From Bacillus sp. 103mf (GTDB lineage: Bacteria; Bacillota; Bacilli; Bacillales; Bacillaceae_G): DNA of 64,000 bases. Below the pieces are notes generated by a model, which saw only the letters and a list, made by a program, of their open reading frames with translations, searched no databases and was not told the origin of the DNA. The first letter of the stretch is position 1. Each line of letters starts with the position of its first letter. This document shows positions 1 through 64,000 of this stretch, in pieces. The position numbers and the translations under genes were made by a program. The DNA lies in contig NZ_FPAF01000001.1 in assembly GCF_900116295.1 (NCBI RefSeq), positions 372,001 to 436,000 of the forward strand. The letters run 5' to 3'.

Positions 1-1103
1 AAAAAACCACCTATTTTCTTCTTTTTCACACGCTCTAACGTTTCTGCGCATAACTCATCATAATTTGTTTGCAACAAAATATCAGTTACGCGCTTTGCTA
101 GTTCATCCGGTTGTTTCGTATCTCCGCCAATCATCGCAAAACCGAAACTGCTTTCTTCTGTATAATCATACGAAAACGTATCATCAATTAACCCTTCATT
201 ATACAATGTTTCATAATGGGTAGAACCTTTTCCAAATAAATAATCTAACAGAAGCGTTAAAGCAATTTCTTGTTTCAGCAAGTCCTTTCCTTCTTGTTTC
301 AAGTCTTTCGTTTTTACACCAACTAAACATTTCGGTGTTTGTACTGGCATTGTAATGACCATTTTTTTCTCATTTACTTGTTCTGGTTCTTCATCAAAAG
401 ACCGCGCAATTTCTGAGGAAGCAGTATAATTTTTCTTCGCTTGATTTTCACGCACTAAATTCATTGTCTTTTCTGGATCAATAGAACCAACAACAAATAA
501 TAACATATTACTTGGGTGATAAAATGTATGATAGCATTCATACAGCAAATCTTTCGTAATTTCGCTAATCGAATCAATTGTTCCAGCGATATCAATCTTT
601 ACAGGATGTTTCCTATATAAACTATCAATTAACCCAAAGTATAAGCGCCAATCTGCATTATCTTGATACATTTGAATTTCTTGCCCAATAATTCCTTTCT
701 CTTTCTCAACAGTTTGTTCCGAAAAGTATGGATCTTGCACGAAATCTAACAATGTTTCTAGATTCGTTTCAACGTTTGATGTACAAGAAAATAAATATGC
801 AGTTCTTGTAAACGATGTAAATGCGTTTGAAGAAGCTCCTTGCTTACTAAATAATTGAAACGCATCGTGATCCTCTTTTTCAAACAATTTATGTTCTAAA
901 AAATGTGCAATTCCATCTGGTACACGAAGCATCTCGTCTTTCTCAAGCGGCACAAACGTATTATCAATAGAACCATACTTTGTCGTAAATGTTGCATACG
1001 TTTTATTAAACCCTTGCTTTGGGAGAATATATACTTCTAGGCCATTGGACAGTTTTTCGTAATACAGCGTTTCTTTTAATTGTTCATACACGATTTTTTC
1101 CAT
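1..1103 (-). CDS. ymfH: M16 family zinc peptidase YmfH (3' end cut by window edge)
   Basis: Only the first 367 codons are in the window; the frame runs off position 1 without a stop. It is an M16 (insulinase/processing peptidase family) protein. The inverted zinc motif HFLEH lies at about residues 67-71, and a downstream glutamate in QEIQMY (about residue 142) fits the third zinc ligand, so this subunit looks catalytically competent. Its ATG begins one base past the stop of ymfF, which implies translational coupling. M16 proteins often pair an active with an inactive half, and here YmfF lacks the zinc motif while YmfH keeps it. The physiological substrate is not evident from the sequence. Confidence 0.9.
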   Translation of the reverse strand, partial: MEKIVYEQLKETLYYEKLSNGLEVYILPKQGFNKTYATFTTKYGSIDNTFVPLEKDEMLRVPDGIAHFLEHKLFEKEDHDAFQLFSKQGASSNAFTSFTRTAYLFSCTSNVETNLETLLDFVQDPYFSEQTVEKEKGIIGQEIQMYQDNADWRLYFGLIDSLYRKHPVKIDIAGTIDSISEITKDLLYECYHTFYHPSNMLLFVVGSIDPEKTMNLVRENQAKKNYTASSEIARSFDEEPEQVNEKKMVITMPVQTPKCLVGVKTKDLKQEGKDLLKQEIALTLLLDYLFGKGSTHYETLYNEGLIDDTFSYDYTEESSFGFAMIGGDTKQPDELAKRVTDILLQTNYDELCAETLERVKKKKIGGF

Positions 1104-1104
1104 C

Positions 1105-2379
1105 TTAAACACCCTCCGTCCCATGTAAGAAGTAAATTGTATCTAGCTGAATATTATTTGCTACTTTAACGATTCCATCTTTCGTTACTCGTTCAATCTC
1201 TGTTAACCATTCTTCTACAGGGCGGTCATAATTTGCAATTACTCCATGATACAGAAGTTCTACAAGACCGCGCGGCGTATCAATTGTCTCTAAAATTTGA
1301 TTTTTAATTACACTTTTTGTTTGTACGATTTCCTCATCAGTAAAATCGCCATTTTGCATCGCTATCATTTGTTCTTTAATAATCGTAACAGCTTTTTCAT
1401 AATTTTCTCCCTCAATTCCAGACATTACAAACAGAAGTCCTTTATGACTTTCATAACGAGAAGCAGCATAATATGCCAAGCTGTTTTTCTCACGTACATT
1501 AACAAATAATTTCGAATGCGAGAAACCACCAAACAAGCCATTAAATAACTGCAAAGCAAAATAGTCTTCGTCACGATACGTAATATACGTGCGGTATCCA
1601 ATATTTAATTTACTTTGTTTAAGTTCTTGTTTTTCTACAACTTCTTGCTCTTCCTCATTTTTCTTATGAAGCAATACATTTCTTTCTTTCGGTTCACGTT
1701 TAGAAACAGAAAAATACCGTTTCACAAGGTCAAGAGCTCCTTCTTCAATATCACCGATAATGTATAAATCCATTTCATCTTCAGCTATTACTTTTTTATA
1801 ATATTGATACAATGTTTCGTTTGTAATCTTAGAAACGTGCTCTTTTTGACCATTTGCACTTAAGCGATACGGTTCTACTTTACACATTTCTTCGATAAGG
1901 CGTTCATTGGCATAGCGCATTTTATCATCAAACGTAGATTCAATACGCTGCACGAGTGCACGTTTTTCACTTTCTACTACCGTTTGTAAGAAACCATTTC
2001 CTTCTGTTGCTGGTCTTAGTAAAATATCAGCAAGCATAGCAAGCGCTTTTTCAAAGAGCGGCGGCGCTTCTTGTAAATAAGTTTCATTGGCAATGTCTAT
2101 ATAAATAGAAATAATATGATCCTCACCCTTTTTACTTACATCAACAGCTAATGACGAACCATATAACTCCTCTAAATATTGGCGAATTCGAATAACAGAT
2201 GGGTGTGTTTCTGTAGCACTTTGTAATACATAAGGAAGCAAGGCCCGTTCTGTTACCGTTTCTTCACATAACGGTGACTTTAACCGTAATACAAATGTAT
2301 TCGTTTTATATTTTTCTGTTGGAATCATATGTACGCGTAATCCACCTAATTCATGTGTTTCTTGTTTTATAAGATCCAT
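1105..2379 (-). CDS. ymfF: Inactive-type M16 peptidase homologue YmfF
   Basis: A 424-residue M16-family protein with no HxxEH zinc motif in its N-terminal half, so it probably acts as the non-catalytic partner of the neighbouring YmfH. The C-terminal half carries the RExxSLAY-type stretch (REKNSLAYYAASRYES, about residue 295) that is common in M16 subunits. A strong AGGAGG precedes the ATG. The gene is separated from the upstream nucleoside transporter genes by an intrinsic terminator, so ymfF-ymfH form their own unit. Orthologues lie in the same place in B. subtilis. Pairing with YmfH is inferred from adjacency and from the complementary presence and absence of zinc ligands. Confidence 0.9.
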   Translation of the reverse strand: MDLIKQETHELGGLRVHMIPTEKYKTNTFVLRLKSPLCEETVTERALLPYVLQSATETHPSVIRIRQYLEELYGSSLAVDVSKKGEDHIISIYIDIANETYLQEAPPLFEKALAMLADILLRPATEGNGFLQTVVESEKRALVQRIESTFDDKMRYANERLIEEMCKVEPYRLSANGQKEHVSKITNETLYQYYKKVIAEDEMDLYIIGDIEEGALDLVKRYFSVSKREPKERNVLLHKKNEEEQEVVEKQELKQSKLNIGYRTYITYRDEDYFALQLFNGLFGGFSHSKLFVNVREKNSLAYYAASRYESHKGLLFVMSGIEGENYEKAVTIIKEQMIAMQNGDFTDEEIVQTKSVIKNQILETIDTPRGLVELLYHGVIANYDRPVEEWLTEIERVTKDGIVKVANNIQLDTIYFLHGTEGV

Positions 2380-2414
2380 TCGTAAACCTCCTCTAAAAAG
2401 GAATTTTCTTCTTC

Positions 2415-2444
2415 AATATACAGTTTTCACAAAAGAAAATGCAA
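2415..2444 (-). promoter_or_regulatory. Possible sigma-A promoter for ymfF-ymfH
   Basis: On the minus strand TTGCAT (2439-2444) is followed by an 18-base spacer and TATATT (2415-2420). It sits just after the nupQ terminator and about 35 bases before the ymfF start. It is plausible because the terminator isolates these genes, but both hexamers deviate from consensus. Confidence 0.45.
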
Positions 2445-2474
2445 ATTTTCTCATGTATTAACGTTATTGTATGT

Positions 2475-2505
2475 AAAAAAACTCGCACTAATGTGCGAGC
2501 TTTTT
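2475..2505 (-). terminator. Intrinsic terminator after nupQ
   Basis: On the minus strand a 7-bp stem CTCGCAC/GTGCGAG (arms 2482-2488 and 2493-2499) with loop ATTA is followed by a run of six T. It closes the nucleoside transporter operon. Confidence 0.9.
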
Positions 2506-2510
2506 AGCTT

Positions 2511-3470
2511 TTAGCGTTTTCCTTTTTCATACGGTGTTCCAAGCGCTTTTGGTGCTTCAGAACGCCCAACAAAACCGACAAGTGCAAAAATTGTTAATAC
2601 ATATGGTAATATCGTTAAAAAGATACTTGGAATTTGATCTAAAACAGGAATTGTACCACCTGTAACACCAAGTGACTGTGCAAATCCAAAAAATAACGCT
2701 GCACCTAGCGCTCCAATTGGATGCCATTTCCCAAAAATCATTGCTGCTAACGCTAAAAATCCTTGCCCTGTAATTGTAGAGCCAGAAAAATTATTTGAAA
2801 TAGATGTTGAAAACACAGCACCACCGACACCTGCAAACATACCTGATAAACAAACTGCAATGTAGCGCATTTTATAAACATTAATACCCATCGTATCAGC
2901 TGCCATCGGATGTTCCCCAACAGCACGTAATCGTAAGCCAAATGGTGTTTTATAAATTACATACCAAACTACAAATGCTAAAATAATTGCGATATAAGAA
3001 GTTAATGGTACATCAGAGAAAAACACTTTTCCAATAACAGGAATATCAGAAAGGCCAGGAATATCAATTTTTTCAATACGATATTGGATAAAATCAGTTT
3101 GACCTTTTCCAAAAATCTTTTTAATCGCAAACACTGTTAATCCTAACGCTAAAAAGTTAATCGCCACTCCACTAACAACTTGATCTGCACGGAATGTAAT
3201 TGAAGCAACCGCATGAAGAAGTGCAAATAATCCCCCGCCAATCGCTGCAAAAATAAGTGCAATCCACGGCGTCATCGCTCCCCATGTATCCCCCATTAAT
3301 AAAGTTGTAACAACGCCAATAAACGCACCAAACAGCATTAAACCTTCTAATGCAATGTTAACAACTCCAGAACGTTCACTAAATACGCCTCCAAGTGCTG
3401 TAAAAATAAGCGGTGCTGCCGTATATAACGTACCAGTGACAAGAACGGCTACAATATCTAGGAAACTCAT
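2511..3470 (-). CDS. nupQ: Nucleoside ABC transporter permease NupQ
   Basis: A 319-residue polytopic membrane protein of the branched-chain/ribose-type (BPD_transp_2) permease family. Hydrophobic segments run throughout, and the stretch GGVFSERSGVVNIALEGLML near residue 30 is typical of YufQ-like subunits. It is the second permease of an operon that also encodes a lipoprotein, a double ATPase and NupP. In B. subtilis the equivalent NupNOPQ system imports guanosine, so nucleoside uptake is the likely role. It begins one base after the nupP stop and is followed by a strong terminator. The exact nucleoside imported cannot be read from the sequence. Confidence 0.88.
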   Translation of the reverse strand: MSFLDIVAVLVTGTLYTAAPLIFTALGGVFSERSGVVNIALEGLMLFGAFIGVVTTLLMGDTWGAMTPWIALIFAAIGGGLFALLHAVASITFRADQVVSGVAINFLALGLTVFAIKKIFGKGQTDFIQYRIEKIDIPGLSDIPVIGKVFFSDVPLTSYIAIILAFVVWYVIYKTPFGLRLRAVGEHPMAADTMGINVYKMRYIAVCLSGMFAGVGGAVFSTSISNNFSGSTITGQGFLALAAMIFGKWHPIGALGAALFFGFAQSLGVTGGTIPVLDQIPSIFLTILPYVLTIFALVGFVGRSEAPKALGTPYEKGKR

Positions 3471-4529
3471 TTATTTCCCCTCCTTGCTAAAACGCGAAAG
3501 TGCCCATCGTAAAATATAGCTACATGCTACAAAGAAAATAATACATGCAATAATAACGTTAATAAGTTCAGATGGAACGTTCGCCTCAAAGTTCATTTGC
3601 GGTGCAGCACTTTTCAATCCGCCAAATAAAAGTGCTGATAACAAAATACCAAATGCATTATTTGCACCAAGAAGAGCAACGGCAATACCATCAAATCCTA
3701 TTCCTGTAAAAGAAGACATCGCTGTCATGCTCTGGAATGTTCCAAGCCCCTCCATTGCACCGCCAATTCCAGCAAATGCACCAGCAATCGTCATTGATAA
3801 CACAACATTACGTGATACTTTCATTCCCGCATATTTAGAAGCGTGCTGATTGAATCCAACTGATTTGAGCTCGTAACCTAATGTTGTACGATCTAATAAA
3901 AACCACATAATAAGTGCTGTAACAATCGCTACAACGATTCCCCAGTGCAGGCGAGAACCATCTGTTAAAGACGCTAACCAAGAAGAAGCTAAAGACGCAC
4001 TCGCTTTTATATCATACGATTTTTCATTTGCTTCATGTAAAAAATTTCTTATGATGTAATAAGTTACATAAAGTGCGATATAATTCATCATAATTGTGAC
4101 GATAACTTCATTTACCTTAAACTTCCCTTTTAAATATCCAGGAATAAATCCCCACAGTCCTCCAACAAGTGCTGCAACTAATATCGATAATGGAACATGG
4201 AGGAAAGGTGGTAACGAAACAGCATAACCGAACCAAACCGCAGCAAGCCATCCCACTAACAATTGTCCTTCTACCCCGATATTAAACAAACCTGTACGGA
4301 AGGCAAACGCTACTGATAAACCAGCAAGAACAAGTGGAATCATCGTACGGAGTGTTTCACCTATTGCACGTGGATTTCCAACCATGCCATCCCATAATGC
4401 GGCATAGCCGACGATTGGATCGTATCCGCTCGTAATCATGACAATGGCTCCAACAAGTAAACCAAAAATAACGGATAATACAGGTACTAAAATGTTAATT
4501 GTTCGCTCCGTTAAAAATTTTTTAGCCAT
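3471..4529 (-). CDS. nupP: Nucleoside ABC transporter permease NupP
   Basis: A 352-residue integral membrane permease of the same superfamily as NupQ, with about eight to ten hydrophobic segments and the conserved GLFNIGVEGQLLVG region (around residue 80). Its start overlaps the end of nupO by 8 bases, and nupQ follows at once, so the three membrane/ATPase subunits are translationally coupled. It should form the transmembrane channel as a heterodimer with NupQ. The N-terminus MAKKFLTERTINI is short and cytoplasmic. Confidence 0.88.
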   Translation of the reverse strand: MAKKFLTERTINILVPVLSVIFGLLVGAIVMITSGYDPIVGYAALWDGMVGNPRAIGETLRTMIPLVLAGLSVAFAFRTGLFNIGVEGQLLVGWLAAVWFGYAVSLPPFLHVPLSILVAALVGGLWGFIPGYLKGKFKVNEVIVTIMMNYIALYVTYYIIRNFLHEANEKSYDIKASASLASSWLASLTDGSRLHWGIVVAIVTALIMWFLLDRTTLGYELKSVGFNQHASKYAGMKVSRNVVLSMTIAGAFAGIGGAMEGLGTFQSMTAMSSFTGIGFDGIAVALLGANNAFGILLSALLFGGLKSAAPQMNFEANVPSELINVIIACIIFFVACSYILRWALSRFSKEGK

Positions 4530-6054
4530 TTGTGTTCACCTTCTCTTTCTTCTTTCCCCCAGCCATTAATAGACCTAGTTGTTGCTCATTTGTTTCTTTT
4601 GCATTTACAATATCAACAATTTTCCCTTCATAAATCACAGCGACGCGGTCGCTTACATTTAAAATTTCGTCAAGTTCTAACGAAAGCAACAGAACTGCCT
4701 TTCCTTTATCACGCTGTTCAATTAACTTTCTATGAATAAATTCAATTGCCCCAACATCTAAACCACGTGTTGGCTGTGCTGCAATTAATAAATCCGGATC
4801 ACGATCTACTTCACGAGCAATAATTGCCTTTTGCTGATTTCCTCCAGATAATGCTCGCGCTGGCGTATGCTCACTCGGTGTACGAACATCGAACTGCCCA
4901 ATTAATGATTTTGCTTTTTCATAAATCTTTGTAAAATTCAAAACACCTTTTTTAGAATACGGATTTTTATAGTACGTTTGCAGTACCATGTTATCTCCGA
5001 TAGAAAAATCAAGAACAAGTCCATGCTTATGACGATCTTCAGGAATGTGTCCAACACCTTCCTCTGTAATACGTCTAACTGGCCAATTTGTTACGTCTTT
5101 CTCTCTTAACGTAATAGAGCCTGACTCAACTTTTCGTAAACCAGTAATCGCTTCTATTAATTCGCTTTGTCCATTTCCATCGATTCCAGCAATACCAACA
5201 ATTTCTCCTGCACGAACAGTTAAGTCAAGTCCTTTTACGGTAGGTAAATGACGTGCATCGTGCACAACAAGATTGGAAATTTCAAGTACATTTTCACGTG
5301 GTTTGGCGTCTGACTTTTCTGTTTTAAAATTCACTTGACGTCCAACCATTAATTCTGCAAGCTTGTTTTCATCTGTATTTGCAACGTCTACCGTTCCAAT
5401 TCCCTTTCCTTTACGAATAATTGTACAACGATCACATACTTCCATAATTTCTTTCAACTTATGTGTGATAAGAATAATAGATTTCCCTTCTTGCACAAGC
5501 TTCTTCATAATATGAATAAGTTCTTGAATCTCCTGCGGCGTTAATACAGCTGTCGGTTCGTCAAAAATTAAAATTTCTGCTCCGCGGTAGAGCGTTTTCA
5601 AAATTTCTACACGCTGCTGCATTCCAACAGAAATATCCTCTATTTTCGCATATGGATCTACCGACAATCCGTATTGCTCAGATAATGCTTTAATTTCTTT
5701 AGCAGCTTCATTAATAGCAATTTTCCCGCTTTTCTTCGGTTCATTTCCGAGAATAATATTTTCTGTAACTGTAAAATTATGAACTAGCATAAAGTGCTGA
5801 TGTACCATGCCAATTCCAAGATCATTCGCTACATTTGGATTTGTAATTTTTACAGGTTTCCCTTTAATTTTAATTTCACCTTGTTCTGGTTGATACAATC
5901 CAAACAAAACATTCATAAGTGTGGATTTCCCAGCACCATTCTCTCCAAGTAAAGCATGAATTTCTCCCTGTTTCACTTGCAGCGTAATATTATCATTCGC
6001 CACAATTCCTGGGAATACTTTTGTAATATTATTCATCTCAATGACGTATTCCAT
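4522..6054 (-). CDS. nupO: Nucleoside ABC transporter ATPase NupO (two ATP-binding domains)
   Basis: A 510-residue duplicated ATPase. The first domain has an intact Walker A (GENGAGKST, about residues 37-45) and Walker B (LIFDEPTAVLTP, about 165-176). The second domain is degenerate: its P-loop reads GNGQS instead of GxGKS, and its Walker B reads LLIAAQPTRGLD with Gln in place of the catalytic Glu, although the signature LSGGNQQ remains. That asymmetry is normal for MglA/RbsA/YufO-type ATPases. It powers the NupP/NupQ channel, is preceded by an intercistronic hairpin after nupN, and overlaps nupP. Confidence 0.92.
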   Translation of the reverse strand: MEYVIEMNNITKVFPGIVANDNITLQVKQGEIHALLGENGAGKSTLMNVLFGLYQPEQGEIKIKGKPVKITNPNVANDLGIGMVHQHFMLVHNFTVTENIILGNEPKKSGKIAINEAAKEIKALSEQYGLSVDPYAKIEDISVGMQQRVEILKTLYRGAEILIFDEPTAVLTPQEIQELIHIMKKLVQEGKSIILITHKLKEIMEVCDRCTIIRKGKGIGTVDVANTDENKLAELMVGRQVNFKTEKSDAKPRENVLEISNLVVHDARHLPTVKGLDLTVRAGEIVGIAGIDGNGQSELIEAITGLRKVESGSITLREKDVTNWPVRRITEEGVGHIPEDRHKHGLVLDFSIGDNMVLQTYYKNPYSKKGVLNFTKIYEKAKSLIGQFDVRTPSEHTPARALSGGNQQKAIIAREVDRDPDLLIAAQPTRGLDVGAIEFIHRKLIEQRDKGKAVLLLSLELDEILNVSDRVAVIYEGKIVDIVNAKETNEQQLGLLMAGGKKKEKVNTNG

Positions 6055-6091
6055 ATTATTCCTCCTTAACAGGACAAAGTTCTTTATATAT

Positions 6092-6122
6092 GCAAAGGTT
6101 AGTTCCTAGAACTAACCTTTGC
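6092..6122 (-). promoter_or_regulatory. Intercistronic 14-bp hairpin between nupN and nupO
   Basis: A perfect 14-bp inverted repeat (arms 6092-6105 and 6109-6122) with a 3-base loop lies just after the nupN stop. No T-run follows on the minus strand. It probably protects the 3' end of the nupN message or attenuates downstream expression, giving more binding protein than ATPase, as in other binding-protein operons. Confidence 0.75.
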
Positions 6123-6135
6123 TATCGATCTACCA

Positions 6136-7218
6136 TTATTTTTTAAGAGAAGCCTCATATGTTTTGTACTCATCTGGAGTAGATGGCACTTTAATTTCAC
6201 CACTTACAATTTTCTTTTTAAACTCTTCTACTTTTGTTACAATTTCTGGATTTACTTTTTTCACGTTGTCAGTTGTTTTTGCAATTCCAACACCATCATC
6301 TTGTAAACCAAACTCTTCTTTTTTACCGCCTTCAAGTTTACCGTCTTTTGCTTTTTGTGAAACCTTTTCTACCGCAACATCAACGCGTTTTACCATTGAA
6401 GTTAATGTTACATTTTCTGGCATACCTTCTTGGTTTTGGTCACGGTCAACCCCAATTACCCAAACATTTTCACCTTTTTTCTTACGGTTTTTCGCTTCTG
6501 TAAATACACCATTACCAGTTGCACCAGATGCATGATAAATTACGTCAACACCTTGACCGTACATAGCCGAAGCTAATACAGAACCTTTTTCTGGTTTATC
6601 AAATGCTTCTGCATATTGAGATATAACTTCAATATTCGGATTTACTGTTTTCGCACCAGCCATGAAACCAGATTCAAACTTTTGGATTAGAGGACTTTTA
6701 ATTCCTCCAATAAACCCTACTTTATTTGATTTTGTTGTCATTGCTGCAACCGCACCTGCAAGGAAAGAACCTTCGTGGTCTTTAAATGTAATACTTGTTA
6801 CATTTGGCTTATCAACTACTGCGTCAACAATTGCAAATTGTTTTTTCGGATTCTTTACTGCCGTTTCTTTTATAGCCTCTTGCATTTTATAACCAATTCC
6901 AAATGTTAAATTGTAGTTCGTGTCTACAAATTTTGCTAAGTTTGGAATATAATCTGCATCCTTAGTAGATTCAAGATAGCGATATCCTTCATTTTCTTTT
7001 AACTTGTTATCTTTACCAAACTTTTTTAAACCTTCCCAAGCAGATTGGTTGAATGATTTATCATCTACTCCACCAAGGTCTGTAACCATACCAACTTTAA
7101 AATTTTTACTTTCTTTTCCCTCTTTTTTCTCACTTGACTTATCAGTGTTTCCACAAGCTCCTAAAATTGTGCTTGCTGCCAACGTTAATGATAATAAAAT
7201 CCCCGCTTTTTTCTTCAT
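6136..7218 (-). CDS. nupN: Nucleoside-binding lipoprotein NupN (BMP family)
   Basis: A 360-residue BMP/PnrA-type substrate-binding lipoprotein. The N-terminus MKKKAGILLSLTLAAS is a lipoprotein signal ending in the lipobox LGAC with the lipidated Cys at residue 22, followed by a Ser/Lys/Glu-rich linker. The motif VTDLGGVDDKSFNQSAWEG (about residues 45-63) is diagnostic of the family, which binds purine nucleosides. It is the first gene of the transporter cluster and has a strong AGGAGGGG ribosome-binding site. The upstream ymfC lies 89 bases away with no clear terminator, so readthrough from ymfC is possible. Confidence 0.9.
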   Translation of the reverse strand: MKKKAGILLSLTLAASTILGACGNTDKSSEKKEGKESKNFKVGMVTDLGGVDDKSFNQSAWEGLKKFGKDNKLKENEGYRYLESTKDADYIPNLAKFVDTNYNLTFGIGYKMQEAIKETAVKNPKKQFAIVDAVVDKPNVTSITFKDHEGSFLAGAVAAMTTKSNKVGFIGGIKSPLIQKFESGFMAGAKTVNPNIEVISQYAEAFDKPEKGSVLASAMYGQGVDVIYHASGATGNGVFTEAKNRKKKGENVWVIGVDRDQNQEGMPENVTLTSMVKRVDVAVEKVSQKAKDGKLEGGKKEEFGLQDDGVGIAKTTDNVKKVNPEIVTKVEEFKKKIVSGEIKVPSTPDEYKTYEASLKK

Positions 7219-7307
7219 ACTAAAAACCCCTCCTAAAATATGTATCTAGTTACTTATACAGCCATACCCCTATTTTCTTGCTGTCACCTCCCTAAAATGG
7301 GTACAAT

Positions 7308-8033
7308 TTACATACGCTTTCTTAACACATGGAAGCTAAATTTGTCTGCTCGAAAATAATTAATAGAATATAAAATCGGTTCATCATTTTGATCATAATG
7401 CATTTGCTTTAATACAAGTAATGCTGTTTCCGGTTCACATTCTAAAATTGGTGATATTTTAGAGTGATAACCGAGTGGTTCAATATGAGCAACAGCATAC
7501 GTAATGCGTTTATGTGTATTTCTATGAATGACCGTAAGTAGTGATTCCTCTTTGTATTCTGACAAATCAGGAAGAACTTCTTTCGGTAACTTATCAACGC
7601 AATAAACAACAGGTTCCCCATCTGCTGTACGAACGCGTTCAATCATAAGTGTTTCAAAACCATCTTCACTATTAAATTTTTCTTTTTCTTCTTCCGTTAA
7701 ATTCCCTACTGCTGATGATAGAAATACTGTACCTGGCTTTTTTCCTGCATTAGCGATCATATCTGTAATACTAGATAATTGTTCAATTCCTGAAGAAAAC
7801 AAAGGTTTTGCATTTACAAATGTCCCTACACCGTGCCGCCTAATAACAACGCTTTCTTCCTCTAAAATTCGAAGTGCTTCTCGCAAGGTTGCTCTACTCA
7901 CACCTAATTCTTTCGCTAAATCAAATTCGGACGGTAGCTTTTGCTTCTCTTTATATACACCGCTTTTAATCTTTTCTTTAATGTGGTCAATCACTCGTAA
8001 ATACAAATGTCGACTATCTGATTTTACTGACAT
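7308..8033 (-). CDS. ymfC: GntR/HutC family transcriptional regulator YmfC
   Basis: I place the start at the ATG at 8033 ([14 protein letters not shown]), which has GAGGGGAG at good spacing and gives 241 residues, the size of B. subtilis YmfC. An in-frame ATG seven codons upstream has no ribosome-binding site. The N-terminus is a GntR winged helix ([20 protein letters not shown] about residues 34-53), and the rest fits a UTRA ligand-binding domain. In B. subtilis ymfC is followed by ymfD, but here a nucleoside ABC operon follows. Control of that operon by YmfC, perhaps in response to a nucleoside, is an inference from position. Confidence 0.85.
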
Positions 8034-8053
8034 AAGACTCCCCTCGCACTCCA

Positions 8054-8157
8054 CTTATTCGACCTCTGATGTAAGACCTCTTTCCTATTTTTTCCACATT
8101 CAATATATCATGAATTCTCTTAAATAAAAATAAGAAAATTGTGATTTGTCGAATAAG
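8054..8157. promoter_or_regulatory. Separated 10-bp inverted repeat upstream of ymfC
   Basis: CTTATTCGAC at 8054-8063 is matched by its exact complement GTCGAATAAG at 8148-8157. The two arms flank the likely promoter and leader region of ymfC (TATATT-like elements lie between). GntR regulators often bind such half-sites, so this could be an autoregulatory operator. No binding evidence is available. Confidence 0.4.
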
Positions 8158-8202
8158 TCATAATAATTTCTTTAAATGAAATTTTCTTTCTTTAACCCAT
8201 AA

Positions 8203-8430
8203 AAAAAACTTTGCACCTTACATTTCTCATATGTTGAAAAAGTTAGGAACAAAGTTGCTATACACCTTGTATTGACACTTTTTCCTCATAGTCTAGCAAA
8301 TTTATGGTTGCTAGGTAGAAACTTATGGACCTTATTACCAAGATTATATGAGGGATATTTTGATTTCGAAGTAATCGTACCACTTGATATGATTACTGTC
8401 AATACAATCCAAGAAAAAATCGAACGTTGA
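8203..8430 (+). pseudogene. Gene-like open frame on the plus strand without a start codon
   Basis: A 75-codon open frame, bounded by a TAA at 8200 and a TGA at 8428, has no ATG or ribosome-binding site near its beginning. Its last 50 codons read like a real protein terminus (for example FPHSLANLWLLGRNLWTLLP, then charged EKIER at the end). It is the only gene-like frame on this strand in the window. I do not recognise the family. It may be the 3' remnant of a gene lost between spoIIIE and ymfC, or a chance frame. Confidence 0.3.
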
Positions 8431-8500
8431 AATAAAAAAAAACACAACCATTCGTATTCCCAATAAAACACGCTGATGGTAAGCGTTATCATTTCTATTC

Positions 8501-8541
8501 AATAAAGAAACCGACTAGAATCACTTCCAATCGGCTTCTTT
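8501..8541 (-). terminator. Intrinsic terminator after spoIIIE
   Basis: The arms AAGAAACCGA (8505-8514) and TCGGCTTCTT (8531-8540) form a 10-bp stem with one G-U pair on the minus strand, followed by TTTATT. It lies directly after the spoIIIE stop. Confidence 0.7.
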
Positions 8542-8542
8542 A

Positions 8543-10912
8543 TCATGAACTTTTCTCTTGAATATCTTTTATCAACACTTCACGAGGCTTGCTTCCTTCA
8601 TACGGACCAACAACGCCGTTCATTTCCATTGCATCAATTAATCGAGCTGCACGCGTATATCCAATACGAAACCTACGCTGCAACATAGAGACTGATGCGG
8701 TTTGCATATCTACAACGAGCTGCACTGCTTCATCATATAAATTATCCTCTACCTCTTGCATCGTTTCTTGTACATCTTGTGGAATCATATCTTCTTGATA
8801 TTGTGCTTTTTGCTGCGCAACAACATATTCTACTACTTTCTCTACTTCATCATCTGATAAAAATGCACCTTGTACACGAACTGGCTTAGAAGCACCAATC
8901 GGTACGAACAACATATCACCGCGTCCTAATAATTTCTCTGCTCCCCCTGTATCAAGAATTGTTCTTGAATCAGTTTGAGAAGAAACCGCAAAAGCGATTC
9001 GCGATGGAATATTCGCTTTAATAACACCGGTAATAACATCTACAGATGGGCGCTGCGTCGCAATAATTAAATGAATACCAGCTGCACGTGCCATTTGTGC
9101 CAGACGCATAATTGCATCCTCTACATCAGAAGAAGCAACCATCATTAAATCTGCCAGCTCGTCCACGATAACAACAATATACGGAAGTTCTGGTTGCTTC
9201 GCTTCAGATTGTTCATTATGTTGTTTAATGTATTCGTTATATCCTTCAATATTACGTGTTCCGCTATGGGCAAACAATTCATAACGCCGTTCCATTTCAT
9301 TGACAACCTTTTTTAGTGCCTGTGACGCTTTCTTCGGATCTGTCACAACAGGCGTTAATAAATGCGGGACACCATTGTATACATTTAATTCTACCATCTT
9401 TGGGTCAATCATCATGAGTTTCACTTCATGCGGTTTAGCACGCATTAAAATACTTGTAATAATCCCGTTAATACATACACTCTTTCCACTACCGGTTGCC
9501 CCCGCTACGAGTAAATGAGGCATTTTATTTAGGCGAGCCAATACAGCTTCTCCTGTAATATCACGCCCAAGTCCAATTAATAGCTTTTCTTCCGGATGAT
9601 TATTCGCTTTCGAATCTAATACTTCTCTTAACGTAACCACTGCAACTTCTGAATTTGGCACTTCAATTCCAACAGCTGATTTTCCTGGAATTGGTGCTTC
9701 AATTCGAATATCTTTCGCCGCTAAAGCTAGTGCTAAATCATCACTTAAACTAACAATTTTACTAACTTTAACCCCCATATCAGGATACACTTCATATTTT
9801 GTAACAGCTGGCCCTCTATGAACCTTCGTTACTTTCGCTTTCACACCAAAGCTTTGGAATGTTCGTTCTAACTTTCGAGCATTTTCATAAATCGTTTCAT
9901 TTTCATTTGTTACTTGCTTATTGTTCGGAAACTTTAATAGCTCTAAAGACGGCAACTTATAATCTTTATTTTCAACATCGGAAAAATGCATTGGCGGCGC
10001 TGTCGTCTCTCCGGCAATCGATTCAACAATTTTTTCACCTTTTTTCCGCTTTGTCTTTTCTTCTTGTATAGGCAAAGCTTCTTCTTGAATTGCTTCAGGA
10101 ATAAAGGATTCTTCACTTATTGGATCTGGCGTTGCATAGTTTTCAGTAAAGTTTGATATAATCGGCGGCGCTATATCAACCTCTTCTATACTGTCCACTA
10201 ACTGCGGGGCTTTTGGTACATGACGCTCACTCCGGGTACGAGCAGTCTTTTTCTTTTCAGTTTTTTCAGCAGCGCGTTTCGTTTGCCAGTCTTTATAATC
10301 ACCTTGCATCACTTGAAATTGCCGGCTAAGTATACGTCCAATCGGCGCAAGTACTTCTCCTATATGTTTATTTGTAATGCATAGTACACCAAGTAAAATG
10401 AGAATCATTCCAATTATGTACGCGCCAACCTCATCAAATAAAAAGTAACATGTCGCAAACATAATAGCCCCAAACATTCCCCCACCTAAATGTACCGAGT
10501 CGACTCCTTTTTTCATTTCATGAAAAAATAAATCTTTTGTCGTTACAATAACAGATGCACTTTGCACTGCCCCATCTTTTGTTAAAAGGTTGACTAATGT
10601 AATGTGACTAAACATCAATATAGCTAATACAATTAAATATAGACCAATCAATCGTTTGTTTAATAAATTCGGCCACTCTCGTTTTATAACAAATGCTATA
10701 GAAAGTACAATAACCCCAAGGACTCCAAGTATGTACCATTCTCCAAAGAAAAAGCGAAAAAATAGCACGAATGCTTTTCCGACAACACCTAGTTGCATAA
10801 TTGTAATGATGGAGAGCGCAAAAAGAGTCAAACCAACGATTTCGTAGTACAAAGTTGGCTTTATGGTACGTCTTGCTTTTGTTTTCGTCCCTATTTGCTT
10901 TTGTTTTGCCAT
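8543..10912 (-). CDS. spoIIIE: DNA translocase SpoIIIE/FtsK
   Basis: A 789-residue septal DNA pump, the same size as B. subtilis SpoIIIE (787). About four membrane segments occupy residues 20-190. A charged Pro/Glu/Lys linker runs to about 330, followed by the RecA-like motor with Walker A (GATGSGKS near residue 468) and Walker B ([13 protein letters not shown] near 580). A gamma winged-helix domain ([19 protein letters not shown] onward) ends the protein and reads the polar SRS/KOPS sequences. It moves the chromosome into the forespore and clears the septum. It is transcribed separately from tepA-ylzJ, which end in a terminator upstream. Confidence 0.96.
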
Positions 10913-11008
10913 TTCTTCACCTCAAATTCTCATTCAAAAATATATTTTTCTTAGAACAAGTGCAGTTTCCAGCTCGTTATTTTACCCACGGATTATTTAA
11001 AATCGAAG

Positions 11009-11043
11009 AAAGCGAAACTTCCATGCATGCTTTTTCATCCACT
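11009..11043 (+). repeat. Degenerate family A repeat fragment
   Basis: About 33 bases beginning AAAGCGAAACTTCC match the start of the family A element at 12167 (AAAGTGAAACTTCC, then a T-rich loop and CATCC). The hairpin arms have decayed. The rest of the 235-base gap before spoIIIE holds only the ylzJ terminator and the spoIIIE ribosome-binding site. Confidence 0.5.
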
Positions 11044-11064
11044 CAAACAGGATTTTACAGGATA

Positions 11065-11097
11065 AATTGAAGAAAGCAGCCTACACACGGCTGCTTC
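11065..11097 (-). terminator. Terminator after tepA-ylzJ
   Basis: An 8-bp stem, AAGCAGCC (11074-11081) with GGCTGCTT (11089-11096), is followed on the minus strand by TCTTCAATTT, an imperfect T-run. It lies about 50 bases after the ylzJ stop. Confidence 0.7.
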
Positions 11098-11147
11098 ACC
11101 CTCTTGTTTTTTATATTATACCATAGCTCATAAACAAAATCCTGCTT

Positions 11148-11354
11148 TTACGAAAAGGATATTTTCTGCCCAGGTTCATACTGTAAAAAATGTTGAGGGT
11201 TTGTACTTAATACACGTACAACAGAATAATTATTTTCATTTCCCATTTCTACAACCATATCAATACCATCTACATGTATCATTTTCTGCTTCGCAAATTC
11301 TGTATGATCTATCGGATACACAAGTTGTTCTGGCATAATCGTATACAAAATCAT
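11148..11354 (-). CDS. ylzJ: Small conserved protein YlzJ
   Basis: A 68-residue YlzJ-like protein found between tepA and spoIIIE across Bacillus. It has no membrane segment or recognisable catalytic motif; the visible features are the N-terminal [14 protein letters not shown] and an acidic, beta-rich middle. Its ATG overlaps the tepA stop (4-base overlap), so translation is coupled to TepA. The function is unknown. Confidence 0.75.
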
Positions 11355-12100
11355 TGCAACAACGCCCCGCCTTGTTCAGTTGATGTTTTTGTATCAATTA
11401 ATTCATTTAATTTTTTAATCGCTTGGCCAATCCCTCCAACATCATCAATTAAACCATATTTCACCGCATCCATGCCTACAACATTTGTACCAATATCTCG
11501 TGTTAAATTCCCTTTTGCAAACATTAACTCCTTAAAACGATCTTCTGTTACTTTTGAATGCTTTGTTACAAAACGAATAACACGCTCTTGCATCTTATCT
11601 AAATACTCAAATGTTTGTGGAACACCTATTACAAGACCTGTAAGACGAATAGGGTGAATTGTCATTGTTGCTGTTTCTGCAATGAATGAATAATCTGTTG
11701 ATACCGCAATCGGCACACCTATGGAATGTCCTCCACCAAGAACAATCGATACAGTTGGTTTCGAAAGCGAAGCAATCATTTCAGAAATTGCAAGCCCAGC
11801 TTCTACATCCCCTCCAACTGTATTTAACAAAATTAACAACCCTTCAATTTTAGGATTTTGTTCAATTGCGACAATTTGCGGAATAACATGCTCATATTTG
11901 GTTGTTTTGTTTTGCGGCGGCAATTGCACATGCCCTTCAATTTGCCCTACAATTGTTAAACAATGAATACGTGATTCATTTAATTGCGGGACATTCGTTT
12001 GTCCAAGTTGCTGAATTTTCTCTAGTACAGAAGCTTCTTTCACTTCTTCTTTTGTCTCGGTCTCTTTTTCTTCATTTTTCATTTCATCACGCTCTACCAT
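11351..12100 (-). CDS. tepA: ClpP-like protease TepA (translocation-enhancing)
   Basis: A 249-residue member of the ClpP/crotonase-fold serine proteases, related to B. subtilis TepA (YmfB). A charged Glu/Lys-rich N-terminal stretch (about 30 residues) precedes the fold. The likely nucleophile is Ser126 in [11 protein letters not shown], with His149 in MTIHPI as the base; the oxyanion region is [10 protein letters not shown]. TepA is implicated in protein secretion and processing in B. subtilis. AAAGGGG lies upstream of the ATG. It forms a two-gene unit with ylzJ, and a composite repeat fills the gap between it and rnjB. Confidence 0.88.
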
Positions 12101-12166
12101 ATCGTAACCCCTTTCTCACGTATACAACTATTATTTGTTAAGTTATAAATTTCATTCGAAAGAGGA

Positions 12167-12428
12167 TAAAGTGAAACTTCCATCAGTGTTTTTTTCATCC
12201 CCCACTGATGGTTAACCCGTCCAACCTGGCACATGCCAGCAGTTATCCCCTACCTATCTTCTTTAGAAAAGCAGAAGTGGCTCGCTCAGAATGTGAGGGG
12301 GATGGAGCTTCTGACATAGAGGTGTTTTTTACCTCGTAGGAAGAAGCGAAGCCACCGAACATTCTAGCCACTGGAGCTGGATCTTAATCTTAAGATGGAG
12401 GTCTTACTGCCTGCGAATAGCGGGATAA
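12167..12428 (+). repeat. Composite structured repeat (family A joined to family B)
   Basis: Fills the tepA-rnjB gap. The A part (12167-12263) starts TAAAGTGAAACTTC and makes a 9-bp hairpin CCATCAGTG (12180-12188) with CACTGATGG (12203-12211), then the stem CTGGCA/TGCCAG. The B part (12264-12386) carries AGTGGCT/AGCCACT (12276, 12366), AGAATGT/ACATTCT (12288, 12359) and GAGGT/ACCTC (12319, 12331). A tail (about 12391-12428) resembles the tails at 15020 and 20740. It resembles bcr-type repeats of the B. cereus group; I cannot give a family number. Confidence 0.8.
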
Positions 12429-12429
12429 A

Positions 12430-12458
12430 AGAAAAAGCTACCTATAAATAGGTAGCCA
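12430..12458 (-). terminator. Intrinsic terminator after rnjB
   Basis: GCTACCTA (12437-12444) pairs with TAGGTAGC (12449-12456) around a 4-base loop, followed on the minus strand by TTTTTCTTTT. It lies between the rnjB stop and the composite repeat. Confidence 0.9.
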
Positions 12459-12462
12459 CTTC

Positions 12463-14133
12463 TTATACTTCCATAATAATTGGTAAAATCATCGGTTTTC
12501 GCTTCGTTTTTTCAAATAAAAATTGTCCAAGTAACTCACGAATATTTTGTTTTAACGTAGACCATTCAATAGAATATTCTTTAATAGATTGTTCTACAAT
12601 TGTACGCACAATATCAGTTGATTTTTCAATTAACGCTTCAGATTCACGAACATAAACAAAGCCTCGTGAAATTATTTCTGGTCCAGAAATAATTTTTTTC
12701 TCTTCTTTTCCAAGCGTCACAACAACGACTAAAATACCGTCTTGTGATAACATCTTTCGATCACGTAACACGATATTCCCAACATCACCAACGCCTAACC
12801 CATCAATCAATACATTTCCAGCAGGAACTTTACCTGCTGGTTTCGCTTCACCATCTGTAAAGGAGATTACCTCACCTTTCTCCGTGATAAAAATACGATC
12901 CGAGTGAATACCAACATCTTGAGCTAAACGGGCATGCGCCTTTTGCATACGAAATTCACCATGTACAGGCAAGAAGTACTTTGGTTTCATTAAATTCAAC
13001 ATTAACTTTAATTCTTCTTGACTACCATGTCCGGAAACGTGTACTTTCTTTTCTCCATAATATACTACATCCGCACCTGCTCTAAATAGTAAATCAATTG
13101 TTCTTGAAACAGATGTTTCATTCCCTGGAATTGGAGATGCAGCAATAATGACTGTATCACCTTTACGAATTGAAATTTGTTTATGAGCTTGTCTTGCCAT
13201 TCTAGAAAGAGCAGCCATTGGCTCCCCTTGGCTACCAGTCGTTAATATTGTCACCTTTTTCTCAGGATAATTATCAACATCCTGCAATGAAATTAACATA
13301 CCATCTGGAATATTTAAATACCCTAGATTATACGCGATATCAACAACCTTTACCATACTTCGTCCAACTACCGCTACCTTACGCCCAGTTTCATACGCTG
13401 CATCAAAAACTTGTTGAATACGATGTACATTAGAAGCAAATGAGGCCACAATAATACGGCCTTCTGAATTATAAAATACTTTAGATATTTCCAAACCGAC
13501 TTCTCTCTCAGATCCTGTATAGCCAGGGCGCTCTGCATTTGTACTATCAGATAGTAAGCAAAGCACACCTTCATTCCCAATTTGCGCCATTTTTCCAATA
13601 TCCGAACCATTATTCCCAATAGGAGTTTGATCAAATTTAAAATCACCAGTATATACAATTGCACCTTGTGAAGTATGGAAGCAAACACCCACGGCATCAG
13701 GAATACTGTGTGTTGTTTTAAAGAAAGAAACAGTTGTTGTATCGAATTCTACAGTAGCATTAGAATCAATCGTTCTTAAATCAACGCGACCTAACATACC
13801 TGCTTCTCCTAATTTTTCTTTCACAAGACCGTTTGTTAGTTTCGTTCCATAAACTGGAATATCTAATTTTCTTAACACATAAACGATACCACCAATATGA
13901 TCTTCATGACCATGTGTTAAAAATAACCCTTTTACGCGCTCTTTATTTTCCACTAAATATGTGATATCAGGAATAACAATATCTATTCCAAACATCTCTT
14001 CTTCCGGAAACATAAGTCCTGCATCCACAATAAAAATTTCAGAATCAATTTCTACGCAGTACATATTCTTTCCAATTTCGCCCACTCCACCGAGAGCGAA
14101 TACTTTTACAGTATCTATCTCTTTCTTCTTCAT
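12463..14133 (-). CDS. rnjB: Ribonuclease J2
   Basis: A 556-residue beta-CASP metallo-beta-lactamase nuclease with the HxHxDH zinc motif HGHEDH (His74, His76, Asp78, His79) and a glycine-rich N-terminus (FALGGVGEIGKNMY). Length and position upstream of tepA-spoIIIE match B. subtilis RNase J2 (formerly YmfA), which partners RNase J1 in 5'-3' decay and endonucleolytic processing of mRNA. The ribosome-binding site is weak (CAGGA), and it lies at the edge of a long inverted repeat in the leader, which may limit translation. A terminator and a composite repeat follow the gene. Confidence 0.93.
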   Translation of the reverse strand: MKKKEIDTVKVFALGGVGEIGKNMYCVEIDSEIFIVDAGLMFPEEEMFGIDIVIPDITYLVENKERVKGLFLTHGHEDHIGGIVYVLRKLDIPVYGTKLTNGLVKEKLGEAGMLGRVDLRTIDSNATVEFDTTTVSFFKTTHSIPDAVGVCFHTSQGAIVYTGDFKFDQTPIGNNGSDIGKMAQIGNEGVLCLLSDSTNAERPGYTGSEREVGLEISKVFYNSEGRIIVASFASNVHRIQQVFDAAYETGRKVAVVGRSMVKVVDIAYNLGYLNIPDGMLISLQDVDNYPEKKVTILTTGSQGEPMAALSRMARQAHKQISIRKGDTVIIAASPIPGNETSVSRTIDLLFRAGADVVYYGEKKVHVSGHGSQEELKLMLNLMKPKYFLPVHGEFRMQKAHARLAQDVGIHSDRIFITEKGEVISFTDGEAKPAGKVPAGNVLIDGLGVGDVGNIVLRDRKMLSQDGILVVVVTLGKEEKKIISGPEIISRGFVYVRESEALIEKSTDIVRTIVEQSIKEYSIEWSTLKQNIRELLGQFLFEKTKRKPMILPIIMEV

Positions 14134-14140
14134 GTTGTTT

Positions 14141-14264
14141 CCTGGTTTAAAACTATTGTAAAAACTGATCCCACTAACATTGTAGAGAAACCAGGGGAAA
14201 CTCCACCATCATTTTTCAACATCTAAAACGAAGGTCTTATCACGTTTTTTGTTTTTAAACCAGG
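14141..14264 (-). promoter_or_regulatory. Long-range inverted repeat in the rnjB leader
   Basis: CCTGGTTTAAAAC at 14141-14153 is complementary to GTTTTTAAACCAGG at 14251-14264 except for one extra T. On the mRNA the proximal arm ends in CCAGGA, which contains the only ribosome-binding-like sequence before the rnjB ATG at 14133. Closing the stem would hide it. Confidence 0.5.
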
Positions 14265-14381
14265 TTCCACCTCTCTTTCATTATATAAATCATATGTTTT
14301 ATGTAATTTCATACAAAATCCGATAATCCGTAAAGTTTTTCCATTTTTGCTAAGCATACCCGTACTAAGCTACTTAGCCAT

Positions 14382-14411
14382 ATTATAACTGATATAAGAA
14401 ATAGAACACAA
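14382..14411 (-). promoter_or_regulatory. Possible rnjB promoter
   Basis: TTGTGT (14406-14411), an 18-base spacer and a perfect TATAAT (14382-14387) on the minus strand give a 240-base leader before rnjB. The -35 element is poor. The rest of 14265-14530 is AT-rich with no other signal that I can support. Confidence 0.4.
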
Positions 14412-14529
14412 GTTAAATTATAAGAAAGAAAAGAGAAGAATATGTATAAGATGATAAACTGGATTTATTTCACTACTACATGCAAGAAGCAAAGTGAAAC
14501 ATCTAGCAGTAGGAATTTTCTTTATTCAT

Positions 14530-14700
14530 CACCTATATATACAAGTGAAAAAACGACATAAAACCCCCTTTCCTTTTAGGGGGGACGAGAGCATCTGGCC
14601 GTGCATAAAAGCGGTCAGGTCCATTTCCTGCCACATGCGAGGTTTAAAACAAAAGGAGCAAGGAGTACAGGTCATGTTGTATTCTGCATAGCAGCAACTT
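14530..14700 (+). repeat. Family C structured repeat, copy 1
   Basis: A hairpin CCCCC/GGGGG (14564, 14580) is followed by CTGGCCG/CGGTCAG (14595-14601 and 14612-14618, one G-U pair) and a longer stem CTGC..ATGC (14628-14638) with GCAT.GCAG (14686-14694). The same order is found in five other copies in the window. It lies opposite to the direction of the flanking genes. Confidence 0.75.
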
Positions 14701-14960
14701 ATAAAGAAAAGCGGAAGCGGCTCGCTCAGAACAAGAGGGGGATGGAGCTTCTGACATAGAGGCGCTTTTTGCCTCGGCGGAAGACGCGAAGCCACCGACT
14801 GTTCTAGCCGCTGGAGCTGGATCATAAAGAAAAGCGGAAGCGGCTCGCTCAGAACAAGAGGGGGGTGGAGCTTCTGACATAGAGGCGCTTTTTGCCTCGG
14901 CGGAAGACGCGAAGCCACCGACTGTTCTAGCCGCTGGAGCTAGATCATAAAGAAAAGCGG
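14701..14960 (+). repeat. Family B structured repeat, two tandem 123-bp units plus a partial third
   Basis: Units start at 14701, 14824 and 14947, an exact 123-base period; the third diverges after about 15 bases. Each unit folds as nested stems: AGCGGCT/AGCCGCT, AGAACA/TGTTCT, CTTC/GAAG extended by TGG/CCA across a 2-base bulge, and GAGGC/GCCTC closed by a T-rich loop. A tail to about 15035 (TTGAGGTGGGAG, then TATTACT) matches the tails of the elements at 12391 and 20736. The 951-base rnjB-dapA gap is mostly repeat DNA. Confidence 0.85.
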
Positions 14961-15042
14961 AGACGACTATTTAGACATGAGGGGCTAGGAGGCGAAGCTG
15001 GACAATGCTTTATCGAATTTTGAGGTGGGAGTATTACTAAAC

Positions 15043-15080
15043 ACAAAAAAGCGGCTTAGCACATATCACTAAGCCACTTT
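15043..15080 (-). terminator. Intrinsic terminator after dapA
   Basis: AAGCGGCTTAG (15049-15059) pairs with CTAAGCCACTT (15069-15079), 11 bp with one G-U pair, followed on the minus strand by a run of T. It ends the asd-dapG-dapA transcript. Confidence 0.92.
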
Positions 15081-15084
15081 CGTA

Positions 15085-15963
15085 TTAGCGAGGAATAGAT
15101 TGTATAACTTCAAGTAATCTCGTTCTTTCTACTTCTGTTAATGGCAGAAGAGGGAGACGAACAGATCCAACATCTAATCCTACGATTTGCAGTGCAGTTT
15201 TAACAGGAGTTGGACTCGGCGCCATAAATAATGCATTCGTCACTCTTACTAACAATTGATGAAGTGTTTGCGCTGTTTTCATATCACCAGTTTGAAATGC
15301 CGCAATCATGTCTTGCATTTCGTTACCAATAATATGAGAAGCAACAGATACAATACCTTTTGCTCCAATTGCCATCGCTGGCAATGTTAATCCATCATCA
15401 CCACTGTATACGGCAAAATTATCATCTGTTTTTTCGATGATTTCTGTCATTGTTAATACATCGCCGCCTGCATCCTTGATTGCAACAATGTTTGGAATTT
15501 GTGATAAACGAACAACTGTATCAACAGAAATTTGTACGATAGATCGCCCCGGAACGTTATATAACATAATCGGCAGTTTTGTACTTTCAGCAATTGTTTT
15601 AAAGTGCTGATACATACCTTCCTGGCTTGGTTTATTATAATACGGTGCAACTAACATAATAGCATCTACGCCTACTTCTTCCGCTTTTTTCGTAAGCTCG
15701 ACAGAAGCATGTGTATTATTGCTACCAGTTCCAGCGATTACCGGCACCCTTTTATCGACAACAGATACAACATGACGATATAGCGCTACCTTTTCTTCAG
15801 ATGTTAACGTAGGAGATTCACCTGTTGTTCCTCCTACAACGATTGCTGTTGTACCATTATCAATCAAATAGTTTACCAATTTTGTTGTCTTTGCAAAATC
15901 GATGTTTCCATTTTTATCAAACGGTGTGACCATCGCAGTTGCAATTGTCCCAAAATCTCTCAT
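15085..15963 (-). CDS. dapA: 4-hydroxy-tetrahydrodipicolinate synthase
   Basis: Condenses pyruvate with aspartate semialdehyde, the first step committed to lysine, diaminopimelate and dipicolinate. I choose the ATG at 15963 (MRDFGTIATAMVTP), with AAGGAG seven bases upstream, giving 292 residues; an upstream in-frame ATG overlaps that site. Lys163 in NIVAIKDAGG is the Schiff-base lysine and Tyr135 in YNVPGR is the catalytic tyrosine; the substrate loop is GGTTGESPTL (44-53). It is the last gene of asd-dapG-dapA, placed beside the dpaAB genes that use its product during sporulation. Confidence 0.95.
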   Translation of the reverse strand: MRDFGTIATAMVTPFDKNGNIDFAKTTKLVNYLIDNGTTAIVVGGTTGESPTLTSEEKVALYRHVVSVVDKRVPVIAGTGSNNTHASVELTKKAEEVGVDAIMLVAPYYNKPSQEGMYQHFKTIAESTKLPIMLYNVPGRSIVQISVDTVVRLSQIPNIVAIKDAGGDVLTMTEIIEKTDDNFAVYSGDDGLTLPAMAIGAKGIVSVASHIIGNEMQDMIAAFQTGDMKTAQTLHQLLVRVTNALFMAPSPTPVKTALQIVGLDVGSVRLPLLPLTEVERTRLLEVIQSIPR

Positions 15964-15986
15964 GGTCTCACTCCTTATCATTCCAG

Positions 15987-17198
15987 TTACTTTTCTTTTG
16001 AAAGTTCAAATGCACAATGAAGCGCATTTACGGCATCTATCAGTTCTTCTTCTTTCACAAGTACCCATATTGTCGTATGGCTATCTGCAGACTGTAATAT
16101 TTGAACACCCTTTTCAGCTAATGCTGTCACAATTTTCGCAGTCACACCTGGAACACCTGCGATACCAGCTCCAACAATAGATACTTTTGCACAGTGCTCG
16201 GTTACAATTGGATCATATCCAAGCTTATGAAGTACTTCAACAGCTCGATCTGCAACATCATCACTAACTGTGTATGCTACACCTGTAGGAGAAATATTGA
16301 TCAAATCTACGCTAATCTTTTCATTTGCCATTTCTTTGAACACTTCTGTTTGTAGGTCGTATGCTCCGTCCTTAGCCAACACTTTAATTTGCGTGACACT
16401 TGAAGAATGAGCAATACCAGTTACCGGACGTTCTTGTACGTCGCGTGCGCCATCATACGCTGCAATTAAAGTTCCTTCGCTATCAGAGTATGTCGAACGC
16501 ACACGTAATGGAACTTTTGCATGCATCGCAATTTCAATTGCACGCGGATGAACAACTTTCGCACCTTGATATGCCATATTACAGATTTCATTATATGTTA
16601 CATTTTCAAGATGACGCGCATCTTTTACAATACGTGGGTCGGCAGTCATCACACCTTCTACATCTGTAAAAATATCAATATACTCAGCATGAAGTGCAAC
16701 ACCTAACGCTGATGCTGATGTATCACTACCCCCGCGTCCAAGTGTTGTCGTATCGCCTTCTGTCGTTTGGCCTTGGAAACCTGTTACAACGATTACATCT
16801 ACTTCTTCTAACTCTTTTAATATACGTTCACAATTCATTTCAATAATCTTAGCGTTTGTAAAATCATCATTTGTGATAAAACCAGCTTGTGCACCATTGA
16901 ATGCTGCTGCTTTAATTTCATTTTCATTTAACATATTTGAAAACACAATTGCTGAAATTAACTCACCACAAGACAACAATAAATCTTGTTCACGTTTTGA
17001 AATGAACGACTGTTTTTCATTTACAAGGCTTAATAATGTATCCGTCGCATAAGGCTCACCTTTGCGTCCCATTGCAGATACAACAACTACAATTTTATAG
17101 CCTTCTTTTAATGATTTTTTGATGTGATGAAGAGCATGTTCTCGACCATTTTCATCACGTACAGATGTACCACCAAATTTTTGGACAATAATTTTCAT
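15987..17198 (-). CDS. dapG: Aspartokinase I (DapG)
   Basis: A 403-residue aspartate kinase that phosphorylates aspartate. The kinase domain opens with KFGGTSVRDENG (residues 7-18) and contains TLGRGGSDTSA near residue 154; two ACT domains fill the C-terminal third. In B. subtilis DapG is the diaminopimelate-sensitive isozyme supplying cell wall and spore dipicolinate, and the shared operon with asd and dapA supports the same role. An AAGGTG site precedes the ATG. It lies between asd (22 bases) and dapA. Confidence 0.95.
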   Translation of the reverse strand: MKIIVQKFGGTSVRDENGREHALHHIKKSLKEGYKIVVVVSAMGRKGEPYATDTLLSLVNEKQSFISKREQDLLLSCGELISAIVFSNMLNENEIKAAAFNGAQAGFITNDDFTNAKIIEMNCERILKELEEVDVIVVTGFQGQTTEGDTTTLGRGGSDTSASALGVALHAEYIDIFTDVEGVMTADPRIVKDARHLENVTYNEICNMAYQGAKVVHPRAIEIAMHAKVPLRVRSTYSDSEGTLIAAYDGARDVQERPVTGIAHSSSVTQIKVLAKDGAYDLQTEVFKEMANEKISVDLINISPTGVAYTVSDDVADRAVEVLHKLGYDPIVTEHCAKVSIVGAGIAGVPGVTAKIVTALAEKGVQILQSADSHTTIWVLVKEEELIDAVNALHCAFELSKEK

Positions 17199-17220
17199 TT
17201 TCGCACCTTCTTTTAGCCGT

Positions 17221-18267
17221 TTACACTAATTGTAATTTCACTAATCGTTCTGCAATTTGAACAGAGTTCCATGCAGCACCTTTTAATAAGTTATCCGATA
17301 CGACCCAAAGATGGAATCCTTTATCATTGTTTAAATCTTTACGAATACGACCAACAAATACTTCGTTTTTACCCACTGCAGTTGCTGGCATTGGGTATAC
17401 TTGTTCTGCTGGGTTGTCTTGCAGTACAATTCCTTCTGCATTCGCTAACAGATTACGCACATCTTCTACTGTTACACCTTCTTTTTCCACTTCAATGTAA
17501 ACAGATTCAGAGTGACCAGATACAACTGGCAAACGTACGCATGTAGCAGCTACTTCAAGATCTGGCATATGCATAATTTTCTTTGTTTCATTAATCATTT
17601 TCATTTCTTCAAACGTAAAGCCATTATCTTCAAACTTATCAATTTGCGGAATCGCATTGAAGGCAATTTGATAATGTTTTTCATCACCTTTTACTGGTAA
17701 AACATTCGCTTTTACTTCTTCACCGTTTAAAATGGCTTGTGATTGTTCGTGAAGCTCTTCAATTGCAGCGGCTCCTGCTCCTGATACAGCTTGATATGTG
17801 GAAACGATTACTCGTTTTAAACCAAAGTGTTGACGAACTGGTTCAAGAGCAACTACCATTTGAATTGTAGAACAGTTTGGATTTGCAATAATTCCATTAT
17901 GCTCTAATAAATCTTTTTCGTTTACTTCTGGTACAACAAGCGGGACATTTTCTGTCATGCGGAACGCACTAGTATTATCGACAACGATTGCACCGCGCTT
18001 TGCAGCTTCTGGTGCTAATTGTTTTGATACAGACCCACCTGCACTGAAGAGTGCAATATCCACTCCTTCAAAACTTTCAGGAGTAGCCTCTTGTACTGTT
18101 ACTTCTTCTCCTTTAAATAAAAGCGTTTTACCTGCAGAACGTTTAGATGAAAGTAACGTTAGCTTCCCAATTGGAAAATTACGTTTCTCTAAAGTATTTA
18201 ACATTTGTTCACCAACTGCGCCGGTTGCTCCAACTACAGCGACATGAAAAGATTTTTTCTTTTCCAT
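17221..18267 (-). CDS. asd: Aspartate-semialdehyde dehydrogenase
   Basis: Reduces aspartyl phosphate to aspartate semialdehyde with NADPH. The start is set at the ATG at 18267, one codon after an in-frame GTG, because AAGGGG lies seven bases before it; this gives 348 residues. The nucleotide-binding loop [12 protein letters not shown] is at the N-terminus, and the catalytic Cys132 is in NPNCSTIQ. It is the first gene of asd-dapG-dapA. An intrinsic terminator separates it from dpaB, so it need not depend on the sporulation promoter of dpaAB. Confidence 0.95.
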
Positions 18268-18308
18268 CACTATGCCCCTTTCTAGGTACCAATCCTTCTA
18301 TACTTAGA

Positions 18309-18336
18309 ATAAAAAGGAGTAACAAATACTCCTTCT
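18309..18336 (-). terminator. Intrinsic terminator between dpaB and asd
   Basis: AAGGAGTA (18314-18321) pairs with TACTCCTT (18327-18334), followed on the minus strand by TTTTTATT. It would stop dpaAB transcripts before asd. A possible promoter (TATGATAAAAT near 18350) lies upstream of the hairpin, so it could also act in the asd leader. Confidence 0.85.
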
Positions 18337-18416
18337 CATTCTTAATAGAATTAATTTTATCATATTCTGCGATAAGAATGATGGTTTCATGAAAAAAATT
18401 GTCTGTTTTTCGCTTA

Positions 18417-19016
18417 TTAATTCATATACTTGAATTTTTCTACAACTACAGGTTGCAGTTGTTTTCCTTCCATCGATTCTACAATTGTATCTTGCAGTAA
18501 TTCCATACGCGCCACCATAGAGTTCGGTTTATTATACGGTGAATCTTGCCCAAACGGCACAAAATAAATATTCTTTGTTGCCATAAGGCGCATTAGGTTC
18601 ACACCATTTAACCCAAGAGCGTCATTCGTTGAAACTGCTAATACAACAGGTTTACCATTTCTTAGTGTAGCTTTGGCAGCCATTAATACAGGTGAATCTG
18701 TCATTGCATTCGCGAATTTACTCATCGTATTTCCTGTTAATGGTGCTATAACCATACAATCTAATGGAATTTTCGGACCAAGCGGTTCTGCCTTTACAAT
18801 AGAATCAATTACTTTATGACCTGTAATGGCTTCTATTTTCTCAACCCATTCTGCACCTTCACCAAATCTTGTGTTTGTCGTTTGTAATGTATACGATACG
18901 ACAGGTAGTACTTCCGCTCCATCTGCAACAAGTTTTTCTAAATGTGGCATGACTTCTGCATACGTACAATGTGAGCCTGTTAGTCCAAAGCCAATTCGTT
19001 TACCTTTTACACTCAT
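18417..19016 (-). CDS. dpaB: Dipicolinate synthase subunit B
   Basis: A 199-residue flavoprotein-fold subunit (SpoVFB) of dipicolinate synthase, which makes the calcium-chelating compound of the spore core in the mother cell. The N-terminal GKRIGFGLTGSHCTYAE and the central VIAPLTGNTMSKFANAMTDS are typical of the flavoprotein/Dfp superfamily. It overlaps dpaA by 4 bases, implying coupled translation and a fixed stoichiometry. A terminator follows. Confidence 0.94.
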   Translation of the reverse strand: MSVKGKRIGFGLTGSHCTYAEVMPHLEKLVADGAEVLPVVSYTLQTTNTRFGEGAEWVEKIEAITGHKVIDSIVKAEPLGPKIPLDCMVIAPLTGNTMSKFANAMTDSPVLMAAKATLRNGKPVVLAVSTNDALGLNGVNLMRLMATKNIYFVPFGQDSPYNKPNSMVARMELLQDTIVESMEGKQLQPVVVEKFKYMN

Positions 19017-19915
19017 TTTTTATTCTCCTTTCTTGCATCTACATCTGCCATTAATAAATTAGAAAGGACATTTGCGAGAATCTGTCCGGCTGTTTTTGGC
19101 GCAACAATTCCTGGAAGTCCAGGGGCTAACAAAGCTTTAATCCCTCGCTTTTCTGCATAACGGAAGTCTGTCCCTCCCGGTTTAGAGGCTAAATCAATAA
19201 TTAATGTATGGGCAGGCATTTTTGAAATTGCACTTGCCGTTACAACAAGGTGCGGAATTGTATTAATGACAATGTCAACATCTTGTACTTCTTGCTCTAT
19301 ATCTCGCATTTGAAATGGTGTAAATGTCATCTCTGTAATACGAGCGATATGCTCAGAACGACGAGCACCTACTTTCACTTTCGCTCCTAGTGACTGAAAC
19401 GCTCTTGCTACACTCATTCCAGTTCGCCCAAAACCTAACACCATTACTGTAGATCCATGAATTGTATAATCGGTATGTTGAATAACCATCATAATGGTCC
19501 CTTCAACAGTTGGAATTGAATTATAAATCGCTACATCATCACGATCAAACAATTTGACAAGTTTTCGATTCGTTGAAGAAGCAATTGTATCTAAGTAAGT
19601 GTTACTAATACCTGAATATATCGTAAAATGTGCTGGCGTGTTTTCGATTTGTTCTTTTGTAATCCTAATTTTTGCATTAGAAAAAATTGTATCAATCTGT
19701 CCGTTTGCATCTGCTCCAGATACCGGCAAAATGATGGCGTCTAAAGAAGTAAAATCGAGATTTTGCATACTCTCCTTTGCTGATCCTGTAAATCCATGAT
19801 CAAGTTGGTCAAAGCCTACTAATGAGAGTCTTGCATCAAGCTCAACTAGCTTACGAATGACTTCAAGCTGCCTTGCATCTCCCCCTATGACAGCAATATG
19901 AATATCAGTCAACAT
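19013..19915 (-). CDS. dpaA: Dipicolinate synthase subunit A
   Basis: The SpoVFA subunit, an NAD(P)-binding Rossmann protein that oxidises dihydrodipicolinate. I use the ATG at 19915 (MLTDIHIAVIGGDARQLEVI), with AAGGTG nine bases upstream, giving 300 residues; a GTG four codons earlier overlaps that site. Two nucleotide-fold loops are visible, VIGGDARQ near residue 9 and VLGFGRTGMSVARAF near residue 157. The region KLVKLFDRDDVAIYNSIPTV matches B. subtilis DpaA. A sigma-K-like promoter lies upstream, in keeping with late mother-cell expression. Confidence 0.95.
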   Translation of the reverse strand: MLTDIHIAVIGGDARQLEVIRKLVELDARLSLVGFDQLDHGFTGSAKESMQNLDFTSLDAIILPVSGADANGQIDTIFSNAKIRITKEQIENTPAHFTIYSGISNTYLDTIASSTNRKLVKLFDRDDVAIYNSIPTVEGTIMMVIQHTDYTIHGSTVMVLGFGRTGMSVARAFQSLGAKVKVGARRSEHIARITEMTFTPFQMRDIEQEVQDVDIVINTIPHLVVTASAISKMPAHTLIIDLASKPGGTDFRYAEKRGIKALLAPGLPGIVAPKTAGQILANVLSNLLMADVDARKENKK

Positions 19916-19979
19916 TCTTTTCTTCACCTTCTTTTTCTCTCATTATAAGAAAAGTGCCTACTTTTTCGTTTTCCTCCAC

Positions 19980-20007
19980 ATCATATGTAATGTACGAGTA
20001 TAAGGTG
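19980..20007 (-). promoter_or_regulatory. Likely sigma-K promoter of dpaAB
   Basis: On the minus strand CACC (20004-20007), a 16-base spacer and CATATGAT (19980-19987) fit the sigma-K pattern (AC-type -35 and CATAnnnT -10). It is placed about 60 bases before the dpaA ATG and after the ymxH terminator. In B. subtilis this operon is transcribed by sigma K. Confidence 0.7.
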
Positions 20008-20052
20008 ATTGAAAACAACAAAGTAAGGGTGATTTACATCTATGGATTCCCA

Positions 20053-20085
20053 CAATAAAAAAGATGACCGTAAGGGTCATCTTTT
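20053..20085 (-). terminator. Intrinsic terminator overlapping the ymxH stop
   Basis: AAAGATGACC (20060-20069) pairs with GGTCATCTTT (20075-20084), followed on the minus strand by TTTTATTG. It separates ymxH from the dpaAB promoter. Confidence 0.92.
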
Positions 20086-20335
20086 AATTAGAATCTGAAT
20101 AATTAGCAAGGTCAAAAATAATCATATCTTGCCCCACTTTTTTAATTCTACTCCACTCCACACGCACTTCTTGTTGTCCTCGTTTAAACCCTCCCCATTT
20201 TCCAACTGGAATAATGAGTGCTTGAATCTTTCCATCTTTTTCATCAATCTCTAGGTCAGCATGCCCTAGTACTCCCATTCTTTCCGCACGCTGTAAATCA
20301 ACAATTTCTTTCCCACTTAGCTCACTTAATCGCAT
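20084..20335 (-). CDS. ymxH: PRC-barrel protein YmxH (YlmC/YmxH family)
   Basis: An 83-residue small protein of the YlmC/YmxH sporulation-associated family. The PRC-barrel-like sequence begins MRLSELSGKEIVDL and contains LGHADLEIDEKDGKI. It has no membrane segment or catalytic motif. In B. subtilis it sits between mlpA and spoVFA, as here. The biochemical function is unknown. Its terminator overlaps its stop codon, so it is not co-transcribed with dpaAB. Confidence 0.85.
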   Translation of the reverse strand: MRLSELSGKEIVDLQRAERMGVLGHADLEIDEKDGKIQALIIPVGKWGGFKRGQQEVRVEWSRIKKVGQDMIIFDLANYSDSN

Positions 20336-20414
20336 TCCATCCTCTCCTTACATAACACTCTAATTAAAAGATTTCTTTATATTAAGTACCTATTCTAAAC
20401 TTCAAAAAAAATAC

Positions 20415-20570
20415 CCATATATAAGTAAAAAAATGATATAAGAACCTCTTTTCTTTTTAAGAGAGCATCTGGCCGTGCATAGAAACGGTCATCCTACCAC
20501 ATGCAAGGTTTACAACAAAAAGAGAAAGCAAGCGCAGATCATATTGTATTCTGCATAGCAGCAACTTTTA
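20415..20570 (+). repeat. Family C structured repeat, copy 2
   Basis: It has the family C order: variable hairpin CTCTT/AAGAG (20446, 20459), the segment CTGGCCGTGCATAGAAACGG, the CCACATGC arm and CTGCATAGCAG near 20551. The first stem is weakened (AACGGTCA) and the second has a mismatch. It fills the first half of the 487-base ymxH-mlpA gap. Confidence 0.7.
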
Positions 20571-20604
20571 TGCTGAAACAATTAAATGAATAGATATACA
20601 AATA

Positions 20605-20775
20605 TAAAGTGAAACTTCCATCAGTGGGGGTTTTTCTTCATCCCCCACTGATGGAAAGCCTGCCCAATCGGGCGCATACCAGCAGTTATCTCCCACCTAT
20701 CTTCTTTAGAAAAGCGGAAGCGGCTTGCTCAGGATCTTGAGGTGGGAGTCTTACTACCCTAAAGTAGCGGGACAA
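20605..20775 (+). repeat. Family A repeat with truncated B part
   Basis: It opens with ATAAAGTGAAACTTC and a perfect 13-bp hairpin CCATCAGTGGGGG (20618-20630) with CCCCCACTGATGG (20642-20654). GCCCAATCGGGC then makes a second small hairpin, and CTCCCACCT (20690-20698) pairs with AGGTGGGAG (20740-20748). Between those last two arms only the first 25 or so bases of a B unit remain. It is followed directly by the mlpA terminator. Confidence 0.78.
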
Positions 20776-20778
20776 ATT

Positions 20779-20814
20779 AAAACACCGTTTCTCCTTAATA
20801 AGAAACGGTGTTTT
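20779..20814. terminator. Bidirectional terminator after mlpA
   Basis: AAAACACCGTTTCT (20779-20792) pairs with AGAAACGGTGTTTT (20801-20814), a 14-bp stem with T-runs on both strands. It ends mlpA and would also stop transcription coming from the repeat on the plus strand. Confidence 0.93.
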
Positions 20815-20822
20815 TTACTTGT

Positions 20823-22067
20823 TTATTTTTGACTTATCCCTTTTGGAAGTTCTCCATTTGGACTAATCAGCGCTGCAGAAAACTCATCTGTGAACATGTT
20901 ACGAATTAATGTATCTACATCTGTTTTTGTAACATTGTTTACACTTTCAATAATTTCATCTAAAGAACGGTGTTTTTTTAGAAGTAATTCATTTTTACCA
21001 TTACGGCTCATCCGACTATTTGTACTTTCTAAACTTAACATAAGATTGCCTTTTAGTTGCTCTTTACTGTTAAGTAATTCTTTTTCTGTGATACCTGTAT
21101 CTTTTAATGTATCAAGTGTTTGTTGAATTGTTTCGTACAACATATCGAGTTGCTGACTGCCCGTTCCCCCGTAAATTGTTAACATACCTGTATCTTCATA
21201 AGAAGAATGATAAGAAAATACAGAATACGCTAACCCGCGCTGCTCACGCACTTCTTGGAACAAACGACTACTCATACTACCGCCTAGAATATTATTCAAT
21301 ACAATTAGATTATAGATACTTTCATCGCCCATCTGTAATCCTTTAAATCCTAAACATAAATGGGCTTGCTCTGTTTCTTTTTTGCGTGCTACTTTATTTG
21401 GATGAAAACTAGGGTTATGTACTTGTTCGCGATTTGTCGTTCCTTCATAATTCCCAAAATATTGTTCGACGATTTGAACAAAGGATTCATCAATGTTACC
21501 AGCAATAGAAACAACGACATTTTCTGGCGTATAATGATCTTTCATATACTCACGAAGCATATCGCCTGTAAACGTTTCAAGCGTTTGCTCTGTTCCTAAA
21601 ATAGGATATGCCAGCGGGTGCGTCTCATACGTGGCTTTCGTTAACATATCATGGACAATATCATCTGGCGTATCTTCATACATTTTAATTTCTTCAAACA
21701 CAACATTTTTTTCTTTTTTCAATTCTTCTTCAACAAACGTTGAATTAAAGAACATGTCCGTCAAAATATCAAGTGCGTATTTTGCATGTTCATCTAACAC
21801 TTTTGCATAATAACACGTATATTCCTTTGATGTAAACGCATTAACTTGCCCGCCAATGCTATCGAAGGACTCTGCAATTTCTCTAGCACTACGTGTTTTC
21901 GTCCCCTTAAAAAACATGTGTTCTAAAAAATGAGAAACCCCATTATTCGTTTCATTTTCATTTCGTGATCCCGCATGAATCCATACTCCAATTGCAACAG
22001 AACGTACTGTTGGAATATGCTCCATTACGATTCTTACTCCATTTTTACATGTATATTTTTTGATCAA
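20823..22067 (-). CDS. mlpA: M16 zinc protease MlpA (YmxG)
   Basis: A processing-peptidase-like zinc protease with the motif HFLEH (about residues 48-52) and the downstream glutamate region VVFEEIKMYED. The start is a TTG at 22067 (reads LIKKYTCKNGVRIV) because AGGAGG lies exactly upstream; the longer frame starts at another TTG without such a site. This gives 414 residues, close to B. subtilis MlpA (409). MlpA homologues have been linked to protease regulation and turnover of processing fragments. It is transcribed after ylxY with a short gap and ends at a strong terminator. Confidence 0.92.
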   Translation of the reverse strand: MIKKYTCKNGVRIVMEHIPTVRSVAIGVWIHAGSRNENETNNGVSHFLEHMFFKGTKTRSAREIAESFDSIGGQVNAFTSKEYTCYYAKVLDEHAKYALDILTDMFFNSTFVEEELKKEKNVVFEEIKMYEDTPDDIVHDMLTKATYETHPLAYPILGTEQTLETFTGDMLREYMKDHYTPENVVVSIAGNIDESFVQIVEQYFGNYEGTTNREQVHNPSFHPNKVARKKETEQAHLCLGFKGLQMGDESIYNLIVLNNILGGSMSSRLFQEVREQRGLAYSVFSYHSSYEDTGMLTIYGGTGSQQLDMLYETIQQTLDTLKDTGITEKELLNSKEQLKGNLMLSLESTNSRMSRNGKNELLLKKHRSLDEIIESVNNVTKTDVDTLIRNMFTDEFSAALISPNGELPKGISQK

Positions 22068-22155
22068 AAGCCTTCCTCCTATTGACAAATTCTCTGTAAA
22101 AAGATTCTATTATATAATCATAACAAGTTTAAGGGCGAATGTCATGCAAATGTGT

Positions 22156-23055
22156 TTAATCAATACGCTTTTCGTCTACTAAAGCAGATACGTTTCCTAC
22201 GGTATACCCTTTCTCTTTTAGCTTTGAAATCAATGTATCAAGCGATTCCGCTGAAGAAGAAGTTGGATGCATTAAAATAATGGCACCGGGATGTACTTTA
22301 CTTAACACTCTCTGTAGCAATACGTGCGGTTCTGGATGCTTCCAATCAATTGTATCCACTGTCCACATAATTGTCCCCATGTGCATTTTTGCAGCAGTAT
22401 GAACAACATCGTCACGAAAACTACCACTTGGAGGTGCAAACCAACGCACTTTTTGATTTGTAGCTGCTTCAATGACTTGATTCGTTTTTTGTAATTGTTC
22501 ATGAATTGCATGAACTGACAAGGTTCTCATGTCAGGATGCGTATATGAATGATTTCCCACTTCCTGGTCAGCATCTGCAATCATTTTTGCAAAACGTAAA
22601 TTCTCTTTTACCCATCTTCCCTCTAGAAAAAAAGTTGCTTTAACATTATGCTTTTGCAGTATTTCTAACATCCGTGAAAGATATTCATTCCCCCAAGCAA
22701 CATTAATGGTAAGAGCAACCATTTTTTTACTTGGATTCCCTCTATAAATAGGTGTAGGTGGTAAGTCTGTTAAACGTACTTTTGGCGATACTTCTCGGTA
22801 TACCAATTGCTTCTCATCAAAACTGCCATACCTCTTCATGTTACCATAGGAAGCCCTTACATCTACTTCCTTCCCATTGTATCCTGGCGTCGCTTTCCAC
22901 ACTCTATCAATACATGCATTTTGCGGCGGAATCGCATACACTTTTGCTCTTTCTTCAATCTCTTCATACAAACGGTCTTTTGCATATGATATATACGAAA
23001 TATGCATAGGGGAGAACCATAATATAACTATAAGTAAAATGATGCGAATTTTCAT
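22156..23055 (-). CDS. ylxY: Polysaccharide deacetylase homologue YlxY
   Basis: A 299-residue NodB-domain protein. An N-terminal hydrophobic segment (MKIRIILLIVILWFSPMH) is a signal peptide or membrane anchor, so the enzyme acts outside the membrane. The usual first motif TFDDG is replaced by TINVAWG with Asn118 where the catalytic Asp should be, while motif 2 (HSYTHPDM) and motif 3 (RWFAPPSGSFRDD) are intact. This substitution is also known in the B. anthracis orthologue BA3943. It may therefore be inactive, or bind substrate without standard deacetylation. It lies between pnp and mlpA, as in B. subtilis. Confidence 0.88.
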   Translation of the reverse strand: MKIRIILLIVILWFSPMHISYISYAKDRLYEEIEERAKVYAIPPQNACIDRVWKATPGYNGKEVDVRASYGNMKRYGSFDEKQLVYREVSPKVRLTDLPPTPIYRGNPSKKMVALTINVAWGNEYLSRMLEILQKHNVKATFFLEGRWVKENLRFAKMIADADQEVGNHSYTHPDMRTLSVHAIHEQLQKTNQVIEAATNQKVRWFAPPSGSFRDDVVHTAAKMHMGTIMWTVDTIDWKHPEPHVLLQRVLSKVHPGAIILMHPTSSSAESLDTLISKLKEKGYTVGNVSALVDEKRID

Positions 23056-23073
23056 AAAGCACCCTCCAGTAAA

Positions 23074-23125
23074 ATGAAACTTCCATCAGTCAGGGATCTT
23101 CCATCCACCGACTAATAGTTAGTCC
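23074..23125 (+). repeat. Degenerate family A repeat (ylxY-pnp gap)
   Basis: ATGAAACTTCCATCAGTC (23074-23091) matches the start of family A; its partner GACTAATAG at 23110-23118 pairs at 7 of 9 positions. The match continues with TTAGTCCGAT. The remaining bases to 23240 are AT-rich and show nothing else. Confidence 0.6.
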
Positions 23126-23239
23126 GATTTCCCTTCTATTCTTTTGATGTACTCTTCGTTAAAACAAAGTAATCAAAAGTTTCTTTTCTTATCATTGTTA
23201 ATTTAAACGTTCTCATTAAAACTATACTCTGTTATATAC

Positions 23240-23271
23240 AAAAAACCTTGAGATATATCCCAAGGTTTTTT
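23240..23271. terminator. Second terminator downstream of pnp
   Basis: AAAAAACCTTG (23240-23250) pairs with CAAGGTTTTTT (23261-23271), with T-runs on both strands. It backs up the nearer terminator at 23281. Confidence 0.9.
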
Positions 23272-23280
23272 ACATAATAA

Positions 23281-23307
23281 AAAAGCTAAGGGAATCCCTT
23301 AGCTTTT
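23281..23307 (-). terminator. First terminator downstream of pnp
   Basis: AAAAGCTAAGG and CCTTAGCTTTT form an 11-bp stem with a 5-base loop (23281-23307), followed on the minus strand by TTATTATG. It begins 8 bases after the pnp stop. Confidence 0.9.
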
Positions 23308-23314
23308 CTTTTGC

Positions 23315-25468
23315 TTATTCTTGTTCTTGCTTTGCAGCTTCTTTTTCTTGCTCTTGCTTTGCAGCTTCTTTTTCCTGCTCTTCTTTAAGCAATACTTTTC
23401 GAGATAAGTTTACACGACCTTGTTTATCGATTTCGATAACTTTTACTGAAATCTCATCACCGATTTTCACAACATCTTCTACTTTCCCTACACGTTCAAG
23501 TGCTAATTCAGAAATATGAACAAGACCGTCTTTACCACTGAATAATTCAACGAAAGCACCAAATTTTTCAATTCGTTTTACTTTCCCTAAATAAATTTCA
23601 CCTACTTGCACTTCACGAACGATATCTTCGATAATTTTCTTCGCTTTTTCGTTCATCTCTTGATCAATAGATGAAATAAAGACTGTACCATCTTGTTCAA
23701 TATCAATTTTCACGCCTGTTTCTTCAATAATCTTGTTAATTTGCTTTCCACTTGGTCCAATAACATCACGGATTTTGTCCGGATTAATTGTCATTGTCAC
23801 AATCTTAGGAGCATATTGAGATAACTCCGTACGTGGCTCAGCAATAACAGATAACATATGATCTAAAATGTGCATACGTCCAACTTTTGCTTGTTGCAAT
23901 GCTTCTTCTAAAATTTCACGTGATAACCCTTCAATTTTAATATCCATTTGAAGTGCCGTTACACCTTGAGCTGTACCAGCTACTTTAAAGTCCATATCAC
24001 CTAAGTGATCTTCCATACCTTGGATATCCGTTAAAATTGTGTAGTGCTCACCAGACTTCACAAGTCCCATTGCAATACCAGCAACTGGAGCTTTAAGCGG
24101 AACACCTGCATCCATCATCGCTAAAGTGCTACCGCAAATACTTGCTTGAGAAGTAGAACCATTTGATTCTAATACTTCTGATACAAGACGAACTGTATAT
24201 GGGAAATCTTTTTCAGATGGAATAACAGGTTCAAGAGCACGTTCACCTAACGCACCGTGCCCAATTTCACGACGACCTGGTCCACGCATTGGTCTTGTTT
24301 CACCAACACTAAAGGATGGGAAATTATAATGATGCATGAAGCGTTTGGACTCTTCTACACCAAGACCATCTAAAATTTGCACATCGCCTAATGCTCCTAA
24401 TGTACAAATACTTAATGCCTGTGTTTGTCCACGTGTAAACAAACCAGAACCATGCGTACGAGATAAAATCCCTACTTCTGATGCTAGAGGACGAATTTCA
24501 TCACCTTTACGACCATCTGGGCGGATTTTTTCAACTGTAATAAGACGACGTACTTCTTCTTTTACAATTTTATATAAAATCTCATTTACTTGTCCTAATG
24601 TTTCAGCATCAGCTTCTTGCGCCTCATAATGCTGGATAACACGCTTTTTCACTGCATTAATTGCATCTTCACGCGCATGTTTTTCGTGCACTTGAATTGC
24701 TGAATGCATATCTTGCTCTGCCATTTCACGTACAACTTGATCAAGCTCAGCGTTCACTTCATATAACTGAACTTCCGTTTTTTCTTTTCCAACTGCTTGT
24801 ACAATTTCTTCTTGGAATGCAATCAAACGTTTAATTTCTTCATGGCCAAACATAATCGCTTCTAACATCGTTTCTTCAGGCACTTGATCTGCACCAGCTT
24901 CTACCATGTTAATCGCATCTTTTGTTCCAGCAACAACAAGGTGAATATCACTCTTCTCTTGTTGTTCAACTGTTGGATTCATAATAAATTCACCGTCAAT
25001 ACGACCAACTGTCGCACCAGCAATCGGGCCTTCAAATGGAATATCTGAAATCGATAATGCTAATGAAGAACCAAGCATAGCTGCCATTTCTGAAGAACAA
25101 TCTTGATCTACACTCATTACAATGCTGACAACTTGTACTTCATTACGGAAACCATCAGCAAAAAGAGGACGAATTGGACGATCGATTAAACGGCTCGCTA
25201 AAATCGCTTTCTCACTTGGACGACCTTCACGTTTAATAAAGCCGCCTGGAATTTTCCCTACTGCATATAAACGTTCTTCATAGTTTACTGTTAGTGGGAA
25301 GAAATCTACATTTTTTGCCTCTTTTGATGCAGTTGCTGTAGATAGAACTGCTGTGTCGCCATACCTTACTAATACTGCTCCGTTTGCTTGTTTTGCAAGC
25401 TGACCTGTTTCAATCGTTAGCTGACGACCAGCCAAATCTATCGAGAAGACTTGCTTTTCCTGACTCAT
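23315..25468 (-). CDS. pnp: Polyribonucleotide nucleotidyltransferase (PNPase)
   Basis: A 717-residue phosphorolytic 3'-5' exoribonuclease of the degradosome-like network. The order is two RNase PH domains (about 10-230 and 310-540), a KH domain ([20 protein letters not shown], about 560) and an S1 domain ([20 protein letters not shown], about 620). The C-terminus ends in a repeated charged tail, two copies of EKEAAKQEQ encoded by a 27-base direct repeat near 23318-23375. It follows rpsO, separated by a terminator, the usual pairing in bacteria. Confidence 0.96.
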
Positions 25469-25597
25469 TTAAGTACCCCTCTCAATTTAAAATATTCAAT
25501 TCTTCTATGTAAATGGATAATATATCACAATATTCTTCCTCTAGTATTACCGAAAATACAGTAAGCTATCAAGAGTAGAAGATATATTTTTACCTAA

Positions 25598-25626
25598 CAA
25601 AAAAGCGGGAATATTCCCGCTTTTTT
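25598..25626. terminator. Intrinsic terminator after rpsO
   Basis: AAAAAAGCGGGAAT pairs with ATTCCCGCTTTTTT (25600-25626), with T-runs on both strands, directly after the rpsO stop. It limits readthrough into pnp. Confidence 0.93.
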
Positions 25627-25628
25627 GA

Positions 25629-25898
25629 CTATCGACGTAATCCAAGCTTTGTGATTAGTTCACGGTAGCGAGTGATGTCTGTGTTACGAAGGTAAGTAAG
25701 TAAGTTACGACGTTTACCAACCATCTTTAAAAGACCGCGACGTGAATGATGATCTTTCTTGTGAGTACGTAAGTGCTCATTTAGAGTGTTAATTTGCTCC
25801 GTTAGGACAGCAACTTGAACTTCTGGAGAACCAGTATCAGTCTCATGAGTTCTAAATTGTGCAATGATTTCATTTTTACGCTCTTGTGTTAAAGCCAT
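25629..25898 (-). CDS. rpsO: 30S ribosomal protein S15
   Basis: An 89-residue S15 with the standard start [15 protein letters not shown] and the rRNA-binding stretch [19 protein letters not shown] (about residues 46-64). It binds the central domain of 16S rRNA early in 30S assembly. Its ribosome-binding site AGGAGGTG overlaps a hairpin that may mediate feedback by S15. A strong terminator follows before pnp. Confidence 0.97.
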
Positions 25899-25906
25899 CC
25901 TATTTC

Positions 25907-25938
25907 ACCTCCTAAGTAATAAATCCCCAATTACCTAG
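25907..25938 (-). promoter_or_regulatory. Hairpin overlapping the rpsO ribosome-binding site
   Basis: On the mRNA CTAGGTAAT (25930-25938) pairs with ATTACTTAG (25912-25920), 9 bp with one G-U pair, and the AGGAGGTG site (25907-25913) begins inside the stem. S15 regulates its own translation in other bacteria through leader structures; assignment to that mechanism is an inference. Confidence 0.6.
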
Positions 25939-25998
25939 CAAACGTCGGTGAGTCGTAATGCCAAGCAATGGTTATTGTAAAGTACATAAGATAGAATA

Positions 25999-26970
25999 CT
26001 ACTTTTCATTAGAAAAAGCAAGTATATTCTTTCCCATACTAAAATATTCTTGTGCTGTTTTTTTATCTTTTGCAATTTGGGTAACTAACTCATCAATACC
26101 ATTAAATTTTTTCTCTTCTCGAATACGCATATGCCACTCAACAGTAACAACCTGATTATATATATCCTCATTGAAATGGAATAGATGCACTTCAATAGAC
26201 AATTTACGTTCATCTTCTTTAAATGTTGGTTTATAGCCAATGTTACATACGCCATCATGCCACTCATCATGAACTTTTAATCTTGCCGCATATACACCAA
26301 CAGGTGGTAGAAGGTATTCATCGCTCAAAGCTACATTAGCTGTTGGAAAGCCAATTTGACGTCCACGTTTATCTCCGTGCACAACCGTTCCTTCTACTGT
26401 ATAAGCTCTACCTAAAATAGATGGAATTTGTTCCATTTCCCCATTTCGAATCAGTTTTCGTAATGCCGTGGAACTTACTTTTTCTTCTTGAAATTCAACT
26501 TTTTCAATCACAGTCTGGGTAAACTCCCCTCTTGCATGAAATGGTAAAGTCTCCATCGTCCCTTTTCCTAAACGTCCATATGAATAGTCAAAACCTGCTA
26601 CTACATGCTTTACATTTAGCCCAATAATATATTCATCTACAAACTGTTGTGGCAATAATCCAGCAAATGATTCATCGAATTTCACCACATATAACATATC
26701 AATCCCTAAATCTGCAATTACTTTTTCTTTAATAGATAACGGTGTAATATACTCCACATGCGCTTCTTTTTTCCCTAACACAACAGATGGGTGTGGATGA
26801 AACGTTATGACAGCACTTTTATATCCTCTTTCATCTGCTACTTTTTTTGCTGTTCGAATCACACGTTGATGCCCTAAATGAATGCCATCAAAAAATCCTA
26901 ATGCCATTACAGTAGGTGGTAATTCTATTTTATTTTGTTCGTGTGGATGAGTTAAATGAATGAGTTTCAC
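25999..26970 (-). CDS. ribF: Bifunctional riboflavin kinase / FAD synthetase
   Basis: Makes FMN and FAD from riboflavin. I use a GTG start at 26970 (VKLIHLTHPHEQ), with AAAGGTG nine bases upstream, giving 323 residues; the longer frame would need a TTG without such a site. The N-terminal nucleotidyltransferase domain has GFFDGIHLGHQRVI, and the C-terminal riboflavin kinase domain has GRQIGFPTANV (about residue 205). It is called ribC in B. subtilis. It follows truB by about 40 bases. Confidence 0.95.
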   Translation of the reverse strand: MKLIHLTHPHEQNKIELPPTVMALGFFDGIHLGHQRVIRTAKKVADERGYKSAVITFHPHPSVVLGKKEAHVEYITPLSIKEKVIADLGIDMLYVVKFDESFAGLLPQQFVDEYIIGLNVKHVVAGFDYSYGRLGKGTMETLPFHARGEFTQTVIEKVEFQEEKVSSTALRKLIRNGEMEQIPSILGRAYTVEGTVVHGDKRGRQIGFPTANVALSDEYLLPPVGVYAARLKVHDEWHDGVCNIGYKPTFKEDERKLSIEVHLFHFNEDIYNQVVTVEWHMRIREEKKFNGIDELVTQIAKDKKTAQEYFSMGKNILAFSNEK

Positions 26971-27013
26971 GCTTGAATTCACCTTTTTCTGTAATAATCC
27001 TTCCAATTATTCA

Positions 27014-27937
27014 TTATAGCTGTAGTTCTTGATTATTCACAAGTACTTTCATCGGTTTCAACATACCTGGATGCTTTGGATGATGTTCATAAATCGCTAA
27101 GCAGCGTTCATTTTCATCAAAAATTGTAATGAATGGCGCTGTCACTTGTTCTTTATTCGGTAAAAACATACCATTCTTCACTTTTTCTGCTTGTTCCCTA
27201 CTTACAACCATTTTTGGAAACTTACGTAACGCTTCATCAATCGAAATGAAAATAGAATCTACCGTTCCATTGTGCACGTTTTGCTCAATTTCTTCAAATG
27301 ATATGCAATCTTCTAATTTAAACTCTCCTGATGCTGTTCTCACAAGATCGGACATATGCGCTGGAAATCCCAGCTTTTCCCCAATCATAACAGCTAATGT
27401 TCTTACATATGTTCCTTTACTACAAGTCACACGAAAACGGAAGGAAATTGTCTCCCCTTCAAATAATTCACGGTTATCAAGTAAAGTGAACTCATGAATC
27501 GTAATTGTACGAACTGGACGCTCTACTTCTATTCCCGCCCTTGCATATTCATATAGTTTCTTTCCATTCACTTTTACAGCCGAATACATTGGTGGTACTT
27601 GTTCGATTGTTCCTGTTAAGGCAGCTAATACTGATTCTACTTCTTGACGTGTAATAACACGATTGACATCTTGTTTTTCAACAACTTCACCTGAAGCATC
27701 TTCTGTAGTGGTTGAAAATCCTAGCGTAACTTCACCTTCGTACGTTTTTGTTTCACTCGTTAAAAATTGTGCAATTTTCGTAGCACGTCCTACACAAATT
27801 GGTAATACACCTGTCACATCTGGATCTAAAGTCCCGGTGTGCCCTATACGTTTCTCTCTTAATATTTTTCTTAATTTAAATACACAATCATGTGATGTCA
27901 TCCCTTTTGGTTTATGTAATAGCACTACACCTTCCAT
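27014..27937 (-). CDS. truB: tRNA pseudouridine-55 synthase
   Basis: A 307-residue enzyme forming pseudouridine 55 in the T-loop of tRNAs. The N-terminus GVVLLHKPKGMTSHDCVF is typical, and the catalytic Asp lies in GHTGTLDPDVTGVLPIC (about residues 33-49). A PUA-type C-terminal domain follows. A good GAGGTG site precedes the ATG. A terminator lies between rbfA and truB, so expression with the nusA operon is at least partly attenuated. Confidence 0.95.
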   Translation of the reverse strand: MEGVVLLHKPKGMTSHDCVFKLRKILREKRIGHTGTLDPDVTGVLPICVGRATKIAQFLTSETKTYEGEVTLGFSTTTEDASGEVVEKQDVNRVITRQEVESVLAALTGTIEQVPPMYSAVKVNGKKLYEYARAGIEVERPVRTITIHEFTLLDNRELFEGETISFRFRVTCSKGTYVRTLAVMIGEKLGFPAHMSDLVRTASGEFKLEDCISFEEIEQNVHNGTVDSIFISIDEALRKFPKMVVSREQAEKVKNGMFLPNKEQVTAPFITIFDENERCLAIYEHHPKHPGMLKPMKVLVNNQELQL

Positions 27938-27984
27938 ATATTCACCTCATCGTTATACTTTTTGTATGTCAAACTTACTTCAGA

Positions 27985-28016
27985 TTGAAAAAATGGATAG
28001 ACAAATGTCTATCCAT
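27985..28016 (-). terminator. Terminator between rbfA and truB
   Basis: ATGGATAGACA (27993-28003) and TGTCTATCCAT (28006-28016) form an 11-bp stem that touches the rbfA stop, followed on the minus strand by TTTTTTCAATC. Confidence 0.85.
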
Positions 28017-28372
28017 TATTCTTCACGTTTACCGTCTTTATTAATTTCATGTAAAAGTGTATCAATTCGATGACCGTATCCAATCGATTCATCAAATTCA
28101 AAGGAGATTTCAGGTGTTTTTCGAAGACGAATACGCTGTCCAATTTCGGAACGAATAAAGCCTTTTGCCTTCGCTAAACCTTTTAATGTATTTTCTTTCT
28201 GTTCTTCGTCTCCTAAAACAGAAATGTATACTTTGGCAATTTGTAAATCTCCACTCACTTGTACATCTGTTACTGTCACAAATCCAACACGCGGGTCTTT
28301 AATTTTACGACTAATAATGTCGCCTAATTCTTTTTTCATTTGTTCGCCCACACGGTTTGCACGTAGTTTCAT
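28016..28372 (-). CDS. rbfA: Ribosome-binding factor A
   Basis: A 118-residue KH-fold 30S maturation factor needed for 16S rRNA 5'-end processing. The start is the ATG at 28372 ([12 protein letters not shown]), which GAGGTG serves at eight bases; an ATG two codons upstream lies too close to it. The AxG-type KH region is around [18 protein letters not shown], and the C-terminal half contains [17 protein letters not shown]. It lies after ylxP in the nusA-infB operon. Confidence 0.94.
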
Positions 28373-28388
28373 AACCATTTCACCTCAT

Positions 28389-28670
28389 TCAATACCATTC
28401 CAATTGTGTTATCGTACGTTCAATTTCAGGAAATGAATCAATGTAGGCAAGTACACGATCCATTTCTTTTTCGCACACAACACGATTTGAGGATACGGAA
28501 ACAATCGCAATTTCTGTACGTTGCCATACATCTTGATGTCCTACTTCTGAAACAGATACATTGTAACGCTGTTTTACACGAGTTAAAACACGCTGTAAAA
28601 TTGCTCGTTTCTCTTTTAAAGAATGCACATCATAGATTATACATTCGAATGAGAGTGAAGCGATGATCAT
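28389..28670 (-). CDS. ylxP: Conserved DUF503 protein YlxP
   Basis: A 93-residue DUF503 family protein ([20 protein letters not shown] region, residues 16-35). Its start overlaps the infB stop by 4 bases, and it leads directly into rbfA, the same order as in B. subtilis. A role in ribosome assembly or translation is suggested only by this context; the biochemical function is unknown. Confidence 0.88.
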
Positions 28671-30733
28671 CGCTTCACTTCTTCCATAATGTATGCTTCA
28701 ATGATGTCCCCTTCTTTAAGATCATTATATTTCTCAATTGTAATACCACACTCATAGTTTTGTGCAACTTCTTTTACGTCATCTTTGAAACGTTTTAACG
28801 TATCAAGTTGTCCTTCATAAATAACTACGCCGTCACGAATGATACGCACGCCGCTATCACGTGTAATTTTACCGTCTGTTACGTAACATCCTGCAATTGT
28901 TCCAACTTTCGTTACTTTGAACGTTTGACGAACTTCTGCTTGACCAATTACTTTTTCTACGAATTCAGGATCTAGCATACCTTGCATTGCTGCTTCGATC
29001 TCTTCGATTACTTTATAAATAATGCGGTGCAAACGAATATCAACGTTTTCTAATTCAGCTGTACGCTTCGCGTTGACATCAGGACGTACGTTAAATCCAA
29101 TTACAATTGCATTAGATGCAGAAGCTAAAATAATATCAGATTCTGTAATTGCACCTACGCCAGTATGGATAATTTTCACTTTTACGCCTTCAACATCAAT
29201 TTTACGAAGTGATGCTGCCATTGCTTCCACAGAACCTTGTACGTCTGCTTTCACAATCAAGTTAATTTCTTTTACATCGCCCTCTTTAATTTGTTGGAAT
29301 AAATCTTCAAGGCTTAATTTAGATTTTTCACCGCGCTGTGCAAGCAATGCTTGTTGTGCACGTGATTCACCGATTTGACGTGCTTTCTTCTCATCGGCAA
29401 ATGCCATAAAGCGATCGCCTGCTTGTGGCACTTCGTTTAAGCCTGTAATTTCAACAGGAGTAGACGGACCAGCAACTTTTACACGACGCCCAATATCATT
29501 TACCATCGCACGAACACGGCCGAATGATGTACCAACAACGATTGGGTCTCCTACTCGAAGTGTACCGTTTTGAACAAGTAATGTCGCGATTGTTCCTTTA
29601 CCTTTATCAAGCTGTGCTTCGATTACTGTACCAGTTGCATAGCGATTTGGATTTGCCTTATATTCTTCTACTTCACTTACAAGAAGAATCATTTCTAACA
29701 AGTTGTCAATTCCTTCATCTTTAATGGCAGAGATTGGTACGAAGATTGTATCGCCGCCCCAAGCTTCTGGAACTAACTCATATTCAGTTAATTCTTGCAT
29801 TACACGATCCGGATTTGCTGATGGTTTATCCATTTTATTTACAGCAACAATAATTGGTACTCCAGCTGCTTTCGCGTGGTTAATCGCTTCAACTGTTTGT
29901 GGCATAACACCGTCATCAGCTGCTACAACTAGAATTGTAATATCTGTAACTTGCGCACCGCGTGCACGCATTGTTGTAAATGCTGCGTGACCTGGTGTAT
30001 CTAAGAACGTAATTTTTTTGTCATTTACTTCAACTTGGTATGCACCAATATGCTGCGTAATTCCGCCCGCTTCACCAGCAGTTACTTTTGAATTACGAAT
30101 AGAGTCAAGTAATGTTGTTTTACCATGGTCAACGTGTCCCATAATTGTAACGACAGCCGGACGTTCTTTTAAGTTTTCTTCATCGTCTTGCTCGTCCATA
30201 AACGTCTCGAATTCTGTTTCACTAACAATTACTTCTTCTTCTACTTCAATACCATAATCACTAGCAATTAGCTCAATTGTATCTTTATCTAAATCTTGGT
30301 TAATTGTTGCCATGATTCCAAGCATAAAGAGCTTTTTAATAATTTCAGATGGCTCTTTACTTAATTTTTTCGCAAGTTCGCTTACTGAAAGCGTACCAGA
30401 GAAAGTGATTTTGTCCGGTGTTTCTACCACTTGCGTTTGTTGTCTTCCAGCAAAGTTTTCTTGACGTTTGTCTTGATTCCCTTTGCCTTTTTTCTTATTC
30501 TTATTGCTGTTCTTTTTGCTACGAACAACTTTTTCCTCTACTTCAAACTCATCTGCAACAGAAGGTTTTTCTGCTCCATCATTATATTGATTATCTAACT
30601 TGTTTACTACTTCATCGTCTAACATCGTCATATGATTCGAAACCTCAATATTCATTTCTTTTAGTTTTTTAATAATATCCTTACTTGAGATATTGTGTTT
30701 TTTTGCATATTCGTGTACTCGAATTTTACTCAT
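28667..30733 (-). CDS. infB: Translation initiation factor IF-2
   Basis: A 688-residue GTPase that brings fMet-tRNA to the 30S subunit. An N-terminal IF2-N domain is followed by a Lys/Asn/Gln-rich linker (about 70-105), a second IF2-N repeat and the G domain with GHVDHGKT (199-206), DTPGH and NKMD, then two beta-barrels separated by a helix-rich domain. The short, low-complexity linker is typical of Bacillus. It is the fifth gene of the rimP-nusA operon, 4 bases after rplGB. Confidence 0.97.
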
Positions 30734-30737
30734 ACCT

Positions 30738-31049
30738 TCACCCCCGGTAAGTTATATCGAGCATGCTAAGCAGCTTCTTAGCAAAGCCGTCATCTAACAC
30801 CGCTACAACGACTCGTTCTTCTCTCCCAATCGCATGCCCTAATTCTTGTCGATTTTCGACCTTTCTCATTGGTACGTTGTAGAACGTTGTTTTGTCCGTA
30901 ATACGCTTTGTTGTATTTGCTGACGCATCTTCAGAAAGCAATACGAGCTTTGCTTTACCACTTCGAACTTCTTTTAAAACAAGCTCTTCACCCGATATAA
31001 TCTTTCGGGCCCGATTAGCCAGCCCTAAAAACGATTTCCAATTGGACAC
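30738..31049 (-). CDS. rplGB: L7Ae-family ribosomal protein RplGB (YlxQ)
   Basis: A 103-residue L7Ae/L30e-type RNA-binding protein with the family pattern [14 protein letters not shown] near the N-terminus and an alpha/beta fold. Members bind kink-turn RNA, and the B. subtilis YlxQ protein binds such motifs, but its cellular target is unclear. The start codon is GTG at 31049. It directly abuts ylxR and precedes infB. Confidence 0.9.
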
Positions 31050-31322
31050 TTACTTCGACTCCTTCTCAACAAGCTCGATTAGCTCTTCATAAAGAGAGTC
31101 ATCAATTTTCGCTTTTAGGTGATGTTCCAAAACATTTTTCTTTTTCGCCTGAGAGATGCATTCTTTATCTTTTGACAAATATGCACCGCGTCCTGATTGT
31201 TTGCCTGTTAAATCAATCGACACGACTCCCTCTTTGGAACGAACAATGCGAATGAGCTCGCGTTTTGATTTCATCTCTTGTGTTACCACACATTTTCGTA
31301 ACGGAACTTTTCGATTGCTCAC
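31050..31322 (-). CDS. ylxR: YlxR (DUF448) nucleic-acid-binding protein
   Basis: A DUF448 protein with the family motif VPLRKCVVTQEMKSKRELIR and GRGAYLSKDKEC. I prefer a GTG start at 31322, since GAGGTG lies six bases before it; this gives 90 residues. Two earlier starts (GTG at 31331, ATG at 31328) overlap that site. YlxR sits between nusA and rplGB in Firmicutes. Regulatory and RNA-binding roles have been proposed for the family. Confidence 0.85.
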   Translation of the reverse strand: MSNRKVPLRKCVVTQEMKSKRELIRIVRSKEGVVSIDLTGKQSGRGAYLSKDKECISQAKKKNVLEHHLKAKIDDSLYEELIELVEKESK

Positions 31323-31333
31323 GTTCATCACCT

Positions 31334-32434
31334 CTATTCGATTTCATCTTCAGCAGAATCGAATGCGATTATCATATCTTCTTCTGTTAAAAGTCCTAGT
31401 TGTTTCGCATCAGACTCGCTTTTAATATCAATTTTCCAATTCGTTAATTTTGCTGCAAGTCGCGCATTTTGTCCACGCTTACCAATTGCTAAGGAAAGTT
31501 GATGATCTGGAACAATTACAGTAGTTGCTTTGTCTTCTTCGTTTACAAGCACTTTTACAACTTGTGATGGACTTAGTGCATTTGCTACATATTCCACTGG
31601 ATCATTTGACCAGCGAACAATATCAATTTTTTCCCCTTTTAGCTCATCTACAATGCGTTGTACACGTTGTCCTTTCGGTCCTACACAAGAACCTACTGGA
31701 TCTACATCTACATTTTCAGAGTACACAGAGATTTTTGAACGATCTCCTGCTTCACGTGCTACAGAACGAATTTCTACAGTTCCATCATAAATTTCTGGCA
31801 CTTCAATTTCAAATAAACGCTTTAAAAGGCCTGGATGCGTACGTGATACATAAATTTGCGGTCCCTTTGTTGTTTTCTCTACTTTTGTAATGAAAACACG
31901 GATGCGATCATGCGGTTTGTACTGTTCGTTTGGCATTTGCTCGCTTACTGGTAAAAGTGCTTCTACTTTCCCTAAGCTTACATAAATAAAGCGAGCATCT
32001 TGACGTTGTACAATACCAACCATAATGTCTTCTTCACGGTCGCTAAACTCAGAATAAATCACGCCACGTTCTGCTTCACGTACACGCTGCGTCACAACTT
32101 GTTTTGCTGTTTGTGCTGCAATACGCCCGAAATCTTTTGGCGTTACTTCAATCTCTAATACGTCGCCCTCTTGATAGTTTGGGTTAACTTGTCTTGCTTT
32201 TTCAACAGAAATTTCAAGACGTGGGTCAAATACATTTCCCACTACATCTTTACGCGCTAATACTTGAATAGTTCCAACTTCAGGATTGAAGCTAACGCGA
32301 ACATTTTGCGCTTGATTGAAATTTCGTTTATAAGCAGAAATTAAAGCTGCTTCAATAGCATCAATAATAATATCTTTGCTAATACCTTTTTCTTGTTCTA
32401 ATACGAGCAAAGCATCTAACAACTCAGTGCTCAT
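31334..32434 (-). CDS. nusA: Transcription termination/antitermination factor NusA
   Basis: A 366-residue NusA of the short Firmicutes form, without the C-terminal acidic repeats of E. coli. The order is an N-terminal RNA polymerase-binding domain (1-130), an S1 domain (about 135-200, EDIMVGIVQRQDARFIYVSL), and KH1 and KH2 (CVGPKGQRVQRIVDELKGEK about 250, IGKRGQNARLAAKLTNW about 318). It stimulates pausing and intrinsic termination. It is second in its operon after rimP and is likely autoregulated through the leader hairpins upstream. Confidence 0.96.
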   Translation of the reverse strand: MSTELLDALLVLEQEKGISKDIIIDAIEAALISAYKRNFNQAQNVRVSFNPEVGTIQVLARKDVVGNVFDPRLEISVEKARQVNPNYQEGDVLEIEVTPKDFGRIAAQTAKQVVTQRVREAERGVIYSEFSDREEDIMVGIVQRQDARFIYVSLGKVEALLPVSEQMPNEQYKPHDRIRVFITKVEKTTKGPQIYVSRTHPGLLKRLFEIEVPEIYDGTVEIRSVAREAGDRSKISVYSENVDVDPVGSCVGPKGQRVQRIVDELKGEKIDIVRWSNDPVEYVANALSPSQVVKVLVNEEDKATTVIVPDHQLSLAIGKRGQNARLAAKLTNWKIDIKSESDAKQLGLLTEEDMIIAFDSAEDEIE

Positions 32435-32451
32435 GAAGATCCCCCTTCTTA

Positions 32452-32922
32452 CTAAAACGTAACTGCAAGTCGCGCATTGGCAACTTTATCCATCGGAATT
32501 TGGATTTCTTTTTTACGTGTTTTAATTGTTAATAGTAATGTAATCATTGTTCCATCATATGCAAGCAACTTTCCTTCAAACATTTTCTCACCATCGATTG
32601 GCTCGTATGTTTTAATTGCAACTTGTTTGTCTACTGCTTGCTGGAAATCTTTTTCTTTCTTTAATGGACGCTCCGCTCCTGGAGAGGATACATCTAAAAA
32701 GTAAAGATGAGGAATTGGATCCTCTTTATCTAAAGCTTCACTTAACCGCTCACTTACCGCACCACATTCCTCAATATCTACTCCTGTATCAGAGTCAATG
32801 GATACGCGTAAAAACCAATCTTTTCCTTCTTTCACATACTCTACATCTACAAGCTCAAGGCCAAGCTCTTCGACAATTGGCTGCGCAAGTGCTTCAACAA
32901 CTTCTGTAACTTTCTTATCCAT
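32452..32922 (-). CDS. rimP: Ribosome maturation factor RimP
   Basis: A 156-residue 30S assembly factor (YlxS). The start is the ATG at 32922 ([15 protein letters not shown]), with GGAGG at good spacing; a frame extended by 15 codons upstream has no ribosome-binding site. Conserved motifs are [27 protein letters not shown] and [12 protein letters not shown]. It is the first gene of the nusA-infB operon and is preceded by a strong promoter and a leader of about 290 bases with three hairpins. Confidence 0.95.
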
Positions 32923-33019
32923 AAACAGCCTCCTTTCTGCCGCCATGTAACAGTTGAAAGATTTCATCCTGCGTACTTTTAACCAATGCAGTTTGTATAT
33001 TCTTTCTCGTTAGCTAACA

Positions 33020-33044
33020 AAAGCCCCTGCTAATAAGCAGGGAA
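33020..33044 (-). terminator. Terminator-like hairpin in the rimP-nusA leader
   Basis: CCCTGCT (33026-33032) pairs with AGCAGGG (33037-33043) with loop AATA. On the minus strand a weak, interrupted U-tract (GCTTTTGTTAG) follows. It lies about 100 bases before the rimP start and inside the transcript. A weak U-tract of this kind is typical of NusA-dependent termination, and B. subtilis NusA is known to autoregulate by attenuation. Confidence 0.6.
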
Positions 33045-33110
33045 TATCTGTCTTAGTATTACCAAATTTAAGAAGTAAAACTTGTAACAAAATATGTATA
33101 TACGACAGAA

Positions 33111-33133
33111 GCGTCTACGAAAATTTTAGACGC
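33111..33133 (-). promoter_or_regulatory. Second hairpin in the rimP-nusA leader
   Basis: GCGTCTA (33111-33117) pairs with TAGACGC (33127-33133) around a 9-base AT-rich loop. No T-run follows. It sits between the two terminator-like hairpins and might be part of a folded leader. Confidence 0.45.
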
Positions 33134-33150
33134 AGAAACGTAGATAGTAA

Positions 33151-33184
33151 AACGAAAGAGTGGGTTTCCCCACTCTTTTTTTCA
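33151..33184. terminator. Hairpin after polC and inside the rimP leader
   Basis: AAAGAGTGGG (33155-33164) pairs with CCCACTCTTT (33169-33178). The T-run is perfect on the plus strand and interrupted on the minus strand (CGTTTTAC). It would end polC readthrough, yet it lies downstream of the rimP promoter, so the nusA transcript must pass it. Confidence 0.65.
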
Positions 33185-33217
33185 CAAAATATACATGACA
33201 TGGTTATCTCGCTATCT

Positions 33218-33246
33218 AGTATAGCATAGTGACCATAGTTTTGCAA
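33218..33246 (-). promoter_or_regulatory. Sigma-A promoter of the rimP-nusA-infB operon
   Basis: On the minus strand TTGCAA (33241-33246), a 17-base spacer and TATACT (33218-33223), with an extended -10 TGC just before it. It lies 17 bases after the polC stop. It is one of the best promoter matches in the window. Confidence 0.8.
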
Positions 33247-33262
33247 AGACTTTTCCTACCTA

Positions 33263-36200
33263 TTAGAACAGTGATAACTGGTTTTGATCTGGAAGTTCTC
33301 CTAAACAACCTTGACTATCTAAATACTCAATAATTGTTTTGGAAATCTTACTGCGCTGTTGTAAATCCTCTTTCGATAAAAACTCGCCATTTTCACGTGC
33401 TGCTATAATGTTTAATGCAGCATTTGTACCAAGACCAGGTATTGCATTAAACGGCGGAATTAATGTATTCCCATCAATAATAAAGTCTGTTGCACTAGAG
33501 CGATATAAATCAACTTTTTGGAATGAATAACCACGTTCACACATTTCAAGTGTCATCTCTAATACTGTTAGTAAGCTTTTCTCTTTTGGAGATGCATCTA
33601 ATCCTTTTTGCGTAATTTCATCAATTTTAGCACGGATAGATGCTGAACCTTTTACCATTGCATCTAGATCAAAATCATCGGCACGAACAGTAAAGTATGC
33701 TGCGTAGAATAAGAGTGCAAAATGCACTTTAAAATACGCAATGCGCACAGCCATGAGTACATATGCTGCCGCATGGGCCTTAGGGAACATGTACTTAATC
33801 TTTTTACATGAATCAATATACCATCCCGGCACATTATTATTGCGCATTTCTTCTTCCCACTCTGGAGGTACACCTTTCCCTTTACGCACAGATTCCATAA
33901 TTTTAAACGCTAAAGATGGTTCTAAACCTTGGTAAATTAAATACACCATAATGTCATCACGACAACCAATTACTTCACTTAATGTACATGTACCATCATA
34001 AATGAGTTCATTTGCGTTTCCAAGCCATACATCTGTACCGTGAGATAGTCCAGAAATTTGGACAAGCTCTGAGAATGTCGTCGGCTTCGTTTCTTCTAAC
34101 ATTTGGCGAACGAATTTCGTACCAAATTCCGGGATACCAAGTGTACCAGTTTTACAGTTAATTTGTTCCTCCGTTACACCAAGTGATTCTGTACCCGAGA
34201 AAATTTTCATTACTTCTGGGTCATCAGTTGGAATCGTCTTTGGGTCCACTCCACTTAAATCTTGAAGCATACGAATCACTGTCGGATCATCGTGTCCGAG
34301 TATATCAAGTTTTAATAAGTTATCATGAATAGAATGGAAATCAAAATGTGTCGTTCTCCATTCCGCCTCTAAAGAATCTGCTGGAAATTGAATCGGTGTA
34401 AAATCAAAGACATCCATGTAATCCGGCACTACGATAATACCACCTGGATGTTGCCCTGTTGTTCTCTTAACACCCGTACATCCTGCTACAAGGCGATCTA
34501 CTTCTGCCCCTCGTATCGTTAAATTATGGTCTGAAGCATAGCCTTTCACATAACCATACGCGGTCTTTTCGGCAACGGTCCCTATTGTTCCAGCACGATA
34601 TACATTATCTTCACCGAACAGTACTTTCGTATAGTTATGAGCACGAGGTTGGTATTCTCCTGAGAAGTTCAAATCAATATCCGGAACCTTATCTCCTTTA
34701 AAGCCAAGGAACGTTTCGAACGGAATATCATGACCGTCTTTTTTATATGCAGTTCCACAGTTTGAACAATCTTTATCAGGTAAGTCAAATCCAGAACCGA
34801 CTGAACCATCATTAAAGAACTGCGATTGCTTACAATTTGGACAAACATAATGCGGCGGCAATGGGTTTACTTCTGTAATTTCCATCATTGTCGCAACAAA
34901 TGAGGAACCAACCGAACCACGTGAACCAACAAGATAACCATCAATAAGTGATTTCTTTACAAGTTTATGCGAAATCAAATAAATAACAGCAAATCCATGT
35001 CCAATAATACTTTTCAATTCTTTTTCCAAGCGGGCCTCTACAATTTCTGGAAGTTCATCACCGTAAATACTTCGAGCCATTTCGTAACTCATATCCCGCG
35101 TTTCATCATCTGCACCTTCGATTTTTGGCGTGTAAAGGTCATCTTTTACAGGCTTTACTTCCCCAATCATCGATGCAACTTTTTGTGTATTTGTTACAAC
35201 AATTTCTTTTGCTTTCTCTTCGCCTAAGAAGGAGAAGCATTCTAACATTTCATCTGTTGTTCGGAAATACACAGGCGGCAATGAATGACGATTTAATGGA
35301 TTCGCTCCGCCTTGCGAACTGACTAAAATTTTCCGATACATTGCATCTTCTGGATTTATATAATGAACATTTCCTGTTGCAACAACAGGCTTATCTAACG
35401 TTTCACCTAACTTTACTAAGTTAGAAATAATTGTTTTTAATTGACCTTCATCACGAACGAGCTCAAGCTCTACCAAATGTCGTAACACTACCGGAGGCAT
35501 AACCTCAATGTAATCATAAAACTGGGCAATTTCTTCTACTTCTTCCGGTGCCTTTTGCATCATCGCTTCAAATACTTCACCTTTATCGCAAGCTGTACCG
35601 ACTAATATACCTTCGCGATATTTCTTTAATAAAGAACGCGGAACACGGGGTACACGATAGAAGTATTGAAGATGCGCGTAAGAAACAAGTTTATATAAAT
35701 TTTTCAGCCCTTCATCCGACGTTGCAAGAAGCGTCACATGACTTGGACGTCCACGTTTATACGCATCTCCTTGTCCCATACTGTCATTTAACTGATCGTG
35801 ATATTCAAAGCCTTTTTCAATTACATTTTTCAGCATTTTCACAAGCAAATAGCCCGTTGCTTCTGTATCATAAATCGCACGGTGATGTTGTGTTAATTCG
35901 ATATCAAGCTTTTTACATAACGTATTTAAACGATGGTTTTTCATCTCTGGAAATAAGAAACGAGCCAACTCTAACGTATCAATAACTGGATTTTTCGGTT
36001 TTTCTAATCCGCTTTTCTTAAATCCAACATTTAAAAATCCCATATCAAAGCTTGCATTATGAGCGACAAGTGTATGATTCCCCATCCACTGTTCAAACTT
36101 TTTAAATACTTCTTCTACTTCTGGTGCATCTGTTAGCATATCATCTGTAATACCAGTTAATTCAATGATTGTTGCTGATAACGGTTGATGTGGATTTGCA

Positions 36201-37564
36201 AAGGATTCAAAACGATCAATAATCTCTCCACCCTTTACTTTCACAGCAGCAAGCTCAATAACTGTATCATATACAGCTGATAATCCTGTTGTCTCAACGT
36301 CAAATACAACATATGTTTCGTCTGCCAGTAATCGATGTTCCTCATTATAAGCAATTGGCACACCGTCATTCACAAGGTTCGCTTCTACACCAAAAATCAC
36401 TTTAATCCCCGCTTTTTTTCCAGCAGAATACGCTTCAGGAAAAGCTTGTGCAACAGCATGATCTGTCACAGCTACCGCTTCATGTCCCCATTTTGCTGCT
36501 TGACTCACAAGTGTAGATACAGAAGTTACAGCGTCCATTTGGCTCATCGGTGTATGCATATGAAGTTCTACCCTTTTTTCTCCTTCATTTGCTTTATCTT
36601 TCCGAGACGGACCTGTTATTTCATTAATGTCGTTTGCAATCATGACCAAGTCTCGAACGAACGTATCATTTTGAATCGATCCACGCGCTTTTACCCACAT
36701 TCCTTTTTTCAAGGATTGTAAGAGTGGAATATCTTCTTTATCGCGTGAAAACATTTTAATCATAATAGAATCGGTGTAATCCGTTATTTTTAATGTCAAT
36801 AATGTACGTCCACTACGAAGTTCTTTTGTTTCCACATGGAAGACATAACCTTGAACAGTTTTTCTTCTTTCTTCATCTTGAATTTCACGAAGTGGTGTAA
36901 TCTCCTCATCAGGCTTAATGAGATAACCGAGTACAATCGGCCCTTCGTGTACAACATCACTTTCTTCCGCTTGTTTCTTGGCCATTTCTTCCATGGCTTG
37001 TATAACACGCTGACGATCCTCTTGCTGTGTTTGTTCACGAAACTTTTGAACTTCCTCTTCATTTTGTTTTATATTTGTTTCTAGCTGAAAACGAGGAAAT
37101 CCAAAAACTTCATATTGGTCTCCGACTGGCTTCGCAAGATTTTTTTTTAGTGCAGTAGATTCTAAATCATTATTCACATCAAGTAACAACTTCACTCCGT
37201 TTACATGCGGAAGTTGCTTTTTTAAATACGCAAACATAGGCGAGAAAGTAATTCGATCTGTACAGAGCGGCCAATACGCCTTGACCTCTTCTTCCGTAAA
37301 TTGCTTATTCTCTGTTTCTAGTGAAAATGATGTTTTTGCAATATGAGAAAATGACTGCTTAAGCTGTGTTTCAAGCAATTCATATAATTCTGTTGGTAAA
37401 ATACGTGGTACTTGTAAATCAAAATGCCAACTCTTATTTGTTTTATCAACAACTAACCTTTGAATGCCACCACCTTGTAAATATTGATTGATAAGGTCTT
37501 CAGGCATTTGTAACTGCTCAAGCAAAATTTGAAATCGCTCTTGTTGTTCGTTTGTTAATGACAT
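33263..37564 (-). CDS. polC: DNA polymerase III alpha subunit, PolC type
   Basis: The replicative polymerase with built-in proofreading. The start is the ATG at 37564 ([11 protein letters not shown]), with GGAGG upstream, giving 1433 residues; the longer frame has no ribosome-binding site. The order is an N-terminal/OB region, a PHP domain ([17 protein letters not shown], about 335) interrupted by a DEDD exonuclease ([14 protein letters not shown], about 420), a zinc knuckle (CPNCKQ...CSNCG, about 907-938), then palm and fingers ([15 protein letters not shown], about 960). The C-terminus ends in the clamp-binding-like QLSLF. Confidence 0.97.
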
Positions 37565-37607
37565 AAGCAACCTCCTTCCATCTGCTATTATAAATTGAAA
37601 CGTTCCA

Positions 37608-37645
37608 CAAAGAAAGAGAAGGTACCTCATCACGAGGTACCTCTT
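37608..37645 (-). terminator. Intrinsic terminator after proS
   Basis: AAGGTACCTC (about 37619-37628) pairs with GAGGTACCTCTT (37634-37645), followed on the minus strand by TCTCTTTCTTTG. It separates proS from polC. Confidence 0.8.
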
Positions 37646-37646
37646 C

Positions 37647-39344
37647 TTATTTTAAAATATTTGCAATGTATGTGTGAAGTTCTTCGACTTTCACTTCTGC
37701 AGATTCATTTGTTGCACGTACCTTTACTTCAACAATACCTTCATCAGCTTTTTTACCAACTGTTACTCGGACTGGAAGACCAAATAAATCTGCATCAGCA
37801 AATTTTACACCGGCACGCTCTGCACGGTCATCTAATAACACTTCATATCCTTGCTCTTGTAATGAACTGTAGATATTTTCGCCTACTTCACGCTGTGCAT
37901 CAGATTTCATATTTACTGGAATCACGTGTACATGGAATGGTGCAACTGCTTTTGGCCAAACCAAACCATTCTCATCATTAAATTGCTCAGCAATAGCCGC
38001 AACTGTACGAGATACACCAATTCCGTAGCAGCCCATAATAATCGGCTGCGTTTTACCATTTTCATCTAAGAACGTTGCATTCATTGATTCACTATAGCGA
38101 GTACCAAGTTTAAATACATGTCCCACTTCAATACCACGAGCAAAACGAATTGTTCCCTCGCCGTCTGGGGAAAGATCTCCTTCTTGGATAAAACGTAAAT
38201 CTGTATATTGGCTTACTTTAAAGTCACGTTCTGGGTTTACATTCACGTAATGGAAACCTTCTTCATTTGCTCCGCAACATCCATTTACGATAGCCTCCAC
38301 CGCATGGTCAGCAATGATTTCTACTTCTGCTGTGCCAATTGGACCTAAAGAACCTACTTCACAGTTTAACAACTCTTTTACTTCTTCATGCGATGCAAGT
38401 TCGACAACAGAAGCACCATATAAGTTTTTCAACTTAACATCGTTTACTTCATGATCTCCGCGAACAAGCACAACGATAAACTTCTCGTCTACTTTAAAGA
38501 CCATAGACTTAATACAATTTGTTGCTTCAATATTTAAGAACGCACATACTTCTTCAATTGCTTTTTGATCTGGCGTCGCTACTTTTTCAAGCGCTTTTTC
38601 TACTTCATCACTCTTTTCATAAGAAGCAATAACAGGTGCCATCTCAATATTTGCAGCATAATCAGATGTATCAGAGTATGCAATTGTATCTTCTCCTACA
38701 TCTGATAATACCATAAATTCATGCGTATCTTTTCCGCCCATCGCTCCAGAGTCAGCAATAACAGCACGGAAATTTAAACCGCAACGTGTGAAAATATTAG
38801 AGTACGCCTGGAACAGACGATTATATACTTCATCTAAACTCTCTTGCGTTGCATGGAAAGAATATGCATCCTTCATTAAAAATTCTCTTCCACGTAACAA
38901 ACCAAAACGAGGTCTTTGCTCATCACGGAATTTTGTTTGAATTTGATAAAGTGTCAAAGGTAATTTCTTATATGACTTAATTTCGTCACGTACAAGATCA
39001 GTAATCACCTCTTCATGTGTTGCACCTAAAGCAAACTCACGGTTATTACGATCATTCATACGCATTAATTCTGAACCATATGAATACCAGCGGCCAGATT
39101 CTTGCCATAATTCAGCTGCTTGAAGAGCTGGCATTAACAATTCTACAGCACCAGCTTTCTCCATTTCTTCACGAACAATACGTTCCACTTTATGCAACAC
39201 TTTCAGACCAAGCGGTAAAAAACTATATATGCCTGAAGCATTTTGACGCATAAATCCTGCGCGCAATAGAAGCTGATGACTTTTAATTTCTGCATCAGCT
39301 GGCACTTCACGCAGTGTAGGACTAAATACCATACTTTGTTTCAT
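37647..39344 (-). CDS. proS: Prolyl-tRNA synthetase (bacterial type)
   Basis: A 565-residue class II synthetase of the bacterial type with the editing (YbaK-like) insertion at about 230-400 that clears Ala-tRNA-Pro. Class II motifs are visible: motif 2 in [23 protein letters not shown] (about 136-158), motif 3 near [14 protein letters not shown] (about 440), and an anticodon-binding domain at the C-terminus. It follows rasP by 15 bases, and a strong terminator precedes polC. Confidence 0.97.
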
Positions 39345-39359
39345 TCTATAGCACCTCTT

Positions 39360-40616
39360 TTATAAGAAAAACTTCCGTATATCATTCCATGTTACAACTA
39401 ACATAAGTAACATTAGTAAAGCAAAACCAATAAAGTGAACCATTCCTTCTTTTTGACGGTCAATCGGCTTCCCGCGGAGCGCTTCAATTAAGAAAAAGAA
39501 AAGTCGCCCTCCGTCAAGTGCAGGAACAGGTAATAAGTTAAATAAACCAAGATTTATACTTAAAACAGCCGCTAAGCTAAGAACACGAATCGGACCATAT
39601 TCTACAACTTGGTCTGTTAAATTATAAATCCCTACTGGACCAGATAAATCGTTAATAGAAAAATGTCCTGTAACTAGCTGAATAAGCGAGACAAATATGA
39701 TCTTTGTCCATCTGCATGTTTCATCAAACCCTAATTTGATAGAACCTAAGACTGATTTCTCACGAGGCTCTTGTACACCGAGTTTACCAACTGTAACGTC
39801 GCCCTCTTTTTCAGCAGCAGGAGTAACTTGGATTACCATTTTTTTGCTATCACGCGTTATATCCATCGTAATTTCTTTTTCAGGATTTTTACGGACAATA
39901 TTTGTGAAATCTTTCCAACTATTTGTTGGTTGCTGATTAATAGATGTAATCTTATCACCTTCGTGTAATCCTGCTTTCTCGGCAACGCTATTTGGCATTA
40001 CTTTTCCAACCATCGACTTATCAACAGGAATACCTTGAATAAGCCCGATCACAATAAAAATTACAAAAGCAAGAACAAAGTTCATTGCAGGGCCAGCAAA
40101 AATGGCAAGCGCTCGTTGCCCCAATGTCTTTGAACCAAATTGTCGGTTAAACGGAGCAATTTGTGTCTCCTCTCCTGCTGAAACGCAATGAGCTTTCTCA
40201 TGTACTCGAAATGTTTGTAATTCTTCTTCATATTCTTCATATCCAGATATAATCAGCTTATGTTCCAAGTCAGCTTGGTCTACTTCAACGACACGAACAT
40301 TTGGATATTTTTCACGATTATCCAAAACAATTTTCGTAACCTCTTCTTTTTCATTTAAAACAAGACCCACTTTTGTACCAGGTTTTAGTTCAACTGTTTC
40401 TGGGTCCTCGCCAGCCATTCGTACATACCCGCCAAGCGGAAGCAAACGAATTGTATACACTGTTTCATTTTTTTCAAACGAGTACAATTTCGGACCAAAA
40501 CCAATGGCAAATTCACGACACAGAATGCCAGCACGTTTGGCAAAGTACAAATGTCCAAGTTCATGAAAAAATACAAGTGCACCGAAAATTAAAATAAAGG
40601 CAATCGCTGTATTCAA
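39360..40616 (-). CDS. rasP: Site-2 intramembrane protease RasP (RseP)
   Basis: A 418-residue membrane zinc metalloprotease that cuts anti-sigma factors (RsiW in B. subtilis), FtsL and signal peptide remnants inside the membrane. The HExxH motif HELGH (18-22) lies in the first membrane segment. A PDZ domain (VMPNSVAEKAGLHEGDKITSI) is in the middle, and the third metal ligand is in PVPALDGGRL near residue 355. The segment from 100 to 155 is a soluble insertion. It sits between dxr and proS in an operon of cell-envelope genes. Confidence 0.95.
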   Translation of the reverse strand: MNTAIAFILIFGALVFFHELGHLYFAKRAGILCREFAIGFGPKLYSFEKNETVYTIRLLPLGGYVRMAGEDPETVELKPGTKVGLVLNEKEEVTKIVLDNREKYPNVRVVEVDQADLEHKLIISGYEEYEEELQTFRVHEKAHCVSAGEETQIAPFNRQFGSKTLGQRALAIFAGPAMNFVLAFVIFIVIGLIQGIPVDKSMVGKVMPNSVAEKAGLHEGDKITSINQQPTNSWKDFTNIVRKNPEKEITMDITRDSKKMVIQVTPAAEKEGDVTVGKLGVQEPREKSVLGSIKLGFDETCRWTKIIFVSLIQLVTGHFSINDLSGPVGIYNLTDQVVEYGPIRVLSLAAVLSINLGLFNLLPVPALDGGRLFFFLIEALRGKPIDRQKEGMVHFIGFALLMLLMLVVTWNDIRKFFL

Positions 40617-40634
40617 TTCCCATTACCACCTTTG

Positions 40635-41777
40635 CTAAATTTGTTCCATCACAAACCGTCTTGTGGCAGCATCAATTTCCTGAATTTCTTCTAAGCTTGG
40701 ACGCGCAATGACATTGTGATGGTGCATTGCTTTTTCAATGAGTTCTTCTACTGTTAAGAAACTGATTTTCTTTTGTAGAAAAGCTTCTACAGCTGCTTCA
40801 TTAGCTGCATTCATCACAGTTGGCATACTTCCTCCCATTTTCCCAGCTTCATATGCAAACTGAAGACAGCGGAAACGTTCCATATCCATTGTTTGAAAAT
40901 GTAATGTTCCAATTTCCCATAAATTCAACTGTTTAGCATTTGGAAGCGAAAATCGATCAGGGTAAGTAAGTGCATATTGAATTGGAACACGCATATCTGG
41001 TGTACCAAGCTGTGCCATTACACTACGATCTTCAAACTCAACCATAGAATGAATGATACTTTCTTTATGTAATACAACATCGATTTGCTCATAAGGGATA
41101 TTAAAAAGCCAATGCGCTTCAATAACCTCTAATCCCTTATTCATCATTGTAGCAGAATCAATAGTAATTTTCGAACCCATAGACCAGTTTGGATGACGAA
41201 GTGCATCTTCCACTGTTACATGTTTAAGCTCATTCCTTGTTTTATCTCGGAAACTTCCACCTGATGCCGTTAAAATTAATCTAGAAATTCGTTTCTCATT
41301 TTCCCCATTCAAACATTGAAAAATAGCAGAGTGTTCACTATCTACAGGAAGCAAAGGTACGTTATGTTTCTTTGCAGCTTCCATAACTAAATGTCCTGCT
41401 GTTACTAATGTTTCTTTATTTGCAATTGCAATCGTTTTTTTTGCCTCAATTGCACGCAATGTCGGTAATAATCCAACACTCCCAACAACAGCATTTACAA
41501 CTATTTCTGCATCTGGATGAAGTGCAACTGCAAGCAGTCCTTCCTCTCCATATACAATTTTCGTATTTCCACAAACCGTCTGTAATTTCCAAGCATCTTC
41601 TTTTTGCCTTACAGAAACAATCTCAGGAGAAAATTCTTGAATCATCTGCTGAGCAAACTCAATATTTCTCCCGACAGAAAAAGCAGCGAGACGGAATTGG
41701 TCTTGGTGCGCGCGCAATACATCTAATGTTTGCGTTCCAATTGATCCGCTTGCACCTAATAAACTAATGGTTTTCAT
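40635..41777 (-). CDS. dxr: 1-deoxy-D-xylulose-5-phosphate reductoisomerase
   Basis: Second enzyme of the MEP isoprenoid route, making MEP with NADPH. The start is the ATG at 41777 ([14 protein letters not shown]), with AGGAG eight bases upstream; this gives 380 residues, and an upstream start inside cdsA is rejected. The NADPH loop is at residues 7-13, and the active-site region is [11 protein letters not shown] followed by ASGGSFRD and [10 protein letters not shown]. It follows cdsA, so isoprenoid and phospholipid genes are grouped with uppS. Confidence 0.96.
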
Positions 41778-41800
41778 TGCTTCTACTCCTCGTTCATTCA

Positions 41801-42595
41801 TTAAATGAAATGTAAGAAATGTAATAGCGGCAATACAAATAGCCAGCTATCAGTGCGATCAAGAATACCACCATGTCCTGGCAAAATTGTACCCGAATCT
41901 TTCACACCATAATGACGTTTAAATGCTGACTCTACTAAGTCTCCAATTTGGCCAAATACCGATATTGCAACTGTAACTGCAATAAGGACACCTATATTGG
42001 AATGAACCGGTAAAAATACATTATACACAAGAGCAACAACAATTCCACATAAAATACCACCGATAGAACCTTCTATCGTTTTATTTGGACTAATTTCCGG
42101 CCAAAGTTTTCGTTTCCCGATGGCTTTTCCGATAAAATAAGCGCCGGAATCCGTTGCCCAGATTACAAACAACGCATAAAATACGTACTGAATTCCTGCA
42201 ATACGCGTTTCATTTAAATAAAAGAAACCCATCGCAACATACGTTGTTGCCATTAATAAAAATGCAGCATTGTCAAAAGTAAATGTATTCTTAGAAAGGA
42301 CAGTATATGATAAAAGTAATAAGACAATTACAAATGTAATTTCTACTTTTGATAAACCAATTGTTTCAAATACGCCCATTACATCACTCGGAACTAAAAT
42401 AGTCCATAACAATAATGCTGATAAAATTGTCGGTACAGAAATAATCGTTAGTTTATTCATTCGAATTAATTCATATAATCCAACAGAAGCTAATGCATAC
42501 ACTAAAATTGTAAAAGGCACGCCACCGTAAAATACGATGGGGATGAATAGCGCGGCAGCAATCACTCCAGTAATTATTCTCTGTTTCACTACCAA
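41801..42595 (-). CDS. cdsA: Phosphatidate cytidylyltransferase
   Basis: A 264-residue polytopic membrane enzyme that makes CDP-diacylglycerol from phosphatidate and CTP. It has about seven to eight membrane segments and the family signature near the C-terminus ([20 protein letters not shown]). It lies between uppS and dxr, in the usual uppS-cdsA-dxr-rasP order. Confidence 0.95.
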
Positions 42596-42606
42596 ACCCT
42601 CTCTTT

Positions 42607-43383
42607 CTACACGCCTCCAAATCTGCGACCTCTATTTTGGAAGTCAGTAATAGACTGTAATAAGTGTTCCTCTGTAAAATCTGGCCAATATACATCGGTA
42701 AAACAAAATTCTGTATAAGCAATTTGCCATAACATAAAATTACTTATACGAAGTTCACCGCTTGTTCGGATTAGTAAATCAGGATCAGGCAATGTTCTTG
42801 TCATTAAGTACGAAGAAATCATTTCTTCTGTTATTTCTTCAGAACGAAGTTTTCCTCCCTCACTATCCTTAACTATATTTTGCACAGCAGACACAATTTC
42901 ATCACGACTTCCATAGTTTAACGCAAAATTTAAAATTAACCCCGTGTTATCTTTCGTATCTTCACTTGCTTTTTCCATCGCTCTTCGCGTATGATCTGGA
43001 AGGCGATCCTTTTGTCCCATCACACGTACTTGTACATTTTCTTCAACAAGCTCCGGTAAAAATGTACCTAGAAACTCTTCAGGAAGTTTCATTAAATAAT
43101 CCACTTCCACTTTAGGTCTTTTCCAGTTCTCTGTAGAAAAGGCGTAAAGGGTCAATACTTTAACACCGAGCTTGCTGGCAAACTTCGTAATTTTCTTTAC
43201 GACTTGCATCCCTTCATGATGACCTGCAATACGAGGCATCGCTCTTCTTTTCGCCCATCTTCCATTACCATCCATAATGATTGCAATATGTGCTGGAATT
43301 TCTCCTTTTTTTGCTTCTTCTACGAGATGATCAAACGACGCAATCTTATTGCCTTTAAAAAAAGGAAGTTTTCTAAACATCAT
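42607..43383 (-). CDS. uppS: Undecaprenyl pyrophosphate synthase
   Basis: A 258-residue cis-prenyltransferase making the C55 carrier lipid for peptidoglycan. The N-terminal IIMDGNGRWAKRR (with catalytic Asp38) and the C-terminal RTSGELRISNFMLWQIAYTE are diagnostic. The GGAGGG site precedes an ATG-ATG pair; the first ATG is used here. It is preceded by an intrinsic terminator after frr, so uppS expression needs readthrough or its own promoter, which I could not identify. Confidence 0.95.
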   Translation of the reverse strand: MMFRKLPFFKGNKIASFDHLVEEAKKGEIPAHIAIIMDGNGRWAKRRAMPRIAGHHEGMQVVKKITKFASKLGVKVLTLYAFSTENWKRPKVEVDYLMKLPEEFLGTFLPELVEENVQVRVMGQKDRLPDHTRRAMEKASEDTKDNTGLILNFALNYGSRDEIVSAVQNIVKDSEGGKLRSEEITEEMISSYLMTRTLPDPDLLIRTSGELRISNFMLWQIAYTEFCFTDVYWPDFTEEHLLQSITDFQNRGRRFGGV

Positions 43384-43420
43384 TCAAACCCTCCAACGAG
43401 CAGACATATGCCTAAAAGTG

Positions 43421-43449
43421 TAAAAAGACCCCCTTAAGAAGAGGGTCAT
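43421..43449 (-). terminator. Intrinsic terminator after frr
   Basis: GACCCCC (43427-43433) pairs with GAGGGTC (43441-43447), with one G-U pair, followed on the minus strand by TTTTTACAC. It lies 20 bases after the frr stop. Confidence 0.85.
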
Positions 43450-43468
43450 ATTTGCGAAAATTTCGCGA

Positions 43469-44026
43469 TTACACTTCCATAATTTCTTTTTCTTTGTTTT
43501 TTGTAATATCGTCAACTTTTACGATATACTTATCTGTTTCTTTTTGGATATCTTCTGTATATCCTCTTAAGTCATCTTCTGTAATATCGCCATTTTTCTC
43601 AAGTTTCTTTAAATCATCATTTGCATCGCGACGAACGTTACGAACAGCTACTTTTGCATCTTCAGAATATTTCTTCACAACTTTCACAAGTTCACGACGG
43701 CGTTCCTCTGTTAATGCAGGGAATGCAATACGAATAACAGATCCATCATTAGAAGGATTTAATCCTAAATCAGCTTTTAAAATTGCCTTCTCAATATCAC
43801 CGATAGATGTTTTATCATACGGTTGAATAACTAGTAAACGTGCTTCAGGCACTGTGATATTTGCTAATTGTACAACTGGCGTTGGTGCACCGTAATAATC
43901 TACTTGTACTTTATCTAATACAGACGCACTCGCACGACCTGCACGAACTGTTGAAAGTTCACGAGAATATGCTGCAACTGCTTTTTCCATTTTTTCTTTT
44001 GCATTATTCATTACTTGTTGTGCCAT
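43469..44026 (-). CDS. frr: Ribosome recycling factor
   Basis: A 185-residue factor that, with EF-G, splits post-termination ribosomes. It has an all-helical domain I and a beta domain II around [19 protein letters not shown]; the C-terminal helix ends in [10 protein letters not shown]. It starts 1 base after the pyrH stop (coupled) and ends at a terminator. Confidence 0.96.
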
Positions 44027-44027
44027 C

Positions 44028-44750
44028 TTATTTCCCCCTTACAATTGTTCCGATATTTTCGCCGATAACGGCGCGCTTAATATTTCCTTCTTCCATAATT
44101 GAGAATACAATTAGTGGAATATCATTGTCCATACATAAAGAAGAAGCTGTAGAATCCATTACACCTAAACCTTCTTTTAAGACATCTAAATATGTAAGTG
44201 ACTCATATTTTGTCGCTGTTTCATCAACAGTTGGATCTGCACTATATACGCCATCTACATTATTTTTCGCCATTAAAATAACATCTGCCTCAATCTCAGC
44301 TGCACGTAATGCCGCTGTTGTATCAGTAGAGAAGTAAGGGTTACCTGTACCTGCCGCAAAAATTACAACACGCTTCTTCTCTAAGTGACGATTTGCCTTA
44401 CGACGAATGTAAGGTTCTGCTACTTGGCGCATTTCAATAGAAGTTTGCACACGTGTTTGAACTCCTAAATTTTCCAAGCTATCTTGAAGAGCTAAGGAAT
44501 TCATTACTGTTGCTAACATGCCCATGTAGTCGGCTGTTGCACGGTCCATTCCCATCTCGCTCCCGATTTTTCCACGCCAAATGTTACCGCCACCAACAAC
44601 GACTGCAACTTCTACATCAAGCTCAGCAATTTCTTTTACTTGCTGTGCAACAGATTTAATAACAGATGGGTTTATTCCAAACCCTTTATCTCCAGCTAAA
44701 GCTTCACCGCTTAGCTTTAATACTACACGATTATATTTTGGCTTACTCAT
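44028..44750 (-). CDS. pyrH: UMP kinase
   Basis: A 240-residue hexameric uridylate kinase of the amino-acid kinase fold, phosphorylating UMP to UDP. The ATP/UMP sites are around [19 protein letters not shown] and [10 protein letters not shown]; the later [14 protein letters not shown] lines the active site. It lies between tsf, which ends in a terminator, and frr. Confidence 0.96.
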
Positions 44751-44779
44751 AATGAACCTCCAGTACTTGCATCTTTATT

Positions 44780-44806
44780 TTAAAAAAGGGAACACAATGT
44801 GTCCCC
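44780..44806 (-). terminator. Intrinsic terminator after tsf
   Basis: GGGAACACA (44788-44796) pairs with TGTGTCCCC, giving a 9-bp G-C-anchored stem, followed on the minus strand by TTTTTT. Confidence 0.9.
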
Positions 44807-44815
44807 AAATCTTTA

Positions 44816-45703
44816 TTAGTTGTTACCTTTTACTTGGTTCATTACTTCTTCAGCAAAGTTATCTTCGCGTTTTTCGATTCCTTCACCAACAGCGTAGCGA
44901 ACGAATCCTTTTAATGTTCCACCTTTAGACTCAACGAACTGACGAACTTTCATATCAGGGTTTTTAACGAATGCTTGGTCAAGTAAGCAAATCTCTTCGA
45001 AGAATTTGCCAAGACGACCTTCAACCATTTTCGCAACGATTTTTTCTGGCTTGCCTTCGTTTAAAGCTTGTTGTGTTAATACTTGACGCTCATGCTCAAC
45101 TTCTTCAGCTGTTACAGCATCGCGGTCGATGTATTTAGGATTAACTGCTGCAATGTGCATTGCTACATCTTTAGCAGCTGCTTCATCTGTAGAACCTTCA
45201 AGAACTGTTAATACACCAATGCGTCCACCCATGTGTAGGTAAGCACCGAATGCATCTGCATCAGTTTTTGATACGATTTCGAAACGACGAAGTGTAAGTT
45301 TTTCACCAATTTTAGCGATTGCTTCGTTGATGTGCTCTTCTACTGTTTTGCCGTTTGAAATTGTTTGAGCCATAGCTTCTTCAATGTTAGCAGGTTTGTT
45401 AGCTAATAAGTGAGCAGCTAATTCTTTAATTAATGTTTGGAAACCTTCATTTTTCGCAACGAAATCAGTTTCAGAGTTTAATTCTAAGATTAAAGCGTCG
45501 TTACCGTTTGCTTCGATGAAAGTTAAACCTTCAGCAGCAATGCGGTCTGCTTTTTTCGCAGCTTTCGCAATACCTTTCTCACGTAGGAAGTCAATTGCTT
45601 TCTCCATGTCACCGTTAGTTTCTGTTAGCGCTTTTTTGCAATCCATCATACCTGCGCCAGTTTTTTCGCGAAGTTCTTTTACCATTTGTGCAGTAATTGC
45701 CAT
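44816..45703 (-). CDS. tsf: Elongation factor Ts
   Basis: A 295-residue guanine nucleotide exchange factor for EF-Tu. The start is the ATG at 45703 ([20 protein letters not shown]) because AGGAGG lies nine bases before it; three codons upstream is another in-frame ATG. The N-terminal signature contains [12 protein letters not shown], and the exchange region is [10 protein letters not shown] (about residue 80). A terminator-like hairpin lies between rpsB and tsf, yet the pair is the conserved rpsB-tsf operon. Confidence 0.96.
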
Positions 45704-45734
45704 ACTTTTCATCCTCCTAAAATATGTATATACC

Positions 45735-45775
45735 TTAAAAAAGGTGATAAAAGGCCTACCCCCTTATCACCTTTC
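45735..45775 (-). terminator. Intercistronic terminator-like hairpin, rpsB to tsf
   Basis: AAGGTGATAA (45741-45750) pairs with TTATCACCTT (45764-45773), and six T follow on the minus strand. Partial termination here would set the S2 to EF-Ts ratio. Confidence 0.85.
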
Positions 45776-45783
45776 TAAATTTG

Positions 45784-46488
<705 letters not shown>

Positions 46489-46520
46489 TTAGTTCCTCCT
46501 AAATGGTTTTTGATATCCTC

Positions 46521-46580
46521 CGTTCACTTCATCTTTAAGCGAAACTACAAGCGTAGCACCAACACTTAAATCAATGAACG
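46521..46580 (-). promoter_or_regulatory. Structured leader of rpsB (S2 leader)
   Basis: On the mRNA CGTTCA (46575-46580) pairs with TGAACG (46521-46526); inside are TTTAAG/CTTAAA and CTAC/GTAG hairpins. The nested arrangement upstream of the AGGAGG site is what is expected of an S2 autoregulatory leader. The ligand is an inference. Confidence 0.65.
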
Positions 46581-46608
46581 TGTGTACTTTGTACTGACAC
46601 CACTGACA

Positions 46609-46637
46609 ACTATATCACAACAAAATATCACAATCAA
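46609..46637 (-). promoter_or_regulatory. Sigma-A promoter of rpsB-tsf
   Basis: On the minus strand TTGATT (46632-46637), a 17-base spacer and TATAGT (46609-46614) with the extended element TGA before it. Transcription would start about 20 bases before the leader structure. The remaining stretch 46640-46850 is AT-rich with nothing clear. Confidence 0.7.
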
Positions 46638-46849
46638 GTCGAAAATACATACATTGTCAAACTTTCTTTTTCATTGCTCTTTTTTTCTATGAAATCATTA
46701 CTCACTCTTTATAACATTTCCATTTTTCATTCTGTTTACGCTAGTATTCCACTGAAAAAAATAGTTTTATGTCGATTTTTTAATTGGGATTTATGTATGA
46801 ATCCCTTTTGATTTTTCAACATAGAGATTACTGTTATGAAAAAAGAACC

Positions 46850-46990
46850 TGCACTCGCTTACTCTCTCTGGTTTTCACTGCGCATGTGGCAGAAAAAGGC
46901 CCTGACCGCTTCTATGCACGGTCAGTTCCTCTCTCCTCCCCCTAAAAAAGGATTTTATATCCGTTTTTCAGCTTGTATTTATATATGCTA
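46850..46990 (-). repeat. Family C structured repeat, copy 6 (inverted orientation)
   Basis: The only family C copy on the minus strand. Its first stem is perfect, CTGACCG/CGGTCAG (46903-46909 and 46920-46926), where other copies carry a G-U pair. The GGGCCTTTTTCTGCCACATGC stretch (given here as parts) and the C-rich upstream hairpin side (CCCCCTAAAAAAGG) are also present. It lies in the codY-rpsB gap. Confidence 0.72.
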
Positions 46991-46999
46991 CTCCTATTA

Positions 47000-47034
47000 A
47001 AAAAAGCTCTTCTGCATTACACAGAAGAGCTTTT
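47000..47034. terminator. Intrinsic terminator after codY
   Basis: AAAAAAGCTCTTCTG pairs with CAGAAGAGCTTTT (47001-47034), an 11-bp stem with T-runs on both strands. It separates codY from the repeat and rpsB. Confidence 0.93.
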
Positions 47035-47046
47035 AGTCTATTGAAA

Positions 47047-47826
47047 TTAGTTTGTTTTTAATTTTGCAAGTTCATGTAAAAACTTGTCATTTAATACTTT
47101 GATGTACGTTCCTTTCATACCTAAAGAACGAGACTCAATTACACCAGCACTTTCTAATTTACGAAGTGCGTTTACAATTACAGAACGTGTAATACCTACA
47201 CGATCAGCAATTTTACTTGCAACAAGTAAACCTTCTGTTCCATTTAACTCTTCGAAAATATGTTCAATCGCTTCTAGTTCACTGTATGATAATGAACTAA
47301 TCGCCATTTGTACAACCGCTTTACTACGTGCTTCTTCTTCAATTTCTTCCGCTTTTTCACGTAGAATTTCCATACCTACTACAGTAGAGCTATATTCAGC
47401 AAGAATTAAATCATCGTCTAAAAATTCTTGACCAAGACGTGCCAATACTAATGTACCTAGACGCTCACCACCACCAACGATTGGTACGATTGTTGTTAAA
47501 CCTTGACCAAATAACTCTCTATTTTCTACAGGGAACGCTGTATATTCACTGTTTACTTCTAAGTTTGGAGATGTTTCAGTTACATTGAATAAATTCTTTG
47601 TATACTCTTCTGGGAACTGACGCTCAGCAAGCATTTGTTTCATACGCTCGTTTTCGATTTGTTGGTGAATTGCATATCCTAATAATTTCCCGCGACGACT
47701 TACAACAAACACGTTCGCTTCAATTACTTCACACATCGTGTCAGCCATTTCTCTAAAGTTTACTGGTTTTCCTGCTGCGCTCTGTAATAACGCATTTAAC
47801 TTTCTTGTTTTTGCTAATAATTCCAT
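47047..47826 (-). CDS. codY: Global nutritional repressor CodY
   Basis: A 259-residue GTP- and branched-chain-amino-acid-responsive repressor. A GAF ligand domain (about 1-155) is joined to a winged helix whose recognition region is [20 protein letters not shown] (about 202-221). In Bacillus it controls stationary-phase genes and, in the cereus group, virulence genes. It is the last gene of xerC-hslV-hslU-codY and is closed by a terminator. Its B. subtilis target nupNOPQ has a counterpart here at 2511-7218. Confidence 0.97.
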
Positions 47827-47903
47827 TTCTAAATTTCCTCCTACACATTATTCACATGCTTTTTAATCACTTGGAAACTAGGGCGAGTCACCTGATGATA
47901 CTA

Positions 47904-49301
47904 TTACAAAATAAACTGGCTCACATCTTTATTTTTAGCAATCGTCGCTAACTTTTCCTCTACATACTGAGGTGTTATCGTTACCTTTTCTAACGTAATT
48001 TCAGATGCTTCAAACGATAAATCTTCAAGAAGTTTTTCCATAATGGTATGGAGCCTTCTTGCTCCAATATTATCTGTGTCTTGATTGACTTGATAAGCAA
48101 TCTCGGCAATCTTACGAATAGCTTCGTCAGAAAATTCAATTTCTATACCTTCAGTTTCCAATAATGCTATATATTGTTTCACTAAAGCATTATCTGGCTC
48201 TACAAGGATTTTCACAAAGTCCTCTGCTGACAATTTCGTCAACTCTACGCGAATTGGGAATCTTCCTTGCAGTTCTGGAATTAAATCTGACGGCTTTGAC
48301 ATATGAAAAGCGCCCGCTGCAATGAATAAAACATAATCCGTTCTTATCGGTCCATATTTTGTCACAACAGTCGATCCTTCCACAATCGGTAAGATGTCGC
48401 GCTGCACGCCTTCACGTGATACATCAACGCTATTCGATTGTTTACCAGCAATTTTGTCAATCTCATCAATAAAAATAATCCCAAGCTGTTCAGCACGATA
48501 AACGGCTTCTTGTGTAACTTCATCCATATCAATTAAGCGCTGTGCCTCTTCATTTGTCAAGACTTTTCTTGCTTCTTTTACAGAAACTTTACGTTTTTTC
48601 GTTTTTTTCGGCATAAAACTTCCAAGCGCATCTTGAAAATTCATGCCCATTTGTTCCATTCCCGTACCTTGGAGCATATCGAACATAGATGATTGTTGTT
48701 CCGTCACTTCAATTGTAATCATTTCTTCTTCGAGTAAACCCGAAGCAAGCTGCTTTTCCACTTCTTTTCGTTTTTGTTCAACTTCTCTCTCATCTTGCTG
48801 TTCTGATGTTGGAGCTGTGTTTTGATTTTGATATCCACCAAATAACATTTCTAACGGATTTTTAAATCCCGATTCTTTTTGCTTATGCGGCACTAAAATT
48901 TCAACAATTCGTTGGTTAGCTTGCTCTTCCGCTTTGTCTTTAACATGAATCATTTTTTCTTCTTTCACAATTCGAACGGAAGTTTCCACAAGATCACGAA
49001 CCATAGATTCCACATCACGACCAACATAGCCTACTTCTGTAAATTTTGTGGCCTCTACTTTAATAAAAGGGGCACCAACAAGTTTTGCAATTCGCCTTGC
49101 TACTTCTGTTTTTCCAACCCCAGTCGGTCCAATCATTAAAATGTTTTTTGGTGCAATTTCATCACGAAGTCCTTCTGCCAATTTGCTGCGGCGATAACGA
49201 TTTCTAAGCGCCACTGCAACTGCTTTTTTCGCATCTTTTTGACCAATGATATATTGATCTAACTTTTCTACAATTTGTCGCGGAGTAAAATGTAAATGCA
49301 T
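47904..49301 (-). CDS. hslU: HslU/ClpY ATPase subunit of the HslUV protease
   Basis: A 465-residue AAA+ unfoldase. The start is the ATG at 49301 ([20 protein letters not shown]), with GGGAGG eight bases upstream; the longer frame starting in hslV is rejected. Walker A is GPTGVGKT (58-65), the pore loop is GYVGRD (about 90) and Walker B is [10 protein letters not shown] Glu/Gln-rich I-domain insertion spans about 120-230. It feeds substrates to HslV, encoded just upstream. Confidence 0.95.
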
Positions 49302-49323
49302 ATAAAATGCCTCCCTTACAGTT

Positions 49324-49866
49324 CTACAGTTCTTCCACAATAATATTTTCGTTTGTATACACACAAATATTGCTAGCGATTTCTAAACTCGCCTTCGCAA
49401 TTTCTCTCGCTGTAAAATGAGAACCTGCATGTTGTTTTAAAGCGCGTCCTGCTGCAAGTGCGTAATGTCCACCAGAACCAATTGCTAAAATGCCATCATC
49501 AGGTTCAATTACTTCACCTGTTCCTGACACAAGCAATAGCGTATTTTTATCCATAACAATTAACATTGCTTCTAATTGGCGAAGCATCTTATCTCCTCGC
49601 CACTGCTTTGCCATTTCTACGGCAGCTCGCTGTAAATTACCATTGTATTCTTCAAGCTTTCCTTCAAACATCTCAAATAGTGTAAAAGCATCTGCTACAG
49701 AGCCTGCAAAACCAGCTAACACTTTACCATGAAATAACTTTCGAACTTTACGAGCTGTATGCTTCATAACAACAGCATTCCCAAGCGTAACTTGCCCGTC
49801 ACCAGCCATTGCACATTCTCCATTATGGTGAATCCCAAATATCGTTGTAGCATGGAAGTTTCCCAT
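49324..49866 (-). CDS. hslV: HslV/ClpQ peptidase subunit
   Basis: A 180-residue proteasome-beta-type peptidase. In E. coli HslV the mature chain begins with the Thr-Thr nucleophile; here the N-terminus reads [14 protein letters not shown], so a five- or six-residue extension precedes the TT pair. B. subtilis ClpQ has the same extension with Ser at position 2 (MSSFHATTIF) and is reported to use it as an N-terminal serine nucleophile; here residue 2 is Gly. The rest ([27 protein letters not shown]) is canonical. It lies just before hslU. Confidence 0.93.
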
Positions 49867-49948
49867 AGCAAAAAAACTCCTTTATTTGTTTTTATCTGGC
49901 TATTAACAAGCAATTAAACCTCGAAATTCTGATAAATCAAAAAATGAT

Positions 49949-50043
49949 TAAAGGTTAACTACCCGTTAGAGCCCGATTGGTTCAACTAACTATTAGTGAG
50001 GAAGAAAAAGCCCTCTTCCATTAATAGAAGTTTCACTTTATAG
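49949..50043 (-). repeat. Family A repeat on the minus strand (xerC-hslV gap)
   Basis: Reading on the minus strand from 50043: ATAAAGTGAAACTTC, hairpin CTATTAATG with CACTAATAG (plus-strand 50019-50027 and 49990-49998, one mismatch), then AGTTAGTTGAACCAATCGGG. The arms differ from the 12180 copy at two positions on each side and stay paired. It fills most of the 191-base gap and begins 15 bases after the xerC stop. Confidence 0.75.
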
Positions 50044-50057
50044 CTTTTAAAAGCAAT

Positions 50058-50963
50058 TTATGCGCGAGGATGGTGCATCATGTAAACCGAGCGCAATCTT
50101 TCTTTTGAGACGTGCGTATAAATTTGTGTCGCCGATAAATTCTCATGTCCTAATAATTCTTGTATAGCTCTTAAATCCGCCCCTTCATTTAACATATGGG
50201 TTGCAAATGTATGTCTTAACATATGCGGACTTATATGCATTGTAAGAGATGTTTTTTTTATTAGTTCATTTAAAACATATCGAACACCTCGATCAGTTAG
50301 CGGTGTGCCTTTCGCATTTAAAAACACCGTTTGCGAGTGTTCTTGCGATTTTTTCTCCAATTGTTTTCTCCCATTTTCTATATAAGTTACTAAAGCATCT
50401 TGTGCATAACTTCCGAAAGGAACATAGCGTTGTTTCTTTCCTTTCCCCATTACCAAAATCGTACCTGTTGAAAAATCAATATCCGTAAGCTGAAGCTTCA
50501 CGAATTCGCTTACACGAATCCCCGTCGCATACATAAGCTCCAATAAAGCCTGATCTCGTTGCCCTAGTGGTTTAGAAGTATCCGAAACTTCGAATAACTT
50601 TTCTAATTCTTCATCGTACAAAAATTTTGGAATTGACCATTCTTTTTTGGGGAGCGCGGCAAGTGCAAATGGATTATCTTCCCGATATCCTTCACGCATC
50701 AAGAAGCGATACAGACTTCGTAAACTCGAGATTTTTCGTGCTACAGACTTCCTTGCTAACTTTTCATTATGTAAAGTTGTTAAATATAAACGAACATCAA
50801 CGTACGTAACATCCTCAAAAGTCAAAATACCTTCTCGCCTCATAAATTGTACAAAATGTTCTAAATCATTTTGATAACTTGCAATTGTATATTTTGAATA
50901 ATTTCTTTCAATTTGTAAATATCCGACGAATAATTGTAACATTTTATTCACATCTTCATTCAT
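50058..50963 (-). CDS. xerC: Tyrosine recombinase XerC (CodV)
   Basis: A 301-residue site-specific recombinase that, with XerD, resolves chromosome dimers at dif. The start is the ATG at 50963 (GAGGTG six bases upstream), after a GTG three codons earlier. Catalytic residues are visible: Arg150 (ATGIRVSE), His247 and Arg250 (HMLRHTFATH), His273 (LGHENLS) and Tyr282 (IYTHVS). It leads the hslVU-codY group, as in B. subtilis. A terminator of trmFO overlaps its 5' region. Confidence 0.95.
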   Translation of the reverse strand: MNEDVNKMLQLFVGYLQIERNYSKYTIASYQNDLEHFVQFMRREGILTFEDVTYVDVRLYLTTLHNEKLARKSVARKISSLRSLYRFLMREGYREDNPFALAALPKKEWSIPKFLYDEELEKLFEVSDTSKPLGQRDQALLELMYATGIRVSEFVKLQLTDIDFSTGTILVMGKGKKQRYVPFGSYAQDALVTYIENGRKQLEKKSQEHSQTVFLNAKGTPLTDRGVRYVLNELIKKTSLTMHISPHMLRHTFATHMLNEGADLRAIQELLGHENLSATQIYTHVSKERLRSVYMMHHPRA

Positions 50964-50974
50964 ACTCTTCACCT

Positions 50975-51015
50975 CAATAAAGGCTACTAAATCGTATCAC
51001 AATTTAGTAGCCTTT
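50975..51015 (-). terminator. Intrinsic terminator after trmFO
   Basis: AAAGGCTACTAAAT (50979-50992) pairs perfectly with ATTTAGTAGCCTTT (51002-51015), a 14-bp stem followed on the minus strand by ATTGAGG. The T-run is short (TTTATT). It lies 12 bases before the xerC ATG. Confidence 0.75.
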
Positions 51016-51028
51016 GCAAGAAATTTGA

Positions 51029-52333
51029 CTAAATATTTACAAAATTTTGAATTGTTTCTAATGCGCGATTTGCATATGCTTCATTACGCTCTTGCTTCTT
51101 TTTAATTTTCTTTTCTAGCGGTGCAAATAGCCCGAAATTCGCGTTCATCGGTTGGAAGTTTTTCGCATTCGTCGTTGTAATGTAATTCGCCATACTCCCC
51201 ATCGCTGTTACTGCTGGTAACACAGCCGGTTCTTCACCTTTCACAAGGCGAGCTGCATTTATGCCTGCTAACAAGCCCGAAGCAGCTGATTCTACATATC
51301 CCTCTACTCCAGTCATTTGTCCTGCAAAGAATAAATCATCACGATTTTTATATTGGTACGTTGGACGAAGTAATTTCGGTGAATTAATAAATGTATTACG
51401 ATGCATCACACCGTAACGTACAATTTCTGCATTTTCTAGTCCAGGAATCAATTGTAACACTTCTTTTTGTGGTCCCCACTTTAAGTGTGTTTGGAAACCA
51501 ACAATATTGTATAACGTTCCTGCTGCATCATCTTGACGTAATTGAACAACAGCATACGGTGTTTTCCCTGTTTTTGGATCTTCTAATCCAACTGGTTTCA
51601 TCGGTCCAAATAGCAATGTTTGTCTACCACGACTTGCCATTACTTCTACCGGCATACACCCTTCAAAGAAAATTTCCTTTTCAAATTCTTTTAATGGCAC
51701 TGTTTCTGCAGCAATTAACGCATCATAAAAACGGTTAAATTCTTCCTCTGTCATCGGACAGTTTAAATATGCTGCTTCCCCTTTATCATAACGGGATTTT
51801 AAGTATACTTTCTCCATATCAATGCTATCTTTTTCTACAATCGGCGCTGCTGCATCATAGAAGTAAAAATAATCCTCGCCTGTTAGCTCTTTCAGTTGCG
51901 CTGCTAGACCTGATGAAGTAAGAGGCCCTGTTGCAATTACAGTAGGTCCTTCTGGAATTTCTGTAATTTCTTCATTCACTACCGTCACGTTCGGATGATT
52001 TTTCACATATTCCGTTACCTTAGCAGCAAATTCATGACGGTCTACAGCTAACGCACCGCCTGCTGGCACTGAACATTCGTCTGCTGCACGAATAATAACA
52101 GAATCCATACGGCGCATCTCTTCTTTAATTACACCAACCGCGTTTGTCAATGTATTTGCACGAAGCGAGTTACTGCATACAAGCTCAGCAAATTTATCCG
52201 TATGATGAGCTGGTGTTTGTTTTACTGGTCGCATTTCATATAACCTTACTTGAACCCCGCGCTTTGCGATTTGATAAGCTGCTTCACTTCCCGCAAGACC
52301 TGCGCCAATTACGTTTACTACTTGTGTTGTCAT
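51029..52333 (-). CDS. trmFO: tRNA (m5U54) methyltransferase TrmFO
   Basis: A 434-residue folate- and FAD-dependent enzyme (formerly Gid) that methylates U54 of tRNA. The start is the ATG at 52333, three codons after a GTG that overlaps the AAAGGTG site. The FAD-binding loop [15 protein letters not shown] is at residues 7-21; conserved cysteine-containing segments include [13 protein letters not shown] and FFEGCMPVE. It lies between topA and xerC, as in B. subtilis. Confidence 0.95.
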
Positions 52334-52362
52334 ATGTCTCACCTTTCTTTTTTCATTTCCCG

Positions 52363-52392
52363 AAAAAAATGTGAGCTGGTAGGCTCACATTT
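52363..52392 (-). terminator. Intrinsic terminator at the end of topA
   Basis: AAATGTGAGC (52367-52376) pairs with GCTCACATTT (52383-52392), followed on the minus strand by TTTTC. The distal arm overlaps the last codons of topA. Confidence 0.88.
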
Positions 52393-54463
52393 GTTGTTCT
52401 TCTTCATAATCACAAGAAATACACTGTACCTGAACGCCTTTTTTCAACTTCTTCTCAACAAGCATACCTTCACACTTTGGACATTTCCGACCAATTGGTT
52501 TATCCCAAGAAACGAAGTCACACTCTGGATATGTACCGCAGCCGTAAAAAAGACGTTTCTTTTTGTTGCTTCTTCGTTCGATAATTTGCCCTTCATTACA
52601 TTTTGGACATGTAACACCGATTTCTTTTACAATCGGTTTCGTATTTCGGCAATCCGGAAAATTAGAACAAGCCATGAACTTTCCGAATTTACCCATTTTG
52701 AAGACCATTGGATTGCCACACAGTTCACAGTCTTCTCCGGCAGGTTCATCTTTAATTTCTACTTCGCGCATTTCTTTTTCCGCCTTTTCTAAACGCGGTT
52801 CAAAACCTTTGTAGAAATCATCGACAATTTGTACCCAATTTGCTTTTCCATCTTCCACTTCATCAAGATTTTTCTCCATATTGGCCGTAAACTCAATGTT
52901 AATAATTTCAGGGAAAAACTCTAAAATAAGTTCAATTACAATTTCGCCAAGTTCAGTCGGAACAAATCGCTTATTGTCTAACCCTACATACCCACGTTTT
53001 TGAATCGTTTCTAGCGTTGGTACATATGTAGACGGTCTACCAATTCCAAGTTCCTCTAACGTTTTTACTAAACGCGCCTCTGTATAACGTGGTGGCGGCT
53101 GCGTAAAGTGTTGTTTCGGTTCGACATCTTTAGAAAAGACTGTTTCCCCTATATCTAGATGCGGTAACATTCTATCCTTCTCTTCTGTCCCGTCATCTTT
53201 TGATTCCACGTACACCTTCATGAATCCCGGGAACTTCACAACAGATCCATGCGCACGAAATTGAACAGAATTGTTTATCAGTGTAGCTGTAACGGTATCC
53301 ATTATAGCAGATGCCATCTGACTTGCAACAAATCGCTCCCAAATCAGTTTATATAAACGATATTGGTCACGACTCAAATAACTTTTTAGTTCGTCTGGTT
53401 TACGTAAGACAGATGAAGGGCGAATTGCTTCATGCGCATCTTGTGCATTTACTTTTTTCGATTCTTTCTTCTTTTGTGCTCCTATGTAGTCTGCACCAAA
53501 TGCTTCTTCAATATAAGAACGTGCTTCTTGCTGCGCAGTTTCTGAAATTCTCGTTGAATCCGTTCGCATATATGTGATTAATCCAACCGTTCCTTGCTTT
53601 CCAATATCGATACCTTCATAAAGCTGCTGCGCAAGCATCATCGTTTTCTTTGCTCGCATATTTAACTTTCTCGCAGCTTCTTGTTGCAGAGAAGATGTCG
53701 TAAATGGTAATGCCGGATTACGTTTCCGCTCTTTTTTCGTTACATTTTCAACCGAAAAAGCATTTTCTTGCATTTTTTCAATGATTTCATTTACTTGTTG
53801 TTCATTTGTTAATTCTACTTTTTCCCCGCTTATTCCATAAAAGGATGCTTCAAACGTCTCTTTCCCTTTTACAAATTCAGTTTTAATTGTCCAGAATTCT
53901 TCTGGGATAAACGCTTGAATTTCTTTTTCGCGTTCTATAATTAAGCGAACTGCAACAGACTGCACACGACCTGCACTTAATCCTTTTTTTACTTTCTTCC
54001 ATAATAAAGGACTAATATTATAACCGACAAGTCTATCAAGTACACGTCTCGCTTGCTGTGCATCCACTAAATCCATATTAATTGCACGAGGATGTTTAAA
54101 GGATTCTTTAATCGCATCTTTTGTAATTTCATTGAATACGACTCGGCAATCCGACTCCACATCTACATTCAGCGTATTTGCTAAATGCCAAGCAATCGCT
54201 TCTCCTTCGCGATCTGGATCGGCTGCAAGATACACTTTTTTTGCTTTTTTTGCCGCTGTTTTCAAATCTTTTAAAACAGGCCCTTTACCACGAATGGTAA
54301 TATACTTTGGGGTGAAATTATTTTTCACTTCTATCCCCATTTGACTTTTAGGTAAGTCGCGAACATGGCCCATAGACGCGACTACTTTGTATTTTTTCCC
54401 TAAATATTTTTCAATAGTTTTCGCCTTAGAAGGCGACTCCACGATTACAAGGTAATCTGACAT
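52385..54463 (-). CDS. topA: DNA topoisomerase I
   Basis: A 692-residue type IA topoisomerase that relaxes negative supercoils. The Toprim domain starts [17 protein letters not shown] and includes DPDREGEA; the active Tyr is in [14 protein letters not shown] (about 296). Three C4 zinc ribbons lie at the end: CELCG with CSNFPDC, CPKCN with CGTYPEC, and CPKCE with CISC. It follows dprA after a repeat-filled gap of 731 bases. Confidence 0.97.
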
Positions 54464-54689
54464 GCTAGTGCCTCCTTAAGAGGTGGATTCAAGTCTTCAT
54501 CTTTATTCACACAAAAGTTCCTTCCTCAAAGTTCCTAAAACCTTTTTGGATGGATTATTGACTAATATTATTGATTTCTCTCGTTTTTGTCAATCAACAA
54601 TGAATATACCATACAGTGACTATCTACTATTTGTCAATAATTGTTTAATAAAAAACATGAAATATACTTTATAAATTCAATTAAAAAGA

Positions 54690-55185
54690 GACATAAAACC
54701 CATTCTTTTTAGGCGGGCGAGAGCGTCTGGCCGTGCATAGGGGCGGTCAGGGCCTTTTTCTGCCACACGCAAGGTTGAAAACACAAGATAGATAGCGGGA
54801 GCGGGGTATGTTTTATTTTGCGTGGCAAGGATATATAGATAACTTTAAAAATATTAGTTGAAAAAGAAAGAAAATCCTCTTTCTTTTTCAACAGGTACAA
54901 GAGCATCTGGCCATGCATAGAAGCGGTCAGGGCCTTTTTCTGCCACACGCAAGGTTGAAAACACAAGGTAGATAGCGGGAGCGGGGTATGTTTTATTTTG
55001 CGTGGCAAGGATATATAGATAACTTTAGAAATTTAAGTTGAGAAAACGAAGGAAAACCCTCTGCGGCACAAGAGCATCTGGCCATGCATAGAAGCGGTCA
55101 GGGCCTTTTTCTGCCACACGCAAAGTGCAAACAAAGGGAGAAAGCGAGTGCATACTCCTTTTTTCTGCATAGCAGTAATCTATAT
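54690..55185 (+). repeat. Family C structured repeat, three tandem copies
   Basis: Units share the core AGAGC(A/G)TCTGGCC at 54721, 54901 and 55072, giving spacings of 180 and 171 bases. Each has a variable upstream hairpin (15-bp GTTGAAAAAGAAAGA/TCTTTCTTTTTCAAC in the middle unit, 54858-54872 and 54879-54893), the CTGGCC...CGGTCAG stem and, in the first two, TGCC..ACGC paired with GCGTGGCA (54762, 54821). They lie opposite to dprA and topA. The stretch 54464-54690 is AT-rich and otherwise empty. Confidence 0.82.
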
Positions 55186-55194
55186 GCCAAAAAA

Positions 55195-56082
55195 TTAAAA
55201 TGGATTTATTTTATAATTTGAAAGTTCTTCTATCACATCTTCGGCACATTGAATTAATTTTGCTCCTTGTTGAATGAGCTGATTCGTTCCAACCGCACTT
55301 TCAATATAATTAGGACCCGGCATAGCAAATACTTCTCTATTTTGCTCTAAGGCGTAATCTGCTGTTATAAGAGAACCACTCCGCACTTTCGCCTCTACTA
55401 CAAGAACCCCTTGACAAAGCCCGCTTATAATACGATTTCGTCTCGGAAAATACCATTTTTGCGGCGCATAATGCGGGGGATACTCCGTTACAAGCAAGAT
55501 TTGTGCTTTCCATTTTTCATAAAAATCTCGATTCTTCTTTGGATACATATATTGTAAACCATGTCCTAATACTGCAATTGTCGCAAAGCGCTGTTCTACT
55601 GCAATTTCATGAGCAATTGTGTCAATTCCATTTGCAAGACCACTCACGATTAGCCATTCATTGTTCATAAGCGGTTGTAAAATAGATTGTATGCTTCCTT
55701 TTCCATATAAAGACGGATTTCTCGTTCCAACAACAGCTAATTTTTTTGTCCATTGCAATATTTCCTTCTGTCCCTTTCCATATAAAATAAACGGGGGATC
55801 AGGAATTTGGCACAATAAACTCGGATAATCATCATCCCATATCGTCATATAAAAAACGTGTTCATCTTGTAATTGTTGAATGCAAAAAGAAGGGGATGTT
55901 TTTTGGAGATAAGAAACAAGTGCAGAGGCTTTTTGCATAGGCAGCCCAAGATATTTTTCAATTTGAGGAGCTTGAAAGGAGTAAATTTCCGTTAACTGCG
56001 GATCAATAGCTAATAAACGCCTAAGTACTTTCCACTGATCTGCCAAGCAGTAATGAAGATGCAATAATCTTTCACGTTTCAT
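55195..56082 (-). CDS. dprA: DNA processing protein DprA (Smf)
   Basis: A 295-residue protein that loads RecA on incoming single-stranded DNA during transformation. The start is the ATG at 56082, since AAGGAG lies seven bases before it; an ATG two codons earlier is too close. A SAM-like N-terminal domain is followed by the Rossmann-like domain with VVGTRNPSLYGKGS and VSGLANGIDTIAHEIA. The C-terminal winged helix found in some homologues is absent, and it ends EELSNYKINPF. It follows sucD. Confidence 0.93.
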   Translation of the reverse strand: MKRERLLHLHYCLADQWKVLRRLLAIDPQLTEIYSFQAPQIEKYLGLPMQKASALVSYLQKTSPSFCIQQLQDEHVFYMTIWDDDYPSLLCQIPDPPFILYGKGQKEILQWTKKLAVVGTRNPSLYGKGSIQSILQPLMNNEWLIVSGLANGIDTIAHEIAVEQRFATIAVLGHGLQYMYPKKNRDFYEKWKAQILLVTEYPPHYAPQKWYFPRRNRIISGLCQGVLVVEAKVRSGSLITADYALEQNREVFAMPGPNYIESAVGTNQLIQQGAKLIQCAEDVIEELSNYKINPF

Positions 56083-56126
56083 ATACATTCTCCTTACCCA
56101 TAATTATTATTATGTTAACTATAAAA

Positions 56127-56163
56127 AGGATAAAAGACACCCTCTTTTACAGAAGGTGTCTTT
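56127..56163 (-). terminator. Intrinsic terminator after sucD
   Basis: AAAGACACC (56133-56141) pairs with GGTGTCTTT (56155-56163), followed on the minus strand by TATCC and a short T tract. It separates sucCD from dprA. Confidence 0.82.
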
Positions 56164-56171
56164 CTAAATGA

Positions 56172-57074
56172 TTAATAATTTTTACAAGTTTCAAATAAGC
56201 CTTTTTCTTTTAAAACAGAAATTAAAGTTTCACCCATAACAGCTGGTGTTTCAGCAACTTTAATACCGCATGCTTCCATTGTTTTAATCTTTTCAGCAGC
56301 TGTACCTTTACCACCAGAAATAATCGCACCAGCATGGCCCATACGTTTTCCTGGAGGTGCTGTTTGACCACCGATAAAGCCGACAACAGGTTTCGTCATG
56401 TTCGCTCTTACCCATTCAGCAGCTTCTTCTTCTGCCGTTCCACCAATTTCACCAATCATAATAACAGCATGTGTCTCTTCATCTTCATTGAATGCTTTTA
56501 AAGCATCGATGAAGTTTGTGCCATTTACAGGGTCACCACCAATACCAACTGCAGTTGATTGGCCGATTCCTTCTCGTGTTAATTGATGTACAGCTTCATA
56601 TGTTAATGTACCTGAACGAGATACGATACCAACATGACCTTTTTTATGAATGTATCCTGGCATAATACCAATCTTACACTCATCTGGCGTAATAACACCT
56701 GGACAGTTTGGTCCAAGAAGACGTGTCTTTTTGCCATGCATATATTTCTTAACATTTACCATATCCAATACAGGGATACCTTCTGTGATACATACTACTA
56801 AATCAATTTCTGCATCAACAGCTTCCATAATTGCATCCGCAGCAAAAGCAGGTGGAACGTATACAACAGAAGCATTTGCACCTGTCGCTTTTACAGCGTC
56901 TTCTACTGTATTAAATACTGGTACACCTTCGATTTCAGTACCACCTTTACCAGGCGTTACACCACCGACAATTTTCGTACCGTATTCAATCATTTGTTTT
57001 GTATGGAATAAACCTTGAGAACCTGTAATACCTTGTACAATAACTTTTGTATCTTTATTAACTAATACGCTCAT
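56172..57074 (-). CDS. sucD: Succinyl-CoA synthetase alpha subunit
   Basis: A 300-residue alpha subunit carrying the phosphorylated His in [11 protein letters not shown] (about residue 247) and the CoA-binding loop [15 protein letters not shown]. It interconverts succinyl-CoA and succinate with ATP formation in the citric acid cycle. It follows sucC by 20 bases in a two-gene operon closed by a terminator. Confidence 0.96.
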
Positions 57075-57094
57075 TTTTTCTCCCCCACTTTCTA

Positions 57095-58255
57095 TTAGCC
57101 TACTAGTGAAACAATTTTTTGCGCACCGTCTGCCATAGATTCTGCTGCAACAATATTTAAGCCAGATTCATTTAAAATTTTCTTTCCTAGCTCTACATTT
57201 GTACCTTCTAAACGAACAACAAGCGGTAATTCAAGACCTACTTGTTTTGTCGCTTCGATAACACCTTCTGCAATTACATCACATTTCATAATACCGCCAA
57301 AAATGTTAACGAAAATACCTTTTACATTTTTGTCAGAAAGAATAATTTTGAAAGCTTCTGTAACTTTTTCAGCTGTAGCACCACCGCCAACATCTAAGAA
57401 GTTAGCTGGGTCACCGCTATAATGTTTAATAATATCCATCGTTGCCATTGCAAGTCCTGCACCATTTACCATACAACCAATATTTCCGTCTAATGAAATA
57501 TAGTTAAGGTCATACTTAGAAGCTTCTACTTCTTTCGGATCTTCTTCATCAAGATCACGAAGCGCTAAAATATCTTTATGACGATATAAAGCATTAGAAT
57601 CAAAGTTTAATTTTGCATCTAACGCCATAACTTTTCCGTCACCTGTTGTAACAAGTGGGTTAATTTCTGCGATAGAACAGTCTTTTTCAATAAACGCACG
57701 GTATAAGCCCATCATAAACTTCACAGCTTGTCCAACAAGCTCGTTTGGAATATTGATATTAAACGCGATACGACGCGCCTGGAAGCCTTGCAGGCCTACC
57801 GCAGGATCAATATATTCTTTAAAGATTTTTTCTGGTGTTTTCTCTGCTACTTCCTCGATTTCTGTTCCGCCTTCCTCAGACGCCATTAACACAACTTGAG
57901 AAGTCGCACGATCTAACACAAGACCAACATAATATTCTTTTTTAATATCGCATCCTTCTTCGATAAGTAAGCGCTTTACTTCTTTACCTTCAGGACCTGT
58001 TTGATGAGTTACAAGTGTTTTCCCTAAAATTTCCTCTGCATATGTACGAACTTCTTCTAAGTTCTTTGCTACTTTTACACCGCCAGCTTTGCCGCGTCCG
58101 CCAGCATGAATTTGTGCTTTTACTACACATACACTCGTTCCTAATTCTTTCGCTGCTTCTACAGCTTTTTCTACTGTGAAGGCAACCTTCCCGTTCGGAA
58201 CACTTACCCCATAGTTTCTAAGGACTTCTTTACCCTGATACTCGTGGATATTCAT
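57095..58255 (-). CDS. sucC: Succinyl-CoA synthetase beta subunit
   Basis: A 386-residue beta subunit with an ATP-grasp fold at the N-terminus ([16 protein letters not shown], and [16 protein letters not shown] at about 46) and a C-terminal flavodoxin-like CoA ligase domain ([16 protein letters not shown]). It forms the enzyme with SucD. A promoter candidate lies about 75 bases upstream, after the rnhB terminator, so sucCD form their own unit. B. subtilis has ylqG and ylqH between rnhB and sucC; both are absent here. Confidence 0.96.
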
Positions 58256-58325
58256 GGTCCCATCCTCCCCTATTTTTCTGTTTTACTCGAAAAGTTTTTT
58301 AATGTTTTTAAACACTACATTAGTC

Positions 58326-58354
58326 ATTGTATAAAATGATTGCCATGCTGTCTA
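58326..58354 (-). promoter_or_regulatory. Sigma-A promoter of sucCD
   Basis: On the minus strand TAGACA (58349-58354), a 17-base spacer and TACAAT (58326-58331). Each hexamer matches consensus at five of six positions. Confidence 0.65.
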
Positions 58355-58422
58355 CAATAAAGTGTCAGAAAACTGAAATCGCTTTATTCTTTTTTTAAAA
58401 ATAATAATGTTAATATACAAAA

Positions 58423-58456
58423 ATAAAAAAATAAGCTGTGAATTCACAACTTATTG
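58423..58456 (-). terminator. Intrinsic terminator after rnhB
   Basis: AATAAGCTGTG (58430-58440) pairs with CACAACTTATT (58445-58455) with loop AATT and one G-U pair, followed on the minus strand by seven T. Confidence 0.9.
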
Positions 58457-59227
58457 TTCAATCATATCTTTAATTGGAGCAAACGTTTTTCGGTGCTCAT
58501 CTAACACACCGTAAGCTTCAATCGCGTGTAAATGTTGTTTCGTTCCATAACCCATATGTTGCTCAAATCCATACTGTGGATACCTTTTTCCAAGTTCCTT
58601 CATCATGCGATCTCTCGTTACTTTCGCAATTACAGATGCAGCTGAAATCGAAATACTTTTCGCATCTCCCTTAATAATAGACGTTTGCGGGATAGAAGTC
58701 GGAAGTTCCATTGCATCAATTAGCAAATGCTCTGGTTTGCATGATAAATTACTTACAGCCTCTAACATCGCTTGTTTCGTTGCTTGATAAATATTTATCT
58801 CATCAATAACATGAGATGGAATAATCCCAATCCCAATTGCTAACGCCTGCTCTTTAATTCCATCATAAAACCGCTCACGCTTGGCCTCACTCAGTTTTTT
58901 CGAGTCATCCAAACCAGGCATATAGAAATCTTCTGGGAGCACAACAGCTGCCGCAACAACAGGCCCTGCTAAAGGTCCTCTTCCGACTTCATCAATACCA
59001 ACAATAGATACAATCCCCTTTTGACGAAGTGTACTCTCATACGTTGACATCTCAGCGAATTTTTGTCTTTCTTTTTCTTTATCACCTTGCTGTTTTTTCC
59101 ACTTTAAAATAAGTCTCTGCACACCTTTTCGTTCGTCTGCTAATAACATACTAAAACGCTCGTCGTCTTCTTGTTCAATTTCTTGTAATAAAGCTTCAAT
59201 TTCTTGAATTGTTTGTTTTTTAGACAT
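58451..59227 (-). CDS. rnhB: Ribonuclease HII
   Basis: A 258-residue RNase HII that removes ribonucleotides from RNA-DNA hybrids. An N-terminal helical region of about 70 residues precedes the catalytic fold, which opens with [16 protein letters not shown] (Asp79, Glu80); a further acidic residue is in LLIDAMEL. It lies after rbgA, separated by a hairpin, and ends at a strong terminator. Confidence 0.95.
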
Positions 59228-59244
59228 ACGTAGTTCCTCCTACA

Positions 59245-59280
59245 AGTAAGAAAAGGTGCACAATTGCGCACCTTTTCTCT
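59245..59280. terminator. Hairpin between rbgA and rnhB
   Basis: AGAAAAGGTGC (59249-59259) pairs perfectly with GCACCTTTTCT (59268-59278). T-tracts are short on both strands, so termination may be partial. It sits 18 bases before the rnhB start. Confidence 0.65.
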
Positions 59281-59375
59281 CCCATTTAACAGCAGCAATT
59301 CTTATCTCTGCATTCAGAAAAATGAAAGATGCTAAACTAAAAATAACTACTCGTAAAATCCATCGAATGAGATGA

Positions 59376-59398
59376 ACTAAATAGAAGTTTCGCTCTAT
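59376..59398 (-). repeat. Family A-like fragment over the rbgA stop codon
   Basis: On the minus strand GCATAGAGCGAAACTTCTAT matches the family A start (TAAAGTGAAACTTC with CTATTA arms in the 50043 copy). The TAG of rbgA lies inside it, at the same place as the TAAAG of intact elements. The downstream hairpin is not clear. The rest of the gap to 59280 shows nothing else. Confidence 0.4.
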
Positions 59399-60258
59399 GC
59401 TTCTTCCATTATTTCTTCCGGTGTCTCAAATGTCATTTTTCCAAGTTTACCAGCGCGAAGTTCACGAAGAACAAGTTCTGATGTTTTATCATAATCAACA
59501 AGTCCTCCGCCCATTAAACAGCCTCTATTTTTTCCAATCGCATCAAATAGCTCTACAATACCTTCTGGAATTTCATTTAACTTATAACGCTCTTTCAAAC
59601 GTTCGGGATAATGTTTCTCCATAAAGCGAAGTGCATACACAACCACATCTTGCAAATTTAAAATAGAATCCTTAATCGCTCCAGTCGTTGCGAGACGAAG
59701 CCCAACCATTTCATCCTCAAATTTTGGCCATAAAATACCTGGCGTATCTAATAGTTCCATTTCTTTTCCTACTTTAATCCATTGCTGTGCTGTTGTTACA
59801 CCTGGACGATCGCCCGTTTTAGCAATATTTTTCTTCGCTAATTTATTAATTAATGTCGATTTTCCAACGTTCGGAATACCAACAATTAAAGCACGAATTG
59901 CTCTTGGTTTAATACCTTTTGCTATCATTTTATCAAATTTTTCTTTCACAAGTTCTTTACAAGCCGCTGTAATTTCTTTCATACCTTGTCCAGCTTGCGC
60001 ATTAATAGAGATTGCTTTATGGCCTTTTTCTCCAAAATAAGCAATCCATTCTTTTGTTACACGATCATCTGCCATATCCGCTTTATTTAAAACAACAAGT
60101 CTTGGCTTGTGCGTAATAATTTCATCAATCATTGGATTTCGTGATGATAATGGCAACCTTGCATCAACAAGTTCAATTACCACATCGATTAATTTTAATT
60201 TCTCTGTTACTTGGCGCCTTGCTTTAGCCATATGACCAGGAAACCATTGAATTACCAT
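59395..60258 (-). CDS. rbgA: Ribosome biogenesis GTPase RbgA (YlqF)
   Basis: A 287-residue circularly permuted GTPase for late 50S assembly. The motifs run in permuted order: G4 NKAD (about residues 59-62) comes before G1 GIPNVGKST (about 127-135) and G3 DTPGILWP. A helical C-terminal RNA-binding domain follows. It comes 22 bases after the signal peptidase gene. Its stop TAG lies in a family A-like repeat fragment. Confidence 0.95.
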
Positions 60259-60280
60259 ATTTCCACCTTCTTTTCTACAT

Positions 60281-60832
60281 TCATTTTACAATACGTGCAT
60301 CTTTTAACGGCCAATACAATATATTAGCTTTCCCAATTACCTGGTCTATTGAAATCGTTCCAATTGTACGACTATCCTTACTAAAACGGCGATTATCTCC
60401 TAATACAAATAATTCTCCTTTTGGAACTGTTGTCTTCCCTGTAATTTCTTCAAGCTTAAAATCATACGTTAATGGACCATCAGCAAGCTGCTTTTTCTGC
60501 TTCTCTAAATACGGCTCTTCATATGGCTTTCCGTTAATATAGAGTGTGTCATTTCGATATTCTATCTGATCACCAGGCAAACCAATAATACGTTTAATGT
60601 AATCTTTATCTTCTGTCGCTTGAAACACAATGATATCAAAGCGTTTTGGTTCTCCAATGTGATAACCTATTTTATTGACAATCATACGATCACGATCATG
60701 AAGAGTCGGTGCCATAGATACACCATCTACAAGAATTGGTGCAAAGAAAAACTGTCTAATAATCCAAGCTAAGACAACAGCAATCAAAATAGCTTTTGTC
60801 CATTCCCAAAGCGTACTTTTTTGTTTCGTCAT
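60281..60832 (-). CDS. lepB: Type I signal peptidase
   Basis: A 183-residue membrane protease that removes signal peptides. The start is the ATG at 60832 (GAGGGG six bases upstream) rather than a GTG five codons earlier. One N-terminal membrane helix (about 12-30) is followed by the catalytic Ser39 in DGVSMAPTL and Lys80 in [11 protein letters not shown]; the box [15 protein letters not shown] is also present. It is of the SipS/T type. In B. subtilis rplS is followed directly by rbgA; here this gene lies between them. Confidence 0.94.
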
Positions 60833-60895
60833 GCGATTCCCCTCCACGGTTATGTAAGCTGTTTATTATATGTAAGTAAAAACACAGCTAGATTG

Positions 60896-60926
60896 GAAAA
60901 AGGGAGCTTGCAAATACAAGCTCCCA
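60896..60926 (-). terminator. Intrinsic terminator after rplS
   Basis: GGGAGCTTG (60902-60910) pairs with CAAGCTCCC (60917-60925), followed on the minus strand by TTTTTCC. The remainder of the gap to the signal peptidase start shows only its ribosome-binding site. Confidence 0.92.
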
Positions 60927-60934
60927 TACATGTC

Positions 60935-61279
60935 TTATCGAATTTCTTTAATACGTGCTTTTTTACCGCGAAGGTTACGTAAGTAGTACAACTTAGCACG
61001 ACGTACTTTACCACGGCGAAGTACTTCGATTTTCGCGATTCTTGGCGTGTGAACTGGGAATGTACGTTCAACACCTACACCGTAAGAAATCTTACGAACT
61101 GTGAATGTTTCGCTAATTCCGCCACCACGACGTTTAATTACAACACCTTCAAAAATCTGAATTCTCTCACGAGTACCCTCTACTACTTTTACGTGTACGC
61201 GTAAAGTGTCACCAGGACGGAATGAAGGTAAATCAGTTTTTAATTGATTTTTTGTAATTTCTGCGATTAATTGTTGCAT
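60935..61279 (-). CDS. rplS: 50S ribosomal protein L19
   Basis: A 114-residue L19 with the standard start [20 protein letters not shown] at 61279 (AAGGAGAG upstream); an in-frame extension to 61321 lies inside the leader and is rejected. The conserved box [23 protein letters not shown] is at about 57-79. It has its own promoter and a folded leader, and is separated from trmD upstream by 141 bases. Confidence 0.97.
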
Positions 61280-61289
61280 ATTCAATTCT

Positions 61290-61376
61290 CTCCTTCCAAA
61301 CAGATGCTCATACAAAGTCATTTCATAAATTGCAGCGGAACACCGTTGTTAACGGCTACCCTCTATAAGTAGCACA
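61290..61376 (-). promoter_or_regulatory. L19 leader (autoregulatory RNA)
   Basis: On the mRNA the leader contains GCTAC/GTAGC and CCGTT/AACGG hairpins, followed by AAATGACTTTGTATGAGCATC just before the ribosome-binding site. Its position and the presence of two short hairpins fit the L19 leader family known in Bacillota. The fit is by position and shape, not by a covariance search. Confidence 0.6.
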
Positions 61377-61382
61377 AGTGTT

Positions 61383-61411
61383 ATAATAGCATATTGCTCA
61401 GTTTGTTGCAA
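61383..61411 (-). promoter_or_regulatory. Sigma-A promoter of rplS
   Basis: On the minus strand TTGCAA (61406-61411), a 17-base spacer and TATTAT (61383-61388) with an extended -10 TGC before it. It lies 10 bases after the trmD stop. Confidence 0.78.
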
Positions 61412-61420
61412 TAGCATTTT

Positions 61421-62155
61421 TTACTTCTCTTCTTTAAATTCTGCTAACCATTTTTCCTCTTGTTTAGATAAACTACGTTCCCCTAATAAATCAGGGCGAC
61501 GCATAAAGGTACGGCGCAATGATTCTTTTTGACGCCATTCTTCAATATATTTATGATTTCCAGACAGAAGTACATCTGGTACTTTCATTCCACGAAAATC
61601 CGCTGGTCTTGTATAATGCGGATGTTCTAGTAACCCTGTACTAAATGAATCTTCTATTTGTGATTGTTCATTCCCTAAAACATCAGGTAATAAGCGGACA
61701 ACGCTATCTGTAATAACCATAGATGCCAATTCTCCGCCTGTTAATACATAATCACCTATTGAAATTTCATCGGTTACAAGATGCTCACGAACACGCTCAT
61801 CATACCCTTCGTAATGGCCACAAATGAAAATTAGATGTTCTTCTTCAGCTAATTCTTCAGCTTTTTTTTGGGTAAAACGCTCTCCTTGCGGACACATTAA
61901 CACAACGCGTGGTTTGCGTTCCGTTTCCTTCGTTAACTCTTCTACCGCATCGAAAATGGGTTGTGGTGTTAATACCATTCCAGCTCCGCCGCCGTACGGG
62001 TAATCATCCACACTATTATGTTTATTAGTTGAATAATCACGAAAATTAACAACTCTTAGCTGCACTGCTTCTTTTTCTTGTGCTTTTTTTAATATAGAAG
62101 AACCAAATACACCTGTAAACATCTCTGGAAACAATGTTAAAATATCAATTTTCAT
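61421..62155 (-). CDS. trmD: tRNA (guanine-37-N1) methyltransferase
   Basis: A 244-residue SPOUT-knot enzyme methylating G37 of tRNAs, which prevents frameshifting. The N-terminal [22 protein letters not shown] and the knot region [17 protein letters not shown] (about 132-148) are typical. Its ATG shares a base with the rimM stop (TAATG), so the two are translationally coupled. Confidence 0.97.
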
Positions 62156-62670
62156 TACAGTAATCCTTCCATCACATGAATGGTCACAAGCTGTTCATTG
62201 ATGTTTACTTGTAAGACAACTTCCTCAATATACGGAATTAAAATATCTTGGCCTTTTGGCTGTTTAATGACCCAAACGTCGTTTGCGCCAGGAGAAAGAA
62301 TTTCTTTAATTGTACCAATTGTCTCTCCGTCTTCTGTTACAACTGTACAACCAATAATTTCATGATAATAATACTCTCCTTCAGCCAATTCTCCAAGCTG
62401 GTCCTCTGGGACTTTTAATAAAGAACCTTTCCACTGTTCTACTTCATTTACATTGTTATAGCCTTCGAATGTCAATAAATCAAAAGACTTATGACTACGA
62501 TGAGAAGTAATCTTTACAGCTAATGGCTCAGCGCCCTTCTCTTGCCATATGTATAATATGTTTCCTACTTTATAACGCTCTTCTGGAAAATCTGTACGCG
62601 AAACGACACGCACTTCTCCTCTAACACCGTGAGTATTTACAATTTTCCCTACATTAAACCATTTCGTCAT
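62155..62670 (-). CDS. rimM: Ribosome maturation factor RimM
   Basis: A 171-residue factor that binds S19 and helps 30S head assembly. The start is the ATG at 62670 ([22 protein letters not shown]); a GTG three codons earlier overlaps the GGGGTGA site. A PRC-barrel at the C-terminus has [19 protein letters not shown]. It follows khpA after a terminator, and ylqD, present at this point in B. subtilis, is absent. Confidence 0.95.
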
Positions 62671-62751
62671 AAACAGCACGTCACCCCTGTTCGTTATATG
62701 TCGTTAGCATCTCCATTCTCTTTGCTGAAGATGCGATTTATCTTAAAATGT

Positions 62752-62786
62752 TAAAAAAGGGTGAGGAACAGATCCTCGCCCTTTTT
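62752..62786 (-). terminator. Intrinsic terminator after khpA
   Basis: AAAAAAGGGTGAGGA pairs with TCCTCGCCCTTTTT (62753-62786), with one mismatch in the stem, and a run of six T on the minus strand. Confidence 0.88.
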
Positions 62787-62790
62787 ATAC

Positions 62791-63024
62791 TTATTGAATT
62801 TCCAGCGTGACTTTTTCATTTTGATGATGTCCCGCTGCATATAAGATCGTTCGAATTGCTTTTGCAACTCGCCCTTGTTTCCCAATGACTTTACCCACAT
62901 CCTCAGGATGTACGGTTAATCGATACTTCATCTCTCCGTTGTACAGTTCCTGTGTAACCTTTACATCTTCAGGATGATCCACAAGGGGTTTAACAATTGT
63001 TTCGATTAACCCTGACATAGCCAT
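62791..63024 (-). CDS. khpA: KH-domain RNA-binding protein KhpA (YlqC)
   Basis: A 77-residue KH protein with the GxxG loop in VGKVIGKQGRVAKAIRT (about 43-59). Its family works with KhpB in RNA binding and cell-division/cell-wall control in Firmicutes. It follows rpsP by 8 bases and is closed by a terminator. The start could be two codons later at MSGLIE; neither has a strong ribosome-binding site. Confidence 0.92.
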   Translation of the reverse strand: MAMSGLIETIVKPLVDHPEDVKVTQELYNGEMKYRLTVHPEDVGKVIGKQGRVAKAIRTILYAAGHHQNEKVTLEIQ

Positions 63025-63032
63025 TGCTTCAA

Positions 63033-63305
63033 TTACTTACCTTGTTTAGATAAGTGGAATTTCTCCATGATGCCTTGCTTAGAGAATAGGTTACGAACTG
63101 TATCAGATGGTTTCGCACCGTTTCCTAACCATTTTAATGCTGCTTCTTCGTTAATTTTAACTTCAGCTGGCTGAGCAACTGGATTGTAAGTTCCGATTTC
63201 CTCGATGAAACGTCCGTCACGAGGAGAACGAGAATCTGCAACAACTACACGATAGAAAGGAGATTTTTTAGCTCCCATACGTTTTAAACGAATTTTAACT
63301 GCCAT
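63033..63305 (-). CDS. rpsP: 30S ribosomal protein S16
   Basis: A 90-residue S16 with the signature [20 protein letters not shown] and GTYNPVAQP. It is needed for 30S assembly. GGAGGTGC lies upstream, and a promoter candidate lies just before it; khpA follows. Confidence 0.97.
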
Positions 63306-63343
63306 TTATAAAGCACCTCCGAATATATTTCACACAGATAATA

Positions 63344-63373
63344 ATATTAGCAAAAAGAGTGACCCTTTGTAAA
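63344..63373 (-). promoter_or_regulatory. Possible sigma-A promoter of rpsP
   Basis: On the minus strand TTTACA (63368-63373), an 18-base spacer and TAATAT (63344-63349), lying between ffh and rpsP. No clear ffh terminator was found, so readthrough from ffh is also possible. Confidence 0.5.
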
Positions 63374-63406
63374 GTATAATTTCTTAACAGAGCCATCTTT
63401 TTTTCC

Positions 63407-64000
63407 TTACATAAATGGAAACTTCAAACCACCTAGTCCTTTTTTCTTACCTTTTTGCATACCAGACATCGTTTTCATCATCTTTTTCATATCTTCAAAT
63501 TGCTTCAAAAGACGATTGATCTCTTGCACAGTTGTACCACTACCTTTAGCAATACGTTTCTTACGACTAGCGTTAATGATTTCCGGTTGTTCACGCTCTA
63601 ATTTTGTCATCGAGCGAATAATCGCTTCGATGTGTCCGATTTGCTTTTCATCAACTTGGACATTTTTTAATCCTTTAATTTTCCCAGCACCAGGAAGCAT
63701 ATTTAATAGCTCATCAAGTGGTCCTAATTGACGCACTTGTCCTAATTGCTCTAGAAAATCATCCAACGTAAAGGAAAGTGTGCGCATTTTTTGCTCAAGT
63801 TCTCTTGCCTTTTCTTCATCAACTGTCGCCTGCGCCTTTTCAATTAACGTCAGAACATCACCCATACCTAAAATACGCGATGCCATGCGTTCTGGATGAA
63901 ATACCTCTAGTGCATCTAATTTCTCACCCATACCAGCAAATTTAATCGGTGTGTTTGTAACAGCTTTAATAGATAGTGCTGCACCTCCGCGCGTATCACC
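63407..64000 (-). CDS. ffh: Signal recognition particle protein Ffh (5' part outside window)
   Basis: The last 197 codons of Ffh; the frame stays open to the window end, where it reads GDTRGGAALSIKAVTNTPIKF, part of the GTPase domain. The rest is the methionine-rich M domain (MKKMMKTMSGMQKGKKKGLG near the end), which binds signal peptides and 4.5S-like scRNA. It targets nascent membrane and secreted proteins to FtsY and SecYEG. It leads the ffh-rpsP-khpA group, as in B. subtilis. Confidence 0.96.
   Translation of the reverse strand, partial: GDTRGGAALSIKAVTNTPIKFAGMGEKLDALEVFHPERMASRILGMGDVLTLIEKAQATVDEEKARELEQKMRTLSFTLDDFLEQLGQVRQLGPLDELLNMLPGAGKIKGLKNVQVDEKQIGHIEAIIRSMTKLEREQPEIINASRKKRIAKGSGTTVQEINRLLKQFEDMKKMMKTMSGMQKGKKKGLGGLKFPFM

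Follow-up and report, generated by a model that had tools for sequence, protein, structure and literature searches.

Tandem 123-bp hairpin units in Bacillus sp. 103mf as probable copies of a MITE-like element often lying on the left side of terminator-like hairpins

Several families of small interspersed repeats offer themselves for comparison with the locus described here. The BCR repeats are 100-400 bp long and reported to be specific to the Bacillus cereus group, some with mobile-element features tied to the motif TTTAT (PMC6542083); 40.0% and 50.9% of the bcr copies lie within mRNAs of two B. cereus strains, and genes co-transcribed with bcr3 have longer mRNA half-lives (PMC3446304). BOX, RUP and SPRITE of Streptococcus pneumoniae are small interspersed repeats, extensively structured and probably parasitic, that at present insert slowly (PMC3049150). 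BrickBuilt of Porphyromonas gingivalis is a MITE in which a tandem array accompanies a leader, a tail and small inverted repeats at the ends (PMC4596501), and a survey of stem-loop repeats lists two intergenic families, Bant-1, 72 bp long with 104 copies in B. anthracis, and Bhal-1, 74 bp long with 36 copies in B. halodurans (PMC2267715).

The array of 123-bp hairpin units in Bacillus sp. 103mf resembles bcr1-bcr18 in that each of its units is preceded by ATAAA, the complement of the mobility motif TTTAT. Unlike those repeats, and comparing by description rather than by consensus, units of this type are also found in Ectobacillus antri, and further genera carry the left end. With BOX, RUP and SPRITE it has in common that these are small interspersed structured repeats; here, in contrast, tandem repetition involves the complete hairpin unit, the ends are different, and most of the terminator-like hairpins lie on one side. 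BOX elements contain a variable number of inner modules. BrickBuilt has a 23-nt repeat as opposed to the hairpin unit of 118-123 nt found here, and P. gingivalis belongs to a different phylum from the host of our array. Bant-1 and Bhal-1, compared by description, are likewise intergenic stem-loop repeats but have shorter models.

Within the window, by which we mean the entire 64,000-nucleotide stretch of DNA that was analyzed, the tandem 123-base repeat reported in the initial annotation was recovered: TRF called a repeat at 14701-14961 with a period of 123, 2.1 copies, 98% matches and a score of 508. Unit 1 (14701..14823, + strand, GAAAAGCG from 14706 on) was delineated by TRF, BLAST and folding as a long imperfect hairpin, and unit 2 (14824..14946, +) is 98.4% identical to it according to TRF and BLAST. 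The first 15 bases of a third unit (about 14947..15004, +), which has lost its core and was recognized by eye from its left end GAAAAGCGGA... and right end AAGCTGGACA, are included in the TRF call. A single diverged copy at 12265..12387 (+) with compensatory changes is ~87% identical to unit 1 (87.4% by BLAST of 14701-14823 against 12265-12383), and BLAST also located a 25-bp left-end fragment of the unit at 20708..20732 (+); the core-deleted third unit and this fragment add to the copies listed initially. The three stem pairs that had been quoted as changing on both sides are all present in the sequence (AGCGGCT/AGCCGCT against AGTGGCT/AGCCACT, AGAACA/TGTTCT against AGAATGT/ACATTCT, and GAGGC/GCCTC against GAGGT/ACCTC). 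We regard the 123-bp units as likely copies of a MITE-like element, small, non-coding and non-autonomous, that is mobilised in trans and also multiplies in tandem. In keeping with a MITE, the element is short and non-coding (118-bp unit plus tail), and the 129-aa frame that overlaps it (14529-14918) matched no NCBIfam family.

Folding energy alone marks the 14701 unit as no more than moderately unusual, with z values of -1.94 (+) and -1.13 (-) as RNA and -1.37 as DNA (second unit -2.11 as DNA); the 12260 copy deviates more (RNA -3.75 and -2.94, DNA -3.50). No Rfam family reached its gathering score on the window units, and the sole overlap with a unit among 18 loci searched at E<=5 was mir-627 at L089, with 24.1 bits against a cut-off of 86. 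Elsewhere in the window, Rfam identified a purine riboswitch (8269-8371, -) and an L19 leader (61301-61346, -).

The window contains several other repeats. A second interspersed repeat (GAGCATCTGGCCGTGCATA...GCGGTCAGG) occurs at 14561-14703, 20461-20570, 54699-54787, 54872-54968, 55065-55184 and 46847-46947 (-); its copy at 14561-14703 ends just where the tandem array starts, and a relative of it adjoins a hairpin unit in locus L334. A larger element (ATAAAGTGAAACTTCCATCAGTG...GAGGTGGGAGTCTTACT) at 12166-12425 and 20603-20790 encloses the 12265 unit and the 20708 fragment, respectively, and may, we presume, be bcr1-like. A 27-bp tandem repeat (23314-23399) is located at the low-coordinate end of the - strand ORF 23315-25468.

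To examine the fold, 50 full-length units were picked (three from the window and 47 from genomes G001, G003 and G004) and aligned with MAFFT, and pairs were counted on the RNAalifold model plus four outer pairs added by hand. Pairing was retained in 95.5% of the cells. Both sides of a pair had changed in 213 cells, distributed over 20 of the 30 pairs, compared to a mean of 68.1 (sd 7.1) after shuffling, and none of 500 shuffles reached the observed value; slid-structure controls gave 14-42 such cells, a comparison in which the counted structure has an advantage because it came from the same family of units. The sequence-only alignment of 115 distinct full-length units likewise gave a long hairpin, in which columns 27-97 were occupied by GC in 49, CG in 42 and AU in 12 units. 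The check proposed initially, i.e. collecting copies and testing them for covariation, was thus carried out by these counts in place of R-scape and came out in favor of the fold: with double changes far above both the shuffles and the slid controls, the fold has been under constraint in this hairpin family. Recombination among copies or between subfamilies may inflate the double-change counts. In four units (L174, L182, L183 and L201) a different element of ~119 bp (CCCGCTCTAAGCGTCC...CATCTTATG, one copy CCCACTCT...) sits at the same position of the apical loop, following TTTAT in three and TTTTT in one.

The position of the arrays relative to genes was analyzed in G001, G003 and G004, where 100 arrays were chained and 94 kept, the remaining six being dropped because they lay within 60 nt of a contig end or began elsewhere than at the left end. 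Although starts up to unit position 5 would have passed the filter, every array kept begins at position 1-3. By HMM, the last unit is full in 39 arrays and incomplete in 41, and the other 14 consist of one left-end fragment each. A terminator-like hairpin was found in the right flank of 50 arrays and in the left flank of six (sign test 1e-9), with 44 of the 94 having none on the right at the threshold used. Since G001 and G004 have many sites in common, the count for G003 alone matters most (right 27/48, left 3/48, p 8e-6), and 39 loci of three further genomes followed the same pattern (right 22, left 2). The gene to the left is co-oriented with the array in 46 cases, and in 30 of these the array starts no more than about 6 nt from the stop codon of that gene (14 of 25 in G003). 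In the window, all three sites have a terminator-like hairpin on the right, namely at 15047..15081 (-), at the end of dapA, for the array (terminator scoring and gene call), at 12436..12457 (-), at the end of an RNase J family gene, for the 12265 copy, and at 20779..20814 (+) for the 20708 fragment, whose right-hand gene (20823-22088) is on the - strand. The array also has a terminator-like hairpin on its left (14564-14583).

This arrangement lends some plausibility to an RNA role, in which the unit would be a cis-acting element of 3' UTRs, transcribed between stop codon and terminator, that stabilises or regulates the mRNA. The arrays that start close to a stop codon would fit such a role, as would the right-hand terminator-like hairpin in 28 of the 46 arrays with a co-oriented left gene, the mRNA location of bcr copies and the longer half-lives of bcr3 co-transcripts reported in the work cited above, and the better folding of the + strand in the window. 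The left gene, however, points away in 45 of the 94 arrays, which places these arrays outside the 3' UTR of that gene, and the units of the window read on the + strand while their neighbouring genes lie on the -. The number of full units furthermore varies from 0 to 5 at common sites, and orthologous sites without the element exist. The mismatches speak in the same direction. Raw cells without the apex pair contain more G-U (63) than A-C (41), an excess due mainly to columns 45-79 and 46-78, but when events were reconstructed by parsimony on a FastTree tree, again excluding the apex pair, the 124 one-sided events from Watson-Crick (WC) pairs comprised 41 to G-U, 34 to A-C and 49 other changes, and G-U and A-C were about symmetrical (p 0.49). 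Terminal branches carried 92 of these 124 events. One-sided mismatches therefore show no strand preference and do not indicate an RNA role, which we consider unlikely. The pattern of events is that expected for decaying copies of structured master elements and gives no clear sign of a functional RNA in each copy. Of the initially claimed selected RNA or DNA fold, the constraint on the fold accordingly stands, while a clear sign of functional RNA is missing. On balance, DNA-level structure with decay of the copies is more probable than a conserved transcript.

An origin of the double changes without selection, in which template switching in a quasi-palindrome at replication corrects one arm to match its partner in a single step, would account for the excess of double WC-to-WC events (115, with 74 on internal and 41 on terminal branches) over G-U-to-WC steps (8) and for the common G-C/C-G swaps, which G-U intermediates cannot yield, yet we judge it improbable given that the 124 one-sided mismatch events persist, that recombination between subfamilies may itself raise the double-change count, and that inner stem pairs covary across divergent subfamilies as well (30 units, their outer bases being preset by the search pattern).

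Returning to the MITE-like element, the evidence for its mobility comes from relatives and not from the window copies. In G056, G131, G142, G038 and G003, complete elements extend on the right into a tail that finishes with TTTATACTTTCTTA, the inverted left end TAAGAAAAG; the terminal pair TAAGAAAAG and CTTTCTTA is present in these five genomes, and its right end was not recognised in the window. In G003, the tail was matched with <=4 mismatches to the right of 20 and to the left of 3 of the 48 arrays; it is weak in G001 and G004 (7/46 arrays). The exact 15-mer of the tail followed the right end of the unit in 19 of the 30 loci read out of 35 hits. Short elements with other cores have the right end TTTATACTTTCTTAT in common (L307, L313 and L318 in G142; L311, L317, L326 and L334 in G003; L306 in G018).

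For G131, 12 sites were fetched and seven of them queried in five genomes, of which G102, G208 and G158 matched. At all seven, at least one of these three genomes was without an intact unit, so that insertion polymorphism at orthologous sites, a hallmark by which MITEs are recognized, is seen in relatives. By eye, both unit and tail were absent at five sites (L263, L265, L266, L267 and L268), L269 had a unit in G102 and none in G158, and L262 was diverged. Candidate target-site duplications, also judged by eye, were 8 bp at L267, possibly present in imperfect form at L263 and about 0-3 bp elsewhere.

The fixed left end and variable right truncation had at first been read as rolling-circle or target-primed copying. 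This reading, for which loci had been chosen by the left-end pattern (the left-end places of G003 having been listed in part, and part of those fetched), is weakened because complete elements have a right tail and several of the apparent truncations in G003 are core deletions that keep the right end. A search with the right-end pattern in G001 and G004 (59 places; reversed control 5) revealed no left-truncated unit away from contig ends, and among the right-end places outside existing loci that were fetched, five (L227-L230 and L236) were without a unit. As mobiliser, neither the group II RT (18/41 repeat-bearing and 74/158 other genomes) nor the Y1 (RAYT-like) transposase (32/41 and 121/158) was associated with repeat-bearing genomes in a hand tally, and both were rejected; the repeat-bearing G004 and G102 have no Y1 transposase at E<=1e-8. 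The same Y1 counts argue against membership in the REP/RAYT systems.

Change in copy number was followed at sites common to G001 (26 arrays compared) and G004 (24). The two genomes have 20 sites in common, which indicates little recent transposition there. Away from contig ends, the number of full units was unequal at 10 of 18 common sites (range 0 to 5), and at five of these 10 one genome had a left-end fragment only and zero full units. Units within an array were as similar to each other as units at the same site were between the two species (identity 0.90 for both), and homogenisation is therefore not shown.

Ectobacillus antri has 20 matches to the unit, and in its family 7 of 19 genomes, E. 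antri included, had matches and neighbouring left ends were spaced mostly 120-127 bp apart. With a looser pattern, in which only the two ends and some of the outer stem were fixed, 41 of 199 genomes sampled evenly from the order matched, compared to 0 for the reversed pattern. The left end was found in 23 of 50 genomes reached via named loci (control 0); by locus title, carriers besides Ectobacillus were Cytobacillus, Neobacillus, Lederbergia, Alteribacillus and Sporosarcina globispora as well as Bacillus sp., a Bacillaceae bacterium and one Paenibacillus sp. (BSR1-1), and among those 50 it was absent from other Paenibacillus and from the Geobacillus, Anoxybacillus and Brevibacillus genomes. 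Phage and plasmid records contained no unit match at E 1e-5. Among the matches listed (80 loci), the best named relative of the RNase J gene was that of E. antri (82%).

The confinement to the B. cereus group that marks the bcr repeats thus does not apply to these units. If they are a bcr family, that family extends beyond the group; otherwise they are unnamed as far as the literature searched shows. A search by sequence string or family name retrieved no prior description outside the bcr literature, a weak negative as subscription papers were mostly beyond reach. We would therefore file the units under the MITE/BOX kind rather than as BCR members.

We envisage the element as an imperfect hairpin of about 118 bp with the fixed left end (TA)AGAAAAGCG, which complete copies would extend on the right by a tail of about 27-35 bp that terminates in TTTATACTTTCTTA. 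A trans-acting enzyme would read the ends and the hairpin as DNA, and as other small elements with unlike cores have the same right end, it may serve all of them. Arrays such as that in the window would gain and lose units when their direct repeats recombine or slip against each other. Active masters would depend on the hairpin for their movement and so keep it conserved, with single copies decaying afterwards. More tentatively, one candidate recombinase, supplied in trans, might move an entire group of small hairpin elements that differ in their cores but have common ends, across Bacillus-like genera; it would act on single-stranded DNA hairpins and insert them with a uniform orientation next to intrinsic terminators, frequently in the gap that separates the stop codon from the terminator, and tandem multiplication would follow. 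The terminator-ward orientation makes the targeting mechanism directly testable.

A covarying hairpin for which no Rfam entry was found is present in about a fifth of the sampled genomes of the order. Strong covariation may mark a mobile DNA hairpin, and such elements can mislead searches for structured RNAs; the balance of G-U and A-C mismatches provides a simple test that separates a DNA hairpin from a structured RNA.
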